Assembly: GCA_026418195.1 (NCBI GenBank)
Contig: JAOABU010000137.1
Span: 1 to 52,565 of the forward strand
Length of the DNA stretch: 52,565 nt
Direction: 5' to 3'
Origin: Spirochaetota bacterium
GTDB lineage: Bacteria; Spirochaetota; Spirochaetia; DTKZ01
Both the position numbers and the translations under genes were made by a program. Of this stretch, positions 1-52,565 are shown piece after piece; position 1 is the stretch's first letter; each line of letters starts with the position of its first letter. A model generated the notes under the pieces. The model was not told where the DNA came from. It did not search any database and saw only the letters and a program-made list of their open reading frames with translations.

Positions 1-723
1 AGTAAATCCTAACCATTTATCGTACACGAACACATCTTCCTGTACAGGCCTTGTTCGAATGAAAATCGTTCGTCTCTCTTTCCCTAAACCGAAAAAAGTG
101 GCACGGATTGAAGATGAGGGAAGGGAGCCTTTGTTCATCAGTCGAAAATGTACTCCTTTTAGAGGAGAAGAATCAGTGCCAGACGTCAGTTTAAGAACTA
201 CGGTTGTTTTATCTACATTTTCTGGAATAACAAAGGAAGCGATTTCGACGAATCTTCCCTCCTCGAAACGGGTTTGGAGAGGGAAATTCCCAATTCGACC
301 TTCTTGGAAGACCACCTCCCGAGACTCTTGCCCTTCTTGTCCCCGGATTCTAAAGCCTCTGTAGCTCGAAGGGGGTAGTTCAAACGTAAAATACCCGCCC
401 CCCGAAAGGGGAGTCGGCAATTCCAGAGAGTACCGTTTATTGGAACCGAAGAATTCGATCCAAATCCTCCCCTTCAGTTTGGCAATCTTCAAACGTACTC
501 TGTTGGATCCTGCCTCTAGGGTAAGGGGAGGAACAAATTTCACCTCTCGAGTTTCTCCCTTCTCTAGTAAGAACGTCCCTTCTTTCAACCCAGGAGAGGT
601 TACGAATAGCGAGATCCGTTTCCCTTCCGGGTCGAAGAAGGGAACCCCCTCTACAGGAACATCCTTGGAACATCCAATACCGAACCAAAGAAGCCAAAGG
701 AACAGCACCCAGAATCGTTGCAT
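1..723 (-). CDS. Putative lipoprotein of unknown function (3' end beyond window)
   Basis: An open frame of 241 codons runs from ATG at 723 to the left edge without a stop, so the C-terminus is missing. The start MQRFWVLFLWLLWFGIGC is a classic lipoprotein signal peptide: a charged start, a hydrophobic core and a lipobox-like GIGC with Cys at about residue 18. The rest is rich in beta-type sequence (alternating hydrophobic residues, many Gly/Pro/Thr) and has no motif I recognise. It lies 17 bases downstream of the nucleotidyltransferase-like gene on the same strand, so the two are probably co-transcribed. I infer a membrane-anchored extracytoplasmic protein; no enzymatic function is suggested. 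Confidence 0.7.
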   Translation of the reverse strand, partial: MQRFWVLFLWLLWFGIGCSKDVPVEGVPFFDPEGKRISLFVTSPGLKEGTFLLEKGETREVKFVPPLTLEAGSNRVRLKIAKLKGRIWIEFFGSNKRYSLELPTPLSGGGYFTFELPPSSYRGFRIRGQEGQESREVVFQEGRIGNFPLQTRFEEGRFVEIASFVIPENVDKTTVVLKLTSGTDSSPLKGVHFRLMNKGSLPSSSIRATFFGLGKERRTIFIRTRPVQEDVFVYDKWLGFT

Positions 724-739
724 GGATCCCCTTATACAT

Positions 740-1510
740 TCAAACGAAATGAAGCAAACTCTTCACGAGAAGACTTGCAATTTCCGTTTTCCGCTGCATG
801 GAAAGTTCAGGATCTATTCTCAGGAAGTTCTCCAGTCGTGCATGGAAGGATTCGGGCAAGATGGGAAGGTTCCAAACTTCCTGTTGTAAGATTCGAAGGG
901 AGGGTTCGAAGGTCTGGTTAACGGCAAATACGGTAGAGCAGAGGGCTCGTACGAAATTCCCCGATGCCACAAGGAATAGAAGAGGATCCCCCTGGATGGA
1001 AGCAGCTTCTAAGTCGTTCAGATGGTGCTCTAACCGGGAAAGAAAAAAAGCACGGATACTGCTAAAAAAGGAAGCTGGCATAGACCCCAACTGTGAACGG
1101 ATTTGTTCGTACCATGGGGACCGAGAAAACAACAAACGGGAATGGAGGATCCTATAGAAGGGATAGGTCCCGTTCTCTCGGAGGAAACTGTACAACCCTT
1201 CTTTTCCTTCAATTCGAGAGGTAACGAGTTCCTTCCGTATGTACTCAATCCGCACAGGTAGATCTTCCACAAGAAAACGATCCTTCGTGCCAAAGGGAGA
1301 GAAGTCAAACCCTCCTCCAAAACTGAAGGATTCGAACCGTTCTTCTGGAGCGGGCAGTGAACCAGCATAGTATGCATCTATGCTAATAAAAAAATGTGGG
1401 TCGTACAGATCCTTCCCCACTGGTTCTCCCAATGTGACAGCTTCTATGGAAGGCCATTGGGAAAGGATCTCTGCTACCCGGGTGGACCACTTTTCTACCT
1501 TTTGCATCAT
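740..1510 (-). CDS. DUF4037-like nucleotidyltransferase-fold protein
   Basis: A protein of 256 aa. The N-terminal third (about residues 15-110) looks like a degenerate nucleotidyltransferase core: a LGEPVGKDLYDPHFFISID segment, then an acidic and Phe/Gly-rich stretch and a VRIEYI strand. The remainder is helical, and the segment with NQTFEPSLRILQQEVWNLPILP resembles the helical half of DUF4037 proteins. A clean GSxxxD/DxD catalytic motif is not visible, so activity is doubtful. Two ATG codons are adjacent at the start; no strong ribosome binding site is seen. It is followed 17 bases later by the lipoprotein gene. Family placement is from recalled resemblance only. Confidence 0.65.
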   Translation of the reverse strand: MMQKVEKWSTRVAEILSQWPSIEAVTLGEPVGKDLYDPHFFISIDAYYAGSLPAPEERFESFSFGGGFDFSPFGTKDRFLVEDLPVRIEYIRKELVTSRIEGKEGLYSFLRENGTYPFYRILHSRLLFSRSPWYEQIRSQLGSMPASFFSSIRAFFLSRLEHHLNDLEAASIQGDPLLFLVASGNFVRALCSTVFAVNQTFEPSLRILQQEVWNLPILPESFHARLENFLRIDPELSMQRKTEIASLLVKSLLHFV

Positions 1511-1565
1511 GCACGCATTTTATCATAATTGCCGATTTTTGTAATCCTCTTTACACTGGTCACCT

Positions 1566-2084
1566 ATGGAGAACCTATTCTTCTTATGTATTTCCCTTTC
1601 CCCTACCCAAGAAGCAAAGTTGATGGACGTACAGAGAGCCTGCTTCCAGCTCTATCGCCACCCCTCATCCTATGCGCTTCCTCCAATGTTGCCGATAGAG
1701 TGCTACAGGTCCTTCGAGAAAGCATATCGAGAATGGGACCGGTACAGGTTCCCAAAGGATTGGAGCCCCTTCGTAGTTTCTTCCTTGTTCCGAATAGGAA
1801 ACATCCTGGTAGGAGGACCAACCCCTATGCTCGAATCATCGAATCCATCTGTAGAGTCGAATTTTATGGGATTAGAGTTTTTACCCAACTTAGGAGGTTT
1901 CTATATTTCTGCGATAGAACCGTTTTCTACCTTTTCGTCATTTCCAAGATTCCCCCCGGTTCCTGTGAAGGTGGTTCGGATTCAGGTTATGCGTATCGCC
2001 AGTCTAGATCCCCGGGGTGCATGGTGGAAGGGAATCGAATGGGTCGTTGAAATGGAAAAATGGGTAAAATTAAAACGAGAATAG
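1566..2084 (+). CDS. Conserved-looking hypothetical protein
   Basis: A 172-aa protein that I do not recognise. It is rich in aromatic and Pro residues, has no signal peptide, membrane span or Cys cluster motif, and ends in a basic EKWVKLKRE tail. It ends one base before the convergent diguanylate cyclase gene. An overlapping frame at 1529-2050 is of similar length; I prefer this one because its composition looks like a folded protein and its end abuts the neighbouring gene neatly. The start ATG at 1566 lacks a clear ribosome binding site, so the true start could be internal. Confidence 0.5.
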   Translation: MENLFFLCISLSPTQEAKLMDVQRACFQLYRHPSSYALPPMLPIECYRSFEKAYREWDRYRFPKDWSPFVVSSLFRIGNILVGGPTPMLESSNPSVESNFMGLEFLPNLGGFYISAIEPFSTFSSFPRFPPVPVKVVRIQVMRIASLDPRGAWWKGIEWVVEMEKWVKLKRE

Positions 2085-2085
2085 T

Positions 2086-3747
2086 TCAGGGGGCTGGTAT
2101 TACACGATTACGCCCCTGGTTCTTTGCCAAGTAGAGCGCTTTGTCTGCCGCTTCTATCAAGGCTTCTGCTGTTGAGAATCTAGGAAAGTCGGCGATTCCA
2201 CAGGAAAAGGTAACATAAAAGTCCTTTCCCTCTCCACGATGTCGGATCCGGGAAAAACTTTCCCGTAATTCATTTAAAACTCTCATTCCATTTTCCAGAT
2301 TCGTGTTGAAGAGCACTATCCCGAACTCTTCCCCCCCATATCGTCCGAGGGAATCTGTCTTGCGGAGACGTTCCACAAACAACCGCGAAAGGATTCTTAA
2401 CACATGGTCTCCTGACAGATGCCCGAACTCGTCGTTTATTTTTTTGAAATGATCCAAATCGATCATAGCATACACAATCTGAGTACCTAACCTGCGCGCT
2501 CGATCCAACTCGCTAACCAATCGAATGTGTAGTTGTGTATGATTGAGTAATCCTGTAAGAGAATCCCGCTCCATGAAATACCGTAGTTGTCTAATGCGAG
2601 CCGCCCGAGTTTTTACCATAGTTACCAAGTGCTCGGGTTTAATGGGTTTCGAAATAAAATCATCGCCTCCCCCATCCCGTATAGCAGCAATCTGTTTCTC
2701 CCGATCCTTTTCAACCGAGAAATATACGATAGGGATTCCCACAAAAGCTTCCTGTTGACGAATCAATGCAGCCAACTCTTCCCCTTTACAATTAGGCATG
2801 TACATGTCCATCAGGATCAATTCAGGTTTTTCCTCCACCAACACTTTCATTACGTTGGTAGGATCCGTGACTACCGATGTTACCATTCCAGCTTGTTGAA
2901 GGATCATGGCATAATACGAAATTTGCTCTGGATCATCGTCTATGATCATCACATGATAGGGAACTTGATTCGATCCATTGAAAAGAGAGTCTATCTTCTC
3001 GATCAAACGGGGAATATCGAAGGGAGATGAAAGAAAACTATCTCCCCCATGTCGCACGGCCATCAATCGGGTTTTAAAATCATCTTTTTCAGAGAGGTAT
3101 AGGATCTTCAACTTCTCAGAATTAGATCCATTCTTCAATAACGAAATCTGCTCTAAAATACTCGGAGACTCCAGCAGAGGATCGATTCCTACCACTAACA
3201 CTACGGAAAGATCTCGATCTAGAAAGCCCCGTATTGCGTCGATGGATTCTACAATTTCCACCGGAAACCCAAAAAACCCGATCTGTTCTTTGAGATCTTC
3301 TAAATAGAGCCCATTGCTTCTCCATAATAGAATTGATTTACTATCCTGCTTCATGGTACCTTCTCTTTGCCCTCCCTCAGGGGTTACTACTCCGATCTCT
3401 ATCTGTGTCCGCTCCGAAAACAGTGCAAGTTCCTGGAACAACCTCTGTACTTGGTTCTTCTCGTCTATCGTTAGTGTACGTTCTTCCTTGGAACATGTTT
3501 CCATTACCATCTCAATACCACGAGCGACGGTGGAGAGGTCAGTGAATCCAAAGGTCTGTCCACTACCTACCAGTTTATGGGCTTCGTTTTGAGCTGCGAA
3601 AAAAGTCTCTTTCTGGAATGCTTCGCTCTCTTCGAGTTTCTGTAAAGCGGCTGCCAACGATTCGATCCGTTCGGGCAGACTTTGCACATACTTTACTTTC
3701 AGTATCTTCAATTTTTCCCGTATACTATCCGGTAACCCTTCGTTCAC
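2086..3747 (-). CDS. Hpt-receiver-GGDEF diguanylate cyclase response regulator
   Basis: A multidomain signalling protein of about 553 aa that probably makes cyclic di-GMP. Domains in order: an Hpt-like helical domain (about 1-110, phospho-accepting His in NEAHKLVGSG near residue 57); a receiver-like domain without a clear Asp site (about 140-255); a full receiver (about 265-385, acidic pocket MIIDDDPEQ, phospho-Asp in LILMDMYMP, Lys in ISKPIKP); and a C-terminal GGDEF domain with active site RYGGEEF. An RKTD I-site lies five residues before GGEEF, so product inhibition by c-di-GMP is expected. I place the start at GTG 3747 because a GGGAGGTGGGG ribosome binding site lies just upstream; an in-frame GTG at 3762 would add five residues. 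The gene is monocistronic between convergent and same-strand neighbours. Confidence 0.9.
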   Translation of the reverse strand: MNEGLPDSIREKLKILKVKYVQSLPERIESLAAALQKLEESEAFQKETFFAAQNEAHKLVGSGQTFGFTDLSTVARGIEMVMETCSKEERTLTIDEKNQVQRLFQELALFSERTQIEIGVVTPEGGQREGTMKQDSKSILLWRSNGLYLEDLKEQIGFFGFPVEIVESIDAIRGFLDRDLSVVLVVGIDPLLESPSILEQISLLKNGSNSEKLKILYLSEKDDFKTRLMAVRHGGDSFLSSPFDIPRLIEKIDSLFNGSNQVPYHVMIIDDDPEQISYYAMILQQAGMVTSVVTDPTNVMKVLVEEKPELILMDMYMPNCKGEELAALIRQQEAFVGIPIVYFSVEKDREKQIAAIRDGGGDDFISKPIKPEHLVTMVKTRAARIRQLRYFMERDSLTGLLNHTQLHIRLVSELDRARRLGTQIVYAMIDLDHFKKINDEFGHLSGDHVLRILSRLFVERLRKTDSLGRYGGEEFGIVLFNTNLENGMRVLNELRESFSRIRHRGEGKDFYVTFSCGIADFPRFSTAEALIEAADKALYLAKNQGRNRVIPAP

Positions 3748-3798
3748 TGCCCCACCTCCCACTCAATCGATTCTATCCTACAGTGCAATCAAGACCAT

Positions 3799-4815
3799 TC
3801 AGGTGTTCCACATCGGACAGAGGGAATCCCGTTGCACCAACTCACTCTGGATCTCCACCCTCCTTGGAGGGCCCTCCTCTCCATCAAGACGTTCAAGAAG
3901 CATCCGTATAGCCATGCTTCCAACCTTGGAAGGGGGACAAGCTAACGTCGCTAAGGGAGGTCTCCAGAGTCTCGACTCTGGAAGATCGTCGAACCCTACC
4001 ACTGCGAAATCCCTTCCTGGATGGATTCCTCGCCTTTCCAATCCTAGCATGAATCCAAACGCCACTGTATCGCTATAACATAAGGCTGCTGTAGGTACAG
4101 GCCGCATCTGGAGCACTTCATCCACCCTAGAAGCGCCTCCTGCCACGGATACTTCGGAGCAAACATACCATGGCGAAGGTAGTTCTATTCCAGACTCTTC
4201 CATGGCCCTTTTAAATCCTTTTACCCGATCAAACCACGGAGAGGTATACGGTTCACCTCCTATGAAAATGATCCTCCTATGTCCTAATTCAATCATTTTA
4301 CGTACAGCTTGATACGCACCTTCCACATTGGCTGCCCCTACGTAGTCGGTATTAAATCCAGGAATGTACCTGCTGAAGAGCACGAACGGGACACCTGCCT
4401 TTACCAAGATTCCTAGATCCTCCTGGGTAGTCTGTCTTACAGGGCAGAGGAGAATTCCATCCACCCCATGTTCCAGCATGAGTTGAATGGCTTTCTGCTG
4501 ACGCTGTAAAGACTCGGCTGAATCTACAAATAAGAGGGCTTTTCCCCTCTGCTCGATTTCTCGTTCTACCGATTCTGACATGGCGGCAAAGAACGGGTTC
4601 TTGAAGTTCGCTTCCACTAATCCGATCGTATGAGTCTTTCGGTTCCGGAGAGCTGCAGCCGTTCGGTTGTAAACGTACCCTAATCGCTCAGCTACTGCTC
4701 GAACCCGTTCGGCTGTAGGTTTGGCAATCAAAGGACTCCCTCGAAGGGCAAGGGAAACGGTAGCACGAGAGACTCCTGCTGCAAGGGCGATTTCGCTCAA
4801 CTTCACCTTTTTCAT
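3799..4815 (-). CDS. LacI-family transcriptional regulator of cassette A
   Basis: A repressor of about 338 aa with an N-terminal helix-turn-helix and hinge (KLSEIALAAGVSRATVSLAL, then a helix ending in LGYVYNRTAAALR) and a periplasmic-binding-protein-like effector domain (about 60-335). It is transcribed away from dctP1. Starts are ambiguous: ATG 4815 gives a typical LacI N-terminus; TTG 4830 has better spacing (10 nt) from GGGAGG; ATG 4848 lies too close to the predicted transcription start. Its promoter (TTGAAC-16 bp-TATAAT, minus strand, -10 at 4861-4866) overlaps an operator-like site that recurs twice downstream, so autorepression and control of the transporter/CoA genes is the natural reading. 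The effector is unknown, probably the transported acid or an intermediate. Confidence 0.93.
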   Translation of the reverse strand: MKKVKLSEIALAAGVSRATVSLALRGSPLIAKPTAERVRAVAERLGYVYNRTAAALRNRKTHTIGLVEANFKNPFFAAMSESVEREIEQRGKALLFVDSAESLQRQQKAIQLMLEHGVDGILLCPVRQTTQEDLGILVKAGVPFVLFSRYIPGFNTDYVGAANVEGAYQAVRKMIELGHRRIIFIGGEPYTSPWFDRVKGFKRAMEESGIELPSPWYVCSEVSVAGGASRVDEVLQMRPVPTAALCYSDTVAFGFMLGLERRGIHPGRDFAVVGFDDLPESRLWRPPLATLACPPSKVGSMAIRMLLERLDGEEGPPRRVEIQSELVQRDSLCPMWNT

Positions 4816-4846
4816 TGACAGATTCGGCAACTCCCCGTATCCTCCC

Positions 4847-4863
4847 ATTAGACCGATTTAATT
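4847..4863 (-). promoter_or_regulatory. Operator O1 of the LacI-family regulator
   Basis: Minus-strand sequence AATTAAATCGGTCTAAT in the lacI/dctP1 intergenic region. It shares ATTAAATCGRTYWAA with sites at 7174-7190 and 10209-10223, each ahead of a cassette A transcription unit. A central CG step within AT-rich arms is typical of LacI-family operators. O1 overlaps the regulator's -10 box and lies just upstream of dctP1, so one bound repressor could block both directions. Confidence 0.65.
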
Positions 4864-4888
4864 ATACACTGAATTGAAGGAGGTTCAA

Positions 4889-5917
4889 ATGAAAAAATTA
4901 GGAGCACAAGCAGGGTTAGTACTGTTGCTCCTGTCTGGAATCGTGAGTACTAGCTTTGGAAGCGGCGCGAAGGAGGGCCCGCAAGCCCCCAAACCAGAAA
5001 CAAAACCCATCAAACTGGTAGGAGCCACTCAACTTCCCGATACATACGTGTTCTGGAAAACCCTCGTCTTCTTTCGAGACAAGGTAAAAGAATACTACAA
5101 GGGTCCTCTGGAGATCGATCTGCATCACTCAGGGGCTGTTGGAACAGAAAAGGACTACGTGGAGTTTATGATCCAAGGTGTATCGGTAGATTTCGCTATT
5201 GCCGCTCCCTCCTGGGCTGCCACCTGGGACAAACGGGTTTCCTTGATGGATCCTCCCTTTCTCTATCGCGACATCGATCACTGGGAAAAAGTACTTTCCT
5301 CAGGCGAAGCCTTTAAACCCATCGAACAGGATTTGCTGAAGAAAGGACTCCGAATTCTGGGGTATGGGGGTGGAGGAACCCGGAATCTGATCCTCCGAAA
5401 ACCCATTGCCAACATGCAGGATGCATCAACCATCCTTCTTCGTGTGATGGCTGCCCCCATCCAGTCTAAGATTTTCAACGCGGCAGGTATGCGACCCGTA
5501 CCGATGGATTACCTGGAAGTGTACAATGCCATCAAAACAGGGGTTGTGGACGGACTGGAAAACGAATCGGCCTCCCTACTGTCAATGAAGTTCTACGAAG
5601 TCGCCCCTAACATCATTCTTACCCGCCATGTAATCACCGTTCGGCCTTTATTCTTCAGCGAAAAAACCTTTCAGAAGCTCCCCAAGGATCTTCAGGAGGT
5701 GGTGCTAAAAGCTGGAAAAGAAGCAGCCGCTTTCCATCGACGAACGGAAACGAAAGCGGATGCAGAAGCTTTAAAAGAAATGGAAAGCAAAGGCTGGATA
5801 AAGACCTACCCCTTTGATACAGCAGAAATGCAGAAACGCGCTGTTCCCGTTCTATTAGAATATGCGAAAGAGGTAGGTGGTGAAGACATCGTAAAAGCAG
5901 TTTGGGCAGTGAAATAA
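4889..5917 (+). CDS. dctP: TRAP transporter solute-binding protein 1 (DctP family)
   Basis: A DctP-type binding protein of 342 aa that captures a carboxylate in the periplasm for the DctQ/DctM membrane pair. The signal peptide (MKKLGAQAGLVLLLLSG, then SFGSGAKE) has no lipobox Cys. The fold is recognisable from LRVMAAPIQSKIF (the conserved Arg that binds the carboxylate), the MDYLEVYNAIKTGVVDGLEN block and KFYEVAP. The start is ATG 4889, nine bases after AAGGAGG; an upstream in-frame TTG at 4874 overlaps that site and is rejected. It is a close paralogue of the protein at 7210 (30 of 40 residues identical in the segment beginning LVGATQLP). No dctQM follows directly, so it presumably shares the permease at 8333-10145. 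Confidence 0.93.
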   Translation: MKKLGAQAGLVLLLLSGIVSTSFGSGAKEGPQAPKPETKPIKLVGATQLPDTYVFWKTLVFFRDKVKEYYKGPLEIDLHHSGAVGTEKDYVEFMIQGVSVDFAIAAPSWAATWDKRVSLMDPPFLYRDIDHWEKVLSSGEAFKPIEQDLLKKGLRILGYGGGGTRNLILRKPIANMQDASTILLRVMAAPIQSKIFNAAGMRPVPMDYLEVYNAIKTGVVDGLENESASLLSMKFYEVAPNIILTRHVITVRPLFFSEKTFQKLPKDLQEVVLKAGKEAAAFHRRTETKADAEALKEMESKGWIKTYPFDTAEMQKRAVPVLLEYAKEVGGEDIVKAVWAVK

Positions 5918-5936
5918 TTTTTTTAAGGGATCTACC

Positions 5937-7127
5937 ATGAAGATATCCTGTATCGAAACCTTTATTCTGAGAGTTCCGTTAGGGAAAGAGCGATTCTACT
6001 CATCTCAGACAGCTTTTCCGGAACGGAACAGCCTACTAGTTCGTATCGAAACCGATACAGGAATCGTTGGTTGGGGTGAGGGGGGGCAGTATGGACCACC
6101 CGAACCCCCCGCAGCCTGTATTCACTATGTCCTAGCCCCCCTACTGCTCCATCAGGATCCTATGAACCGAGCTGTTCTCTGGGAACGGATGTACGGACTC
6201 ACCCGGGATTTCGGGCAGAAGGGGCCTTACATCGATGCTCTTAGTGGTGTGGACATCGCCCTCTGGGACATCGTCGGAAAAGAAACCGAGCTTTCGATCT
6301 CAAACCTACTAGGAGGAAGATTCCGGGAAGAAGTTCGCGCCTATGCCACAGGTCATTACTACCGCGGGGAGGACGTTTATGATTATAGGAAAAACCTTTC
6401 CGCTCTGGTTGAGGAAGCAAAAGGGTATGTGAAGCAGGGATTTACCATTTTGAAAGTGAAAATTGGGCTTCTACCCATCGATGAAGACCTATTTCGCCTG
6501 AAAGCCATCCGGGAGGCAGTAGGACCGGAAATTAAGATTCTTGTAGATGCCAACCACGCGTATAACGTAGGCATTGCTAGACGACTCTGCCAGGAGATGG
6601 AGCAACTAGGGGGGATCCTTTGGTTTGAAGAACCGGTTCCTCCGGAAGATTACGAAGGGTATAGACTCCTTCGTTCCGAAACCAGCATTCCTATTGCTGG
6701 AGGGGAGTGCGAGTTCACCCGGTTTGGGTTCCGGGAACTGTTCACCCGAGGATGCCTAGACATTGCTCAACCGGATCTCTGCGCCTGTGGAGGTATTTCT
6801 GAGTTTCGTATCATTCAGGGGATGGCCGGAGCCTTCCATATTCCTGTGATCCCTCATGTATGGGGTTCTGCTGTAGCACTAGCTGCCTCTTTACAAGTGA
6901 TCGCTACCCTTCCTCCCTTCCCATACACCGCATTACCTGTTCCCCTGGAGAATGAACCAATCATCGAGTATGACCGGAACCCCAACCCTTTGCGGGATTC
7001 TCTCGCTCTGCATCCTTTTAAACTACAGGAAGGAAAGCTTACGATTCCCAACGCGCCAGGTATTGGAATTGAGTTGGATCCTACTGTACTGAAGGAATAC
7101 ACCGTAGCCCATCAGAGAAGTTCGTAA
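5937..7127 (+). CDS. Enolase-superfamily sugar-acid dehydratase/cycloisomerase
   Basis: A 396-aa member of the mandelate racemase/muconate lactonising enzyme group, cytoplasmic and Mg2+-dependent. An N-terminal capping domain (about 1-125) is followed by the barrel with the expected residues: KVK (general base, LKVKIG), DANHAYN (metal Asp), WFEEP (metal Glu), AGGECEF (metal Glu) and PHVWGSA (catalytic His). The tail EYDRNPNPLRD resembles the branch containing anhydrogalactonate cycloisomerase and related acid-sugar dehydratases, but this is recalled similarity, so the substrate is uncertain. It starts 19 bases after dctP1 ends, with AGGGA before ATG. Lying between two paralogous binding-protein genes, it probably performs the first step on the imported acid. 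Confidence 0.88.
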   Translation: MKISCIETFILRVPLGKERFYSSQTAFPERNSLLVRIETDTGIVGWGEGGQYGPPEPPAACIHYVLAPLLLHQDPMNRAVLWERMYGLTRDFGQKGPYIDALSGVDIALWDIVGKETELSISNLLGGRFREEVRAYATGHYYRGEDVYDYRKNLSALVEEAKGYVKQGFTILKVKIGLLPIDEDLFRLKAIREAVGPEIKILVDANHAYNVGIARRLCQEMEQLGGILWFEEPVPPEDYEGYRLLRSETSIPIAGGECEFTRFGFRELFTRGCLDIAQPDLCACGGISEFRIIQGMAGAFHIPVIPHVWGSAVALAASLQVIATLPPFPYTALPVPLENEPIIEYDRNPNPLRDSLALHPFKLQEGKLTIPNAPGIGIELDPTVLKEYTVAHQRSS

Positions 7128-7140
7128 AGGTAGTTTTTAT

Positions 7141-7169
7141 TTGACAAAGGGATCCACCCATGTTAGAGT
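7141..7169 (+). promoter_or_regulatory. Sigma-70-type promoter ahead of dctP2
   Basis: A TTGACA -35 box (7141-7146), a 17-bp spacer and a TAGAGT -10 box (7164-7169) precede dctP2. Operator O2 begins 5 bases downstream, over the expected transcription start, which suits repression. This gives the transporter genes a promoter separate from the one upstream of dctP1. Confidence 0.6.
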
Positions 7170-7173
7170 TTTT

Positions 7174-7190
7174 ATTAAATCGATCTAAAT
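7174..7190 (+). promoter_or_regulatory. Operator O2 of the LacI-family regulator
   Basis: The sequence ATTAAATCGATCTAAAT is 20 bases before the dctP2 start codon and just downstream of a good promoter. It matches O1 and O3 over the shared core ATTAAATCGRTYWAA. Confidence 0.65.
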
Positions 7191-7209
7191 TAGACAGGAG
7201 GAAAAGGGT

Positions 7210-8229
7210 ATGAAAAGAGTATTGAAATTTGCCCTCATAGCGCTCTGTCTGACCCTACTGGTATTACCCGTATGGGCAGGAGGTTCCAAGGAGGCTCCAG
7301 CACCCAAACAGGAAGTGAAATCTATTAAATTGGTGGGTGGCACTATGCTACCGGAAGGCCACGTGTTTTGGCAGACCATCGTGTTCTTCCGGGACAAGCT
7401 GAAAGAGTACTACAAGGGTCCCCTCGATGTGGATCTCCATCATTCGGGATCGCTGGGAACAGAAAAGGATTCCATCGAGTTCATGATTCAAGGGACTGCC
7501 GTAGACTTCTATATTATTTCTCCCGCTTGGATCGCCACCTGGGATAAAACAGCTCCTATCATCGATGCACCCTTCCTCTTCAAGAGTGTCCCTCACTGGG
7601 AAAAGTGTCTTGGCCTAAAGGTATTCCAACCTATTGAAGACAATATGATTAAAAAAGGTGTTCGCTTCATTGGATATGGAGGAGGCGGAAGCCGGAGCAT
7701 CATCAGCAAGAAACCAGCTTATACAATCAATGATTTCCCCAATATTCAGATGCGCGTTCAGGGATCTCCCCTACATCAGAAGGCTTTCAGTGCTACAGGT
7801 TTGAAAGCTACTCCTATGGACTACATGGAAGTGTATAACGCCATTAAGACGGGTGTACTGGATGCATTGGAGAATGAACCCGCTGGTCTACAGAGTATGA
7901 AGTTCTACGAAGTAGCTCCCTACTATATCCTGACCAATCATCAGATCGTTACGAGAATCCTATCCTTCAGCGAAAAACGGTTCCAGAGCTTCCCCAAAGA
8001 CCTGCAGGAGGCCATCATCAAAGCAGGAACCGAAGCGGGAGCCTTCCATCGGAAGACCGAAGTCGCTTTGGGGGAGAAAATTATCAAAGAGTTGACAGAA
8101 AAATTTGGACTCAAGGTAATCCCCTTCGACAACACAGAGATGCGAAAACGAGCCATGCCTGTAGTGGAAGAGTACGCAAAAGAAGTGGGTGCCTACGATA
8201 TCTTCGCGAAAATACAATCGATTGATTAA
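7210..8229 (+). CDS. dctP: TRAP transporter solute-binding protein 2 (DctP family)
   Basis: A 339-aa DctP-type binding protein, exported by a signal peptide (MKRVLKFALIALCLTLLVLP, mature GGSKEAP). The carboxylate-binding Arg lies in IQMRVQGSPLH, and MDYMEVYNAIKTGVLDALEN and KFYEVAP match the family. It is paralogous to the protein encoded at 4889; the pair most likely arose by duplication and diverged in the binding cleft (FNAAGMRPVP versus FSATGLKATP). The ribosome binding site is AGGAGG at a good distance from ATG. dctQ and dctM follow after a 103-base gap with a hairpin, the usual arrangement for expressing the binding protein in excess. Confidence 0.94.
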   Translation: MKRVLKFALIALCLTLLVLPVWAGGSKEAPAPKQEVKSIKLVGGTMLPEGHVFWQTIVFFRDKLKEYYKGPLDVDLHHSGSLGTEKDSIEFMIQGTAVDFYIISPAWIATWDKTAPIIDAPFLFKSVPHWEKCLGLKVFQPIEDNMIKKGVRFIGYGGGGSRSIISKKPAYTINDFPNIQMRVQGSPLHQKAFSATGLKATPMDYMEVYNAIKTGVLDALENEPAGLQSMKFYEVAPYYILTNHQIVTRILSFSEKRFQSFPKDLQEAIIKAGTEAGAFHRKTEVALGEKIIKELTEKFGLKVIPFDNTEMRKRAMPVVEEYAKEVGAYDIFAKIQSID

Positions 8230-8270
8230 TTACTTTGGTTCATTACTTCCTTACGATCTAAATTCCTTGA

Positions 8271-8295
8271 GGCGGATACCAGGTATCCGCCTCAT
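8271..8295 (+). terminator. Hairpin between dctP2 and dctQ
   Basis: GAGGCGGATACC-A-GGTATCCGCCTC is a perfect inverted repeat; in RNA a 9-10 bp stem with a small loop would form. There is no strong T-run after it, so I read it as an mRNA-stabilising or partial termination hairpin that keeps dctP2 transcript in excess over dctQM. The other two TRAP operons in this window have hairpins at the same place. Confidence 0.65.
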
Positions 8296-8332
8296 AATAG
8301 AATATCCTTTCAAGAATAAATAGGAAGAATCT

Positions 8333-8836
8333 ATGCTGTTTTTCAAAATCTGTGAAGCTTATGCCCGGTTCCTCCACAAAGTTATCGTGCTATTAGGAAT
8401 CTCTCTGATCTTTGCCGTAAGTCTGCAGGTCGCTGGGCGTTACATTCCCTTCATTCCTAGATACCTTTGGACCCTGGAAGTCACTAACTTCTCCTTGATT
8501 TGGATGATTTTCATCGGTTCTATCCTCGGGGTAAGAGAAGGCAAGCACTTCTTTGTGGATGTGTTCACGTTCGCCGGTGGTCAGATCAATCCCAACCTAC
8601 AATTCATCCTTAGAATCGTATACTACCTGATCGTGTTGTCCGTAACAATGGTATTCATCGTGTACGGATATAGCTATTTCCTAAAATGGGGTATGATCCA
8701 ATCCTCCGATATTACAGGGATCAATCTCGGGTGGTTGTATGTATCCGTCCCCCTCTCGGGAGTTTCCTGGCTGTTGTTCCTGACGGAAAACTTCCTGAAG
8801 GAATTCATCCTCTCGAGAAAACAAAAAGGAGCGTAA
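8333..8836 (+). CDS. dctQ: TRAP transporter small membrane subunit (DctQ)
   Basis: A 167-aa integral membrane protein with four predicted hydrophobic segments (about residues 15-35, 50-70, 90-115 and 130-150) and the DctQ-type WxxEVTxFSLIWMIFIGSI block. It is the non-channel subunit that joins DctM in the Na+-driven TRAP permease. dctM starts 4 bases after it, so translation is probably coupled. The start ATG follows AGGAAG. Confidence 0.92.
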   Translation: MLFFKICEAYARFLHKVIVLLGISLIFAVSLQVAGRYIPFIPRYLWTLEVTNFSLIWMIFIGSILGVREGKHFFVDVFTFAGGQINPNLQFILRIVYYLIVLSVTMVFIVYGYSYFLKWGMIQSSDITGINLGWLYVSVPLSGVSWLLFLTENFLKEFILSRKQKGA

Positions 8837-8840
8837 CCCT

Positions 8841-10145
8841 ATGGATGCTGGAACCGTATTCCTGATCATGTTTACTACTTTATTGGTCCTTATTATCCTG
8901 AGGGTACCCGTTAGCTTTGCCCTGGCTTTTGCCGTTATACCGATCCTCTTTTTCACGCCTGCAGTAACTCCCATTATGCTCCTTCAACGGATGATGATCC
9001 AGTATGGATCCTTTATTTTGTTAGCCATACCTTTCTTCATCCTAGCCGCCAATATCATGAATAGCGCGGGTATCACAAACCAGCTAATGCGGCTAGCCCA
9101 ATCAATCGTTGGGTTCCTGCCTGGAGGGTTGGGGCATATCAACGTGCTGGTGAGCATGATCTTCGCTGGAATTTCTGGAAGCTCCAATGCAGATGCCGCT
9201 GGAATTGGGTCCGTCATTATCCCGGCTATGATCAAGGAAGGGTACGATACCAACTTTACCGTAGCTGTCACTGCCTGTTCCGCTGTAATGGGAGTGATCA
9301 TTCCTCCCAGTATCATCATGGTGGTATGGGGTGGAGTGATGAACGTATCGGTGGCAGGGTTGTTCATGGCGGGAATCATCCCCGGTATCCTGATTGGGAT
9401 CCTCCAGATGGGAGTAGTATACATTTATGCCATCAAACGGAACTATCCTCGGGAAGCTCGCTTCTCCATCAAAGAAGTGTTCCTGGCTTTGAAGGAAAGT
9501 TTTCTTGCTATCCTATCTCCGGTAATTATCATTGGCGGTATCGTAGGGGGGTTAGTGACACCTACAGAAGCATCCCTTATTGCAGTGCTCTACTCGATGG
9601 TGGTGGGAATGTTAATTTTCCGCACCGTTTCGATAAAGAAGTTCATCCAGTTAGTTTCCGATACTGCCAGGCTATCGTCCATCGTTCTGTTCGCTGTGGG
9701 AACAGCATCGATCTATGCGTGGGTCCTTTCCTACTATAAGATTCCGTCTTTTCTTGTGCGAATCGTGGGGACCATGACTACATCTCCTACCATGATGCTT
9801 ATTCTTGTAGTGATAGTGTTCCTTATCGTAGGAATGTTCATCGATGCTGTTCCTGCCATCATCATCTTTGCCCCTCTGTTAAGGCCGTTAGCTGAGAGCG
9901 TAGGTATCCACCCCTTACACTTTGCAGTGGTTGGATGCGTAGCCCTTGCGTATGGACTTATCACCCCACCGTATGGGTTGTGTCTCTTAATCACCAGCGA
10001 GATCGCAGGTATCAATTGCATGACCCCTCTAAAAGAGGTAGCAGTGTTCCTAGCAACCATGCTCTTCGTTCTACTTCTGATGATCTTTATACCCGATGTT
10101 ACCCTTTTGATTCCTAAATTGTTCATGCCGGATTTGTTCAAGTAA
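8841..10145 (+). CDS. dctM: TRAP transporter large permease subunit (DctM)
   Basis: A 434-aa polytopic membrane protein of normal family length, with about 11-12 hydrophobic segments. Family signatures include AIPFFILAANIMN, the GGLGHINVLVSMIFAGISGSSNADAA region (SNADAAG forms part of the translocation core) and VIIPPSIIMVVWG. It moves the substrate delivered by dctP2, and probably by dctP1, using an ion gradient. It ends before a strong terminator at 10168. Confidence 0.95.
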   Translation: MDAGTVFLIMFTTLLVLIILRVPVSFALAFAVIPILFFTPAVTPIMLLQRMMIQYGSFILLAIPFFILAANIMNSAGITNQLMRLAQSIVGFLPGGLGHINVLVSMIFAGISGSSNADAAGIGSVIIPAMIKEGYDTNFTVAVTACSAVMGVIIPPSIIMVVWGGVMNVSVAGLFMAGIIPGILIGILQMGVVYIYAIKRNYPREARFSIKEVFLALKESFLAILSPVIIIGGIVGGLVTPTEASLIAVLYSMVVGMLIFRTVSIKKFIQLVSDTARLSSIVLFAVGTASIYAWVLSYYKIPSFLVRIVGTMTTSPTMMLILVVIVFLIVGMFIDAVPAIIIFAPLLRPLAESVGIHPLHFAVVGCVALAYGLITPPYGLCLLITSEIAGINCMTPLKEVAVFLATMLFVLLLMIFIPDVTLLIPKLFMPDLFK

Positions 10146-10167
10146 TGGAATCAGAACCGCAACGTTC

Positions 10168-10199
10168 GAGGCAGGTTTCATAAGACCTGCCTCCTTTTT
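10168..10199 (+). terminator. Rho-independent terminator after dctM
   Basis: GAGGCAGGT / ACCTGCCTC form a perfect 9-bp stem with an 8-base loop, followed by TTTTT. It separates the transporter from the CoA-transferase gene, which has its own operator just downstream. Confidence 0.85.
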
Positions 10200-10208
10200 A
10201 GAGAAATA

Positions 10209-10223
10209 ATTAAATCGATTAAA
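10209..10223 (+). promoter_or_regulatory. Operator O3 of the LacI-family regulator
   Basis: The sequence ATTAAATCGATTAAA lies between the dctM terminator and the CoA-transferase start codon. It is the third copy of the ATTAAATCGRTYWAA motif and links the CoA-transferase/crotonase unit to the transporter regulon. Confidence 0.6.
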
Positions 10224-10238
10224 GTTACGGAGGATATC

Positions 10239-11762
10239 GTGAATAGCAAGGTTATTTCGGCCGAAGAAGCGGTTAGGCTGATTAAAGACGGCGCCTCCCT
10301 CGTAATTCAAGGGTCGGGTGGAGGGGTGGCAGAACCAACCCTTCTTATGAAAACCCTTGGAGAAAGGTACAGAAAAGAAGGGCACCCAAGGGGACTCACG
10401 GTAGTCCATTCCACCGGTTTAGGGGATAAAAAAGAGATCGGAATGGATTACTTGGCCCAGGAAGGACTGGTAAAACGAGACATTGCTGGTCATCTTGGTA
10501 TGGCTCCTGCTATGGGAAAACTAATTCTGGAAAACAAAGTGGAGGCCTACAACTTTCCTCAAGGGGTTCTTTCCCACATGTATTCAGCGGTTGCTGCAAA
10601 AACCCCAGGTGTGATCACCAAGGTGGGATTACATACCTACATCGATCCCCGATTGGAAGGGGGTAAGATGAATGAAATCACGAAAGAAGACCTGGTTAAA
10701 GTCATTCAACTGGAAGGGGAAGAGTGGCTCTTCTGGCCTAGATTTCACTTCGATGTGGCTTTCGTTCGGGGAACAACAGCGGACACAAAAGGGAACATCA
10801 CGATGGAAGAAGAGGGGGCTTTCCTAGAGGCGACCACCATTGCCCAGGCTGCCAAAAACTGTGGAGGAATCGTAATCGCACAGGTGAAATACCTTGCACA
10901 GGCAGGGACACTCAATCCCCATCTGGTGAAGATACCAGGAATTTATGTGGACTATATCGTCGTGGATCCCGAACAGAAACAAACAGCTATCGATTTCTAC
11001 AACCCTGCCTTCTGCGGGCATGTGAAAGTTCCCCTAGAACGAATTCCGCCCATACCCTTGGACGAGCGCAAGGTCATCGCTCGTAGAGCTGCAAAGGAAC
11101 TATTCCCCGGGGCTGTCGTGAATTTAGGGGTAGGGTTACCTTCAGGAATCGCTTCGGTGGCTACGGAAGAAGGGTTCATTGATCAATTTACCCTAACGGT
11201 TGAACAGGGACCCATTGGTGGCACCCCGGTAGGCGGAGTAACCTTCGGAGTTGCTTACAATCCTGAAGCAATCATTCCCATGGACGCTCAGTTTCGGTTC
11301 TACGATGGTGGAGGTTTGGATGTAGCCTTTTTAGGAATGGCTCAAACGGATCGAGAAGGAAACGTGAACTCCAGTAAGGTTGGGGGTATGTTAGCAGGCT
11401 GTGGTGGGTTCATCAACATCACCCAGAATGCCAAGAAGGTCGTATTCTGTGGAACTTTCACAGCTAAAGATTTTCAGTGTCAGGTGGGAGGAGGTAAACT
11501 ACATATTCTTTCCGAAGGGAAGGTGAAGAAGTTTGTTCAGGCGGTACATCAGATCACCTTTAGTGGAAAATATGCTCGGACTAAACATCAGAAAGTCCTG
11601 TATATCACTGAACGAGCAGTATTTTCTCTGGAAGAGGATGGAGTGCATCTGCTGGAAATTGCTCCGGGTATCGATCTAGAGCAGGATGTAATCTCCCAAA
11701 TGGAGTTTAAACCAGTCATAGATCCTAACCTTAGGACCATGGACAAGGAGATATTCCAATGA
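10239..11762 (+). CDS. Fused family I acyl-CoA:carboxylate CoA-transferase
   Basis: A 507-aa protein with alpha and beta CoA-transferase domains in one chain (YdiF/acetate CoA-transferase type). The N-terminal half has the GSGGGVAEP glycine-rich loop. The C-terminal half has VNLGVGLPSGIASV and the VEQGPIGG block, whose Glu is the expected catalytic residue forming the glutamyl-CoA intermediate. It should transfer CoA from acetyl-CoA or another donor to a carboxylate derived from the imported acid. The GTG start follows ACGGAGGA. The crotonase gene overlaps its stop by ATGA, so the two proteins are translationally coupled. Confidence 0.92.
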   Translation: MNSKVISAEEAVRLIKDGASLVIQGSGGGVAEPTLLMKTLGERYRKEGHPRGLTVVHSTGLGDKKEIGMDYLAQEGLVKRDIAGHLGMAPAMGKLILENKVEAYNFPQGVLSHMYSAVAAKTPGVITKVGLHTYIDPRLEGGKMNEITKEDLVKVIQLEGEEWLFWPRFHFDVAFVRGTTADTKGNITMEEEGAFLEATTIAQAAKNCGGIVIAQVKYLAQAGTLNPHLVKIPGIYVDYIVVDPEQKQTAIDFYNPAFCGHVKVPLERIPPIPLDERKVIARRAAKELFPGAVVNLGVGLPSGIASVATEEGFIDQFTLTVEQGPIGGTPVGGVTFGVAYNPEAIIPMDAQFRFYDGGGLDVAFLGMAQTDREGNVNSSKVGGMLAGCGGFINITQNAKKVVFCGTFTAKDFQCQVGGGKLHILSEGKVKKFVQAVHQITFSGKYARTKHQKVLYITERAVFSLEEDGVHLLEIAPGIDLEQDVISQMEFKPVIDPNLRTMDKEIFQ

Positions 11763-12526
11763 GAACCGAAGCTATCCTTACGATGCAGGAGGGATGGGCA
11801 GAGATCCTCCTGCAAACCGACCCTCCCGACAAACCTCCCACGATAGATTTTTCCCTTCTGGATCAATTGGAAACCCATGTTGGACGGTTAGAGGAGGAAC
11901 CTTCCTGCAGAGCACTTCTAATTAAAAGCAGTTCCTCCAAATACTTTGTAGTAGGGGCAAACCTGGAAGCGTTGAAACAAATCACCCTTGAAAGGATTCC
12001 CATCTGGATCGAACGGGGTCACAAGGTTTTCAATCGAATTGAGTCCCTTCCTTTCCCCACGATTGCACTCGTGGAGGGCTATGCTTTAGGGGGAGGTTTG
12101 GAGCTATGCATGGCCTGCGATTTAATCTATGCCTCCCAAGGAGCACGTTTGGGACAGCCGGAAGCAGGATTAGGGTTCATCCCTGGGTGGGGTGGATGCA
12201 TCCGGCTGGCTGAAAGGATTGGTTGGGCCAAAGCAAAGGAGTTGATCTATACGGGAAGGATTGTAGAGGCAGAAGAAGCATACTCCATTGGTTTGGTAGA
12301 TTTCCTTGGCACCCCGGTACAATTGGAAGAAAAAGTTCGATCCTCTCTGGAAGCCATTAAAAAGAATTCCTCTGTTTCCATCACGATGGCAAAAAAAATC
12401 TTAAACGCCCGGATAATGGGGAATCGTGCCCAGGGGGTACTGGATGAGACTATGGCTTCGGTAGTGTGTATGGCCACCGGGGATACAGAAAAACGGTTGA
12501 AGGAGTTTTTTGAAAAACGACGATAA
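11759..12526 (+). CDS. Enoyl-CoA hydratase/isomerase (crotonase family)
   Basis: A 255-aa crotonase-fold protein. The oxyanion-hole region is present (GYALGGGLELCMACD), and the GQPEAGLGFIPGWGG block supplies the first catalytic Glu of enoyl-CoA hydratases (QPE). The second conserved Glu cannot be assigned securely (EAEEAYSIGLVD region), so hydratase, isomerase or hydrolase activity are all possible. Start and stop codons overlap with the CoA-transferase gene. In context it would act on the CoA thioester made by that enzyme. Confidence 0.9.
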   Translation: MRTEAILTMQEGWAEILLQTDPPDKPPTIDFSLLDQLETHVGRLEEEPSCRALLIKSSSSKYFVVGANLEALKQITLERIPIWIERGHKVFNRIESLPFPTIALVEGYALGGGLELCMACDLIYASQGARLGQPEAGLGFIPGWGGCIRLAERIGWAKAKELIYTGRIVEAEEAYSIGLVDFLGTPVQLEEKVRSSLEAIKKNSSVSITMAKKILNARIMGNRAQGVLDETMASVVCMATGDTEKRLKEFFEKRR

Positions 12527-12559
12527 CAACCAATGGTAAACAACAAACAGGAGGAACCC

Positions 12560-12622
12560 TTGCCCAAAAAGCTACCAGAGTTCCAGAGATCGCGTGAATC
12601 CCGCAGGTCTTCAATAATCTAA
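12560..12622 (+). CDS. Possible 20-codon small ORF or leader ahead of asnS
   Basis: A TTG codon 6 bases after AGGAGGAA opens a 20-residue frame ([20 protein letters not shown]) ending 23 bases before asnS. The Shine-Dalgarno is stronger than that of asnS itself. The peptide is basic and Arg/Ser rich, with no Asn codons, so classic asparagine attenuation is unlikely. It may be the remnant of a gene start, a leader peptide or chance. Confidence 0.2.
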
Positions 12623-12645
12623 GGATCTATGATAGAAACCTTTCC

Positions 12646-14028
12646 ATGCGAATAAAGGAACTACTCTCACAACCCCCACAGGGGCAAACGGTTACTGTTC
12701 AGGGTTGGGTTCGAACCAAACGGGATACGAAAACAGTATGCTTCCTCGAAGTATACGATGGCAGTTGTTTCAGGACCCTACAGGTGATCGTGGACAAGGA
12801 GAAAGCGGGGGATTTGCAGAAAGAGCTAGATCGTTGCTCCACCGGAGCTAGTGTGGAAGTCGAGGGGCAGATCGTTCCTTCCCCTGGCACAAATCAGAAA
12901 GTAGAACTCTCAGTTTCTGGTTTGAAAGTGATCGGGGAAGCTCCCCCCGATAGTTATCCCTTACAGAAAAAGAGACACTCCTTCGAATTCCTCCGAGAGA
13001 TCGCTCACCTTCGACCCCGCACCAATACCTTTGGCGCAGTCACCAGAGTTCGAAATACCCTTGCCTTCGCAATTCATCGATACTTTCAACAGAATGGCTT
13101 CTACTATATCCATACTCCCATCATCACTGGAAGCGATGCAGAGGGTGCGGGAGCCATGTTTCAAGTCACTACCCTACCCCTGGAGAAAGTGCCCATGGTT
13201 GATGGTAAGGTGGACTACCGGGAAGATTTTTTCGGTAAAAAAACAAATCTTACGGTGAGTGGTCAATTAGAGGCAGAAGTGTACGCTACCGCTCTAGGAA
13301 AAGTCTATACGTTTGGGCCTACCTTTCGAGCGGAAAACTCTAATACCACTCGGCATCTAGCAGAGTTTTGGATGATCGAACCAGAAGTAGCTTTCTGCGA
13401 CATCCATGGAAACATGGATCTGGCGGAAGATTTTTTAAAGTTTATCCTTTCAGCTGTACTCAAGGAATCCGCAGAAGACATGGCTTTCTTTGAAGAACGG
13501 ATTCAACCAGGGCTTCTTTCCGGGCTACAACAGGTAATAGATACTCCTTTTCATCGGATCACGTATTCCGAAGCCATTGAACGATTGGAGAGGTCAGGAG
13601 AATCCTTCGAGTTCCCGGTGAAGTGGGGAATGGACCTGCAATCGGAGCATGAAAAATACCTAACCGAAAAGATCTTCAAAGGACCTGTGATCGTTACCGG
13701 CTATCCCAAGGAGATAAAAGCGTTCTATATGAAATTAAATGAAGATAACCGAACCGTGCGAGCCATGGATGTTCTGGTTCCCCGACTGGGAGAGATCATA
13801 GGCGGCAGTGAAAGGGAGGATCGGTACGAGGTTCTCCTGCAACGAATACGGGAGATGGGGTTGAACGAGCAGGATTACTGGTGGTACCTGGATTTAAGGA
13901 AATATGGGTCCGTTCCTCACTCTGGTTTTGGTTTGGGGTTCGAACGGTTGGTGCAGTATGTAACCGGCATGGGAAACATCCGAGATGTGATTCCTTTCCC
14001 ACGCACGGTAAAGAATGCCGAGTTCTAA
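12646..14028 (+). CDS. asnS: Asparaginyl-tRNA synthetase
   Basis: A class IIb aminoacyl-tRNA synthetase of 460 aa, the usual bacterial AsnRS length. The N-terminal OB-fold anticodon domain (about 1-100, [21 protein letters not shown]) is followed by the catalytic core. Motif 2 is the [21 protein letters not shown] region and motif 3 is [27 protein letters not shown] (shown here only as landmarks). It charges tRNA(Asn), so this organism has direct asparaginylation. The ribosome binding site is weak. It converges with the flavodiiron gene 26 bases downstream. Confidence 0.96.
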
Positions 14029-14053
14029 AATTGGGGAGGAAACCCTTTCACTT

Positions 14054-15289
14054 CTAAGATTTTAAAGGGTACCGGGCTATCTTTTTTACCAAAGCCCCTA
14101 GTTCCTTGCACCGTTGTTTCACTTCTTCGTACTCTTTATCCGAAGGGGCTCCCTCAAACTCTACGGGGTCCAAGAATTCCCACTTGTACTTGGCCGTGAT
14201 TTCTCCCAATTCCTTCGCAGCCCCTCCAGACCATCCATAGGAACCGAAGCGGAATACCCGTTTACCAAACACTTTCTTTCTACCCAGATCATCCAGAACA
14301 TGGGCCATGGGCGGAAACATCCGGTACTCGTAGGTAGGCATTCCTAACACAAGACCCGTTGACTTCCATGCAGAAGCAAGAATATAGGAGACATGGGTCT
14401 GGGGTATCTGGTAGACCTGCACCGGTACTCCTTCTTCCTTCAATCCCGAAAGAGCTGCCTGTACCAGCTTCTCTGTGTTTCCGTACATGCTTCCCCAAAT
14501 GAGAGTCACCTCTGCCTCTGCAGGCCCTTCTGCATAGGACGCATACCGAATGTACCGATCGATGATTACCTGAGGATTTTTCCTCCATACGATTCCATGA
14601 CTGGGAGCGATAACCTTCACCGCAAGGCCTGATAACTTCTGAATTGCTCGTTCCACGAATACAGAAAAACTTGCAACAATATTGGCATAGTACCGCAGGC
14701 TTTCTCGTTCATAAAACTCATGCTGGGCAGGGGAGAGTTCATCATCGAACACCTCTGCACCCACGCTTCCAAAGGAGCCAAACGCATCACAGCTAAACAG
14801 TACCCCTGAACTAGGTTCAAAGGTTACCATCGTTTCGGGCCAGTGCACATTGGGAATTTCTTCAAAGATTAATTTTTTTCCCTTCCCTAGATCGATAGTA
14901 TCTCCCGATTTTACTCCCCTCACTCGATCAGTAATCTTATAGAAAGATTTAACTAAGTTCGCTCCCTTTGGAGTTGTTATAATCTCTGCCTTAGGGCATA
15001 GATCGCGAAAGGTCCTGAGCCAACCTGTATGATCAGGTTCAAGATGGTTGAGAACTAGGTAGTCAATCTGAGGAATAGGTAGACGGATGGAATCCAGTTG
15101 CTCCCGCATCCGACTAGGTGCTTCGTCCCAATCTCGAACAAGATCAATTAAAGCTACTTTCTCACCCCAAACCACATAAGAGTTCAGGGACACTCCTTCA
15201 GGGATCGGCCACATTCCTTCGAAGAGATCTCCGTTGGTGATGTTTGCCCCTATCCGATAAATCCCATCTGCAATTTGTCGTGCCTGCAT
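14054..15289 (-). CDS. Flavodiiron protein (oxygen/nitric oxide reductase)
   Basis: A 411-aa A-type flavodiiron protein. The N-terminal metallo-beta-lactamase-like domain binds two irons through HLEPDHTGW, NVHWPET, DAFGSFG and APSHGIV. The C-terminal flavodoxin domain (about 265-405) has the FMN loop SMYGNTEK. It reduces O2 to water or NO to N2O with electrons from rubredoxin or a similar donor, protecting an anaerobe; no rubredoxin gene is in the window. I place the start at ATG 15289 after GGAGAGGAAA; the 13 codons upstream lack support. A promoter TTGAAA-17 bp-TACTAT lies just upstream. Confidence 0.95.
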   Translation of the reverse strand: MQARQIADGIYRIGANITNGDLFEGMWPIPEGVSLNSYVVWGEKVALIDLVRDWDEAPSRMREQLDSIRLPIPQIDYLVLNHLEPDHTGWLRTFRDLCPKAEIITTPKGANLVKSFYKITDRVRGVKSGDTIDLGKGKKLIFEEIPNVHWPETMVTFEPSSGVLFSCDAFGSFGSVGAEVFDDELSPAQHEFYERESLRYYANIVASFSVFVERAIQKLSGLAVKVIAPSHGIVWRKNPQVIIDRYIRYASYAEGPAEAEVTLIWGSMYGNTEKLVQAALSGLKEEGVPVQVYQIPQTHVSYILASAWKSTGLVLGMPTYEYRMFPPMAHVLDDLGRKKVFGKRVFRFGSYGWSGGAAKELGEITAKYKWEFLDPVEFEGAPSDKEYEEVKQRCKELGALVKKIARYPLKS

Positions 15290-15318
15290 AGTGCTTTCCT
15301 CTCCAATAGGATACACAA

Positions 15319-15347
15319 ATAGTAACATTTTTTTAGGCCTGTTTCAA
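15319..15347 (-). promoter_or_regulatory. Sigma-70-type promoter for the flavodiiron gene
   Basis: On the minus strand TTGAAA (15342-15347), a 17-bp spacer and TACTAT (15319-15324) fit a housekeeping promoter about 30 bases ahead of the start codon. Confidence 0.6.
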
Positions 15348-15413
15348 TGATGGGGGAAAAGACCTTGCCCGGAGAAACCGAATCGTACTACATTCTAACA
15401 AGGGGTTACGTGT

Positions 15414-16055
15414 ATGAGTGTAAGGGACGAAATGAATCGTTCGGCCTTGGTTATTGTGGATGTCCAGGTGGATTTTTGCCCAGGAGGAAGCTTGGCTGTA
15501 AAGGAAGGAGATACGGTGGTACCGGTGATCAACTCCATCTCCCATCTCTTCCCCTACGTAGTGGCTACTCGAGATTGGCATCCGGAACGGCATGGGTCTT
15601 TTGCATCCAGTCACCCTGGTAAACTCCCCTTCCAAGAAGGGGATGTGTATGGAGTTCGCCAAACCCTGTGGCCTGATCATTGCATACAAGGAACCCGAGG
15701 AGCTGATTTCCATCCTGATTTGAACTTAAGACCCGTGCGGTGTATCCTACACAAAGGCACCAACCATCGAATCGATTCCTACTCCGCCTTTTTCGAAAAC
15801 GATCGCAAAACTTCTACCGGCCTTGAGTACCTATTGAAAGGGTTAGGGTTTTTTACCCTCTTTTTTTGTGGTATCGCTACCGATGTCTGTGTCTATTACT
15901 CTATCCTCGATGCTCTACGGTTGGGATTTCGGGTGTATCTCATAGAGGATGCGTGTAAAGGTGTGGATCTTCCTGTAGGTTCAGTCCAGAAAGCCCTAAA
16001 GGTTATGGAGCAGGAAGGGGCAAGCATAGTCCGATCCTTTGATCTGCGAGTTTAG
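15414..16055 (+). CDS. pncA: Nicotinamidase (isochorismatase fold)
   Basis: A 213-aa cysteine hydrolase that converts nicotinamide to nicotinate in NAD salvage. The catalytic triad is visible: Asp in VDVQVDFCPGG, Lys in LHKGTNHRID and Cys in GIATDVCVYYS. Metal-binding Asp and His occur in TRDWHPERH and FASSHPG. The start at 15414 has AAGGGG at good spacing; ATG 15432 (six residues shorter) is an alternative. pncB follows 10 bases after the stop, and the adjacent pair consolidates the function call. Confidence 0.95.
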   Translation: MSVRDEMNRSALVIVDVQVDFCPGGSLAVKEGDTVVPVINSISHLFPYVVATRDWHPERHGSFASSHPGKLPFQEGDVYGVRQTLWPDHCIQGTRGADFHPDLNLRPVRCILHKGTNHRIDSYSAFFENDRKTSTGLEYLLKGLGFFTLFFCGIATDVCVYYSILDALRLGFRVYLIEDACKGVDLPVGSVQKALKVMEQEGASIVRSFDLRV

Positions 16056-16065
16056 AAGGCTCCTA

Positions 16066-17502
16066 ATGGTAAAACTTTCCGCTCTTTTTACGGATCTGTA
16101 TGAGTTAACCATGGCTCAGGGGTATTTCAAATACGGAATGAATGCCCACTGTGTATTCGACATGTTCTTTCGGAGACAACCCTTCGGGGGAGGTTTTTCC
16201 ATCTTTGCCGGTTTAGAAGATCTGCTGGAAGCTCTGCAGGAGTTTCGTTTTTCTCCGGATGACCTAACCTATTTAGAAAGTCTAGGGTATTTCGAACAAT
16301 CCTTCCTCGACTATCTAGAATCCTTCCGATTCAAGGGTGAAGTATACGCTATCCCAGAGGGGACTCCTGTATTCCCCATGGAACCTCTGGTTCGGATTCA
16401 TGGCACCCTTATTGAAACCCAATTGATCGAAGGGATGCTCCTGAATGTTTTAAACTTTCAAACCCTCATTGCCACAAAAACAGCTCGTATCTACCTAGCC
16501 TCCAACAAGGGAAGAATCCTTGAGTTCGGTTTGCGACGAGCCCAAGGACCGGACGGAGCCATGTCAGCCAGTCGGGCTGCCTACATCGGAGGCGCAGCTG
16601 CCACCTCTAATACCCTGGCTGGGAAATTGTATGGCATCCCAGTGGCAGGCACTATGGCCCATTCCTGGGTCATGGCCTTCGATTCCGAAGAAGAAGCGTT
16701 CCATCGGTACGCAGAGCTATACCCCGATCGCGCCATCCTCCTGATCGACACTTTCAACACCCTTCAATCGGGAATCAGGAATGCTATCAAGATCGGGCAG
16801 AAACTGAAAACCCTAGGAAAGCCCTTTGGAGTACGATTGGACAGTGGGGACATCCAATACTTAAGTAACGAGGTGCGAGCAGCCCTGGATCGAGCGGGTC
16901 TACAGGATGCAAAGATTGCCGTCAGTAACGAATTGGATGAAGAAATTATCTACCACCTGGTGGCTTCAAAATGTCCCATCGATATCTGGGGGGTTGGTAC
17001 TCATCTTGTGACAGGGGGGGGGGATCCTGCCTTTACCGGTGTATACAAACTGTGCGCTCGTGAAAAGGGAGGGAAACTGATCCCAACCATGAAAGTCTCG
17101 GATAATCCTGAAAAATCTACCAACCCAGGAGTCAAACAAGTATACAGGTTTCATGATACGGAAGGGCATCCCTTAGCAGATCTCATCACCTTTGCCGACT
17201 CCCCTCCTCCTACCGAGGGTTCTATTGTTTTCCATCATCCTTATATGGATTACCGTCGATTCACCCTGTGTCCAGAAGGACCTGTAATTCCTCTTCTAGA
17301 GAAACGGATGGAGAACGGATGCCTCACGACGCCCCATCCATCTCTCCCATCCATTCGAAATCGGGCCATGGAACAACTGGAAAAACTGGATCCTACCTAT
17401 ACCCGCATCCTGAATCCCCATGTGTATAAAGTCTCCATTTCTGAGGAGGTAAAACAGGTCAAGGTCTCTATGATCAACCAGATGCTGTTAAGATCTTCAT
17501 AG
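16066..17502 (+). CDS. pncB: Nicotinate phosphoribosyltransferase
   Basis: A 478-aa enzyme that joins nicotinate and PRPP to nicotinate mononucleotide, the step after PncA. The family N-terminus LFTDLYELTMAQGYF is clear, as are RRAQGPDGAMSASRAAYIGG, GTMAHSWVM (His near the ATP-dependent site), VRLDSGD and VGTHLVTGGGDPA. ATG 16066 follows GAAGG and gives the canonical N-terminus; a longer frame from TTG 16039 overlaps pncA and is rejected. No obvious terminator follows; the decayed cluster begins 45 bases on. Confidence 0.96.
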   Translation: MVKLSALFTDLYELTMAQGYFKYGMNAHCVFDMFFRRQPFGGGFSIFAGLEDLLEALQEFRFSPDDLTYLESLGYFEQSFLDYLESFRFKGEVYAIPEGTPVFPMEPLVRIHGTLIETQLIEGMLLNVLNFQTLIATKTARIYLASNKGRILEFGLRRAQGPDGAMSASRAAYIGGAAATSNTLAGKLYGIPVAGTMAHSWVMAFDSEEEAFHRYAELYPDRAILLIDTFNTLQSGIRNAIKIGQKLKTLGKPFGVRLDSGDIQYLSNEVRAALDRAGLQDAKIAVSNELDEEIIYHLVASKCPIDIWGVGTHLVTGGGDPAFTGVYKLCAREKGGKLIPTMKVSDNPEKSTNPGVKQVYRFHDTEGHPLADLITFADSPPPTEGSIVFHHPYMDYRRFTLCPEGPVIPLLEKRMENGCLTTPHPSLPSIRNRAMEQLEKLDPTYTRILNPHVYKVSISEEVKQVKVSMINQMLLRSS

Positions 17503-17546
17503 CCCCACTTCAGAAGAGGGACAAGCCAAAGTTCAGAAGGATCGAT

Positions 17547-18568
17547 TTAATCTTCCTTATAAGACCAAACCTTTTTTACCGTTTCTTCTGTAATATAGGT
17601 GTCCATGATAGCTACAGCGAACCCTACTGGTTCTATATCGGTTTGAAAAATGGAGTATCGGTTCACCAGGATTGGTTTCTTGAAGTAAAGAGTTTCAAGG
17701 AAGGCATTCCCAAATCCCTCGTACGTGGATGCTGGCATAGTCGACAATTCGCTCAAAGTAGGTAGACCCTTCATCTCGAGCTTGATCCCCTCCTATACCA
17801 GGGGGAAGATCCTTCCCCATACGATGAGATAGTTCGATAGCTGATTCAATTCCCTTTCTTGCAATGATGCAGGTTGGCTGCAGGAGGAACACGTCCCGTG
17901 GTCTAATCCCGAACTCATCCCGTAAATAGACTGTATAGGGATCAATTCCCGGAGGTGGAATAGAGTAGTCAAACACGTTTGGAACGATGATGGAGGAGAG
18001 GCCTCTACGAAAACTTAAATTTCTCCTTGCTTCGGTATTGATGGTCACATGTATGATGGGCGGTAGATCCGGTGGGAAAGCCATGGACAGGTAAACGTTC
18101 ACCGCGCTTACAGAATATCGCTGACGTTCCCATACGAAATCATGATGATGGGCGATAGTGGGTATTCCTGTCTCGGCAATCACTTCAGTGAGGGCAAGGC
18201 CCAACGGTATGTTCATGGGAATGGTAAGAGAACGAACCCATAGAGGGCTTCCTTCAAGAGTTTCCGTTTGGCTTGAATTTTGCCTGTCAGAGCTTCTCCC
18301 CATGCGGTTCTACCGAAGGATTCCTCCTGTATCTCTAGAATTTTCGGATGATGGAAAAAAGCTTCTGGGAATCACCATCGACTGCTCCGGGTACCAGTCG
18401 GAGAGACCTGAAAAGAAATACGTCTCGAATCCAAGGTTTTCAAATACCTTCTCCCATTTCTTCGTTTCCAACGATACCCCATCGATGCCTTGGAATCTAT
18501 GTGGAAACGAATCCTACCTGTTCGATCTTGCTGATTGTCTTGATCACATACACGGATCACCTCGTTCA
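17547..18568 (-). pseudogene. Glycosyltransferase family 4, decayed
   Basis: Pieces of one GT4 protein occur in different minus-strand frames. The N-terminus (QVGFVST, then FQGIDGVSLETKKW after an in-frame TAG/frameshift near 18510), a middle part (18303-17800, TIAHHHDFVWERQRY, VPNVFDY, CIIARKGIESAIELSHRMG) and a C-terminal part (17774-17547, [35 protein letters not shown]). At least three frame changes are needed, and the sequence between DYA and ASTYEGFG appears deleted, as does a stretch after MGKDLPPG. This is true decay rather than a single sequencing error. The 3' end also looks truncated. No function remains likely. Confidence 0.8.
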
Positions 18569-18784
18569 AAACTGGTTATGAGATAGTCGGGCTTTACCCT
18601 TTCAAATCGAGAGTCCTCCTCGTACAGGCGTACGGATCGAGCATCCTCACAGAACAGGGTTGTCCTAAATCCTACTTGTTGAGGAGCCCAAACGTCATTC
18701 TTAAGATCGTTTCCGATGTAGACAGGGTGTTCGGCTGATTGCTCCAGAGAGGATAGGCGTCTATATCGATTGTTTCCTATGGTT
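18544..18784 (-). pseudogene. HAD-family hydrolase, C-terminal remnant
   Basis: Only the C-terminal motif of a HAD phosphatase is readable: YIGNDLKNDVWAPQQVGFRT followed by LFCEDARSVRLYEED and KPDYLITSF. The metal-binding aspartates (GNDLKND) belong to HAD motif IV, but motifs I-III (DxDGT, S/T, K) are absent upstream, where the sequence runs into the next decayed glycosyltransferase. The start of the second glycosyltransferase remnant overlaps its stop, which suggests an ancestral operon. Confidence 0.7.
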
Positions 18785-19393
18785 CTACCAAACATTGGTC
18801 TGATCAATGGGAATACAATCTGTAGGGATATAGAGGTGTTCGTATTGATTTGGAAACTCAATCCCCTGTCGTTTGAAGTTCTCCACCACTGTAGAGATTC
18901 GCCGGCCAATCAATCTCTTACCGGCTGTCCAAGGCTCAAGAAAGGTAAAGCCAAACCCTTCCCGAAGACTCGTCGTGATCATACACAGGGCTTCTTTGAT
19001 CCAATGGAAAAAGGCCCGCTCTAGGTCAAGCTCAAAGGCAACAGGAAGTCCCTCTGAACGGGCAAAGGCTTTCCAGCCTTCATACGATGGGTAATCGGGA
19101 GGACTTGAAGGAGGAAGGGGTATACCCAAAATGGATCGAGGGTGGAAAAAAGCAGGATAGAAGGATCGATTCGCCGATATTCTTTCGACGGATGGCCCGT
19201 ACGGGATACAGAACGAATCGGGGCCGAACACGGTCTTTTAGCTTTGCTTGTTTAGTTTGACCTGTGGATACTTGGGGTGTGATGCTGTAAAGGGATTGTG
19301 CACATGGATGAAGTCACACCCAGATGGCCACTGGATTACGCGAGACACCCCTCCTGGTTGGGCATGGTAATGGAGAAAAACGATCCGCAGCAT
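18785..19393 (-). pseudogene. Glycosyltransferase, decayed
   Basis: An ATG at 19393 begins MLRIVFLHYHAQPGGVSRVIQ, a typical GT4 N-terminus with the GGV loop, then jumps to CDFIHVHNP (normally some tens of residues further on) and soon hits a stop. A second frame (19231-18785) carries the C-terminal nucleotide-sugar half, including EALCMITTSLREGFGFTFLEP and AGKRLIGR. Internal deletion plus frameshift make it non-functional. It is the first gene of a GT-HAD-GT series, all in decay. Confidence 0.75.
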
Positions 19394-19487
19394 CAATCAA
19401 GTATAATAAAGGAACTGTTCTTTAGAAAGGTAGGACACAAAAGAAAATAGACAGGACTGGTTTACAGCTTAGACAAGGTTCATAAAG

Positions 19488-19519
19488 AGAACAGGGCACC
19501 AGACTTGGAGCCCTGTTCT
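19488..19519 (-). terminator. Terminator hairpin after the hsp20 pair
   Basis: AGAACAGGGC / GCCCTGTTCT form a perfect 10-bp stem, with an inner CCA/TGG extension. On the minus strand it is followed by CTTTAT, a modest T-run. It lies 23 bases after the distal hsp20 stop codon. Confidence 0.7.
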
Positions 19520-19541
19520 ACGATTCGTCTCCTGCCTCTCG

Positions 19542-19898
19542 TTATTTGGTTTTCACTTCGATTTTCTTCGGTTTGCTAGCCTCTTTCAGATGGAGGGTCA
19601 GATGGAGCACTCCATTCTTCATCACCGCTTCAACCTTGTCCCGGTCAATGGTATCATCCAAGGTATACCGCCGTGCGAAGTCGGCATTCCGACGCTCTCG
19701 GATGATGAACCTCCCTTTGCTATCAAAGGGGTCCCGTTTCCCCTCGATGATCAACTCATCGTTTTCGATCTTTACATCGAGGTTCTCCTTCGAAACACCA
19801 GGCATCTCCAGCCGGAGAATGACCTTACCCCCCGCTTCACAAATATCAGCTACCGGGCTTATCACCCTTCGATTTTTCCCTTCCAGTTCCTTTGCCAT
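19542..19898 (-). CDS. Small heat-shock protein (Hsp20/alpha-crystallin), second of pair
   Basis: A 118-aa ATP-independent holdase made almost entirely of an alpha-crystallin domain. It has KVILRLEMPGVSKENLDVKIE, LIIEGKR and the conserved A-x-x-x-NGVL-type motif (EAVMKNGVLHLTL), but ends soon after without the IXI-type tail. Its N-terminal arm is short (about 15 residues), so it may form smaller oligomers than its partner. GCAGGAGGTGAGGT is a strong ribosome binding site. The gene is 28 bases downstream of the other hsp20, with a terminator after it. Confidence 0.93.
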   Translation of the reverse strand: MAKELEGKNRRVISPVADICEAGGKVILRLEMPGVSKENLDVKIENDELIIEGKRDPFDSKGRFIIRERRNADFARRYTLDDTIDRDKVEAVMKNGVLHLTLHLKEASKPKKIEVKTK

Positions 19899-19926
19899 AC
19901 CTCACCTCCTGCATTCTTGGGATCGT

Positions 19927-20379
19927 TTATGAAACCCTCACAGCAATCTGTTTAGGTTTCACCTCTTCTTTCTTGGGAAGCGTCACTTTAAGAACCCCGT
20001 CCTTCATTACCGCTTCAATCTTTTCCTGATCTACCGAATTGGGTAAAGACAAGGTTCTCTGGAAGGATCCGAACCAAGATTCCTGTCGGTACACCTTGGC
20101 ATCCTTCACTTCCCGGGTATCTTTCTTTTCGCCTTTGATGGTGAGAACATTATTTGCAATGCTCACCTCCAGATCCTTCAAATCAACCCCAGGAAGATCA
20201 CAGGTTACCACAAAGGAGTCATCATTCTCCACCAAATCGATGGCAGGAGATTTTACCCGATCAAACAGTCCCGTAATCATTGGTTCCATGCCAAACAGCC
20301 GATCGAACTCTTCTCGAATCCGATCAAACTCGGCAATGGGATCGAACAGTTCAGTCGGTTTCCATTTAATCAGATCCAT
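19927..20379 (-). CDS. Small heat-shock protein (Hsp20/alpha-crystallin), first of pair
   Basis: A 150-aa small heat-shock protein of normal bacterial length. An N-terminal arm (DPIAEFDRIREEFDRLFG) precedes the alpha-crystallin domain (about 45-140) with VTCDLPGVDLKDLEVSI, LTIKGEK, and EAVMKDGVLKVTLPK, and the C-terminus has KQIAVRV (IXI-like). It binds unfolding proteins to prevent aggregation. AGGAGGTGTACT precedes ATG. Upstream lies a sigma-54-type promoter (20436-20449) rather than a CIRCE operator, which is unusual for this gene type. Confidence 0.95.
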   Translation of the reverse strand: MDLIKWKPTELFDPIAEFDRIREEFDRLFGMEPMITGLFDRVKSPAIDLVENDDSFVVTCDLPGVDLKDLEVSIANNVLTIKGEKKDTREVKDAKVYRQESWFGSFQRTLSLPNSVDQEKIEAVMKDGVLKVTLPKKEEVKPKQIAVRVS

Positions 20380-20691
20380 AGTACACCTCCTCTTCCATTA
20401 GGGTATGCCCTCCAACAGAGGACAGAAACTATTTAGCAATAAATATGCCAATCAGCGCGAAAAACTACGACTAAGAATTGGCAATCTGCCTATTTCATTT
20501 AGAAACATAGACTTGTTTAACAACTAATGTTCAATTTCCCTCACATCCTGTTTTTTTCCCTCTTACTCTAAAGTGTATCATTATGCTACATAGGGTCAAT
20601 AGGCTATCTCTAATAGATCAATTTGACACACTTAAATGTGTGACCATCCCAATGGTTGATCATCTGTTACCAAACGAGTACCATCTCATCC
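20380..20691. other. Divergent intergenic region between hsp20 and the pyrophosphatase
   Basis: This 312-base gap contains no convincing ORF. It holds the sigma-54-type promoter of the hsp20 pair, the palindrome TTGTTTAACAA (20513-20523), and CACAC-TTAAAT-GTGTG (20627-20642), which sits just after a TTGACA and could be an operator or small hairpin in the pyrophosphatase leader. No CIRCE element (TTAGCACTC-N9-GAGTGCTAA) is present. Confidence 0.5.
20433..20451 (-). promoter_or_regulatory. Sigma-54-type promoter ahead of hsp20 pair
   Basis: Minus strand reads TTGGCATATTTATTGCTAA: GG (-24) and GC (-12) are separated by exactly 10 bases, as sigma-54 requires. The predicted start (about 20424) leaves a leader of about 45 bases before the first hsp20. 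It differs from the glnN promoter at 48457-48476 by only about two bases. A palindrome TTGTTTAACAA at 20513-20523 could be an activator site. Confidence 0.6.
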
Positions 20692-22335
20692 ATGATTTAT
20701 GTTTCTGGCCACAAGAATCCCGACACGGATTCAGTATGTGCGGCTTACTGTTATGCTCGCTTTAAGAACATGGTAGATCCGTCGGGGACCTACCTTCCCG
20801 TGCGTTGCGGAGCCCTCAACTCTCAAGTAAAATACCTTTTCCGGTTTCTTAACCTAGAACCACCTGTGCTTTTGCCAGACATTTTCCCCAAAGTAAAAGA
20901 TGTAGCCCGTAGGGATCCTATAAAAATCGAGGAAGATGAACCTGTCCGATTTGCTATCGATCTATTGGATTCTCACAATATCAGTGTGCTTCCTGTCTTC
21001 TCGTCATCAGGAATTTTTAAAGGGATTGTCTCAATCCATGAGATTAGCCAATTTCTCCTTTCGGAAAGTTCGAACCATCGACCAGCTTACACTTTCCGAC
21101 CGGAAAACTTTCTAAAAGTATTTCCAGGGCGGTGCATAAAGCGCGGTGACTTTCAGGAGTTTCAGGCACCCCTTATGATCGGTGCCATGCCGTATGAAAC
21201 GAGCATACGAAGAATTGAAGCCCTGCTACCTCAGAAACCTCTATTAGTAGTAGGGTTAAGGGAAGATCTGCTCCAGTATGCTCTCTTAAAGGATCTTCCA
21301 ACGATCGTTCTCACAGGGGTGGAAAACCCTGCACATCTTCCCCTAGATCTATCCAAGTATCGTGGATGGATATTTATTTCGGACATCGATACAGCAGAAA
21401 CCGTACGTTTACTCCGCCTCAGTATCCCTGTACGATGCATCATGAATCCCAACCCCATTCAGATAGACGGAGAAGAACGATTTGAAACAGCACGGGATAT
21501 CCTAGTGAACTCGCAGTACCGAGGCCTCCCGGTTTTCCTCGAAGGATCCTTCTACGGAATCGTAACTCGCAGATGTTTCATCCATCGCCCCACCCAACGA
21601 TTGATTCTAGTGGATCACAATGAGTTGAGCCAAAGCATCCCTGGAGCTGAGCATGCGGAAATCCTGGAAATCATCGACCATCATCGAATTGCTCCTGAAA
21701 AGACCCATAAACCCATTTACATGTATGTCAAACCTGTTGGAAGCACCTGCACCCTAATCTATGAACAATTCCAAATTTTTCACATTCCCATTTCAAGAGA
21801 AATAGCCATTCTCCTGTTGGGAGGAATCCTTGCGGATACGGCTCATTTTCGATCCCCTACAACGACAAACCTTGATAAAGAAATTGCTTCTGCTTTAGCA
21901 CGAATCGGAGGAGTAGATGTAGATTCCTTCGGAAAAGAACTCCTTTCACAGGCTCACGATTTACTGACAGCCGATTTGAGCCAAATTGTCCAATCGGATT
22001 TCAAGACCTATGCAGAGTCCGGTATCAAATTCGGCATTGGACAAGTCGAGGTGGTTTCCTTCGATAGTGTAAAAGAGGTAAAGGATCGACTTCTCGCAAT
22101 CATGGAAGAGACTCGGCAAAACCAGCAGTTAGACTGGGTCCTCCTGATGATCACCAACGTTCCTAAAGAATCCAGTCTTCTTCTCTCGACGAACCATCCG
22201 AAACTAGAACGGCTTCTCATCTTTTCCAAGATAGACGAGCATATGTATGATTTGCCGGGGGTTCTTTCCCGAAAAAAACAGCTCCTCCCTGAGATCTTGC
22301 AGGTGCTGGAATCCCAATCTCGCTCTAGCGCTTGA
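20692..22335 (+). CDS. ppaC: Family II manganese inorganic pyrophosphatase with CBS and DRTGG domains
   Basis: A 547-aa enzyme that hydrolyses pyrophosphate. DHH-type metal motifs: GHKNPDTDS at the N-terminus, then LVDHNELSQS, IDHHRI and PVGSTCTLIYE, ending in the DHHA2 domain. Inserted between the first motif and the rest are a CBS domain (about 70-115), a DRTGG-like segment (about 170-235) and a second CBS domain (about 245-300). Such inserts make the enzyme sensitive to adenine nucleotides in characterised relatives. Length and order match CBS-PPases with DRTGG rather than the short form of about 310 aa. I chose ATG 20692 because the family N-terminus starts MIYVSGHKNPD; it lacks a strong ribosome binding site and TTG 20656 is an alternative. 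Confidence 0.93.
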   Translation: MIYVSGHKNPDTDSVCAAYCYARFKNMVDPSGTYLPVRCGALNSQVKYLFRFLNLEPPVLLPDIFPKVKDVARRDPIKIEEDEPVRFAIDLLDSHNISVLPVFSSSGIFKGIVSIHEISQFLLSESSNHRPAYTFRPENFLKVFPGRCIKRGDFQEFQAPLMIGAMPYETSIRRIEALLPQKPLLVVGLREDLLQYALLKDLPTIVLTGVENPAHLPLDLSKYRGWIFISDIDTAETVRLLRLSIPVRCIMNPNPIQIDGEERFETARDILVNSQYRGLPVFLEGSFYGIVTRRCFIHRPTQRLILVDHNELSQSIPGAEHAEILEIIDHHRIAPEKTHKPIYMYVKPVGSTCTLIYEQFQIFHIPISREIAILLLGGILADTAHFRSPTTTNLDKEIASALARIGGVDVDSFGKELLSQAHDLLTADLSQIVQSDFKTYAESGIKFGIGQVEVVSFDSVKEVKDRLLAIMEETRQNQQLDWVLLMITNVPKESSLLLSTNHPKLERLLIFSKIDEHMYDLPGVLSRKKQLLPEILQVLESQSRSSA

Positions 22336-22378
22336 GAAACTGCGGTATCCTATGGTACTGTCTCGTTGGAGGTAAGGA

Positions 22379-22867
22379 ATGAAACGACTCTATTTTGCAC
22401 TACTTTTGCTTCTCCCCTTTACCATTGGAGCCCAATCCTTACAAGCAGGTATTGGAGCAGACTTCTTCACGTACCAACGAACTTTTCTTGATCTCCATGC
22501 TACGCTTCTGAAACAGGTGAAACCCGATGTGGAACTATCTCTGGGTGGTAGTTTTGCCCTAGCAACGAGAAATGAAAACGGAACGGTGGAAGCCGATTTT
22601 TTCATTCCCATCGATGGAGGAGTGAATTTCCTCTTTCCAGTACAAAAAGAGTTCTCATATCTGGTCGGGTTTGGGCTCACTGCACAGTTCCTAATCGAAT
22701 CTGAGCGTCGATTCTATATGGGTCCCTTCATGAAGTTGGGCGCTCGCTATCGAATCCATCCCTATATGACCTGGTATCTAGAGGTTCTTCAAGATCTCGT
22801 TATTGGAAAGCCCGATTGGATCAACATCTCGACTCGATTCAGTACAGGTATACTGTTCCATTTCTAG
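22379..22867 (+). CDS. Small outer-membrane beta-barrel-like protein
   Basis: A 162-aa exported protein with a clear signal peptide (MKRLYFALLLLLPFTIGAQS). The mature part alternates hydrophobic and polar residues in strands of 8-10 with aromatic girdles, and ends in GILFHF, a C-terminal Phe as in outer-membrane barrels. I infer an 8-stranded barrel; no specific family is recognised. GGAGGTAAGGA precedes ATG. It sits 6 bases ahead of the PAP2 gene, so the two may be co-expressed. Confidence 0.75.
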   Translation: MKRLYFALLLLLPFTIGAQSLQAGIGADFFTYQRTFLDLHATLLKQVKPDVELSLGGSFALATRNENGTVEADFFIPIDGGVNFLFPVQKEFSYLVGFGLTAQFLIESERRFYMGPFMKLGARYRIHPYMTWYLEVLQDLVIGKPDWINISTRFSTGILFHF

Positions 22868-22873
22868 GATCCC

Positions 22874-23845
22874 ATGAGACGCTGGGTAGATTCCCTGGGA
22901 ATACAAAACATTCGAGTCCTCAATGCTGTAGACGCCCTCATTCTATGCTTTCTTCTTCTGGTAGCGATCCTTGTCCTGCTATTCGCCAAGGCAACTCCTT
23001 TGAGATGGGTTCTCCCCTGTCTGAATTTACTGGGCTGTCTTGCCATCTACCTTCTGGCAACGCACGTAGTTCGAAGCGAATCCTTAGTTTGGAGGCAGAT
23101 TCACGCTTGGTATGGGTTCCCTCTTTTAGTGATCATCTATAAAGAGATGTATTGGGCGGTTCATGCGCTTCGAGATACGTTGTACGATACCTACCTCATT
23201 CAGATCGATCGCTTCCTTTTCGGTACGGATCCAACGATCGAATTGGCAAAGTTTGCTCATCCCGTCCTCACAGAAATCCTGCAGACTGTTTATGTCATGT
23301 TCTACTTTTTTCCCCTTACCATAGGAATTGCCCTAATTCGAAAGAATCGCTATCGGGAGTTCCAGTATGCTTCCTTCTTGATTCTCTATGGATTCTTTGT
23401 ATCCTACCTCGGCTACATTCTATTCCCGGCCGTAGGACCTCGCTTCACCCTGCACGACTTTTATGCTACGGATCGGGAATTGCCAGGTATTTGGCTCACC
23501 CCCTACCTACGGGAGTTCGTCAATAGAGGGGAAGGAATCACCGGAACACATCCCAATGCGGTAGACCTTGTACAAAGGGACGTGTTTCCTTCTGGACACA
23601 CCCTTATTACTCTGATTACCATCTATCTCTCCTTCCTGTTCAAGAGCAGGACCCGTTTCATCCTCGCTCCTCTAGGTATGGTGCTTATCTTTTCTACCGT
23701 ATACTTAAGGTATCATTACGTGGCCGATCTCATAGGTGCAGGTTTTCTGTTCCCCTTAATACTAGGGAGTGGGAAATACCTATTCACTACTTGGGAATTA
23801 TTTTCTCATCCTTCCAGTAGGAATCTTTCAGAACAGAGAAATTGA
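22874..23845 (+). CDS. PAP2-superfamily membrane phosphatase/transferase
   Basis: A 323-aa integral membrane protein with several hydrophobic helices. The PAP2 catalytic elements lie on the C-terminal side: GPR (ILFPAVGPRF), PSGHT (VFPSGHTLIT, the catalytic His 1) and RYHYVADLIGAG (nucleophile His). It resembles the AUR1/inositol phosphorylceramide synthase-like branch in having an extended N-terminal membrane region. Likely roles are dephosphorylation of lipid phosphates or head-group transfer at the inner membrane; the substrate cannot be read from sequence. Confidence 0.87.
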   Translation: MRRWVDSLGIQNIRVLNAVDALILCFLLLVAILVLLFAKATPLRWVLPCLNLLGCLAIYLLATHVVRSESLVWRQIHAWYGFPLLVIIYKEMYWAVHALRDTLYDTYLIQIDRFLFGTDPTIELAKFAHPVLTEILQTVYVMFYFFPLTIGIALIRKNRYREFQYASFLILYGFFVSYLGYILFPAVGPRFTLHDFYATDRELPGIWLTPYLREFVNRGEGITGTHPNAVDLVQRDVFPSGHTLITLITIYLSFLFKSRTRFILAPLGMVLIFSTVYLRYHYVADLIGAGFLFPLILGSGKYLFTTWELFSHPSSRNLSEQRN

Positions 23846-23939
23846 ATAAGGAACCGAAACGCTCTGAGAGAGCCCCCCTCTTCGTTGGAAATGCTGAAAA
23901 GACAATTGTCCCGAGGGGATATCTCAAAGGACTCAAGAA

Positions 23940-23977
23940 TGAGGCAGGTCGCTCCGATTCAGGAGTTGCCTGCCTTA
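23940..23977 (-). terminator. Imperfect terminator hairpin after cassette B dctM
   Basis: On the minus strand AGGCAGG / CCTGCCT arms enclose a CTCC/GGAG inner stem. There is no long T-run, so termination strength is uncertain. The stem shares GAGGCAGG with the terminators at 10168 and 46204. Confidence 0.5.
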
Positions 23978-23993
23978 TCAGATGTTTATTTCT

Positions 23994-25298
23994 CTATTTC
24001 TCCGGCATCACGAGATTTGGAATATAGAGGGAAAAATCAGGTATAAACGTAATGATCAGGAGAACCACGATCATGGTAGCATAGAACGGAAGCATCGCTT
24101 TGGTAGCTTCCTCTATGGAGATCTTACCCACAGCGCATCCTACGAAAAGAGCTGAACCCACAGGGGGGGTACAAAGCCCGATGCCAAGGTTCAACATTAG
24201 CATGATTCCGAACTGGATAGGACTCATTCCCAATGCCTTTACCACCACCGGATATAGAATCGGGGTAGTAATGAGGATCAAAGGAGCCATGTCCATGATG
24301 CAACCCAATCCGAGGAGGAGCAAGTTAATCAATAGAAGAAGAACGGTTCGATTATGCGTGATCCCTAGCAAGGCTTCTGTGGCCATGGCGGGGATTTTCA
24401 GGAATGCCAGAAGCCATCCAAACGCACTAGCTGCAGCGATGAGGCTCATAACCATGGCGAGGGTCTTGAGGCAATTTAGGAGAATTTCGCCCATCCTGCG
24501 AAGAGGTATTTCCCTGTACACAAAAAAGGTAATGATGAAAGCATAGATACAGGCAACAGCGGCAGATTCCGTAGCAGTAAACACCCCACTGATCACTCCT
24601 CCCATGATGATAACTGCGGTCATCATTCCGTAGATAGCGTCTTTGGTGATGATCAATGCTTCTTTCAAAGTGTAGCGTCGTTCCTTTGGGTAATTCCGCT
24701 TCACCGCAATAATATAGCTGATTACCATCAACGCAAGGCCTAGCATAACACCTGGGATGAACCCACCTAAGAACAAACGCCCGACCGACACACCTCCTGC
24801 GGCAAGAGAGTAAATCACCATGTTGTGACTGGGAGGAATAATAATTCCTTGACACGCTGAAGTGACTGTCACTGCCACGGAATAATCCGCATCATACCCC
24901 TTGTCCTTCATCATAGGGATCAGGATTGTTCCGATGGAAGAAACATCTGCCACTGCCGAGCCAGAGATTCCCCCGAAGAACATGCTGGCCAGAACGTTCA
25001 CCAAAGCGAGTCCGCCGCGAACCCTACCAATCAACAAGTTAGAAAACTCGATGAGCCTCCGAGAAATTCCTCCGGCTCCCATTAGTTCCCCTGCAAGAAT
25101 GAAAAAGGGAATCGCCAGGAGGGAAAATACATTTACCCCCTGTACCATCCGTTGCACAATGGCCATTAGAGGAATCTTCAAGTACATCGCGGTTAGCACC
25201 GACGATGCCACTAGTGAAAAGGTAATAGAAATCCGTAAGACCAGAAAAACGGCAAAGCTACCTAAAAGCAGGACCGTTGCAATCGTTGGATTAGGCAT
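23994..25298 (-). CDS. dctM: TRAP transporter large permease subunit (DctM), cassette B
   Basis: A 434-aa polytopic permease of standard length. Signatures: LAIPFFILAGELM, the GGLALVNVLASMFFGGISGSAVADV region, and IIIPPSHNMVIY. It overlaps the DctQ stop by 8 bases, giving translational coupling. It transports the substrate of the binding protein at 25868. Confidence 0.95.
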   Translation of the reverse strand: MPNPTIATVLLLGSFAVFLVLRISITFSLVASSVLTAMYLKIPLMAIVQRMVQGVNVFSLLAIPFFILAGELMGAGGISRRLIEFSNLLIGRVRGGLALVNVLASMFFGGISGSAVADVSSIGTILIPMMKDKGYDADYSVAVTVTSACQGIIIPPSHNMVIYSLAAGGVSVGRLFLGGFIPGVMLGLALMVISYIIAVKRNYPKERRYTLKEALIITKDAIYGMMTAVIIMGGVISGVFTATESAAVACIYAFIITFFVYREIPLRRMGEILLNCLKTLAMVMSLIAAASAFGWLLAFLKIPAMATEALLGITHNRTVLLLLINLLLLGLGCIMDMAPLILITTPILYPVVVKALGMSPIQFGIMLMLNLGIGLCTPPVGSALFVGCAVGKISIEEATKAMLPFYATMIVVLLIITFIPDFSLYIPNLVMPEK

Positions 25299-25770
25299 GG
25301 GGTTCCTCCCTTCCTTTGATCAGTTCCCGGATGGAATCGTAGAGGATAGGAATGGAAGTGATAGGCATCACGATATACATGATCCCTGCAGGTAGCCCTG
25401 TACCGGGGAGAATCGACTGCATAGTAAACTTCGTCAGGATGCTTCCATAGACAAGGAATACTATACCACAACCAAGCATCAGAAGATTCTCCATCTTTAA
25501 AAGAAGTTTATCTACCCAGGGTGGTATATTCGAAGGCAGCAAGTTCATGTGAATATGCAGATGGTTCTTCACTCCCATTGCCATGGAAATGAAGGTGAAC
25601 CATACCACCATTACGAGGGCAATCTCTTCCGACCATCGAAGACCAGAGTTCAAGACATACCGCATGAATACGTTCGCACTAATTACCAAAGCCATGGCTA
25701 CAAGGAGCACTTTCGCCAAGGATACGATAACCCGATGGAACAGTTCGAAGACTTTTGTGATTGGGTTCAT
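25291..25770 (-). CDS. dctQ: TRAP transporter small membrane subunit (DctQ), cassette B
   Basis: A 159-aa protein with four hydrophobic segments and the RWSEEIALVMVVWFTFISMAMGV block typical of DctQ (Trp-Ser-Glu-Glu motif). ATG 25770 follows GGGGGAGGCAGT and is preferred over the upstream TTG at 25794. The gene follows dctP after a GC-rich hairpin and overlaps dctM. Confidence 0.93.
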   Translation of the reverse strand: MNPITKVFELFHRVIVSLAKVLLVAMALVISANVFMRYVLNSGLRWSEEIALVMVVWFTFISMAMGVKNHLHIHMNLLPSNIPPWVDKLLLKMENLLMLGCGIVFLVYGSILTKFTMQSILPGTGLPAGIMYIVMPITSIPILYDSIRELIKGREEPHA

Positions 25771-25798
25771 ACTGCCTCCCCCAAGTGAAGACAAGGAG

Positions 25799-25820
25799 CG
25801 CCGGGAAAGCCCGGCGCTTA
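25799..25820 (-). terminator. Hairpin between dctP and dctQ of cassette B
   Basis: GCGCCGGG-CTTT-CCCGGCGC on the minus strand is a perfect 8-bp GC stem with a tetraloop and no T-run. It probably protects the upstream dctP mRNA end and lowers dctQM expression. Confidence 0.7.
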
Positions 25821-25867
25821 CCTATCGATGTAATCCTATCACTGGTTCTTTAAAAGGGGAAGTTCTC

Positions 25868-26878
25868 CTACTTAACCTCACGGATCCGGCGAACCACTTC
25901 CTGAAGCTCAGGAGTTAGTTTGTCATACAGTGGTTTCATTGCCGCTTGGAACTCAGCATTACTGGGAAGCACAGTAATGATACAGCCCGCTTTCCTGGCC
26001 TTTTCCTCAGCGATCTTCTCCTCCTTCTTCCATTCGGCAATCTGATAGGGCATTGAGTCCTTCGCTGCCTTCTTTATGATAGCCTGATCTTCCTTGGAGA
26101 GTTTATCCATCACAATCTTACTGCCGATGGTGATTTCTGGAACCCGGGTATGTTCATCAAGGGTATAGTACTTTGCTACTTCAAAGTGGCTGGTAGAAAT
26201 GTAGCTCGGCCAGTTGTTCTCCGCTCCATCCACGACTCCGGTTTGCAGGGCCGAATACACTTCACCGAAAGGCATGGGTGTGGGAATAGCTCCTAAAGCG
26301 GCTACCATATTCATCATAAGTTCGCTCTGCTGGACGCGAATCTTTAGTCCCTTTAAGTCAGCCGGCGATTTTATTTCCCGCTTCGAGTTATAGAAGTTCC
26401 GTGCTCCCGAGTCGTACCAACAAAGACCTACAAAGTTTGCCTTCTCAATACTCTGCAGGAACTCTTCACCAATGGGACCATTCAGGACCTTCCACATATG
26501 CTCCGCATCCCGATAGAGATAGGGCATCTGGAGGGCGTCAAAATGTTTTGCGAAAGCTGCCAGAGGAGAAATACTTACCCGGGTGAAATCAATGGCCCCG
26601 AACTGCACCTGTTCGATCACCGCTTTCTCCTCACCGAGCTGGCTAGAATGGTACACGTCGATCTTGATCCTACCGTTAGTCCTCTCGTTTACCAAGCGAG
26701 CAAACTCCATGTCTCCGCGCGTGGTAGGATAATCGGCCCTATGGGTTTCTGCCAAACGCATCACAATCTGTTTCTCTGCCGGTTTGGCAGCCGGAGCTTT
26801 GGGAGCTTCTTTTTGGCCCCCCGCAAACAGGGCAAACCCTACGAGGAGCAGAACGAGAATACTAATTCCTCTCTTCAT
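25868..26878 (-). CDS. dctP: TRAP transporter solute-binding protein (DctP), cassette B
   Basis: A 336-aa exported binding protein (MKRGISILVLLLVGFALFAGGQKEAP). The ligand-binding block includes GLKIRVQQSELMM (carboxylate-binding Arg), PTPMPFGEVYSAL and GVVDGAENNWPSY. The AENNWPSY/PMPFGEVYSALQTG combination resembles binding proteins for uronic acids (glucuronate/galacturonate type), a hint only. ATG 26878 has GGAG eight bases upstream; GTG/ATG codons 6-9 bases earlier are less well placed. It follows the two-component genes on the same strand, so expression is probably induced by the kinase signal. Confidence 0.94.
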   Translation of the reverse strand: MKRGISILVLLLVGFALFAGGQKEAPKAPAAKPAEKQIVMRLAETHRADYPTTRGDMEFARLVNERTNGRIKIDVYHSSQLGEEKAVIEQVQFGAIDFTRVSISPLAAFAKHFDALQMPYLYRDAEHMWKVLNGPIGEEFLQSIEKANFVGLCWYDSGARNFYNSKREIKSPADLKGLKIRVQQSELMMNMVAALGAIPTPMPFGEVYSALQTGVVDGAENNWPSYISTSHFEVAKYYTLDEHTRVPEITIGSKIVMDKLSKEDQAIIKKAAKDSMPYQIAEWKKEEKIAEEKARKAGCIITVLPSNAEFQAAMKPLYDKLTPELQEVVRRIREVK

Positions 26879-26946
26879 ACACATCACTCCTTTACCTTAA
26901 ATTTTTCTAGAATCAGCGTATCCTGGAATTCCTGCTACCGCAACCT

Positions 26947-28269
26947 TCATGTTTTGTTTTTTTCTTGAAAATCTTGTCCTTTATTTCCCAAAAAAAGAAG
27001 AGATCTATACTCCGTTGGGGAAAGGCCTTCCACTCGTCGGAATACTCGAGCAAAATAGTTCGGATCTGGATATCCCACCTTTGCACTCACCTCTTTGATA
27101 CTCCACCGAGGATCTTTCAATAAATCCTTCGCTTTTTCTACCCGGTAGATGGAAAGGTAGTCGATGAACGTGCTCCCCGTATACTGTTTGAAGCTCTTAC
27201 TGAAATAAAAACTGGAAAGACGAACCCTCGATGCCATCGATTCGAGGGTAATCTCTTCTCCATAATGCTGGGAAATGTATTCCACGGCTTCATGGATCAA
27301 AGCTTCTGTACGAGGAACCGAAACCGAACCTTCTCGCATTCCCTGCCAAACCAACACATCCTCCTCCACGTGGGTCCCCTGGAGAGCGGACTGTGCCTCT
27401 CGAAATGCCCGATGGATCTCTTCCGGTTGCGTAAAGCGATGGGAAATCCCAACGCGTAAGGGAAGACCAAGATCTTTCCGTACCCCTGTAGCCAAGCTCT
27501 GGAACAGGTCCTGTATTTCCGCCTCCGACGTGTATTCTCTCGAAGAATCTGTTCCAGGAAGAATCAACACGTAGAACACATCCTCCTGTTCGTGCACCAG
27601 GAAGCGAATCATCCTTCCTTCTAATTCCCGTTTTACTTTCAACATGCACCGACGCTTCAAAAGGAGGCGTTGCTTAGAAGATTCAATCCGAATGGGGTAC
27701 TCTTCGTAAGCTACCTGAAACACAGCTAGAATTCCCATAGAGAAATGGATCTCCAATGCTTCGAAATAGGTTCGTACAGTTTCAGCGGGCAGGGGCCTTT
27801 GGAGAAGAGTAGCAAGAAGCTCGTTCGTGAATAATTGGGAAACCTGCTCCAGCCGATCCTGGCTCCTCCGCACATGTTCTTCCCGCTTGCGTTCCTCATC
27901 CAATCGATGGGTTACTTTTTCGATCACTTCCAAAATTCGTTCGTCCGTAGCGGGTTTCAGGATAAAATCATCTACCCCGATTCGTATCGCTTCGTGGGCA
28001 TATTCGAACTCATGGTACGCAGTGAGGAACACGATTCGAACCTCTGGATGGATCTTTCGTAATTCCCTTGCAGCTTCCAAACCCGTTAACCCCGGCATCC
28101 GAATGTCCAAAAAAAGGATATCGGGTCTTTGACGACGGCAGATTTCCAGGACCTGACGACCATTCTCCGCATCCCAGATCTGGTCTATGTTAGAGCAATT
28201 TTTATTGATGATGAGACGGATCGCTTTCCTCTCGAACTCTTCGTCATCTGCTACGAGAAGGCTATACAT
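26947..28269 (-). CDS. AraC-type response regulator (YesN-like)
   Basis: A 440-aa DNA-binding response regulator. The N-terminal receiver (about 1-120) has DDEEFE, phospho-Asp in ILFLDIRMPGLTG and Lys in LKPATDE. A long linker (about 125-335) precedes a C-terminal AraC-type double helix-turn-helix (about 340-435), including EEITLESMASRVRLSSFYFSK and VSAKVGYPDPNYFARVF. Its start overlaps the stop of the sensor kinase by 8 bases, and it lies directly upstream of dctP, so the transporter is its probable target. TIGR-type numbers of the subfamily are not assigned here. Confidence 0.94.
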   Translation of the reverse strand: MYSLLVADDEEFERKAIRLIINKNCSNIDQIWDAENGRQVLEICRRQRPDILFLDIRMPGLTGLEAARELRKIHPEVRIVFLTAYHEFEYAHEAIRIGVDDFILKPATDERILEVIEKVTHRLDEERKREEHVRRSQDRLEQVSQLFTNELLATLLQRPLPAETVRTYFEALEIHFSMGILAVFQVAYEEYPIRIESSKQRLLLKRRCMLKVKRELEGRMIRFLVHEQEDVFYVLILPGTDSSREYTSEAEIQDLFQSLATGVRKDLGLPLRVGISHRFTQPEEIHRAFREAQSALQGTHVEEDVLVWQGMREGSVSVPRTEALIHEAVEYISQHYGEEITLESMASRVRLSSFYFSKSFKQYTGSTFIDYLSIYRVEKAKDLLKDPRWSIKEVSAKVGYPDPNYFARVFRRVEGLSPTEYRSLLFLGNKGQDFQEKNKT

Positions 28270-29764
28270 GCAAGGGCTCCTTCTCTCCTACCGACTTCAG
28301 TTCTCCCTTCCCATTCACGGGGAGGCTGATCCAAACCAAGGTTCCTCTACCTCTCTTACTGTAGATCTTGAACTCCTCCTGAGCATCGAAGAATATCCTA
28401 AGACGAGCTCGTACATTCTGTAAACCAATTCCTCTACCCGATTCCTTTGTTTTCCTTTCTTTCTCTCGAAGTTCCTTGAGTAAGCGATCATCCATTCCTA
28501 GCCCTGTATCTAATACCCGAATCCGGATACGGTCCCGAAACTGACTAATCTTGATACGGATGACTCCTCCTTCTTCCTTAGGTTCCAAACCGTAGATAAG
28601 GGCATTCTCTACCAAGGGTTCCAGGGTAAAAGCTGGGATCGAAACTTGTTCCACCTCTGTGGTACACTGACGTACATACCGGATCCGGTTTCCAAACCGA
28701 AGAGTCTGGATCCGCAGGTACTCTTCCACGAAATCCAACTCTTCCTGGAGGGAAACACAGGGACCATGTTTCCTGAAACTATAGCGAAAAAGATGGGATA
28801 GGGATCGTACGAGTTCCGCGGTGCGATGGGCTCGTTCAAAATCGGCAGAGCGGGAAAGAAGGTTCAAGGTATTGAAGAGAAAATGAGGATTGATCTGGGA
28901 CTGCAAGTTGAGATACTGGGCTTCCTTCAACGAACGTTCCATATCCACGTTTCGAAGCTCCTCGGCATGAAGCCGCTTTTCCAGTTCTGCCTTGTCCTGG
29001 AGCTCTCGAAACATCCTCTGAATATTTTCCCGCATTCGATTGAACGAAACTTCCAGAATCCCTACCTCATCCTTGGAACTAACAGGAACAGGGGGGGTAT
29101 TCAGATCTCCAGAAGCCATCCGTTCCGCAGTGACAGCCAGTCGCTGAATGGGTTTGGTCAGGGAATTGGTAAATAGGATGGCAAACCCAATGGATAGGAG
29201 ACTGATGAAGAGAAAAAGAATTCCCATCAGGGTGCGGGATTGATCGACTCTATTCGTCAGCGCCTGATAACTCTTGTTCCCTTGTGACAATCGAATGTTC
29301 AAGAGTTGGGAAGTATACCCTTCTAGATAATCTGCTATCCGATCCGCTGCATAGTAGGGGATAAAAGAGGTAGAGACCCCTTTCTGCTTTAACTCGATGG
29401 CTTCCATGTACTTCTGCAGGCAAACCCCTTGCCCGTTCCGTAACGCCCGGAGAAGAAAATACGTTTCCAAAGAAGTGTTCGATTGGCGATCCACTCGTTC
29501 CAGGGTCACGTTCAGTTCATCCTTCAGAGACATAGCTTGCTGCAGACTTTCCAGGGAACCTTCTCGAATAAATCGATTCATCGAACCCCGAAGGGAACGG
29601 AGTTCTATCAGGTATTGGTTCATGGTGAAGTAGCTATCCAAGTTCGACTGAAACTCATCCAATAGAATGGAGAGGCGATACTGTGAGTATAGATTGAAAA
29701 AACTAATGATGCTAATGATAGCAGCGAAGAAGGAGAGTTGCTTGTTTCGTATAGTCCAGAACAT
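28262..29764 (-). CDS. Sensor histidine kinase (LytS/YesM type)
   Basis: A 500-aa membrane kinase. A TM helix near the N-terminus is followed by an extracytoplasmic helical sensor (about 35-180), a second TM (about 185-205), a HAMP domain (about 205-260), the His_kinase motif LNLQSQINPHFLFNTLNLLSR (phospho-His in NPHF) and an HATPase domain (VENALIYGLEP, DTGLGMDD, GRGIGLQNVRARL). ATG 29764 follows GGGAGGG and gives the normal N-terminus MFWTIRNKQ; the frame upstream is rejected. It probably senses an extracellular ligand or wall signal and phosphorylates the coupled AraC-type regulator. Confidence 0.94.
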   Translation of the reverse strand: MFWTIRNKQLSFFAAIISIISFFNLYSQYRLSILLDEFQSNLDSYFTMNQYLIELRSLRGSMNRFIREGSLESLQQAMSLKDELNVTLERVDRQSNTSLETYFLLRALRNGQGVCLQKYMEAIELKQKGVSTSFIPYYAADRIADYLEGYTSQLLNIRLSQGNKSYQALTNRVDQSRTLMGILFLFISLLSIGFAILFTNSLTKPIQRLAVTAERMASGDLNTPPVPVSSKDEVGILEVSFNRMRENIQRMFRELQDKAELEKRLHAEELRNVDMERSLKEAQYLNLQSQINPHFLFNTLNLLSRSADFERAHRTAELVRSLSHLFRYSFRKHGPCVSLQEELDFVEEYLRIQTLRFGNRIRYVRQCTTEVEQVSIPAFTLEPLVENALIYGLEPKEEGGVIRIKISQFRDRIRIRVLDTGLGMDDRLLKELREKERKTKESGRGIGLQNVRARLRIFFDAQEEFKIYSKRGRGTLVWISLPVNGKGELKSVGEKEPLHV

Positions 29765-29771
29765 CCCTCCC

Positions 29772-30095
29772 TCACAGATCAAACCAGTTCACCAATCGTC
29801 CCCCACGAAAGTACAGTTCAAACCAATCGTACTCCCAGTACTCATCCGACGGGGTTCGCTTGATGGTGCGTGGCTCTTGAAACAGGGCTAGTACCTCGGA
29901 TTTTGTCATGCCCACCCGCAGTTTCTTCAATTCCTTTGGACGGTAAGTAGGTTCGGCCCAGGATATACCTCGACTCTGTTCTTCTGTCCTGCGGGGCATT
30001 GAAGCTTCCAGCACTCCAGGAGTGACAGAAACGCATCCGATGGCGTGAAATAAGAGTAGAATACAAAACCCCAGCGTATAGATAGCCCGAATCAT
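29772..30095 (-). CDS. BamE/SmpA-like lipoprotein
   Basis: A 107-aa protein with a lipoprotein signal peptide (MIRAIYTLGFCILLLFHAIGC, lipobox AIGC). The mature part has VGMTKSEVLALFQEPRTIKR and WEYDWFELYFRGGRLVNWF, the two beta-beta-alpha halves of the SmpA/OmlA (BamE) fold. It ends 8 bases before the sensor kinase start, on the same strand. It may be a surface lipoprotein of the envelope rather than the true BamE, since bam genes are not adjacent. GTG 30110 is an alternative start. Confidence 0.75.
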   Translation of the reverse strand: MIRAIYTLGFCILLLFHAIGCVSVTPGVLEASMPRRTEEQSRGISWAEPTYRPKELKKLRVGMTKSEVLALFQEPRTIKRTPSDEYWEYDWFELYFRGGRLVNWFDL

Positions 30096-30144
30096 ATAGG
30101 CAGTATACACATAACGAAGACCAGAATCTATTGGAAACGCATGG

Positions 30145-30879
30145 TCACCGTTCTTCCCATTGCATTACCAAAATTCCAACCACAACAAGGGCAGCAGTTT
30201 CGGTACGTAACACCCTAGATCCCATCCGACAGGGAATGAAACCATTCCGGATGAAAAGGTCCAACTCTCTCCCTGACCATCCCCGTTCAGGACCTATGGC
30301 AACCCTCAACACAGGAGGACCATCGTTCAAGGACATCCATTCTTTCTGTATCGAAAAGAGGGATTCCGATGCCCCAGGGTCTAGTACAAGGTTTTTTCCC
30401 TCTTCCGACCATTCGCGAAGGCCATGTTCCACATTGGGATACAGTTTTACGATAGGAAGGATGGTGTTTCCTCCCTGCTCCGCTCCTTCCCGCAGGTATG
30501 TTTCGTACTCTCTGTTCTTCCAGAGGGAACTTTGTAAATAGGATCCTTCGGAAAGATCCGCTTTTACCAGATAGATTCCTTTTACACCTAGAGCCGTTAG
30601 ATCCTTTAACAGTCTTCGGGCAACAATAGGTCGCATCGCTCCTAAAAGCACTTCAATGGGATAGGGGGAAATGGGTTCCTCAGTAGGTAAAAATCGGTAT
30701 CGAAGGAATTGTTCAGATAATTCCAGTATCTCTAGAGTTCCGATGGGGCCATTCACGACCCCTGCTTTCAAAGCACTTCCCACTTTCCCACCTAGAATCC
30801 TGTAAATATGGGTATATCTACGATCTTCTTTATGGAAAACACCGAAGGTGCTTGGAGAATCGAGAAGAATGAGGTTCAT
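30145..30879 (-). CDS. rsmE: 16S rRNA m3U1498 methyltransferase
   Basis: A 244-aa SPOUT-class methyltransferase. An N-terminal PUA-like part (HIYRILGGKVGSALKAGVVNG) precedes the trefoil-knot SAM site with VAIGPERGWSGRELDLF and RMGSRVLRTETAALVVVGIL, the RsmE signature. It methylates U1498 in the decoding region of 16S rRNA. The ATG overlaps the TetR stop as ATGA and gives the standard family length; a much longer upstream frame only reads through the TetR gene. Confidence 0.93.
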   Translation of the reverse strand: MNLILLDSPSTFGVFHKEDRRYTHIYRILGGKVGSALKAGVVNGPIGTLEILELSEQFLRYRFLPTEEPISPYPIEVLLGAMRPIVARRLLKDLTALGVKGIYLVKADLSEGSYLQSSLWKNREYETYLREGAEQGGNTILPIVKLYPNVEHGLREWSEEGKNLVLDPGASESLFSIQKEWMSLNDGPPVLRVAIGPERGWSGRELDLFIRNGFIPCRMGSRVLRTETAALVVVGILVMQWEER

Positions 30880-31463
30880 TCTGGAAGGGAAGGGGATAGG
30901 TCTGCCATAACGAGGAATTTTGAAATCTGGTCCAAAGGCGGCTTCTCTAAGCCCAAGAGGGTTTGAAGGAGAAACCCATAGATGGAGGCTAGGATAATTT
31001 GAGCGAGTAAAGAGTTCTCTTTCCCTTGGGGTATAATCCGGTTCAACCCATCGAGGATCAATTCTTTCCATTTTGCGTACTCTTGACAAAAACGTTCCCT
31101 AAGAGAGTCATCCGATAGGGCTTCTAACATGAGGTAGAAATGGATCTGTCCCCGGCTCTTGGCCCGAAGGATGGTATCGAAGACAATCTTTAGGATTTCC
31201 TCAGGAGAGACGTCCTCCTTGCTTTTTTCCACCCACTGGAAGATTTTCTGAGTCATGTGGTTCATACTCTGTTCAGCGATATCGAATACCAAATCATGTT
31301 TCGATGGGTAATAGTAATAAAGGGTACCTTTACTGATCTTCACCGCTTTGGCGATATCGGAAAGACTAATATTGGAAACACCCCTTTCTTTCATGAGCCT
31401 AGCAGCTGTGAACAGGATTCGTTCCTTGTTGATTTTTGTGGTTTTCTTTTCCTTTCGACCCAT
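30876..31463 (-). CDS. TetR-family transcriptional regulator
   Basis: A 195-aa regulator. The N-terminal helix-turn-helix is clear: ILFTAARLMKERGVSNISL, then IAKAVKISKGTLYYYYPSK. The C-terminal helical half (about 65-190) binds an unknown ligand. A palindrome CCCCT-ATGA-AGGGG lies inside the spacer of its own promoter, suggesting autorepression. It follows the outer-membrane protein and the ABC exporter pair on the same strand, so an export-related inducer is a reasonable guess. rsmE is translationally coupled to it. Confidence 0.92.
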   Translation of the reverse strand: MGRKEKKTTKINKERILFTAARLMKERGVSNISLSDIAKAVKISKGTLYYYYPSKHDLVFDIAEQSMNHMTQKIFQWVEKSKEDVSPEEILKIVFDTILRAKSRGQIHFYLMLEALSDDSLRERFCQEYAKWKELILDGLNRIIPQGKENSLLAQIILASIYGFLLQTLLGLEKPPLDQISKFLVMADLSPSLPE

Positions 31464-31471
31464 TAGGCTCG

Positions 31472-31500
31472 AGTATATGCCCCCTATGAAGGGGTGTCAA
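31472..31500 (-). promoter_or_regulatory. TetR promoter with operator-like palindrome in the spacer
   Basis: Minus strand: TTGACA (31495-31500), 17-bp spacer, TATACT (31472-31477). The spacer contains a CCCCT-TCAT-AGGGG palindrome, positioned to block RNA polymerase when bound. Confidence 0.65.
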
Positions 31501-31535
31501 TCATTCAGCCATTGGCCGATTCAACACCATCATCC

Positions 31536-32807
31536 TTAAAAGGAAAATAGGATTTCTACCGTGCCCTTTACCCAAGGATCCTTCCGAGAGAAAGCTCCTA
31601 CTGTGCCTGTGGCAGGTAGGAAAAAGCCAAAACTAGAACGGATCTTGACATCAGAGTATAGATGCCATTCCGATCTGATATCTAGCTCAGGACCAAGGAA
31701 TCGATCCGTTCGATCCAAAGGATCTATGCCAGATTCTGAGATAGGGCCTCCCGTGGTGCGAAAGAAAAGGAACGCTTTTCCCTCAAGCCAGAGCTTTCGA
31801 AGGGGGAAAAGGCCTCCTCTCAGTTGAAGAAAAGTAATGTTTGCCAGCAGTGGAGAAAAGGCTACTCCCGTTTCCCGAAGACTTATGGGTAGAAACACAC
31901 TCGCTTCGCGGACCGTAGCCCCATCATAAATGGAAGTCAAACGATCATCTCCCGAAGCGGATACAAAGACGCCCTCGATTTCCGTCCTATATCGATCGTT
32001 TCCCCTCCATTGGAGGGAAGCTCCGTACATTCCTGAGAACACCCTAGAACTTACCCCAATGAATCCAAGGCTCAAATACCCAAAAAGGGATAGTTGGGTA
32101 TTTTCCAGAATTTTGCCCTTACTACCCAATCCCACGTAGTTTGTATGGATCCGATCCGTTCTAGCGGGAGGGCGACCCGGCGCATCGGTTCTCAAGTCTT
32201 GCTGGGAAACGATGGATAGATATACATCCTGAGCAAAAAGAAGTTCCGGAAAGGTAAAGGTACCCATCTCGACCAGTCGCGGTGGGGTATAGGTAACGGA
32301 AGAATCCTCCGAATCCAACACATCAGATTTTGAAAGGTAGATTTGGGAGACTTGCCGAGGTTGCCATCCTGTATACCCTCCGGATACCTCTATCTGGGTG
32401 AAGGGGAACTTCCATTGAAAAGATGCCCCATCCACTCGGTGGGCGAAAACATACGTAGAAAAATCTGAGAGCACCTGCCGTCCTCCCTTAAAGACAAAGA
32501 GGGAATCCAACTCTGGGTACCTTGGCAGGCGGACCTGGATTAGCCCCTTTTCTAGGTCTAGTAATCGTGGGGAATCCAACGTGCTTAGAAAACGAGCTTG
32601 CAGGTCTAACGACACAGAAGGCGAGAGGTTTGCCCGGAACCAAACGGAGGGTTCTCCTTCAAGAAGGGCTCCATCTCCTGGCCCCTCCCATCCAAGAAGA
32701 GCTCGGACCTGCCCCCCAAAATCCAGCACTTCTTCGGTTGAAACAGATCCGATGGCAAAGCACCAGAACAGCCCAACTAGGAAAATCGATGGAAATCGAT
32801 ATTTCAT
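31536..32807 (-). CDS. Outer-membrane beta-barrel protein, function unknown
   Basis: A 423-aa exported protein with signal peptide (MKYRFPSIFLVGLFWCFAIGS). The mature chain consists of alternating amphipathic strands (VRALLGWEG, SVSLDLQARFLST, WLEGKAFLFFRTT, KGTVEILFSF) with a terminal Phe, fitting a barrel of perhaps 16-18 strands (alginate-export or porin-like shape). I recognise no specific family. It lies between the heterodimeric ABC exporter and the TetR gene, so it could be the outer-membrane part of the export route, but no periplasmic adaptor is encoded here. Confidence 0.8.
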   Translation of the reverse strand: MKYRFPSIFLVGLFWCFAIGSVSTEEVLDFGGQVRALLGWEGPGDGALLEGEPSVWFRANLSPSVSLDLQARFLSTLDSPRLLDLEKGLIQVRLPRYPELDSLFVFKGGRQVLSDFSTYVFAHRVDGASFQWKFPFTQIEVSGGYTGWQPRQVSQIYLSKSDVLDSEDSSVTYTPPRLVEMGTFTFPELLFAQDVYLSIVSQQDLRTDAPGRPPARTDRIHTNYVGLGSKGKILENTQLSLFGYLSLGFIGVSSRVFSGMYGASLQWRGNDRYRTEIEGVFVSASGDDRLTSIYDGATVREASVFLPISLRETGVAFSPLLANITFLQLRGGLFPLRKLWLEGKAFLFFRTTGGPISESGIDPLDRTDRFLGPELDIRSEWHLYSDVKIRSSFGFFLPATGTVGAFSRKDPWVKGTVEILFSF

Positions 32808-32862
32808 CCTTTTATACTAACGGAAAAAATTGCACTTTTCAAAGGGGAAATGATAGATTTCG

Positions 32863-34683
32863 CTAGCTAGAGCGGAACAAAGGTCTTGTCTCCTCCAAAT
32901 ACTCCTGGGATTGATGCCTGAAATAGGTATTGTATAATGATGCGTATTCTCCACCCCTGGAAAGCAACTCTTCATGAACCCCTTCTTCCACGATTCTACC
33001 ATGATCCAGTACAATGATCCGATGTGCATTCCGAACAGTGGAAAGACGATGGGCAATCACGATGGCGGTTCTTCCCTTCATAACCGCAGTCAATCCTTCC
33101 TGAATTTTGGATTCTGTGAAGGGATCCACACTAGCAGTAGCCTCATCTAGAATGAAAATCCTTGGATCCTTCAAGAGAATCCGTGCCAATGCGATCAGTT
33201 GTCGTTGACCATACGAAATTCTACTTCCCTGTTCACCCACCTCTGTATCCAACCCCTCCGAGAGATCTTCCAGCCACTCCCCTTTAGCAAGACGAAGGGC
33301 TGCCTGTAACACGTCACTATCGGATGCTTCGGGCAGACCATACCGTATATTCTCTCGAACCGTCCCTCGAAATAGAAAGGGATCTTGAGTTACATACCCA
33401 ATCTGTTTCCGATAAGAACCTAAGTCTAGCGATCGAATATCTTGATCATCAATCAGGATTTTTCCCCCTTGGAACTCATAGAAGCGAGCCACCAGTTTCG
33501 CTATACTGGATTTTCCCGCACCTGTATGCCCAACTATGGCCAGGATTTCCCCCGGCTCTATTCGCAGGGAGAAACCGTCCAATACCCGTTCCTTGTCATT
33601 GTACGCAAATACCACATCCCTGAACTCGATTCTTCCTTTCAAGCTCGGTAGAACCACGGAACCGTTCTGTTGCAATCTTTCTGGATGGTCTATCAGAGCG
33701 AATACCCGTTCTGCGGCGGACAGTCCATCCTGCAACTGACTCCAGAAAGAAGCGATGTTCAACAAGGGCCACCAGAAGAACCCTACCGCCTGCATGAAAA
33801 GATACCAATCACCCACACTCAGTTTACCCCCAAACACGGCAATGGCTGCCACATAGGCTACCAACGCGTTTGCCGATCCCGAGGTAATTCCCATGATGGG
33901 GAAAATCGTATTCAAAACGATTCCCCTTCGCCATCCCACCCTGTACGACAGTTGATTGTTCTTTTCAAACGTTTCATAGAGGGCTCGTTCTTTTCGAAAC
34001 GCCTTGGCCACCATGATCCCGGATACGGATTCCTGGATCTGCCCATTGATCTGAGCATTGGCTTGTTTTGCTTCCAAGGTCACCTTTCGGGCGATTTTCC
34101 GGAAAGATAGGGCGATTCCTGCCGCTACAGGTGCCATTCCAAGCAGGATCAGGGTCAAGGTGGGATGCACTGAATAAAGGAATCCTGTTAAGAGAAGGAT
34201 CATGAGGAATTGACTGAAGAACTCGGCTGTCAGAGTAACCACATTGGAAAAATCCTGTGTATCCGATACGATACGACTCACCAACTTCCCCGTTGCCTGG
34301 GTGTCAAAGAAGGACAGGTCGTGGGACAGGGTCCGTTCGAATACCCGTTTTCGAACATCGTAGACTACTTGGCCTACTATGATGGTAATGAGACGCTCAT
34401 GCCCATAATTAAACACCCAATTCATCCCCCCTAACGCAGATACGCCTAAGGAGGCTCCTATGAGTATTCCCCACGTTGGGGTAGTAGAAACCCAGTCGAT
34501 GACCTTGGCAATAAGAATGGGGGAAAGGGCACCGACTAAAGACATACAGAGGAGAGCCAACGCAGTAAGGAGCAGTTTCCCCAGGTAGGGTTTAAAGAAC
34601 TCGCCTATTCTGCGAACTAGTTCCCTGTCGGAGTAGGTTCGATCGTACGACTCCGTTTCCAACCCGTCAAGAATGAACCCCAT
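32863..34683 (-). CDS. Heterodimeric ABC exporter, canonical-Glu half
   Basis: A 606-aa half-transporter with six TM helices (about 35-310) and a nucleotide-binding domain (about 365-590). Walker A GHTGAGKSS, signature degenerate ISYGQRQ (instead of LSGGQ), Walker B IFILDEATASVD with catalytic Glu, H-loop IAHRLST. Its N-terminal start overlaps the partner gene end by 17 bases, so the pair is co-translated. A degenerate signature here together with a degenerate Walker B in the partner defines one inactive composite site, typical of TM287/288- or BmrCD-like exporters. Substrates are probably lipids or drugs. Confidence 0.94.
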   Translation of the reverse strand: MGFILDGLETESYDRTYSDRELVRRIGEFFKPYLGKLLLTALALLCMSLVGALSPILIAKVIDWVSTTPTWGILIGASLGVSALGGMNWVFNYGHERLITIIVGQVVYDVRKRVFERTLSHDLSFFDTQATGKLVSRIVSDTQDFSNVVTLTAEFFSQFLMILLLTGFLYSVHPTLTLILLGMAPVAAGIALSFRKIARKVTLEAKQANAQINGQIQESVSGIMVAKAFRKERALYETFEKNNQLSYRVGWRRGIVLNTIFPIMGITSGSANALVAYVAAIAVFGGKLSVGDWYLFMQAVGFFWWPLLNIASFWSQLQDGLSAAERVFALIDHPERLQQNGSVVLPSLKGRIEFRDVVFAYNDKERVLDGFSLRIEPGEILAIVGHTGAGKSSIAKLVARFYEFQGGKILIDDQDIRSLDLGSYRKQIGYVTQDPFLFRGTVRENIRYGLPEASDSDVLQAALRLAKGEWLEDLSEGLDTEVGEQGSRISYGQRQLIALARILLKDPRIFILDEATASVDPFTESKIQEGLTAVMKGRTAIVIAHRLSTVRNAHRIIVLDHGRIVEEGVHEELLSRGGEYASLYNTYFRHQSQEYLEETRPLFRSS

Positions 34684-36448
34684 ATACCTTCCCTTTAGGT
34701 AGAATCGAAAAGATCTTTCGGTACTCGTCTGAGCCTTCCATCAGTTCCTCATGGGTACCCTGAGCCACTAGTTCTCCCTTTTTCAATACCAAGATTAGAT
34801 TAGCCCATCGGATCTGACTCAGCCGATGAGTAATGATGAAGGTCGTTCGATGGCGACTCGCATTTCGAATGGCTTTCTGGATCTCATCCTCGGTGCGACT
34901 ATCAATGGCGCTGGTAGAATCATCTAGAATGAGGATTCTAGGGTCCGTCAAAAGGGCGCGAGCAATAGCGATACGCTGCCGCTGTCCGCCCGAAAGCATT
35001 ACTCCCCGATCTCCTACCAACGTATCATACCCATCTTTAAAGGAACAGATGAACTCGTGCGCTTGGGCAAGTTGTGCTGCTTCAATGATCTCTGATTCGG
35101 TGGCATCCTCCCTGCCAAAGGCAATGTTTTCCCGAATTGACCGGGAGAATAAGAACACATCCTGTTCGATGAAGGCGATTTGAGAACGTAAACTTTCCAA
35201 GTTCCAGTCCTTCGCATCGATCCCATCTATTCTTACGCTTCCCACCAAGGGGTCAAAAGTCCGATTGATCAGTCTCGTGAGAGTAGTCTTCCCTGCTCCT
35301 GTTCCTCCTACGATGGCGACAGTCATACCAGGTTGAATAGCAAAATTGATCCGCTTAAGGACTAGCGCTCCATTGTATCCAAAAAATACCGTATCGAACT
35401 CAACGGCTCCCTCGATCTTCTTACGAGTACCCTGTAGGTTTTGATCCAATTCAGTTTGGGTGTTGATAATTTCCAGGATCCTCTTCGCGCTGGCCAATCC
35501 GTGCTGGACAGTATTGAACGAAAATAAGGATATATAGGTTACAAACCGAAAAGTATTGAAGAGACCCATAAAACCGATCACGGTCCCTAAACTGATCGCC
35601 CCTATCTTCCATAAGTACAGCCCATGAAGAAGACTCAAGCCCCAGGATAAGGCAAAAGCAAGCATGGGCCAATAACGAGCCTGAATGATTCCTTGCTGAA
35701 TGAAATAGTCTCTAAATACCCGAGCATCGGAAAGGAATTTTTCCAATTCGTATTTCTCTTGTACGTTGGATTTTACCGTAAGGATGCCGGATAAGATTTC
35801 TTCTGTCTCGGCACTGAGCTTCCCGTTCTGTTCCTGTTGAGCCAGGCTAACCGGTTCCAACCGACGGTTGTAGTCCAGGAGGGTAAAGACAAGAACAATC
35901 GTAAATAAAACGGGAACAATAAGCAAAGATAGATGCAACCGAGCAATCATGATCATGGGTATCGCATAGGCCAGAAAAGAGTCAACGATCAGCATCAAGC
36001 CCGGACTGAACATTAAATTCAGAGCATGTACATCGTAGGTAGCCCTCGACATCAGATCTCCAACCCGTTGTTTCCCATGGAAGGTTTGGCTCTTCTCCAA
36101 AAGGGAAACGTAGTATTCCTCTCGACAATCCCGTTCTATTCGCTGTGCCAAGGTTTCTACGCTGTAGTTCCGTACAAGACCGGTGAGCCCCTGTAGGACC
36201 GCAGATGCAACGATCACTAGAACGAGGGGTAAAAGGGCATTCCCCATTCCTTTCAGTACTTGGTCGAAAGATTTTCCAATGTAAAGCTGAATGTTCCCAT
36301 AAGCTGTATTGTTCACGATGGAAGCCAATACCATCAGAATTGGCAGATGGGGGTACCGAAGAAGATGGGAAAGGATCCAATGGATGGGAGATTTCCTGTT
36401 GTAGGGATGCATATATTCCACATGGAATTCCCGAAGCACAGTTTCCAT
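34667..36448 (-). CDS. Heterodimeric ABC exporter, degenerate-Glu half
   Basis: A 593-aa half-transporter with six TM helices (about 30-310) and a nucleotide-binding domain (about 350-580). Walker A GGTGAGKTT, canonical signature LSGGQRQRIAIARAL, Walker B ILILDDSTSAID, in which the catalytic Glu is replaced by Asp, H-loop ITHRLSQ. It provides the intact signature for its partner's working site, while its own site has a poor base. ATG 36448 lacks a strong ribosome binding site; ATG 36412 is an alternative. Confidence 0.94.
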   Translation of the reverse strand: METVLREFHVEYMHPYNRKSPIHWILSHLLRYPHLPILMVLASIVNNTAYGNIQLYIGKSFDQVLKGMGNALLPLVLVIVASAVLQGLTGLVRNYSVETLAQRIERDCREEYYVSLLEKSQTFHGKQRVGDLMSRATYDVHALNLMFSPGLMLIVDSFLAYAIPMIMIARLHLSLLIVPVLFTIVLVFTLLDYNRRLEPVSLAQQEQNGKLSAETEEILSGILTVKSNVQEKYELEKFLSDARVFRDYFIQQGIIQARYWPMLAFALSWGLSLLHGLYLWKIGAISLGTVIGFMGLFNTFRFVTYISLFSFNTVQHGLASAKRILEIINTQTELDQNLQGTRKKIEGAVEFDTVFFGYNGALVLKRINFAIQPGMTVAIVGGTGAGKTTLTRLINRTFDPLVGSVRIDGIDAKDWNLESLRSQIAFIEQDVFLFSRSIRENIAFGREDATESEIIEAAQLAQAHEFICSFKDGYDTLVGDRGVMLSGGQRQRIAIARALLTDPRILILDDSTSAIDSRTEDEIQKAIRNASRHRTTFIITHRLSQIRWANLILVLKKGELVAQGTHEELMEGSDEYRKIFSILPKGKVYGVHS

Positions 36449-36526
36449 ACGATGGAATATACTTTAAACCCTCGGTAAAGAAAAGTTGCCTTGATTTCTG
36501 CGGGAAAACCATGTATACAGATTTCT

Positions 36527-37156
36527 ATGCAGCAAGTGTGGGCGTTCCTAAATCAGTATGTAACCTATGCACCCCTCCTCGTGTTTATCCTCCTGCTCCT
36601 AGCGGGTTTGAACCTTCCTCTGTCTGAGGACCTCATCATCATTACGTCGGCTTTTTTAGCTCGTTCCAACGAAGAATTAACGTACTATTTTTATCTAGCC
36701 CTGCTTGCAGGTGTGATCATCAGTGATCATATGGCTTACTGGATAGGGAACCGTATTGGTCACGGTCTGCATAAAAAGTACCTCCATAAATTCCTAAGTC
36801 CAGCCAAACTGGAACGCGTACATTTCTACATCAAAAAATATGGTATCTTTTCCTTCATCGTCTGTCGTTTCATCCCCTTTGGGGTACGCAACACTCTTTT
36901 CATCAGCTCCGGGATTATGCGGATGAAGTATGGACTTTTCACCTTGTTTGATGGGATTGCAGCCCTTATCAGTGTGACAACCTTGTATTTCCTCTTCTTC
37001 CGGTTAGGTTCATCTATGGAACGACCCTATCGAATCTTAGGGATCGTTCTCTTCGCTCTTCTTCTGATCGTACTCTCCATAGGGATATTCAAACTGTACC
37101 GCGCATGGAAGCAGGGACATTTCAATCGTACAGAACATTCGGATCCCATTCCATAA
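36527..37156 (+). CDS. DedA-family membrane protein
   Basis: A 209-aa multi-span membrane protein. DedA/SNARE-assoc features: LNLPLSEDLIIITSAFLA, the FxRFxPxxR-type motif CRFIPFGVRNTLFISSGIMRM and GNRIG. The family has been linked to lipid carrier recycling and membrane homeostasis. I place the start at ATG 36527 by homology; the TTG at 36491 would add 12 polar residues. It stands alone on the plus strand, convergent with the vWA gene. Confidence 0.88.
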   Translation: MQQVWAFLNQYVTYAPLLVFILLLLAGLNLPLSEDLIIITSAFLARSNEELTYYFYLALLAGVIISDHMAYWIGNRIGHGLHKKYLHKFLSPAKLERVHFYIKKYGIFSFIVCRFIPFGVRNTLFISSGIMRMKYGLFTLFDGIAALISVTTLYFLFFRLGSSMERPYRILGIVLFALLLIVLSIGIFKLYRAWKQGHFNRTEHSDPIP

Positions 37157-37168
37157 AAAATCAACATC

Positions 37169-38299
37169 TCACCCTATGAAAATCTGCTCTCCCTTAGATA
37201 ATTCAAGGGCCCTTTTCTTCAAGGGTTGTTTCCTTTTGTTTCGATACGGGGAAGTCTCACTCAAGATCGTGTCATCCAGAATCATGATCCAAAGCCCCTT
37301 AAGATTTCTGCCGATTTGAAGGGATGGATGATTTTCCCCACCCAACACAGGTAACTGATAGGGAGGAGTATTGAAGGTTACACAGGAACCTAAGGGTAAC
37401 GATAGACGTATCGCATTGGCCTTACCTACATGGGAATCCCACACGAGGACCTTAATGGGACGAACTTTCTTCCATAAAATTAAACCCGTACCAATCAGAA
37501 GAACTAGGATCAGCACGATAAGTACTCCATAGAGAACGAGGGGCGGTACACCCAGTGACAAGGCCCACCGATGAATCAGAACAGAAGCGCCAGTCAAAAC
37601 CTGTTCAGGTCTGTCTTGTTCTACCCTCTTTACCTCGGATTCCTTCGTACTTCGCACTTCCTCTATACGACCCAAATATTCTTCCACCTTCACGTTCTGT
37701 AACGTCGCATCCGTTTCCCTAAACACGGATCCCTCAACTGCCGATGCGATGTGTTTTGCATCGGTTTCCTTTCCGATACCGATCACGTAAATGTACCATC
37801 CTTCTTGGGAGATCTTTTTCCCGATTTCCCTGAATCGGGCATCCACCGAGAGATCCTTTCCAAAGTAGGGGCTCGTTTTAGGCGGAGTATTCTTCCCATC
37901 CGTAATGAAGAGAACCTTTACATCCCCCTGCCCTTTCATGTGCGAGAGAAAGTCGAACAGAAATTCTAACGCCATGCCAATATCCGTGAAATCATCCTCA
38001 GCCTTCAATCCACGAATACGGTCAAGAATTTTCTTTCGGCTAGAATCGTCCGTAACTCGCTCCGAAAAGGCCTGCCGCGGGTTGTTCCCAAAAAGAATCA
38101 GAATCAATTGATCATTGGGCCGAAGGAGGTTTGGGAATAGATCCTGTTCGATATAGGATTGTACCGCTTGGAATTTCTTTCCTTCGTTCATGCTACCGGA
38201 TACATCCAACACCAATACAACCATCCGTTCCTCTGCAAAGATCTCACCACCCCATACCAGAAAAAGAAATAAACTGAATACAGAAACCCTTCGATGCAT
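37169..38299 (-). CDS. vWA-domain membrane protein with cytoplasmic C-terminal domain
   Basis: A 376-aa protein. Signal peptide (MHRRVSVFSLFLFLVWGGEIFA), then a von Willebrand factor A domain (about 25-215) with the metal-ion-dependent adhesion site DVSGSMN, DDFTDIG and ITDGKNTPP. A linker precedes a TM helix (PPLVLYGVLIVLILVLLIGTG region) and a C-terminal beta-rich domain (about 285-370) that looks FHA-like (LQIGRNLKG, WIMILDD). It probably displays the vWA domain in the periplasm. ATG 38299 follows AAGGGGGTGTTCT; a longer frame reaching 38386 enters the divergent gene's promoter region and is rejected. Confidence 0.85.
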   Translation of the reverse strand: MHRRVSVFSLFLFLVWGGEIFAEERMVVLVLDVSGSMNEGKKFQAVQSYIEQDLFPNLLRPNDQLILILFGNNPRQAFSERVTDDSSRKKILDRIRGLKAEDDFTDIGMALEFLFDFLSHMKGQGDVKVLFITDGKNTPPKTSPYFGKDLSVDARFREIGKKISQEGWYIYVIGIGKETDAKHIASAVEGSVFRETDATLQNVKVEEYLGRIEEVRSTKESEVKRVEQDRPEQVLTGASVLIHRWALSLGVPPLVLYGVLIVLILVLLIGTGLILWKKVRPIKVLVWDSHVGKANAIRLSLPLGSCVTFNTPPYQLPVLGGENHPSLQIGRNLKGLWIMILDDTILSETSPYRNKRKQPLKKRALELSKGEQIFIG

Positions 38300-38400
38300 A
38301 GAACACCCCCTTACAAAACAAGTATAGGTTCCATCAGTGGCATTTCCAAGAAGATTCGCCATCTTTCCCAACCTTCCCTTTTCCATATACCATTCCGGGT

Positions 38401-40305
38401 ATGGTAACGAAACCTATCCACGTGGTAATCGTGGCCCCGAACCAGGGATTGGCGCTTACCGCCCGACAAACGGCCCTTAACTTTTCCGCAGAAGAATCCT
38501 GTAAGATCCAGGTTGTGCAGGGAGACCTACGGGAAGGGTTGGAAAAAGCGCAAGAACTTTTAACGAGTGGGGTCGATGTGTTTATCAGTCGAGGAGGTAC
38601 AGCCACCCTATTAGCGCAACAGTTGGAAGTCCCGGTAGTGGAAATTCGAGTAAGTGCAATGGATGTCCTTCGGTCCATGAGATCTCTCATTGGAACCGCA
38701 CAACACATTGCCGTTATTGGGTTTCCCAACATCTGTATAGGTTTGTCCAGTGTGGGAGAGCTAGTGGGGTTGAAGATTGAAGAACTAGTTCTCCAATCCG
38801 AATCGGAAGCAAAAGAGATCATCCTTTCCGCCTACCAACGAGGGATTCGCTGCATGGTAGGGGATACGGTTTCTGTTCGAGAAGCTCGAGCGATGGGAAT
38901 GGTAGGCTACCTCATTGAATCGGGTGGGGAAGCCATCCGGAGCGCTTTGCAGCAAGCCATTCAATTGGTGAAAGTGCAAAGGAAGGAACGGGAACGAACC
39001 GCATTATTTAAAGCGGTGGTGGATAGTTCCCGGGACGGCATTATAGCAGTGGATTCTCAGGGGGTGATTACTGTCTGTAATTCCCTTGCGGAAACTCTGT
39101 TTGGACTGGATGCTAAATCGGTGATTGGGAAACCTGTATCCCATGCTCTCATGCATCCAGCTTTAAGAAAAGTGTTTGCCGAAAAAGATCATCCGGGGGT
39201 GGATGTCATCAAAATCCAGGGGAAATCTATTGCGGTGGAACGTTACCCCATTCTTATGGAAGGGGAGCCAATGGGGATCGTGGCATCCTTCCAATCGGTA
39301 GGGAAGGTACAGGAGTATGAACTCCAGGTTCGGAACAAGGTATTTCAGCGAGGTCTGGTAGCCCGAGCCACGTTGGATTCCATGATCGCTCGCTCCAAAA
39401 AGATGATGGAGGTAAAGGAAAAAGCCCTTCGGTTTGCTTCTCTTGGATCCACCATTCTCCTGTCTGGGCCTACTGGTGTGGGCAAGGAGATGCTTGCCCA
39501 GAGTATCCACAACCTCTCACCCCACCGGTTTGGTCCGTTCGTAGCGATCAACTGTGCGGCCCTGCCAGAGAACCTCCTAGAAAGTGAACTGTTCGGGTAC
39601 GAGGAAGGAGCTTTTACAGGAGCCTTGAAAGGGGGCAAACCCGGATTGTTCGAGCTAGCTCACAACGGAACCCTATTTTTGGATGAGATTTCTGAAATGT
39701 CCCTCTCCTTACAGGCAAGAATTCTACGAGCCATGCAGGAACGGGAAGTACTCCGAATAGGGGGGTCCTCCATGATCCGGGTGAATGTCCATATCATTGC
39801 GGCTACCAACAAGGACCTCCGAGAGTTGGTACAGAAGGGAGCGTTTCGAGAAGACTTATACTATCGGATCACGGTGCTGACCCTCTATGTACCTCCTCTA
39901 CGAGAACGCCCCGAAGACATTCCCCCTCTTGCTCTGCACTTCTTGCATCGCCTTGCTTCCCAACATCCGGGTCCAAACACCTTCACTCCCGATGCAATGG
40001 AACTGCTCCTCCAGTATTCCTGGCCAGGGAATGTGCGAGAGCTTGCTTCTGTAGTGGAACGAGCCTTCTTTTCCACGCGGGAGCCTCAGATCGATCGCAC
40101 GATTCTAAAAGAGGCTCTGATTCCTTCTTTTCCAAAACCAGAAACACATCTTTTCGCCTCCAGAACCAGAGATCTCAAATCCCTGGAACTAGAAGCTATC
40201 CGAAATGCCTTGGAAGAAGAGGGCTTTCATGTAAGCCGGGCGGCCCAACGATTGGGAATCGATCGTAGCACTCTATGGCGCAAGTTAAAGAGAACAAGAG
40301 GGTAA
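38401..40305 (+). CDS. PrpR-type sigma-54-dependent activator of cassette C
   Basis: A 634-aa enhancer-binding protein. Domains: PrpR_N sensor (about 5-185), PAS (about 200-300), AAA+ ATPase (about 325-560) with Walker A GPTGVGKEM, the sigma-54-contacting GAFTGA loop (EGAFTGALKGG), Walker B GTLFLDEISEM, and a Fis-type helix-turn-helix at the C-terminus (HVSRAAQRLGIDRSTLWRKL). Relatives sense organic acids through the N-terminal domain. A sigma-54 promoter lies about 220 bases downstream of its stop, before the kinase-larA-TRAP genes, and a perfect palindrome at 40305-40323 is a likely binding site. I infer it activates that operon when the acid or its CoA/phosphate product is present. Confidence 0.95.
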   Translation: MVTKPIHVVIVAPNQGLALTARQTALNFSAEESCKIQVVQGDLREGLEKAQELLTSGVDVFISRGGTATLLAQQLEVPVVEIRVSAMDVLRSMRSLIGTAQHIAVIGFPNICIGLSSVGELVGLKIEELVLQSESEAKEIILSAYQRGIRCMVGDTVSVREARAMGMVGYLIESGGEAIRSALQQAIQLVKVQRKERERTALFKAVVDSSRDGIIAVDSQGVITVCNSLAETLFGLDAKSVIGKPVSHALMHPALRKVFAEKDHPGVDVIKIQGKSIAVERYPILMEGEPMGIVASFQSVGKVQEYELQVRNKVFQRGLVARATLDSMIARSKKMMEVKEKALRFASLGSTILLSGPTGVGKEMLAQSIHNLSPHRFGPFVAINCAALPENLLESELFGYEEGAFTGALKGGKPGLFELAHNGTLFLDEISEMSLSLQARILRAMQEREVLRIGGSSMIRVNVHIIAATNKDLRELVQKGAFREDLYYRITVLTLYVPPLRERPEDIPPLALHFLHRLASQHPGPNTFTPDAMELLLQYSWPGNVRELASVVERAFFSTREPQIDRTILKEALIPSFPKPETHLFASRTRDLKSLELEAIRNALEEEGFHVSRAAQRLGIDRSTLWRKLKRTRG

Positions 40306-40323
40306 TGTTGTATTTTACAACAT
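40305..40323 (+). promoter_or_regulatory. Upstream activator site candidate for cassette C
   Basis: ATGTTGTA-TTT-TACAACAT is a perfect 8-bp inverted repeat overlapping the activator's stop codon, 205 bases upstream of the sigma-54 -24 element. Distance and symmetry suit a dimeric enhancer-binding protein. A partial copy (TGTTGCA) follows at 40328-40334. No T-run follows, so a terminator is less likely. Confidence 0.6.
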
Positions 40324-40525
40324 CTATTGTTGCAGATTGCTACTTTTTCTTCCCCTGCACTTCCCCCTGTTCAATCGGTCCCTTGAAAGGAGTACCGATC
40401 ATTCCGATAGAGAGTTCCTGGTTAAGGGCAAAGGTTAATTCGTTCAACTGTAACCAATAAGCTCTCTATTTGTGATTTATGAACTAAGCTACGGTTCTGT
40501 GCATACTTCCATTCAATTGGAAACA

Positions 40526-40543
40526 AAGGCACAGTTTTTGCAA
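40526..40543 (+). promoter_or_regulatory. Sigma-54 promoter of cassette C
   Basis: AGGCACAGTTTTTGCA has GG (40528-40529) and GC (40540-40541) exactly 10 bases apart, with GGCAC-N5-TTGCA close to consensus. It lies 21 bases before the DUF1537 kinase start and downstream of a gene for a sigma-54 activator. Confidence 0.8.
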
Positions 40544-40563
40544 TAAATTATCTGGAGAACAAG

Positions 40564-41871
40564 GTGAGCATCTACGTAATTACCGATGACTTAACGGGTG
40601 CCAATGATACGGCCGTACAATTCGCGAAAAAAGGTCTCAGAACGGTCGTGTTTCTCGATCCGATAAACGCTAGCCGATTGAAAGAACAGATCGAAGTAAT
40701 CGTGCTCAACACGGATAGTCGTGCGCTTCCTGTTCCTAGTGCATTAATGCGTATTCAGAGTGCCTTTCATTCCATCTCTCCCTCCGAAACCGATATCCTA
40801 TTCAAGAAGATAGATTCCACGTTACGGGGGAATGTTGTTCCAGAGGTAGAGGAAGCTCTAACACTTTCCAAAAAGGAAATCGCGATTGTAGCACCTGCTT
40901 ATCCAAAGAATAAGCGAACCACGGTGTACGGTATCCACTACGTTCGGGGGATTCCTGTAGCAGAGACCGAAGCAGCTTCAGACCCTAGATGCCCTGTACG
41001 ACATTCCCACATTCCTACCCTATTCCAAACCCAAGGCTCCTTTCCAACTGCCTCCATTCCCCTTGACCAGATTCGAGGGAGTTCTCTGAAAGAAAGAGTT
41101 ACTAGCTTGGCGGAAAGAGGCAGTCGGATTCTGATCTTCGATGCGGAGACAGATCAAGACCTTCAATCCATTGTACAGGGGGTTTTATCCAGCGGACTTA
41201 AGAGCCTCTGGGTAGGAAGTGCAGGGCTAGCTGAAGCTTTGTCAGAGGAGTACTTGACTGCCCGGCTGAATAGTTCTTCCCCACCCCTATCTTTCCTTAA
41301 GCAAAACCTGTCCCCCCTTTCCAAACCCGTACTCATCATTTTAGGAAGCATGAGTGAAGTCTCTACCCAGCAGGCAGAAATCTTTGCTCGTTGGGCAGGG
41401 ATAGAGCCCTACACTCTCGATCCCAGCGAAATTCTGAAGGGAAACTCAAAGGGAATAGAAACATCCCTAACATGGATACATACAAGCCTCAAGGAGGGGA
41501 ACCATACCCTGCTTATGTCGGATCGCCATAAGGTACCGCTTTTTTCTACCGGATCTTCTGATCCCATCGAGACTCTGTTACATGCATTCCAGGATCTCGG
41601 CGCTTCCATTGACTTTTCCCTCTGTTCAGGTCTTATTGTCACTGGAGGAGACATTGCTATGGCCGTCTGCAAAGGAATGGGGGTGCAGAGTATCGAAGTG
41701 ATAGATGAAACCTCACCTGGTATCCCCCTTGGTTTTGTCAGGGGAGGCAGATGGGAAGGATTACCCCTCGTTACCAAGGCGGGTGCCTTTGGATCCTCGG
41801 ATGCCTTTATTCTTGCAGGACGTCGAATCAGTTCAATCCCAGGAAAGGAGAAACTATCATGGAACAAGTAA
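40564..41871 (+). CDS. Four-carbon acid-sugar kinase family protein (DUF1537)
   Basis: A 435-aa kinase of the OtnK/DtnK type, which phosphorylates threonate or erythronate-like acids in characterised relatives. N-terminal substrate domain: VITDDLTGANDTAVQFAKKGL and IDSTLRGN. C-terminal nucleotide domain: LGSMSEVSTQQ and VTGGDIAMAV, then KAGAFGSSDAF. GTG start after GGAGAACAAG. The larA gene overlaps its end by 13 bases. The usual partner, PdxA2-like 4-phosphate dehydrogenase, is not in the window. Confidence 0.9.
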   Translation: MSIYVITDDLTGANDTAVQFAKKGLRTVVFLDPINASRLKEQIEVIVLNTDSRALPVPSALMRIQSAFHSISPSETDILFKKIDSTLRGNVVPEVEEALTLSKKEIAIVAPAYPKNKRTTVYGIHYVRGIPVAETEAASDPRCPVRHSHIPTLFQTQGSFPTASIPLDQIRGSSLKERVTSLAERGSRILIFDAETDQDLQSIVQGVLSSGLKSLWVGSAGLAEALSEEYLTARLNSSSPPLSFLKQNLSPLSKPVLIILGSMSEVSTQQAEIFARWAGIEPYTLDPSEILKGNSKGIETSLTWIHTSLKEGNHTLLMSDRHKVPLFSTGSSDPIETLLHAFQDLGASIDFSLCSGLIVTGGDIAMAVCKGMGVQSIEVIDETSPGIPLGFVRGGRWEGLPLVTKAGAFGSSDAFILAGRRISSIPGKEKLSWNK

Positions 41872-43157
41872 CAGTCAGTTTACCCTGCGGATGCAGGGAG
41901 ATCGATGTGACTCTACCGAAAAAAAATATAATCGGAGTCTACTCCCCTAGGGAGATTCCTCACAAAGAGGATGTGCAGAAGATCCTATGTCGAAGTTTAT
42001 CGAATCCCATTGGAACTCGCCCCCTCCGAGAACTGGTGGCAGGAAAGGAAAAGGTGGTGATCATTGCCGATGACAATACCCGCCTCACCCCAACCCATTT
42101 GATTCTTCCGATCCTTTTAAACGAAATGAATGCTGCGGGTGTTCCGGATTCAAAGATTTCTGTTGTAATTGCGCTTGGGACCCATCGCTTCATGACAGAG
42201 GAAGAAATCTTGAAAAAGTTTGGAGAGGAGGTGATCCGCCGAGTTCCTGTATATAACCATCCCTTCAAGGATCCGAAGGAATTAGTGGATCTCGGTACAA
42301 CGGAAAACGGCACCCGTATACAGGTTAACAAACGGGTGTACGAAGCGGATTTCAAAATCGGTGTAGGAAGTATCGTCCCTCACCATATTCCAGGATTTGC
42401 GGGCGGTTCCAAAATCGTTCAACCCGGTGTTTGTGGAGAACAAACAACGGCGGACACTCACCTTCTTTCCGTACGGGCCAAACGTTCCTATTTAGGAATA
42501 TTAGACAACCCCGTCCGTGTGGAACTCGATATTATCGCCCGAAAAGTAGGTCTCCATACAATCCTAAACACTGTGCTAGATAAGAACGGAGAAGTTGTAG
42601 ATGCCTTCTATGGGGATGTACAGGAAGCTTTTCGGTTAGGTGTCAAGCGATGTATAGAGGTATATTCGATTCCCATTCCCCGGGAAGCGGATATCGTATT
42701 GGCGGGATCTCATCCCTGTGATATCGAGTTTTGGCAGGCCCACAAGACCCTCTACCCTGCCGATTTAGCCGTTAAAGAGGGTGGAATCATCATCGTCGTT
42801 ACCCCCTGTTACGAGGGAGTGGCAATGACTCACCAGGATATCCTGGAAATCACGAATAAAACAAGTGATGAAATCCGGAGCCTTGTTACCGGCGGCAAGG
42901 TCAAAGATGAAGTGGCTGCAGCCCTAGCGATTGCGTGGGCACAGGTGAAGGAACGAGAATCTGTGTATATCGTGTCGGATGGCATCGATCAAAAGACGGC
43001 TGAGCTATTGGGTTTTACCTGGTTCCCAACAGCTCAGGAAGCCTTGGACGCTGCTTTTCGCGTGAAAGGATCCAACGCGACAGTAACAGTACTCACTCAT
43101 GCACCAGATATGCTTCCGGTACTTCCCCATGATCGAACACGGTACGTAGTACCGTAG
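41859..43157 (+). CDS. larA: LarA-family (lactate racemase-like) nickel-pincer enzyme
   Basis: A 432-aa LarA homologue. Active-site residues expected from lactate racemase are visible: DDNTR (Asp/Arg), GTHR (His), PHHIPGFAGGSKIVQPG (His and the Lys that would hold the nickel-pincer nucleotide) and a later ADTH (His). LarA-type enzymes racemise or epimerise 2-hydroxy acids and need a cofactor made by LarB, LarC and LarE, none of which is here. The start ATG follows GGAAAGGAG and a longer upstream frame is rejected. In this operon it probably epimerises an imported sugar acid rather than lactate. Confidence 0.9.
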   Translation: MEQVTVSLPCGCREIDVTLPKKNIIGVYSPREIPHKEDVQKILCRSLSNPIGTRPLRELVAGKEKVVIIADDNTRLTPTHLILPILLNEMNAAGVPDSKISVVIALGTHRFMTEEEILKKFGEEVIRRVPVYNHPFKDPKELVDLGTTENGTRIQVNKRVYEADFKIGVGSIVPHHIPGFAGGSKIVQPGVCGEQTTADTHLLSVRAKRSYLGILDNPVRVELDIIARKVGLHTILNTVLDKNGEVVDAFYGDVQEAFRLGVKRCIEVYSIPIPREADIVLAGSHPCDIEFWQAHKTLYPADLAVKEGGIIIVVTPCYEGVAMTHQDILEITNKTSDEIRSLVTGGKVKDEVAAALAIAWAQVKERESVYIVSDGIDQKTAELLGFTWFPTAQEALDAAFRVKGSNATVTVLTHAPDMLPVLPHDRTRYVVP

Positions 43158-43182
43158 AAATATCGAACATAAGGAGAAAGAC

Positions 43183-44175
43183 ATGAAGAAACTTTGTGCG
43201 CTACTATTGGTGCTACTTTTAGCAAGTAGCTTCCTCTTTGCGGGTGGGACCAAAGAAAAACCCGCCGAGGCAAAGAAGTTCACCCTGCGTGTAGGCCACA
43301 CCCTCACGGACGATTCACACTATGGGGTAGGGTTGGCAAAATTGGCAGAGTTAGCCAAGCAGAAGAGCAATGGAACCCTAGAGATCCAAGCCTTCGGGAA
43401 TTCGAAACTAGGGAACGAGAGAGACTTGATCGAAGGGGTTTCCCTCGGAACAGTGGAAATGTGCCTCACTTCTACCGGGCCACTCCCCAATTTCTCCAAA
43501 GCTTTCATGGTGTTCGACCTTCCCTTCATCGTGCAGGACAGAAGTAAGTTCTATCCCATTCTGGATGGAGAGACGGGACAGAAGATGCTGGAAGCTCTGG
43601 GATCCAAGGGGATCAAAGGGATCGTGTTCTATGAAAATGGATTCCGGCACATTACCAATTCAAAACGTCCCATCAATGTTCCCGATGACCTGAAGGGATT
43701 GAAGATCCGTCTGATGGAGAATCCGGTACACCTGGAAACCTTCCGAGTCTTAGGAGCCAATCCGTCTCCCATGGCCTTCGGGGAACTGTTCACCGCTTTA
43801 CAGCAGAAGGTAATGGATGGGCAAGAGAACCCTCTCCTGATCATCAAGACCAGCAAATTCTACGAAGTTCAGAAGTACTTAGCCCTCACAGGACATTTCT
43901 ACTCTCCGGCGGTCCTCATGATTAATGAGAAACTGTTCAAGAGTATGACTCCGGACCAGCAGAAAGCCTTGCAGAGCGCTGGAGCAGAAGCTCGAGATTT
44001 CGAGCGGAATTTCATCATCGAAAACGAAAAGAAGCTAGTGGATGAGCTGAAATCTCTCGGTATGGAAGTTACCACACCTGACAAAGCGGTATTCCAGAAA
44101 GCAGCAGCCTCTGTGTACACGAAGTTTGAAGCAGATATTGGGAAAGATTTGATTCAAAAAGTACGCGGCCAGTAG
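43183..44175 (+). CDS. dctP: TRAP transporter solute-binding protein (DctP), cassette C
   Basis: A 330-aa exported binding protein (MKKLCALLLVLLLASSFLFA, mature GGTKEKP). Family blocks: LKGLKIRLMENPVHLE (carboxylate-binding Arg), NPSPMAFGELFTAL and KVMDGQENP. The FGELFTALQQKVMDGQENPL block is of the general C4/sugar-acid type. AAGGAGAAAG precedes ATG. It follows larA by 25 bases, so the sigma-54 promoter at 40526 should drive it. Confidence 0.94.
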   Translation: MKKLCALLLVLLLASSFLFAGGTKEKPAEAKKFTLRVGHTLTDDSHYGVGLAKLAELAKQKSNGTLEIQAFGNSKLGNERDLIEGVSLGTVEMCLTSTGPLPNFSKAFMVFDLPFIVQDRSKFYPILDGETGQKMLEALGSKGIKGIVFYENGFRHITNSKRPINVPDDLKGLKIRLMENPVHLETFRVLGANPSPMAFGELFTALQQKVMDGQENPLLIIKTSKFYEVQKYLALTGHFYSPAVLMINEKLFKSMTPDQQKALQSAGAEARDFERNFIIENEKKLVDELKSLGMEVTTPDKAVFQKAAASVYTKFEADIGKDLIQKVRGQ

Positions 44176-44196
44176 TATACTCATCTCAATTGAATA

Positions 44197-44240
44197 CCGA
44201 CAAAGTAGAGGCGGAATACCCAGTCCGTCTCTACTTTTTG
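44197..44240 (+). terminator. Hairpin between dctP and dctQ of cassette C
   Basis: AAAGTAGAGGCGGA / TCCGTCTCTACTTT form a 14-bp stem with one G-T pair and an 8-base loop, followed by a T-run (CTACTTTTTG). It can act as a partial terminator that limits dctQM relative to dctP. Confidence 0.75.
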
Positions 44241-44255
44241 TAAAGGAGGGTTCCC

Positions 44256-44735
44256 TTGAAGCGACTGTTTAATCGGTTCAACAACCTGGAAGAAGTGGTG
44301 TTGGTTATTCTATTCCCCATCATGGTGGTGACGATTTTTGTAGCCACAATGATCCGATATCTCTCCACCCTTTCCCTCGTGTGGGCAGAAGAATTGGCAA
44401 GGTACTGCATGGTATGGATCGGATTCATCGGAGCCAGCCTCGGGATCCAGAAGAACGCCCATATCGGGGTAGAAGCAATCGTGTCCCGGTTACCCGAAAG
44501 ATACAAACCACACCTCTCCCTCTTTCGTACCTCCGTTATCGTTCTCTTCAACGTCCTCATCCTGATTTTTTCTCTTCAGATCATCTGGTCCCAGATACAA
44601 ACCGAACAGGTATCTCCTGCTTTGCGTATTCCCATTAGTGTTGCCTACGGAGCCATCCCTGTCGGAATGGTACTCATGATCCTTCGGGGTATCCAAGGAT
44701 TCAAACAGAATCGATCTTCTTCTACATCCAAGTAG
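44256..44735 (+). CDS. dctQ: TRAP transporter small membrane subunit (DctQ), cassette C
   Basis: A 159-aa protein with four hydrophobic segments. The LVWAEELARYCMVWIGFIGAS block is typical of DctQ (WAEELARY). It starts with TTG at a good distance from AAAGGAGGG, and precedes dctM by 10 bases. Confidence 0.93.
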   Translation: MKRLFNRFNNLEEVVLVILFPIMVVTIFVATMIRYLSTLSLVWAEELARYCMVWIGFIGASLGIQKNAHIGVEAIVSRLPERYKPHLSLFRTSVIVLFNVLILIFSLQIIWSQIQTEQVSPALRIPISVAYGAIPVGMVLMILRGIQGFKQNRSSSTSK

Positions 44736-44745
44736 GAGTCAGCAT

Positions 44746-46029
44746 ATGGAATACATACTTTTTGGATCCTTTGTCATCCTCCTCGTTCTAAACATCCCCA
44801 TTGCCATTGCGCTAGGAATGGCAGGAATCATTGCTCTAGTGTTTGGAGATATGCCTACTCCTCCTCTCCTCATTGCTCAGAGGATGTTCACATCGCTAGA
44901 TTCTTTTCCCTTCATGGCTATTCCCTTTTTCATGCTAGCCGGTGGTTTCATGGAACAAGGCGGGATGTCCCGAAGGTTGGTGAATTTTGCTCAAGCCATC
45001 GTTGGATCCCTCAAAGGGGGTCTAGGGATCATCACCATTGTCTCTTGCGCTTTTTTCGCCGCATTGTCGGGATCCAATCCTGCTACCGTAGCAGCGATTG
45101 GTTCTATCATGATTCCCGCAATGATTCAGGCAGGCTACCCTATGAGTTTTGCGGCTGCCCTTGCCGCCGCAGGAGGGACTTTGGGTGTCGTCATTCCCCC
45201 TAGTATTCCCATGGTAACCTATGGGGTCGTAACCAACACCTCTATTGGAGATCTATTTATTGGGGGACTTTTACCCGGTATCCTTCTAGCCATCGCCCTG
45301 ATTGGAGTGGTGATCTGGAAGGCTCATACGTTAAACCTTCCTCGAGGTGAAAAGAGTTCCCTAGAGAAACTATGGAAAACGGGTAGAGAAGCGATTCTAG
45401 CTCTATTCATGCCTGTAATCATCCTAGGGGGGATTTATGGAGGAATCTTCACCCCTACAGAGGCAGCTGCTGTTGCCGTTGTGTATTCCTTCATCGTAGG
45501 GGTATTCATTTTCAAAGAAATCAACTTGGATCGTACGATTCAGATCATCCTAAAGGCATCGGTTAACACGGCGGTAGTCTTTTTCGTGATCGCCACCTCT
45601 TCTTCCTTCTCCTGGCTTCTTACGTCCCTTCAAGTGCCTGCAAAGGTGGCAGCCGCCATGCTAGAAGTATCTCGAAACCCCTTTATCATCATCCTGTTCC
45701 TGAACGTAGTTCTCCTGTTCTTGGGAGCCATTCTGGAAACGCAAGCCATCATCCTTCTCGTCACTCCCATTATCTTTCCCTTGGCGCAACAACTTGGGAT
45801 CCATCCGATTGTGTTGGGGATCCTTATCGTGGTAAACACGTCCATCGGTATGATCACCCCACCCATGGCGGTAAACTTGTTCGTGGCGTGTAGCTTGACA
45901 GGGCTTACGATCGAAAAAATTTCCCGATCCATTCTCGTATTCCTAGCCGCAGAATTATTGACTCTTATGTTAATCAGTAACGTGCCGTTTCTATCGCTGG
46001 GGCTTTTAAAACTTTTGAGAGGCGGTTAA
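44746..46029 (+). CDS. dctM: TRAP transporter large permease subunit (DctM), cassette C
   Basis: A 427-aa polytopic permease. Signatures: MAIPFFMLAGGFM, GSLKGGLGIITIVSCAFFAALSG, ATVAAIGSIMIPAM, VIPPSIPMVTYG, and PTEAAAVAVVYS. It completes the sigma-54-controlled operon. Its 3' end lies 12 bases before the convergent tRNA gene. Confidence 0.95.
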   Translation: MEYILFGSFVILLVLNIPIAIALGMAGIIALVFGDMPTPPLLIAQRMFTSLDSFPFMAIPFFMLAGGFMEQGGMSRRLVNFAQAIVGSLKGGLGIITIVSCAFFAALSGSNPATVAAIGSIMIPAMIQAGYPMSFAAALAAAGGTLGVVIPPSIPMVTYGVVTNTSIGDLFIGGLLPGILLAIALIGVVIWKAHTLNLPRGEKSSLEKLWKTGREAILALFMPVIILGGIYGGIFTPTEAAAVAVVYSFIVGVFIFKEINLDRTIQIILKASVNTAVVFFVIATSSSFSWLLTSLQVPAKVAAAMLEVSRNPFIIILFLNVVLLFLGAILETQAIILLVTPIIFPLAQQLGIHPIVLGILIVVNTSIGMITPPMAVNLFVACSLTGLTIEKISRSILVFLAAELLTLMLISNVPFLSLGLLKLLRGG

Positions 46030-46041
46030 CCTTCAGGGGTT

Positions 46042-46115
46042 TGGGCCCAGTAGGACTTGAACCTACGACCCGCGGATTATGAGTCCGCCGCTCTAACCAA
46101 CTGAGCTATGGGCCC
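46042..46115 (-). tRNA. tRNA with CAU anticodon (Ile2 or elongator Met)
   Basis: A 74-nt cloverleaf on the minus strand. The acceptor stem GGGCCCA/TGGGCCC is perfect, the D-arm AGCTCAGTTGGTTAGAGC and T-arm GTAGGTTCAAGTCCTAC are canonical, and the anticodon loop reads CTCATAA (anticodon CAU). The CCA end is not encoded. It lacks initiator features (no C1-A72 mismatch, no GGG/CCC anticodon-stem run), so it is either tRNA-Ile2 (lysidine-modified) or elongator Met. The GACTCATAATC anticodon arm favours Ile2. Confidence 0.9.
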
Positions 46116-46125
46116 GGTGAAAAGT

Positions 46126-46155
46126 GTTATGCCACAAACTAGGCTTGGATGTCAA
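46126..46155 (-). promoter_or_regulatory. Promoter of the tRNA gene
   Basis: TTGACA (46150-46155), 18-bp spacer and extended -10 TGGCATAAC (core at 46126-46131) on the minus strand, a few bases ahead of the tRNA 5' end. Confidence 0.55.
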
Positions 46156-46197
46156 TTCAATCCTTGTCTCATACATCCTTCAAGATCCTGGTCAGGT

Positions 46198-46236
46198 AAA
46201 AAAGAGGCAGGAGCCTGTGAAAGGGTCCTGCCTCAC
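46198..46236 (-). terminator. Rho-independent terminator of glnN
   Basis: GAGGCAGGA / TCCTGCCTC form a perfect 9-bp stem with a 13-base loop, followed on the minus strand by TTTTTT. It lies 43 bases after the glnN stop. Confidence 0.88.
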
Positions 46237-46278
46237 CTTGTATGTTTCTGTCTTTTTTCCAGTGCTCTTGCTTAGCTC

Positions 46279-48411
46279 TTAAAGCCTAAATAGCAGATCC
46301 GCATAACTCGGGAAGGGCCAGCGCTCTTTACTAACCATTGTCTCCAGCTTATCCGCATGCACTCGCACTTCCGACATTGCCATAAACACCTTGTTCCTCA
46401 TGAACCGAGCATGGGTAAGGATGTCCGAGTGATGTCCTGCCCCTTCTTCTACAAGAGATTCCAATTCATGGGTCTTTTCTTTCAATAGAGCAGCCTCTTC
46501 AACCAATGTCCTCAGGAAGGATTCATGGGTCCCTAACGGAAGGGAGGAACTTATATCCCGAAGTCGAGAGATGGTGTCTGCTGTATCCTTGATGAAGGAA
46601 AGGACTGCGGGGTAGATCTGCTTGTTCACCATGTTGATCATGGTTTTTGCTTCGATATTGATCTGTTTGATATACCGTTCTTGATAAATAGTATATCTAG
46701 ACTCGAGCTCTTGCTGGCTGAATACTTTGTGTTTCGTAAACAGCTCGATGGAATACGGCTTCACGATTTCGGTCAACGCTTCTACGGTATTGGGAATATT
46801 GGGCAAGCCTCTTCGTTCTGCTTCCTTCACCCATTCAGGAGAGTAGTTGTTCCCGTTGAACACGATTCGTTTATGTGCCCGATACGTTTCCTTCACAATT
46901 TTCTCTACCTCCCGCCGAGGATCGGAGGCAGACTCTAACCTATCCGCAAACTGGGATAGCACCTCTGCCACTGCGGTGTTGAGCACCACATTCGGACCGG
47001 CTACGCTTTCCGAAGAGGGTACCATTCGGAACTCAAACTTGTTCCCCGTAAAAGCGAAGGGGGAGGTTCTATTTCTGTCGGTAAGGTCTTTGGGAAGTTT
47101 CGGCAGGGTGGTAACCCCAATTTCCAGTTTTTCCCCGTTTCGAGCCTCTACCGGTTTTCCGCTTGCTAGCTTTTCCAGAATCTCGGTCAAACTTTCTCCC
47201 AAGAAAATGGATACGATGGCGGGGGGAGCTTCGTTGGCCCCTAATCGATGATCATTCCCGCTATTGGCACAGGACATTCGCAACAGAGCCGCATACGTGT
47301 CTACCGCTTTCAATACCGCCATACAGAACAGTAAGAACTGGGCGTTTTCATGAGGGCTATCCCCGGGATCCAACAGGTTCATTCCATCATCGGTTGCAAT
47401 GGACCAGTTGTTGTGTTTCCCCGAACCATTCACTCCGGCAAAGGGCTTTTCATGGAGAAGGGCTGCAAGGCCATGGCGACTGGCAACCCGTTTCATTGTC
47501 TCCATCACCAATTGGTTCCAGTCACAGGCTACGCTGGTAACAGTGAAAATCGTAGCTAGCTCGAACTGGTTAGGGGCTACTTCGTTGTGCTGAGTTTTAG
47601 CGGAGATCCCTAACTTCCAGAGCTCGTAATTCAACTCTCGCATGAAATCCGCTATCCGCTCCTTGATGTACCCGAAGTAGTGATCTTCCATCTCCTGACC
47701 CTTGGGGGGCATTGCTCCAAATAGGGTCCTCCCGGTCAGCATGAGATCTAAACGCTTGTCAAACAGATCTTTCTCCACGAGGAAATATTCCTGTTCGGGT
47801 CCCAGTGTCGGAATTACTCGCTTAGAACTAGTGTTACCCAGGGCCCGGAGTACCCTAAGGGCTTGTTTGTTCAGGGCCTCCATCGAACGTAGGAGGGGAA
47901 CTTTCTTGTCTAAGGCTTCCCCAGTGTAGGAAACGAAGGCTGTAGGAATGTAGAGGGTGACCCCTGTTTGGTCTTCCTTCAAGAAGGCCGGAGTATTTAC
48001 ATCCCATGCAGTGTAGCCCCGCGCTTCGAAGGTAGACCGTAGTCCTCCAGAAGGAAATGAGGATGCATCTGGTTCTCCTTTTATGAGTTCCTTCCCAGAG
48101 AACTCCATGATAACCCGACCATCCGGTGTGGGGGAAATGAAAGAATCGTGCTTTTCGGCAGTTAAACCCGTCAAAGGCTGAAACCAATGGGTGAAATGGG
48201 TAGCTCCTCTTTCGATGGCCCAGTCACGCATCGCAGCGGCAACGACTTCCGCTACCTCTAGGGTCAACTCCGTTTCCCCGTGTTGCACCCGCTTAAGTTC
48301 CCGATAAATTCCCTTGGGAAGGCGTTCCCTCATCAAGGAATCGTTAAAGGAATTAATTCCATAGATGCTAGGAACAGGTGTACTGACGAAATCAATGGAA
48401 GTCTTGGACAT
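46279..48411 (-). CDS. glnN: Glutamine synthetase type III
   Basis: A 710-aa GSIII enzyme that forms glutamine from glutamate, ammonia and ATP. The family length (about 700-730) and the N-terminal extension are right. Landmarks: TLGPEQEYFLVEKDLF (metal-binding Glu residues), NGSGKHNNWSIAT, NEAPPAIVS and NKFEFRMVPSSESVAGPNVVLNTAV region. The C-terminal part (about 560-700) is a helical addition unique to type III. A GAGGAGAAACAC ribosome binding site precedes ATG, a sigma-54 promoter lies at 48457-48476, and a terminator follows. Confidence 0.97.
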   Translation of the reverse strand: MSKTSIDFVSTPVPSIYGINSFNDSLMRERLPKGIYRELKRVQHGETELTLEVAEVVAAAMRDWAIERGATHFTHWFQPLTGLTAEKHDSFISPTPDGRVIMEFSGKELIKGEPDASSFPSGGLRSTFEARGYTAWDVNTPAFLKEDQTGVTLYIPTAFVSYTGEALDKKVPLLRSMEALNKQALRVLRALGNTSSKRVIPTLGPEQEYFLVEKDLFDKRLDLMLTGRTLFGAMPPKGQEMEDHYFGYIKERIADFMRELNYELWKLGISAKTQHNEVAPNQFELATIFTVTSVACDWNQLVMETMKRVASRHGLAALLHEKPFAGVNGSGKHNNWSIATDDGMNLLDPGDSPHENAQFLLFCMAVLKAVDTYAALLRMSCANSGNDHRLGANEAPPAIVSIFLGESLTEILEKLASGKPVEARNGEKLEIGVTTLPKLPKDLTDRNRTSPFAFTGNKFEFRMVPSSESVAGPNVVLNTAVAEVLSQFADRLESASDPRREVEKIVKETYRAHKRIVFNGNNYSPEWVKEAERRGLPNIPNTVEALTEIVKPYSIELFTKHKVFSQQELESRYTIYQERYIKQINIEAKTMINMVNKQIYPAVLSFIKDTADTISRLRDISSSLPLGTHESFLRTLVEEAALLKEKTHELESLVEEGAGHHSDILTHARFMRNKVFMAMSEVRVHADKLETMVSKERWPFPSYADLLFRL

Positions 48412-48456
48412 GTGTTTCTCCTCTACGGTTTATTAGATGATTCAATGCTCATTTAT

Positions 48457-48476
48457 TTTGCAATAATTATGCCAAC
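48457..48476 (-). promoter_or_regulatory. Sigma-54 promoter of glnN
   Basis: Minus strand TTGGCATAATTATTGCAAAA has GG and GC exactly 10 bases apart (48472-48473 and 48460-48461). The predicted leader is about 35-40 bases. Sigma-54 control of glutamine synthetase fits nitrogen regulation. Confidence 0.8.
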
Positions 48477-48532
48477 AAATCCGTTTTCCCCTATTTCTTT
48501 CTCCATCAAGGAAATAGATATAAACATTGAGT

Positions 48533-48574
48533 TACATTTTAGTGGTTTTTTTTCAAGGAAGCTACTAAAATGTA
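48533..48574 (-). promoter_or_regulatory. Inverted repeat upstream of glnN, activator-site candidate
   Basis: TACATTTTAGT and ACTAAAATGTA are perfect 11-bp arms with a 20-base spacer, 60-100 bases upstream of the glnN sigma-54 promoter. No T-run follows on the minus strand, so an enhancer site is preferred over a terminator for the DUF2156 gene. It does not match the classical NtrC consensus. Confidence 0.5.
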
Positions 48575-48625
48575 TGATTCCGATGTTTGAGCCCACGATC
48601 CTGTAGGATATCGAAGGAACAAGGG

Positions 48626-49513
48626 TTATGCAAGGGGCTTAGCTGGATACACCCGATACTTCTTGACGAATCCCCATGGCCGGTAGGTCATCTTGGCCTG
48701 CCTTAGGCCAGGATCTCCCAAATCCTGTTCCCGATTGATGTACAAAATATACTTAGGTAATGCGGCCGCGAAGGCTTGATTTATGAACTGATAGATGCCT
48801 TTGTACTTATCCAGGGCTTTTTCAAAGTGCACTGCGAAACTTCTTCCCCGAGCCAAAGTCTCACCCAACGTATAGGCAGCAGGCTCGCCTTCCACATAGT
48901 ACAGATATCCCTTCAGGTTTAACACATCCATCAACTCCAGCGCTTCCCGAGCTGCCTGATAATCCCCTTCTTCCGATTTCGATTTTCGCCACTCCTCCAA
49001 CACATAGAATGCATCTTCCAAATGATGTTTCCGCATGGGTCTCTCTTCATACCTGTAATTGTTTAGGAATGCGTTTACCAAGTTCCGCTTCTTATGGTAC
49101 TGCTTCCCGGGCAGGGTAGCTAAGTGTTCACGTAGGTATAGGTAATCGAAATTGTCCCGGTCTTCCTCTATCGTGTATCCCCACTGTTCCAATTGTACCC
49201 TACCTGCATTAGTATCGCTTTCTGAAAGATTCTTTAGATATTCATGGGTTCGGAAGAGATCGGCTAGCAATGCTTCGTCATCGGGTAAACCGCAGGGCAA
49301 CATGAAAAAACACTTGCCTTCCTTTTCTCCTGAAATTACTGCTGTTTGGTTGGGTAACCAGGAAATCCGATACTTGTAGGTGTTTCGGAATAGGTACAAG
49401 CCAGCAAAGGTGAACTCGGAGATCCCATCCTTCAACATGGATAACCGAGGGTGTAGAATGGGGCGCATGGAAAGATCAATGGGTGCAAAGATTGGATAGG
49501 AAGGTATGCTCAT
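48626..49513 (-). CDS. DUF2156 protein (GNAT-like, LPG synthase C-terminal type)
   Basis: A 295-aa soluble protein. The C-terminal half resembles the tandem GNAT-like fold of DUF2156 proteins: KKRNLVNAFLNNY, EGEPAAYTLGE, and YKGIYQFINQAFA followed by NREQDLGDPGLRQAKMTYRPW. Relatives include the catalytic domain of lysyl-phosphatidylglycerol synthase, but this protein has no membrane part, so it may be an aminoacyl or peptidyl transferase. The leader is AT-rich, with no clear ribosome binding site. Confidence 0.85.
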   Translation of the reverse strand: MSIPSYPIFAPIDLSMRPILHPRLSMLKDGISEFTFAGLYLFRNTYKYRISWLPNQTAVISGEKEGKCFFMLPCGLPDDEALLADLFRTHEYLKNLSESDTNAGRVQLEQWGYTIEEDRDNFDYLYLREHLATLPGKQYHKKRNLVNAFLNNYRYEERPMRKHHLEDAFYVLEEWRKSKSEEGDYQAAREALELMDVLNLKGYLYYVEGEPAAYTLGETLARGRSFAVHFEKALDKYKGIYQFINQAFAAALPKYILYINREQDLGDPGLRQAKMTYRPWGFVKKYRVYPAKPLA

Positions 49514-49542
49514 AGTGATATTAAATTAATATAAATACGAGA

Positions 49543-49563
49543 AAAGAACAAATTTTGTTCTTT
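49543..49563 (-). terminator. Perfect AT-rich palindrome at the end of the small ORF
   Basis: AAAGAACAAA-T-TTTGTTCTTT is a perfect 10-bp inverted repeat with a one-base centre, overlapping the stop codon of the ORF at 49562 and preceding the DUF2156 gene. It may be a weak terminator, or an operator for the downstream gene. Confidence 0.4.
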
Positions 49564-49768
49564 ATAGGTTTGCAACAGAATCTAGTTGTTTTATGATCCC
49601 AATCTTTAAAAAGAGCTCAAACAAACAAGCGTTAATGGTTTGATGGAACCGGATGGTGTGAACTCCATCGGAATGGATCGCTTCACATTCCAGTTCATCA
49701 TTTTGCCGATCCAGGATCATAAAGAGATGGAGTAACCCGTCTGTCGTTTCCAAACAGTAGGTTTCCAT
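49562..49768 (-). CDS. Small hypothetical protein
   Basis: A 68-aa acidic protein (METYCLETTDGLLHLFMILD start) with alternating strands and a helix, unlike random frames. No homologue is recognised. Start ATG has only a weak ribosome binding site. It is upstream of the DUF2156 gene on the same strand and divergent from the transglutaminase-like gene. Confidence 0.45.
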   Translation of the reverse strand: METYCLETTDGLLHLFMILDRQNDELECEAIHSDGVHTIRFHQTINACLFELFLKIGIIKQLDSVANL

Positions 49769-49807
49769 ACTTTAATGTTCGGTTAAGTCAGAGTCGATGA
49801 TAAGAGT

Positions 49808-50962
49808 ATGCAAAAGAAATGGCTTCTGCGATGGATTCTTTCCCTGCTATTTCTGGGGAATACATGGGCAGAGAGTGTTCTGGTTTCTGCCTTTGGGTAC
49901 ACGGTAGACCTTCCTCCTGGGTGGTCTGTCCTAGATGCCAAAGATCCCAACCTCATTTCCTTTTCGGATCAATCCCGAAAGGCAGTATTTCAGATTGCGG
50001 TATTCCCCAAAGATTCATTTTCTACAGCCCATGAGATTCTTCAATTCGCCAAGGATACGTTCAAGACTCGTGGAGACGCTGCCTCTTTCCTATTCAATGG
50101 TAGGACTGCCTCCTTCGCAGACTACATGTTCCTAGCGGGGAAATATAAAGCTCGCGGATACTTCGTAGGAATTCAGGGAGAATCCTTAAACTATCTGCTT
50201 ATCGCGTTTGCTTCCGAACCTGCTTATGATGAATATCACGATGTTCTTCTATCCCTCCTAGACAGCTTTTCTCCCGGCGAGGAATCAAGAAGGGCCCCTG
50301 GTCCTATTAGCCAGTTCTATCGGGAGTTTCCGGATCCCCAACCTGTTCAAAAGGAAATACGATTACAGAGTACGACTATCCCTCTAGAAATCGGATCAGG
50401 AGAGATAGAGGCCAACTCTGTAGTAATCGAACGGGAGGCTAGAATATTAACTAGGTACACCCAAAATCCTACCCTCTTCCCCGAAGCCTGGAAGAGGTAC
50501 TACCAGGTAGTGTATCGGGATACCTATCTCAGGTTGAAACCTCTTGCAGACACACTGCTTACTCATCTCCTGAAAAAGGGAGCCTCCCGAAACCAGTTGC
50601 CCGCTATCCTACTATCCTGGATACAGGGGTTCTCTTATTCGCGGAAATCAACCCTTTCGGATTTAGCCTCTCCTTTGGAGGTTGCAGTTACTGCTTCGGG
50701 AGATTGTGATGCTCGGGCTTTACTTTACGTAGCCATCCTCCGGCACTGGGGGTTCGATTCCATTCTCCTGGTTTCCCATACATACCAGCATGCCCTAGCA
50801 GCCGTCGACCAACCAGGACAAGGAGCAAGGTTTCTCTTCGAAGGCAAAGGGTATCTGGTAGCCGAACTAACGGATACGGTACCGCTAGGATTGATCAACA
50901 AGAAGATGGCGGATCCTTCCCAATGGATCGCCATCCCATTCCATGGGAACATTCAACCCTAA
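49808..50962 (+). CDS. Exported transglutaminase-like cysteine protease-fold protein
   Basis: A 384-aa protein with signal peptide (MQKKWLLRWILSLLFLGNTWA). An N-terminal beta-domain (about 25-165, YTVDLPPGWSVL) resembles PsbP/DUF1795-type modules. The C-terminal transglutaminase-like core (about 250-350) has Cys in ASGDCDARALLYVAIL, His in HTYQHALAAVD and a plausible Asp/Glu. Such proteins act as periplasmic peptidases or crosslinking enzymes. It stands alone on the plus strand, convergent with a lipoprotein gene. Confidence 0.8.
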   Translation: MQKKWLLRWILSLLFLGNTWAESVLVSAFGYTVDLPPGWSVLDAKDPNLISFSDQSRKAVFQIAVFPKDSFSTAHEILQFAKDTFKTRGDAASFLFNGRTASFADYMFLAGKYKARGYFVGIQGESLNYLLIAFASEPAYDEYHDVLLSLLDSFSPGEESRRAPGPISQFYREFPDPQPVQKEIRLQSTTIPLEIGSGEIEANSVVIEREARILTRYTQNPTLFPEAWKRYYQVVYRDTYLRLKPLADTLLTHLLKKGASRNQLPAILLSWIQGFSYSRKSTLSDLASPLEVAVTASGDCDARALLYVAILRHWGFDSILLVSHTYQHALAAVDQPGQGARFLFEGKGYLVAELTDTVPLGLINKKMADPSQWIAIPFHGNIQP

Positions 50963-50974
50963 CTCTCACAGAGC

Positions 50975-51832
50975 CTAAAGTGCTCCCCCCATCTCCCGAA
51001 ACGCATAGTATACGTTTCCCATTCCCTGTACTTCCAGACGGGAAAGCACCCGATCCTGAGAGAAATCGGGAAAGGCAATCAGGAGGTGAATCTCTCCTTC
51101 TCCCTGAGCCAGTTCTTTTAAAATTTCTAAGATTTTACCCTTAACCAGAAGTCTAAGAGTCTCTTTCCGAAATCCCCCTTGCTCTACCGCATGCACATCC
51201 GAAGGATTGTAGGGAATCGAAAAGGTTTTCTCACCTTTGGATAGAGCAACCCCTACCACGGAATAGTCTTTCCGTATCACCCAGTACCCATGTTGAATGT
51301 TCAGAAAAAGAGAAAGAGTCCCGTCACGCTTCTCCTCGATGGAAAGGTACACTCTTTGGGCATCCAAGGAGGATATACTTGCATCGAAATACTCAATCCT
51401 TCCATCCGGCTGTCTCGTCTTAACGAGACCACTTCGAATTTCCAGTCCTTTCTGTCCAGTCTCTAGTGATGGTTTTTCCCTAGAACTAGGTTGAGTCGTG
51501 AATCGTAGCTCTTCCAGGACCTTACTCAGGTATTGGTGATCTTCGTTTAACCTGGCAAGATCCCTCTCTAACTGAGCTATTCTATGTTTCCGAGCTTCGT
51601 TGTCCTTTGTAAGCTTTTCCCCCACCTCTCGCAGTTCTTTTAATTCCGTTTCGAGGGAACTGATTCGGCCTATCAATTCTTTCTCTTTTCGTCGGAGTTC
51701 TGTTTCTTCGTTTTTACATACCGAGAGTTCCTTACGAAGGGAGTCGTTTTCCGCTTTCAGACGATTCACTTCTGTTGTCTGACAGGAGAGAACAAGAATC
51801 AGACAACCCAAAACAAGTACCTGTTTCGCCAT
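50975..51832 (-). CDS. Coiled-coil lipoprotein
   Basis: A 285-aa lipoprotein. MAKQVLVLGCLILVLSC gives a lipobox LVLSC. Residues about 22-115 form a long charged coiled coil (heptad repeats of Leu/Ile with Glu/Lys/Arg). The C-terminal half (about 140-280) is a beta-rich domain (YFDASISSLDAQRVYLSI) with no family assigned. ATG 51832 is chosen over the upstream codon at 51859 because it begins the signal peptide. Confidence 0.8.
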   Translation of the reverse strand: MAKQVLVLGCLILVLSCQTTEVNRLKAENDSLRKELSVCKNEETELRRKEKELIGRISSLETELKELREVGEKLTKDNEARKHRIAQLERDLARLNEDHQYLSKVLEELRFTTQPSSREKPSLETGQKGLEIRSGLVKTRQPDGRIEYFDASISSLDAQRVYLSIEEKRDGTLSLFLNIQHGYWVIRKDYSVVGVALSKGEKTFSIPYNPSDVHAVEQGGFRKETLRLLVKGKILEILKELAQGEGEIHLLIAFPDFSQDRVLSRLEVQGMGNVYYAFREMGGAL

Positions 51833-51960
51833 ACCGTCTCCTATCCACAATTTCGGCACGGCCTAAAGATTAGTGAAGGGGGGAGGGAAGGATGGTTTGG
51901 AACGATAAGAGATGATTTGGGGTTCCTGTGGGGCACATGAAAAAGCATATCAGAGAGGGC

Positions 51961-51989
51961 AAAAAAAAAAGGAGAGAAATCCTCTCCTT
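51961..51989 (-). terminator. Strong terminator of the minus-strand small transcript
   Basis: AAGGAGAG-GATTT-CTCTCCTT followed by ten T residues on the minus strand. No coding gene on that strand lies between it and the window's right end, so it must terminate something short. Confidence 0.85.
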
Positions 51990-52051
51990 ACCCCTTTAAA
52001 CCTCCGGGAACCCCCCTCGTGGGAAAATCCCCCTTTCCACCGGTATCCGTG
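51961..52051 (-). ncRNA. Candidate small RNA (about 90 nt)
   Basis: A promoter TTGACG-17 bp-TACACT on the minus strand (52080-52085 and 52057-52062) predicts a start near 52050, and the terminator at 51961-51989 ends the transcript about 90 nt later. The RNA is purine-rich, and has six GGA trinucleotides and short GGG/CCC pairings. No ORF longer than 14 codons is present. It does not resemble 4.5S, 6S or tmRNA by eye. CsrA-sequestering or another antisense role is possible. Confidence 0.5.
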
Positions 52052-52056
52052 CAAAT

Positions 52057-52085
52057 AGTGTAAACCGGAATCGTCCTGTCGTCAA
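52057..52085 (-). promoter_or_regulatory. Promoter of the candidate small RNA
   Basis: TTGACG, exactly 17 bases, then TACACT on the minus strand; four to five of six bases match each consensus hexamer. Confidence 0.6.
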
Positions 52086-52145
52086 ATAGTTTTTTCCTTT
52101 TTTGCCCCCTTGCGAAGGGTTCTGCGCACCGATAGATTGTCCCCT

Positions 52146-52538
52146 ATGGGGACTTTTTGGATACTATACAATGCCGTTCAAGAAACAGACCATCCCAAAA
52201 GGAAAGATTGGATCTCTGAAGTAGCGGTAGAAGAAGAAGTCGAAGCTGTGTATGCTCATTTAGAGATCCTTGGGTATCCTTGCAGACGCTATCCCTTAAC
52301 GGACATCCAGAAGCTTATTCATGACCTTTCCCCCTCTCCCCTACTGATCTTCAATCTATGCGAGGGATTTCAAGGTAATGCAAACAAGGAGATGCATGTA
52401 GCAGCTTTATTGGAGCTACTAGGGATTTCGTTCACCGGGAATTCTGCCAAAACTCTTGGAATTGCCCAGGACAAAGATCTGACCAAACGTATCCTCGCTG
52501 CCAGTGGGATACCTACCCCCAGGTGGACGGTATACTAT
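52146..52538 (+). CDS. D-Ala-D-Ala ligase-like ATP-grasp protein, truncated at contig end
   Basis: The first 131 residues of an ATP-grasp ligase. FNLCEGFQGNANKE, ALLELLGISFTGNSAKTLGIAQDK (landmark, split in two: ALLELLGISFTG and NSAKTLGIAQDK) and AASGIPTPRW match the N-terminal and hinge regions of the D-alanine-D-alanine ligase superfamily. True coding ends at Tyr-Tyr (52538); the following LSLIHI is translated adapter. Whether it is Ddl itself cannot be told, because the ATP-binding domain is missing. ATG 52146 has no strong ribosome binding site; a TTG at 52110 is in frame. Confidence 0.8.
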
Positions 52539-52565
52539 CTGTCTCTTATACACATCTGACGCTGC
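52539..52565. other. Nextera transposase adapter sequence (sequencing artefact)
   Basis: CTGTCTCTTATACACATCT followed by GACGCTGC is the Nextera mosaic end plus the start of the read-2 adapter. It is not genomic sequence. It shows the contig ends inside an untrimmed read. Confidence 0.97.

Follow-up and report, generated by a model that had tools for sequence, protein, structure and literature searches.

Two small heat-shock genes, hsp20A and hsp20B, encoded in the stretch of Spirochaetota DNA analysed here (52,565 nucleotides, the window) are preceded by a predicted sigma-54 promoter and a pair of palindromic enhancers, and comparison with other members of the class Spirochaetia leaves this combination strongly supported. 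A model comprising a working sigma-54 promoter, tandem enhancers, an activator resembling Rrp2 and a common regulon is, as a whole, considered probable with good confidence. Rrp2 is the regulator that switches on virulence genes in Lyme-disease bacteria. Under the proposal, Rrp2 would gain a DNA target as well as an ancestral function; a class-wide regulon, an enhancer and an activator are put forward for spirochaete small heat-shock genes, whose control would be expected to lie with CIRCE, sigma-32 or thermosensors. Coordinates are collected in Table 1.

Table 1. Features of the hsp20AB locus in window coordinates.
Feature	Position	Strand	Basis
Sigma-54 -24/-12 promoter TTGGCATATTTATTGCTAA of hsp20AB	20433..20451	minus	Exact TGGCAYN5TTGCW match
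Predicted transcription start	20423..20424	minus	12-13 nt past the GC, from sigma-54 geometry
hsp20A, small heat-shock protein, alpha-crystallin domain, 150 aa	19927..20379	minus	PF00011, E 9.6e-26
hsp20B, second small heat-shock protein, 118 aa	19542..19898	minus	PF00011, E 2.5e-21
CCTCTGTTGGAGG, near the 5' end of the predicted mRNA	20409..20421	minus	Folding; not significant here
Enhancer site 1, promoter-proximal, 17-bp palindrome, TGTAGCATAATGATACA on the minus strand	20574..20590		19.2 bits, palindromic PWM
Enhancer site 2, distal, TGTGTCAAATTGATCTA on the minus strand	20614..20630		16.2 bits, palindromic PWM

In TTGGCATATTTATTGCTAA, the GG occupies 20449-20448 and the GC 20437-20436, separated by ten nucleotides, and the exact GG-N10-GC spacing claimed in an earlier note on this DNA is thus present as described. 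The near-identity to the glnN promoter claimed there stands in so far as the site resembles TTGGCATAATTATTGCAAA, but the likeness is that of the sigma-54 consensus itself. The gene glnN, which from its position and its label in the earlier note we take to encode a type III glutamine synthetase, has an exact site of its own, TGGCATAATTATTGCA, located 48 nt upstream on the minus strand (window 48459-48474) and devoid of the Hsp20 enhancer. The start codon of hsp20A is situated 56 nt downstream of TTGGCATATTTATTGCTAA, and hsp20B follows after a gap of 28 nt, both genes presumably residing on one transcript; Hsp20 genes also form tandem pairs in many relatives.

The draft genome (3.13 Mb) contains a single copy of rpoN with an open frame of 471 aa. 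The exact 16-mer pattern TGGCAYN5TTGCW was found 14 times vs. four times for the reversed pattern, and all 14 sites are located upstream of an open reading frame in sense orientation, mostly less than 60 nt away. The genes behind them include hsp20AB, a third hsp20 gene (hsp20C on C27, 41% identical), glnN, transport genes, a CheY-like gene and a gene of the sigma-70 family, while no sigma-54 site was found for grpE of this genome.

Among the Spirochaetia, the best Hsp20 gene is preceded by a sigma-54 site (no more than one mismatch, up to 250 nt upstream) in 26 of 28 genomes, half of these sites being perfect, whereas dinucleotide shuffles yielded a mean of 0.12 and a maximum of two sites. 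The same applies to 18 of 21 further Hsp20 copies and to all of eight additional Spirochaetia genomes. The antisense strand of the Hsp20 upstream regions, when scanned, contained no such sites, and in the control with grpE from the same genomes a single site (1/30) was found, at -447. Both the promoter ahead of two hsp20 genes and the wide, little-studied mode of control suspected in the earlier note are supported, the latter as a nearly universal trait of the class. When 53 Hsp20 promoters of Spirochaetia are aligned, GG and GC are invariant, TGGCACG is strong and TG is kept at the expected start; the T and G at the start predicted here correspond to this class-wide TG (alignment columns 26-27), which is suggestive with respect to a sigma-54 start site. 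The initiator-like region TTAGTGAA that is kept around the predicted start in these promoters exceeds the usual needs of sigma-54 promoters. The gene rpoN is present in 40 of 41 relatives, and in one of the Borreliaceae (G046) the hsp20 sigma-54 site remains with one mismatch. Outside the Spirochaetia, Hsp20 sigma-54 sites were found in 11 of 32 Spirochaetota, and the scanned deltaproteobacterial relatives, Geobacter among them, gave none. Within named collections, uncultured Spirochaetota are the closest relatives.

Upstream of the -24 element, expectation-maximisation yielded a 17-bp palindromic consensus, TGTGTCATAATGACACA, with a log-likelihood of 381 vs. 28-39 for shuffled sequence. Its two occurrences ahead of hsp20A are the only matches in the window; site 1 begins 140 nt upstream of the -24 element, and the spacing of the two sites is exactly 40 bp. 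Scored with a PWM trained on the very Hsp20 promoters that were then assessed, TGTGTCATAATGACACA reaches at least 14 bits in 49 of 52 Spirochaetia Hsp20 promoters as compared to 0.1% of shuffles and one of 29 grpE regions. Among 51 secondary sites, 20 are exactly 40 bp and 41 are 39-45 bp away from the best site. Changes within TGTGTCATAATGACACA are often symmetric (TGAGTCA-TGACTCA, TGGGTCA-TGACCCA), which is the pattern that a dimer site would show. In same-genus relatives both palindromes, the -24/-12 element and the leader from the start site onward are kept while most other sequence has diverged. Eight further Spirochaetia gave at least 14 bits in only two and at least 11 bits in six cases, and scores were lower in Treponemataceae and other genomes added later. 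Genome-wide, just four sites have at most one mismatch to the degenerate palindrome, two at hsp20AB and one each at hsp20C and at a sigma-70-family gene on C118, while none of the remaining 11 exact sigma-54 promoters in this genome scores above 9.2 bits. The two kept palindromes thus represent the putative upstream activator sites of the sigma-54 promoter. The palindrome TTGTTTAACAA proposed in the earlier note for this role does exist at 20513-20523, with about 0.7 window matches expected by chance at one mismatch; it was rejected as an enhancer because it occurs in this species only and is missing from two same-genus relatives, in which the TGTGTCATAATGACACA pair is kept instead. A divergent gene for a DHH/CBS/DRTGG pyrophosphatase-like protein (window 20692-22335, plus strand) has its likely start within 120 bp of both Hsp20 enhancers, which could affect it as well.

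The enhancer-bearing gene on C118 encodes a secondary sigma factor of the sigma-70 family (302 aa); the observation refers to G000 C118:12640-12655, loci L014 and L235, and to relatives L249-L278. Genes of this type are preceded by a sigma-54 site in all of 30 Spirochaetia relatives and by the Hsp20 enhancer in 21 of 25 scanned, and the latter result checks the enhancer model independently, as no promoters other than those of Hsp20 genes went into that model. Comparison of genomes thus shows hsp20AB, hsp20C and the C118-type sigma gene as one predicted regulon, and with the enhancer common to Hsp20 and secondary sigma genes, one dedicated activator appears to be shared. A different group of sigma genes, the C133b type, which groups with RpoS of the Borreliaceae, is preceded by a sigma-54 site in each of five genomes (L357, L360, L361, L363 and L365), and no enhancer of the Hsp20 kind was found in the five genomes scanned; two secondary sigma genes of the Spirochaetia hence look sigma-54-controlled, one of them with the Hsp20 enhancer. 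Borrelia RpoS was considered as an orthologue of the regulon sigma factor and rejected, as the tree places Borreliaceae RpoS, on long branches, with the C133b type.

The activator had been called unknown in the earlier note and now has a candidate, the identity of which we infer: an EBP (sigma-54 activator) orthologous to Rrp2 is likely to act on the Hsp20 enhancers, as judged from its distribution, its linkage and the conservation of its HTH. Orthologues of the Rrp2 type are present in all 41 of 41 genomes (56-98% identity, best paralogues at most 53%), the recognition helix hardly varies within the Spirochaetia, and in 16 genomes the gene is located within about 13 kb of the C118-type sigma gene. 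In the genome under study, C63:11717-13108 is the orthologue of the EBP from relative G019 (64-65% identical) and lies directly behind a gene for a soluble PAS histidine kinase. The order murG-cvpA-holB-HK-EBP recurs in Borreliaceae genomes, from which only one member of this EBP family was recovered. A REC-AAA-HTH_8 protein with GAFTGA beside a soluble PAS histidine kinase has the architecture of HK2-Rrp2, and we equate the C63 protein with Rrp2 on the basis of gene order and the published position of hk2 just upstream of rrp2 (PMC1976401). The G019 genome (1.7 Mb) encodes a single EBP, other matches being weak (E ~1e-7 or worse), and an hsp20 gene with two strong enhancers; its rpoN is frameshifted once in the draft sequence, the RpoN box being preserved in the other frame, so that an argument from one activator needs either a sequence error or a recent break. 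Another EBP, encoded in the window itself (38302-40299, plus strand) and equipped with PrpR_N, PAS, Sigma54_activat and HTH_8 domains, was discarded as activator, being of the PrpR_N-PAS type and not of the universal family.

According to the proposed mechanism, an NtrC-family activator, most likely the Rrp2 orthologue on C63, would bind the two TGTGTCATAATGACACA palindromes as dimers, and both palindromes would lie on one face of the DNA since 40 bp correspond to about four helical turns. Having assembled there, the activator would loop over some 130-180 bp to the sigma-54 polymerase at -24/-12 and melt the promoter through ATP hydrolysis. The same combination of enhancer pair and sigma-54 promoter would serve hsp20C and the sigma-70-family secondary sigma gene, and small chaperones and a secondary sigma factor would form one stress regulon kept across the Spirochaetia. 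Binding as dimers and hexamers, looping and the identity of the activator are elements that we infer; heat as inducing signal is plausible from the gene products alone.

Promoter and enhancers might also function as proposed under a different EBP, e.g., one of the C6 or C131 families, with the Rrp2-like protein controlling something else, and we regard this as unlikely. Altogether 17 clear EBPs are available in this genome, Borrelia Rrp2 is reported to act on rpoS without needing an enhancer (PMC1976401), and in relative G018 a gene of the C6 family resides immediately upstream of hsp20 in the same direction, which is the main hint contrary to an Rrp2-like activator. However, orthologues of the C6 family are absent from G022 and G019, the hsp20 enhancers of which are perfect or near-perfect, the C131 family is less uniform in HTH and presence, and it is the Rrp2-like gene that lies near the enhancer-bearing sigma gene in the 16 genomes mentioned.

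It appears quite improbable that the -24/-12 element is real while heat-shock induction proceeds mainly via a second, sigma-70-type promoter or an RNA element, with sigma-54 as a minor input of the sort proposed for ibpB of E. coli. The AT-rich region upstream of hsp20A can hold sigma-70-like boxes, and in the same-genus relative G002 the counterpart of CCTCTGTTGGAGG forms a strong hairpin in the 5' UTR (z -3.5). This CCTC-GAGG hairpin was dismissed as a control element as it is strong in G002 only, and the hsp20A leader of the species studied here folds no better than shuffles (z 0.11). Searches of the window for CIRCE (TTAGCACTC-N9-GAGTGCTAA) at up to three mismatches gave no hit, and no relevant Rfam match to a ROSE or fourU thermosensor emerged even at E 5, in agreement with the absence of CIRCE and ROSE-type elements asserted before; the blocks kept among same-genus relatives likewise argue for the sigma-54 promoter and its enhancers. 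That TTGGCATATTTATTGCTAA is nothing but a chance motif in an AT-rich intergenic region has a vanishingly small probability. Loose matches are indeed plentiful, with 184 GG-N10-GC motifs at three mismatches in the window vs. 159 expected, such that the motif alone is weak evidence, but the 14 exact vs. four reversed sites, all ahead of genes, the 26 of 28 relatives vs. 0.12 and the coupled enhancers already refute this reading.

The Rrp2-RpoN-RpoS system of Borrelia burgdorferi shares with the one proposed here an orthologous NtrC-type EBP, a histidine kinase encoded upstream and a sigma-54 promoter on a secondary sigma gene. It differs in that the predicted targets here include small heat-shock genes with tandem enhancers and that the regulon sigma factor falls outside the Borrelia RpoS clade. 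In Borrelia, a cytoplasmic histidine kinase is encoded just upstream of rrp2, and Rrp2 is reported to be required for growth by virtue of another function (PMC1976401, PMC12472547). An exact sigma-54 site precedes rpoS in the Borreliaceae, and the absence of an Hsp20-type enhancer from its scanned vicinity agrees with the reported enhancer-independent action of Rrp2 (PMC1976401). We lean toward the view that HK2-Rrp2-RpoN descends from a class-wide stress regulon with tandem TGTGTCATAATGACACA sites, of which Borrelia would have kept the activator and its DNA-binding helix and lost the enhancers. In a member of the Borreliaceae (G027; L229, C1:471000-475500) rpoN is broken and hsp20 lacks a sigma-54 site, while the HK-Rrp2 pair remains and rpoS retains its sigma-54 site; the genome was not accepted as a natural rpoN knock-out, because with the rpoS site in place rpoN may have been lost not long ago, and the genome carries little weight as evidence.

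Sigma-54 control of a small heat-shock gene has a parallel in ibpB of Escherichia coli, for which a sigma-54 promoter and dual sigma-32/sigma-54 control have reportedly been described; here, in contrast, the sigma-54 promoter is the only recognisable one, and defined tandem enhancers common to a secondary sigma gene occur class-wide. A passage in a 2025 survey predicts sigma-54 for a heat-shock COG cluster that includes IbpA (COG0071) and is enriched in Planctomycetota and Bacteroidota, naming another chaperone-class COG (COG0533) for Spirochaetia (PMC12316311), and to that extent predicted sigma-54 promoters ahead of the Hsp20 family as such are a shared feature and not new. What is new within the open-access literature, as far as found, is the class-wide regulon, the enhancer and the likely activator, and the open-access papers searched yielded no account of spirochaete Hsp20 genes being controlled by sigma-54. 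Several Hsp20 loci of Brocadiales and other Planctomycetes (L144, L146, L147, L151, L159, L168-L170 and L174) are preceded by sigma-54-like sites, positioned at roughly -80 to -92 relative to the coding match; unlike in Spirochaetia, the TGTGTCATAATGACACA enhancer was not found at these promoters. Classical NtrC-type promoters such as that of glnA combine paired palindromic upstream sites with a -24/-12 element, and the hsp20AB promoter differs from them in its new recognition sequence, TGTGTCATAATGACACA, and in the 40-bp spacing of the pair.
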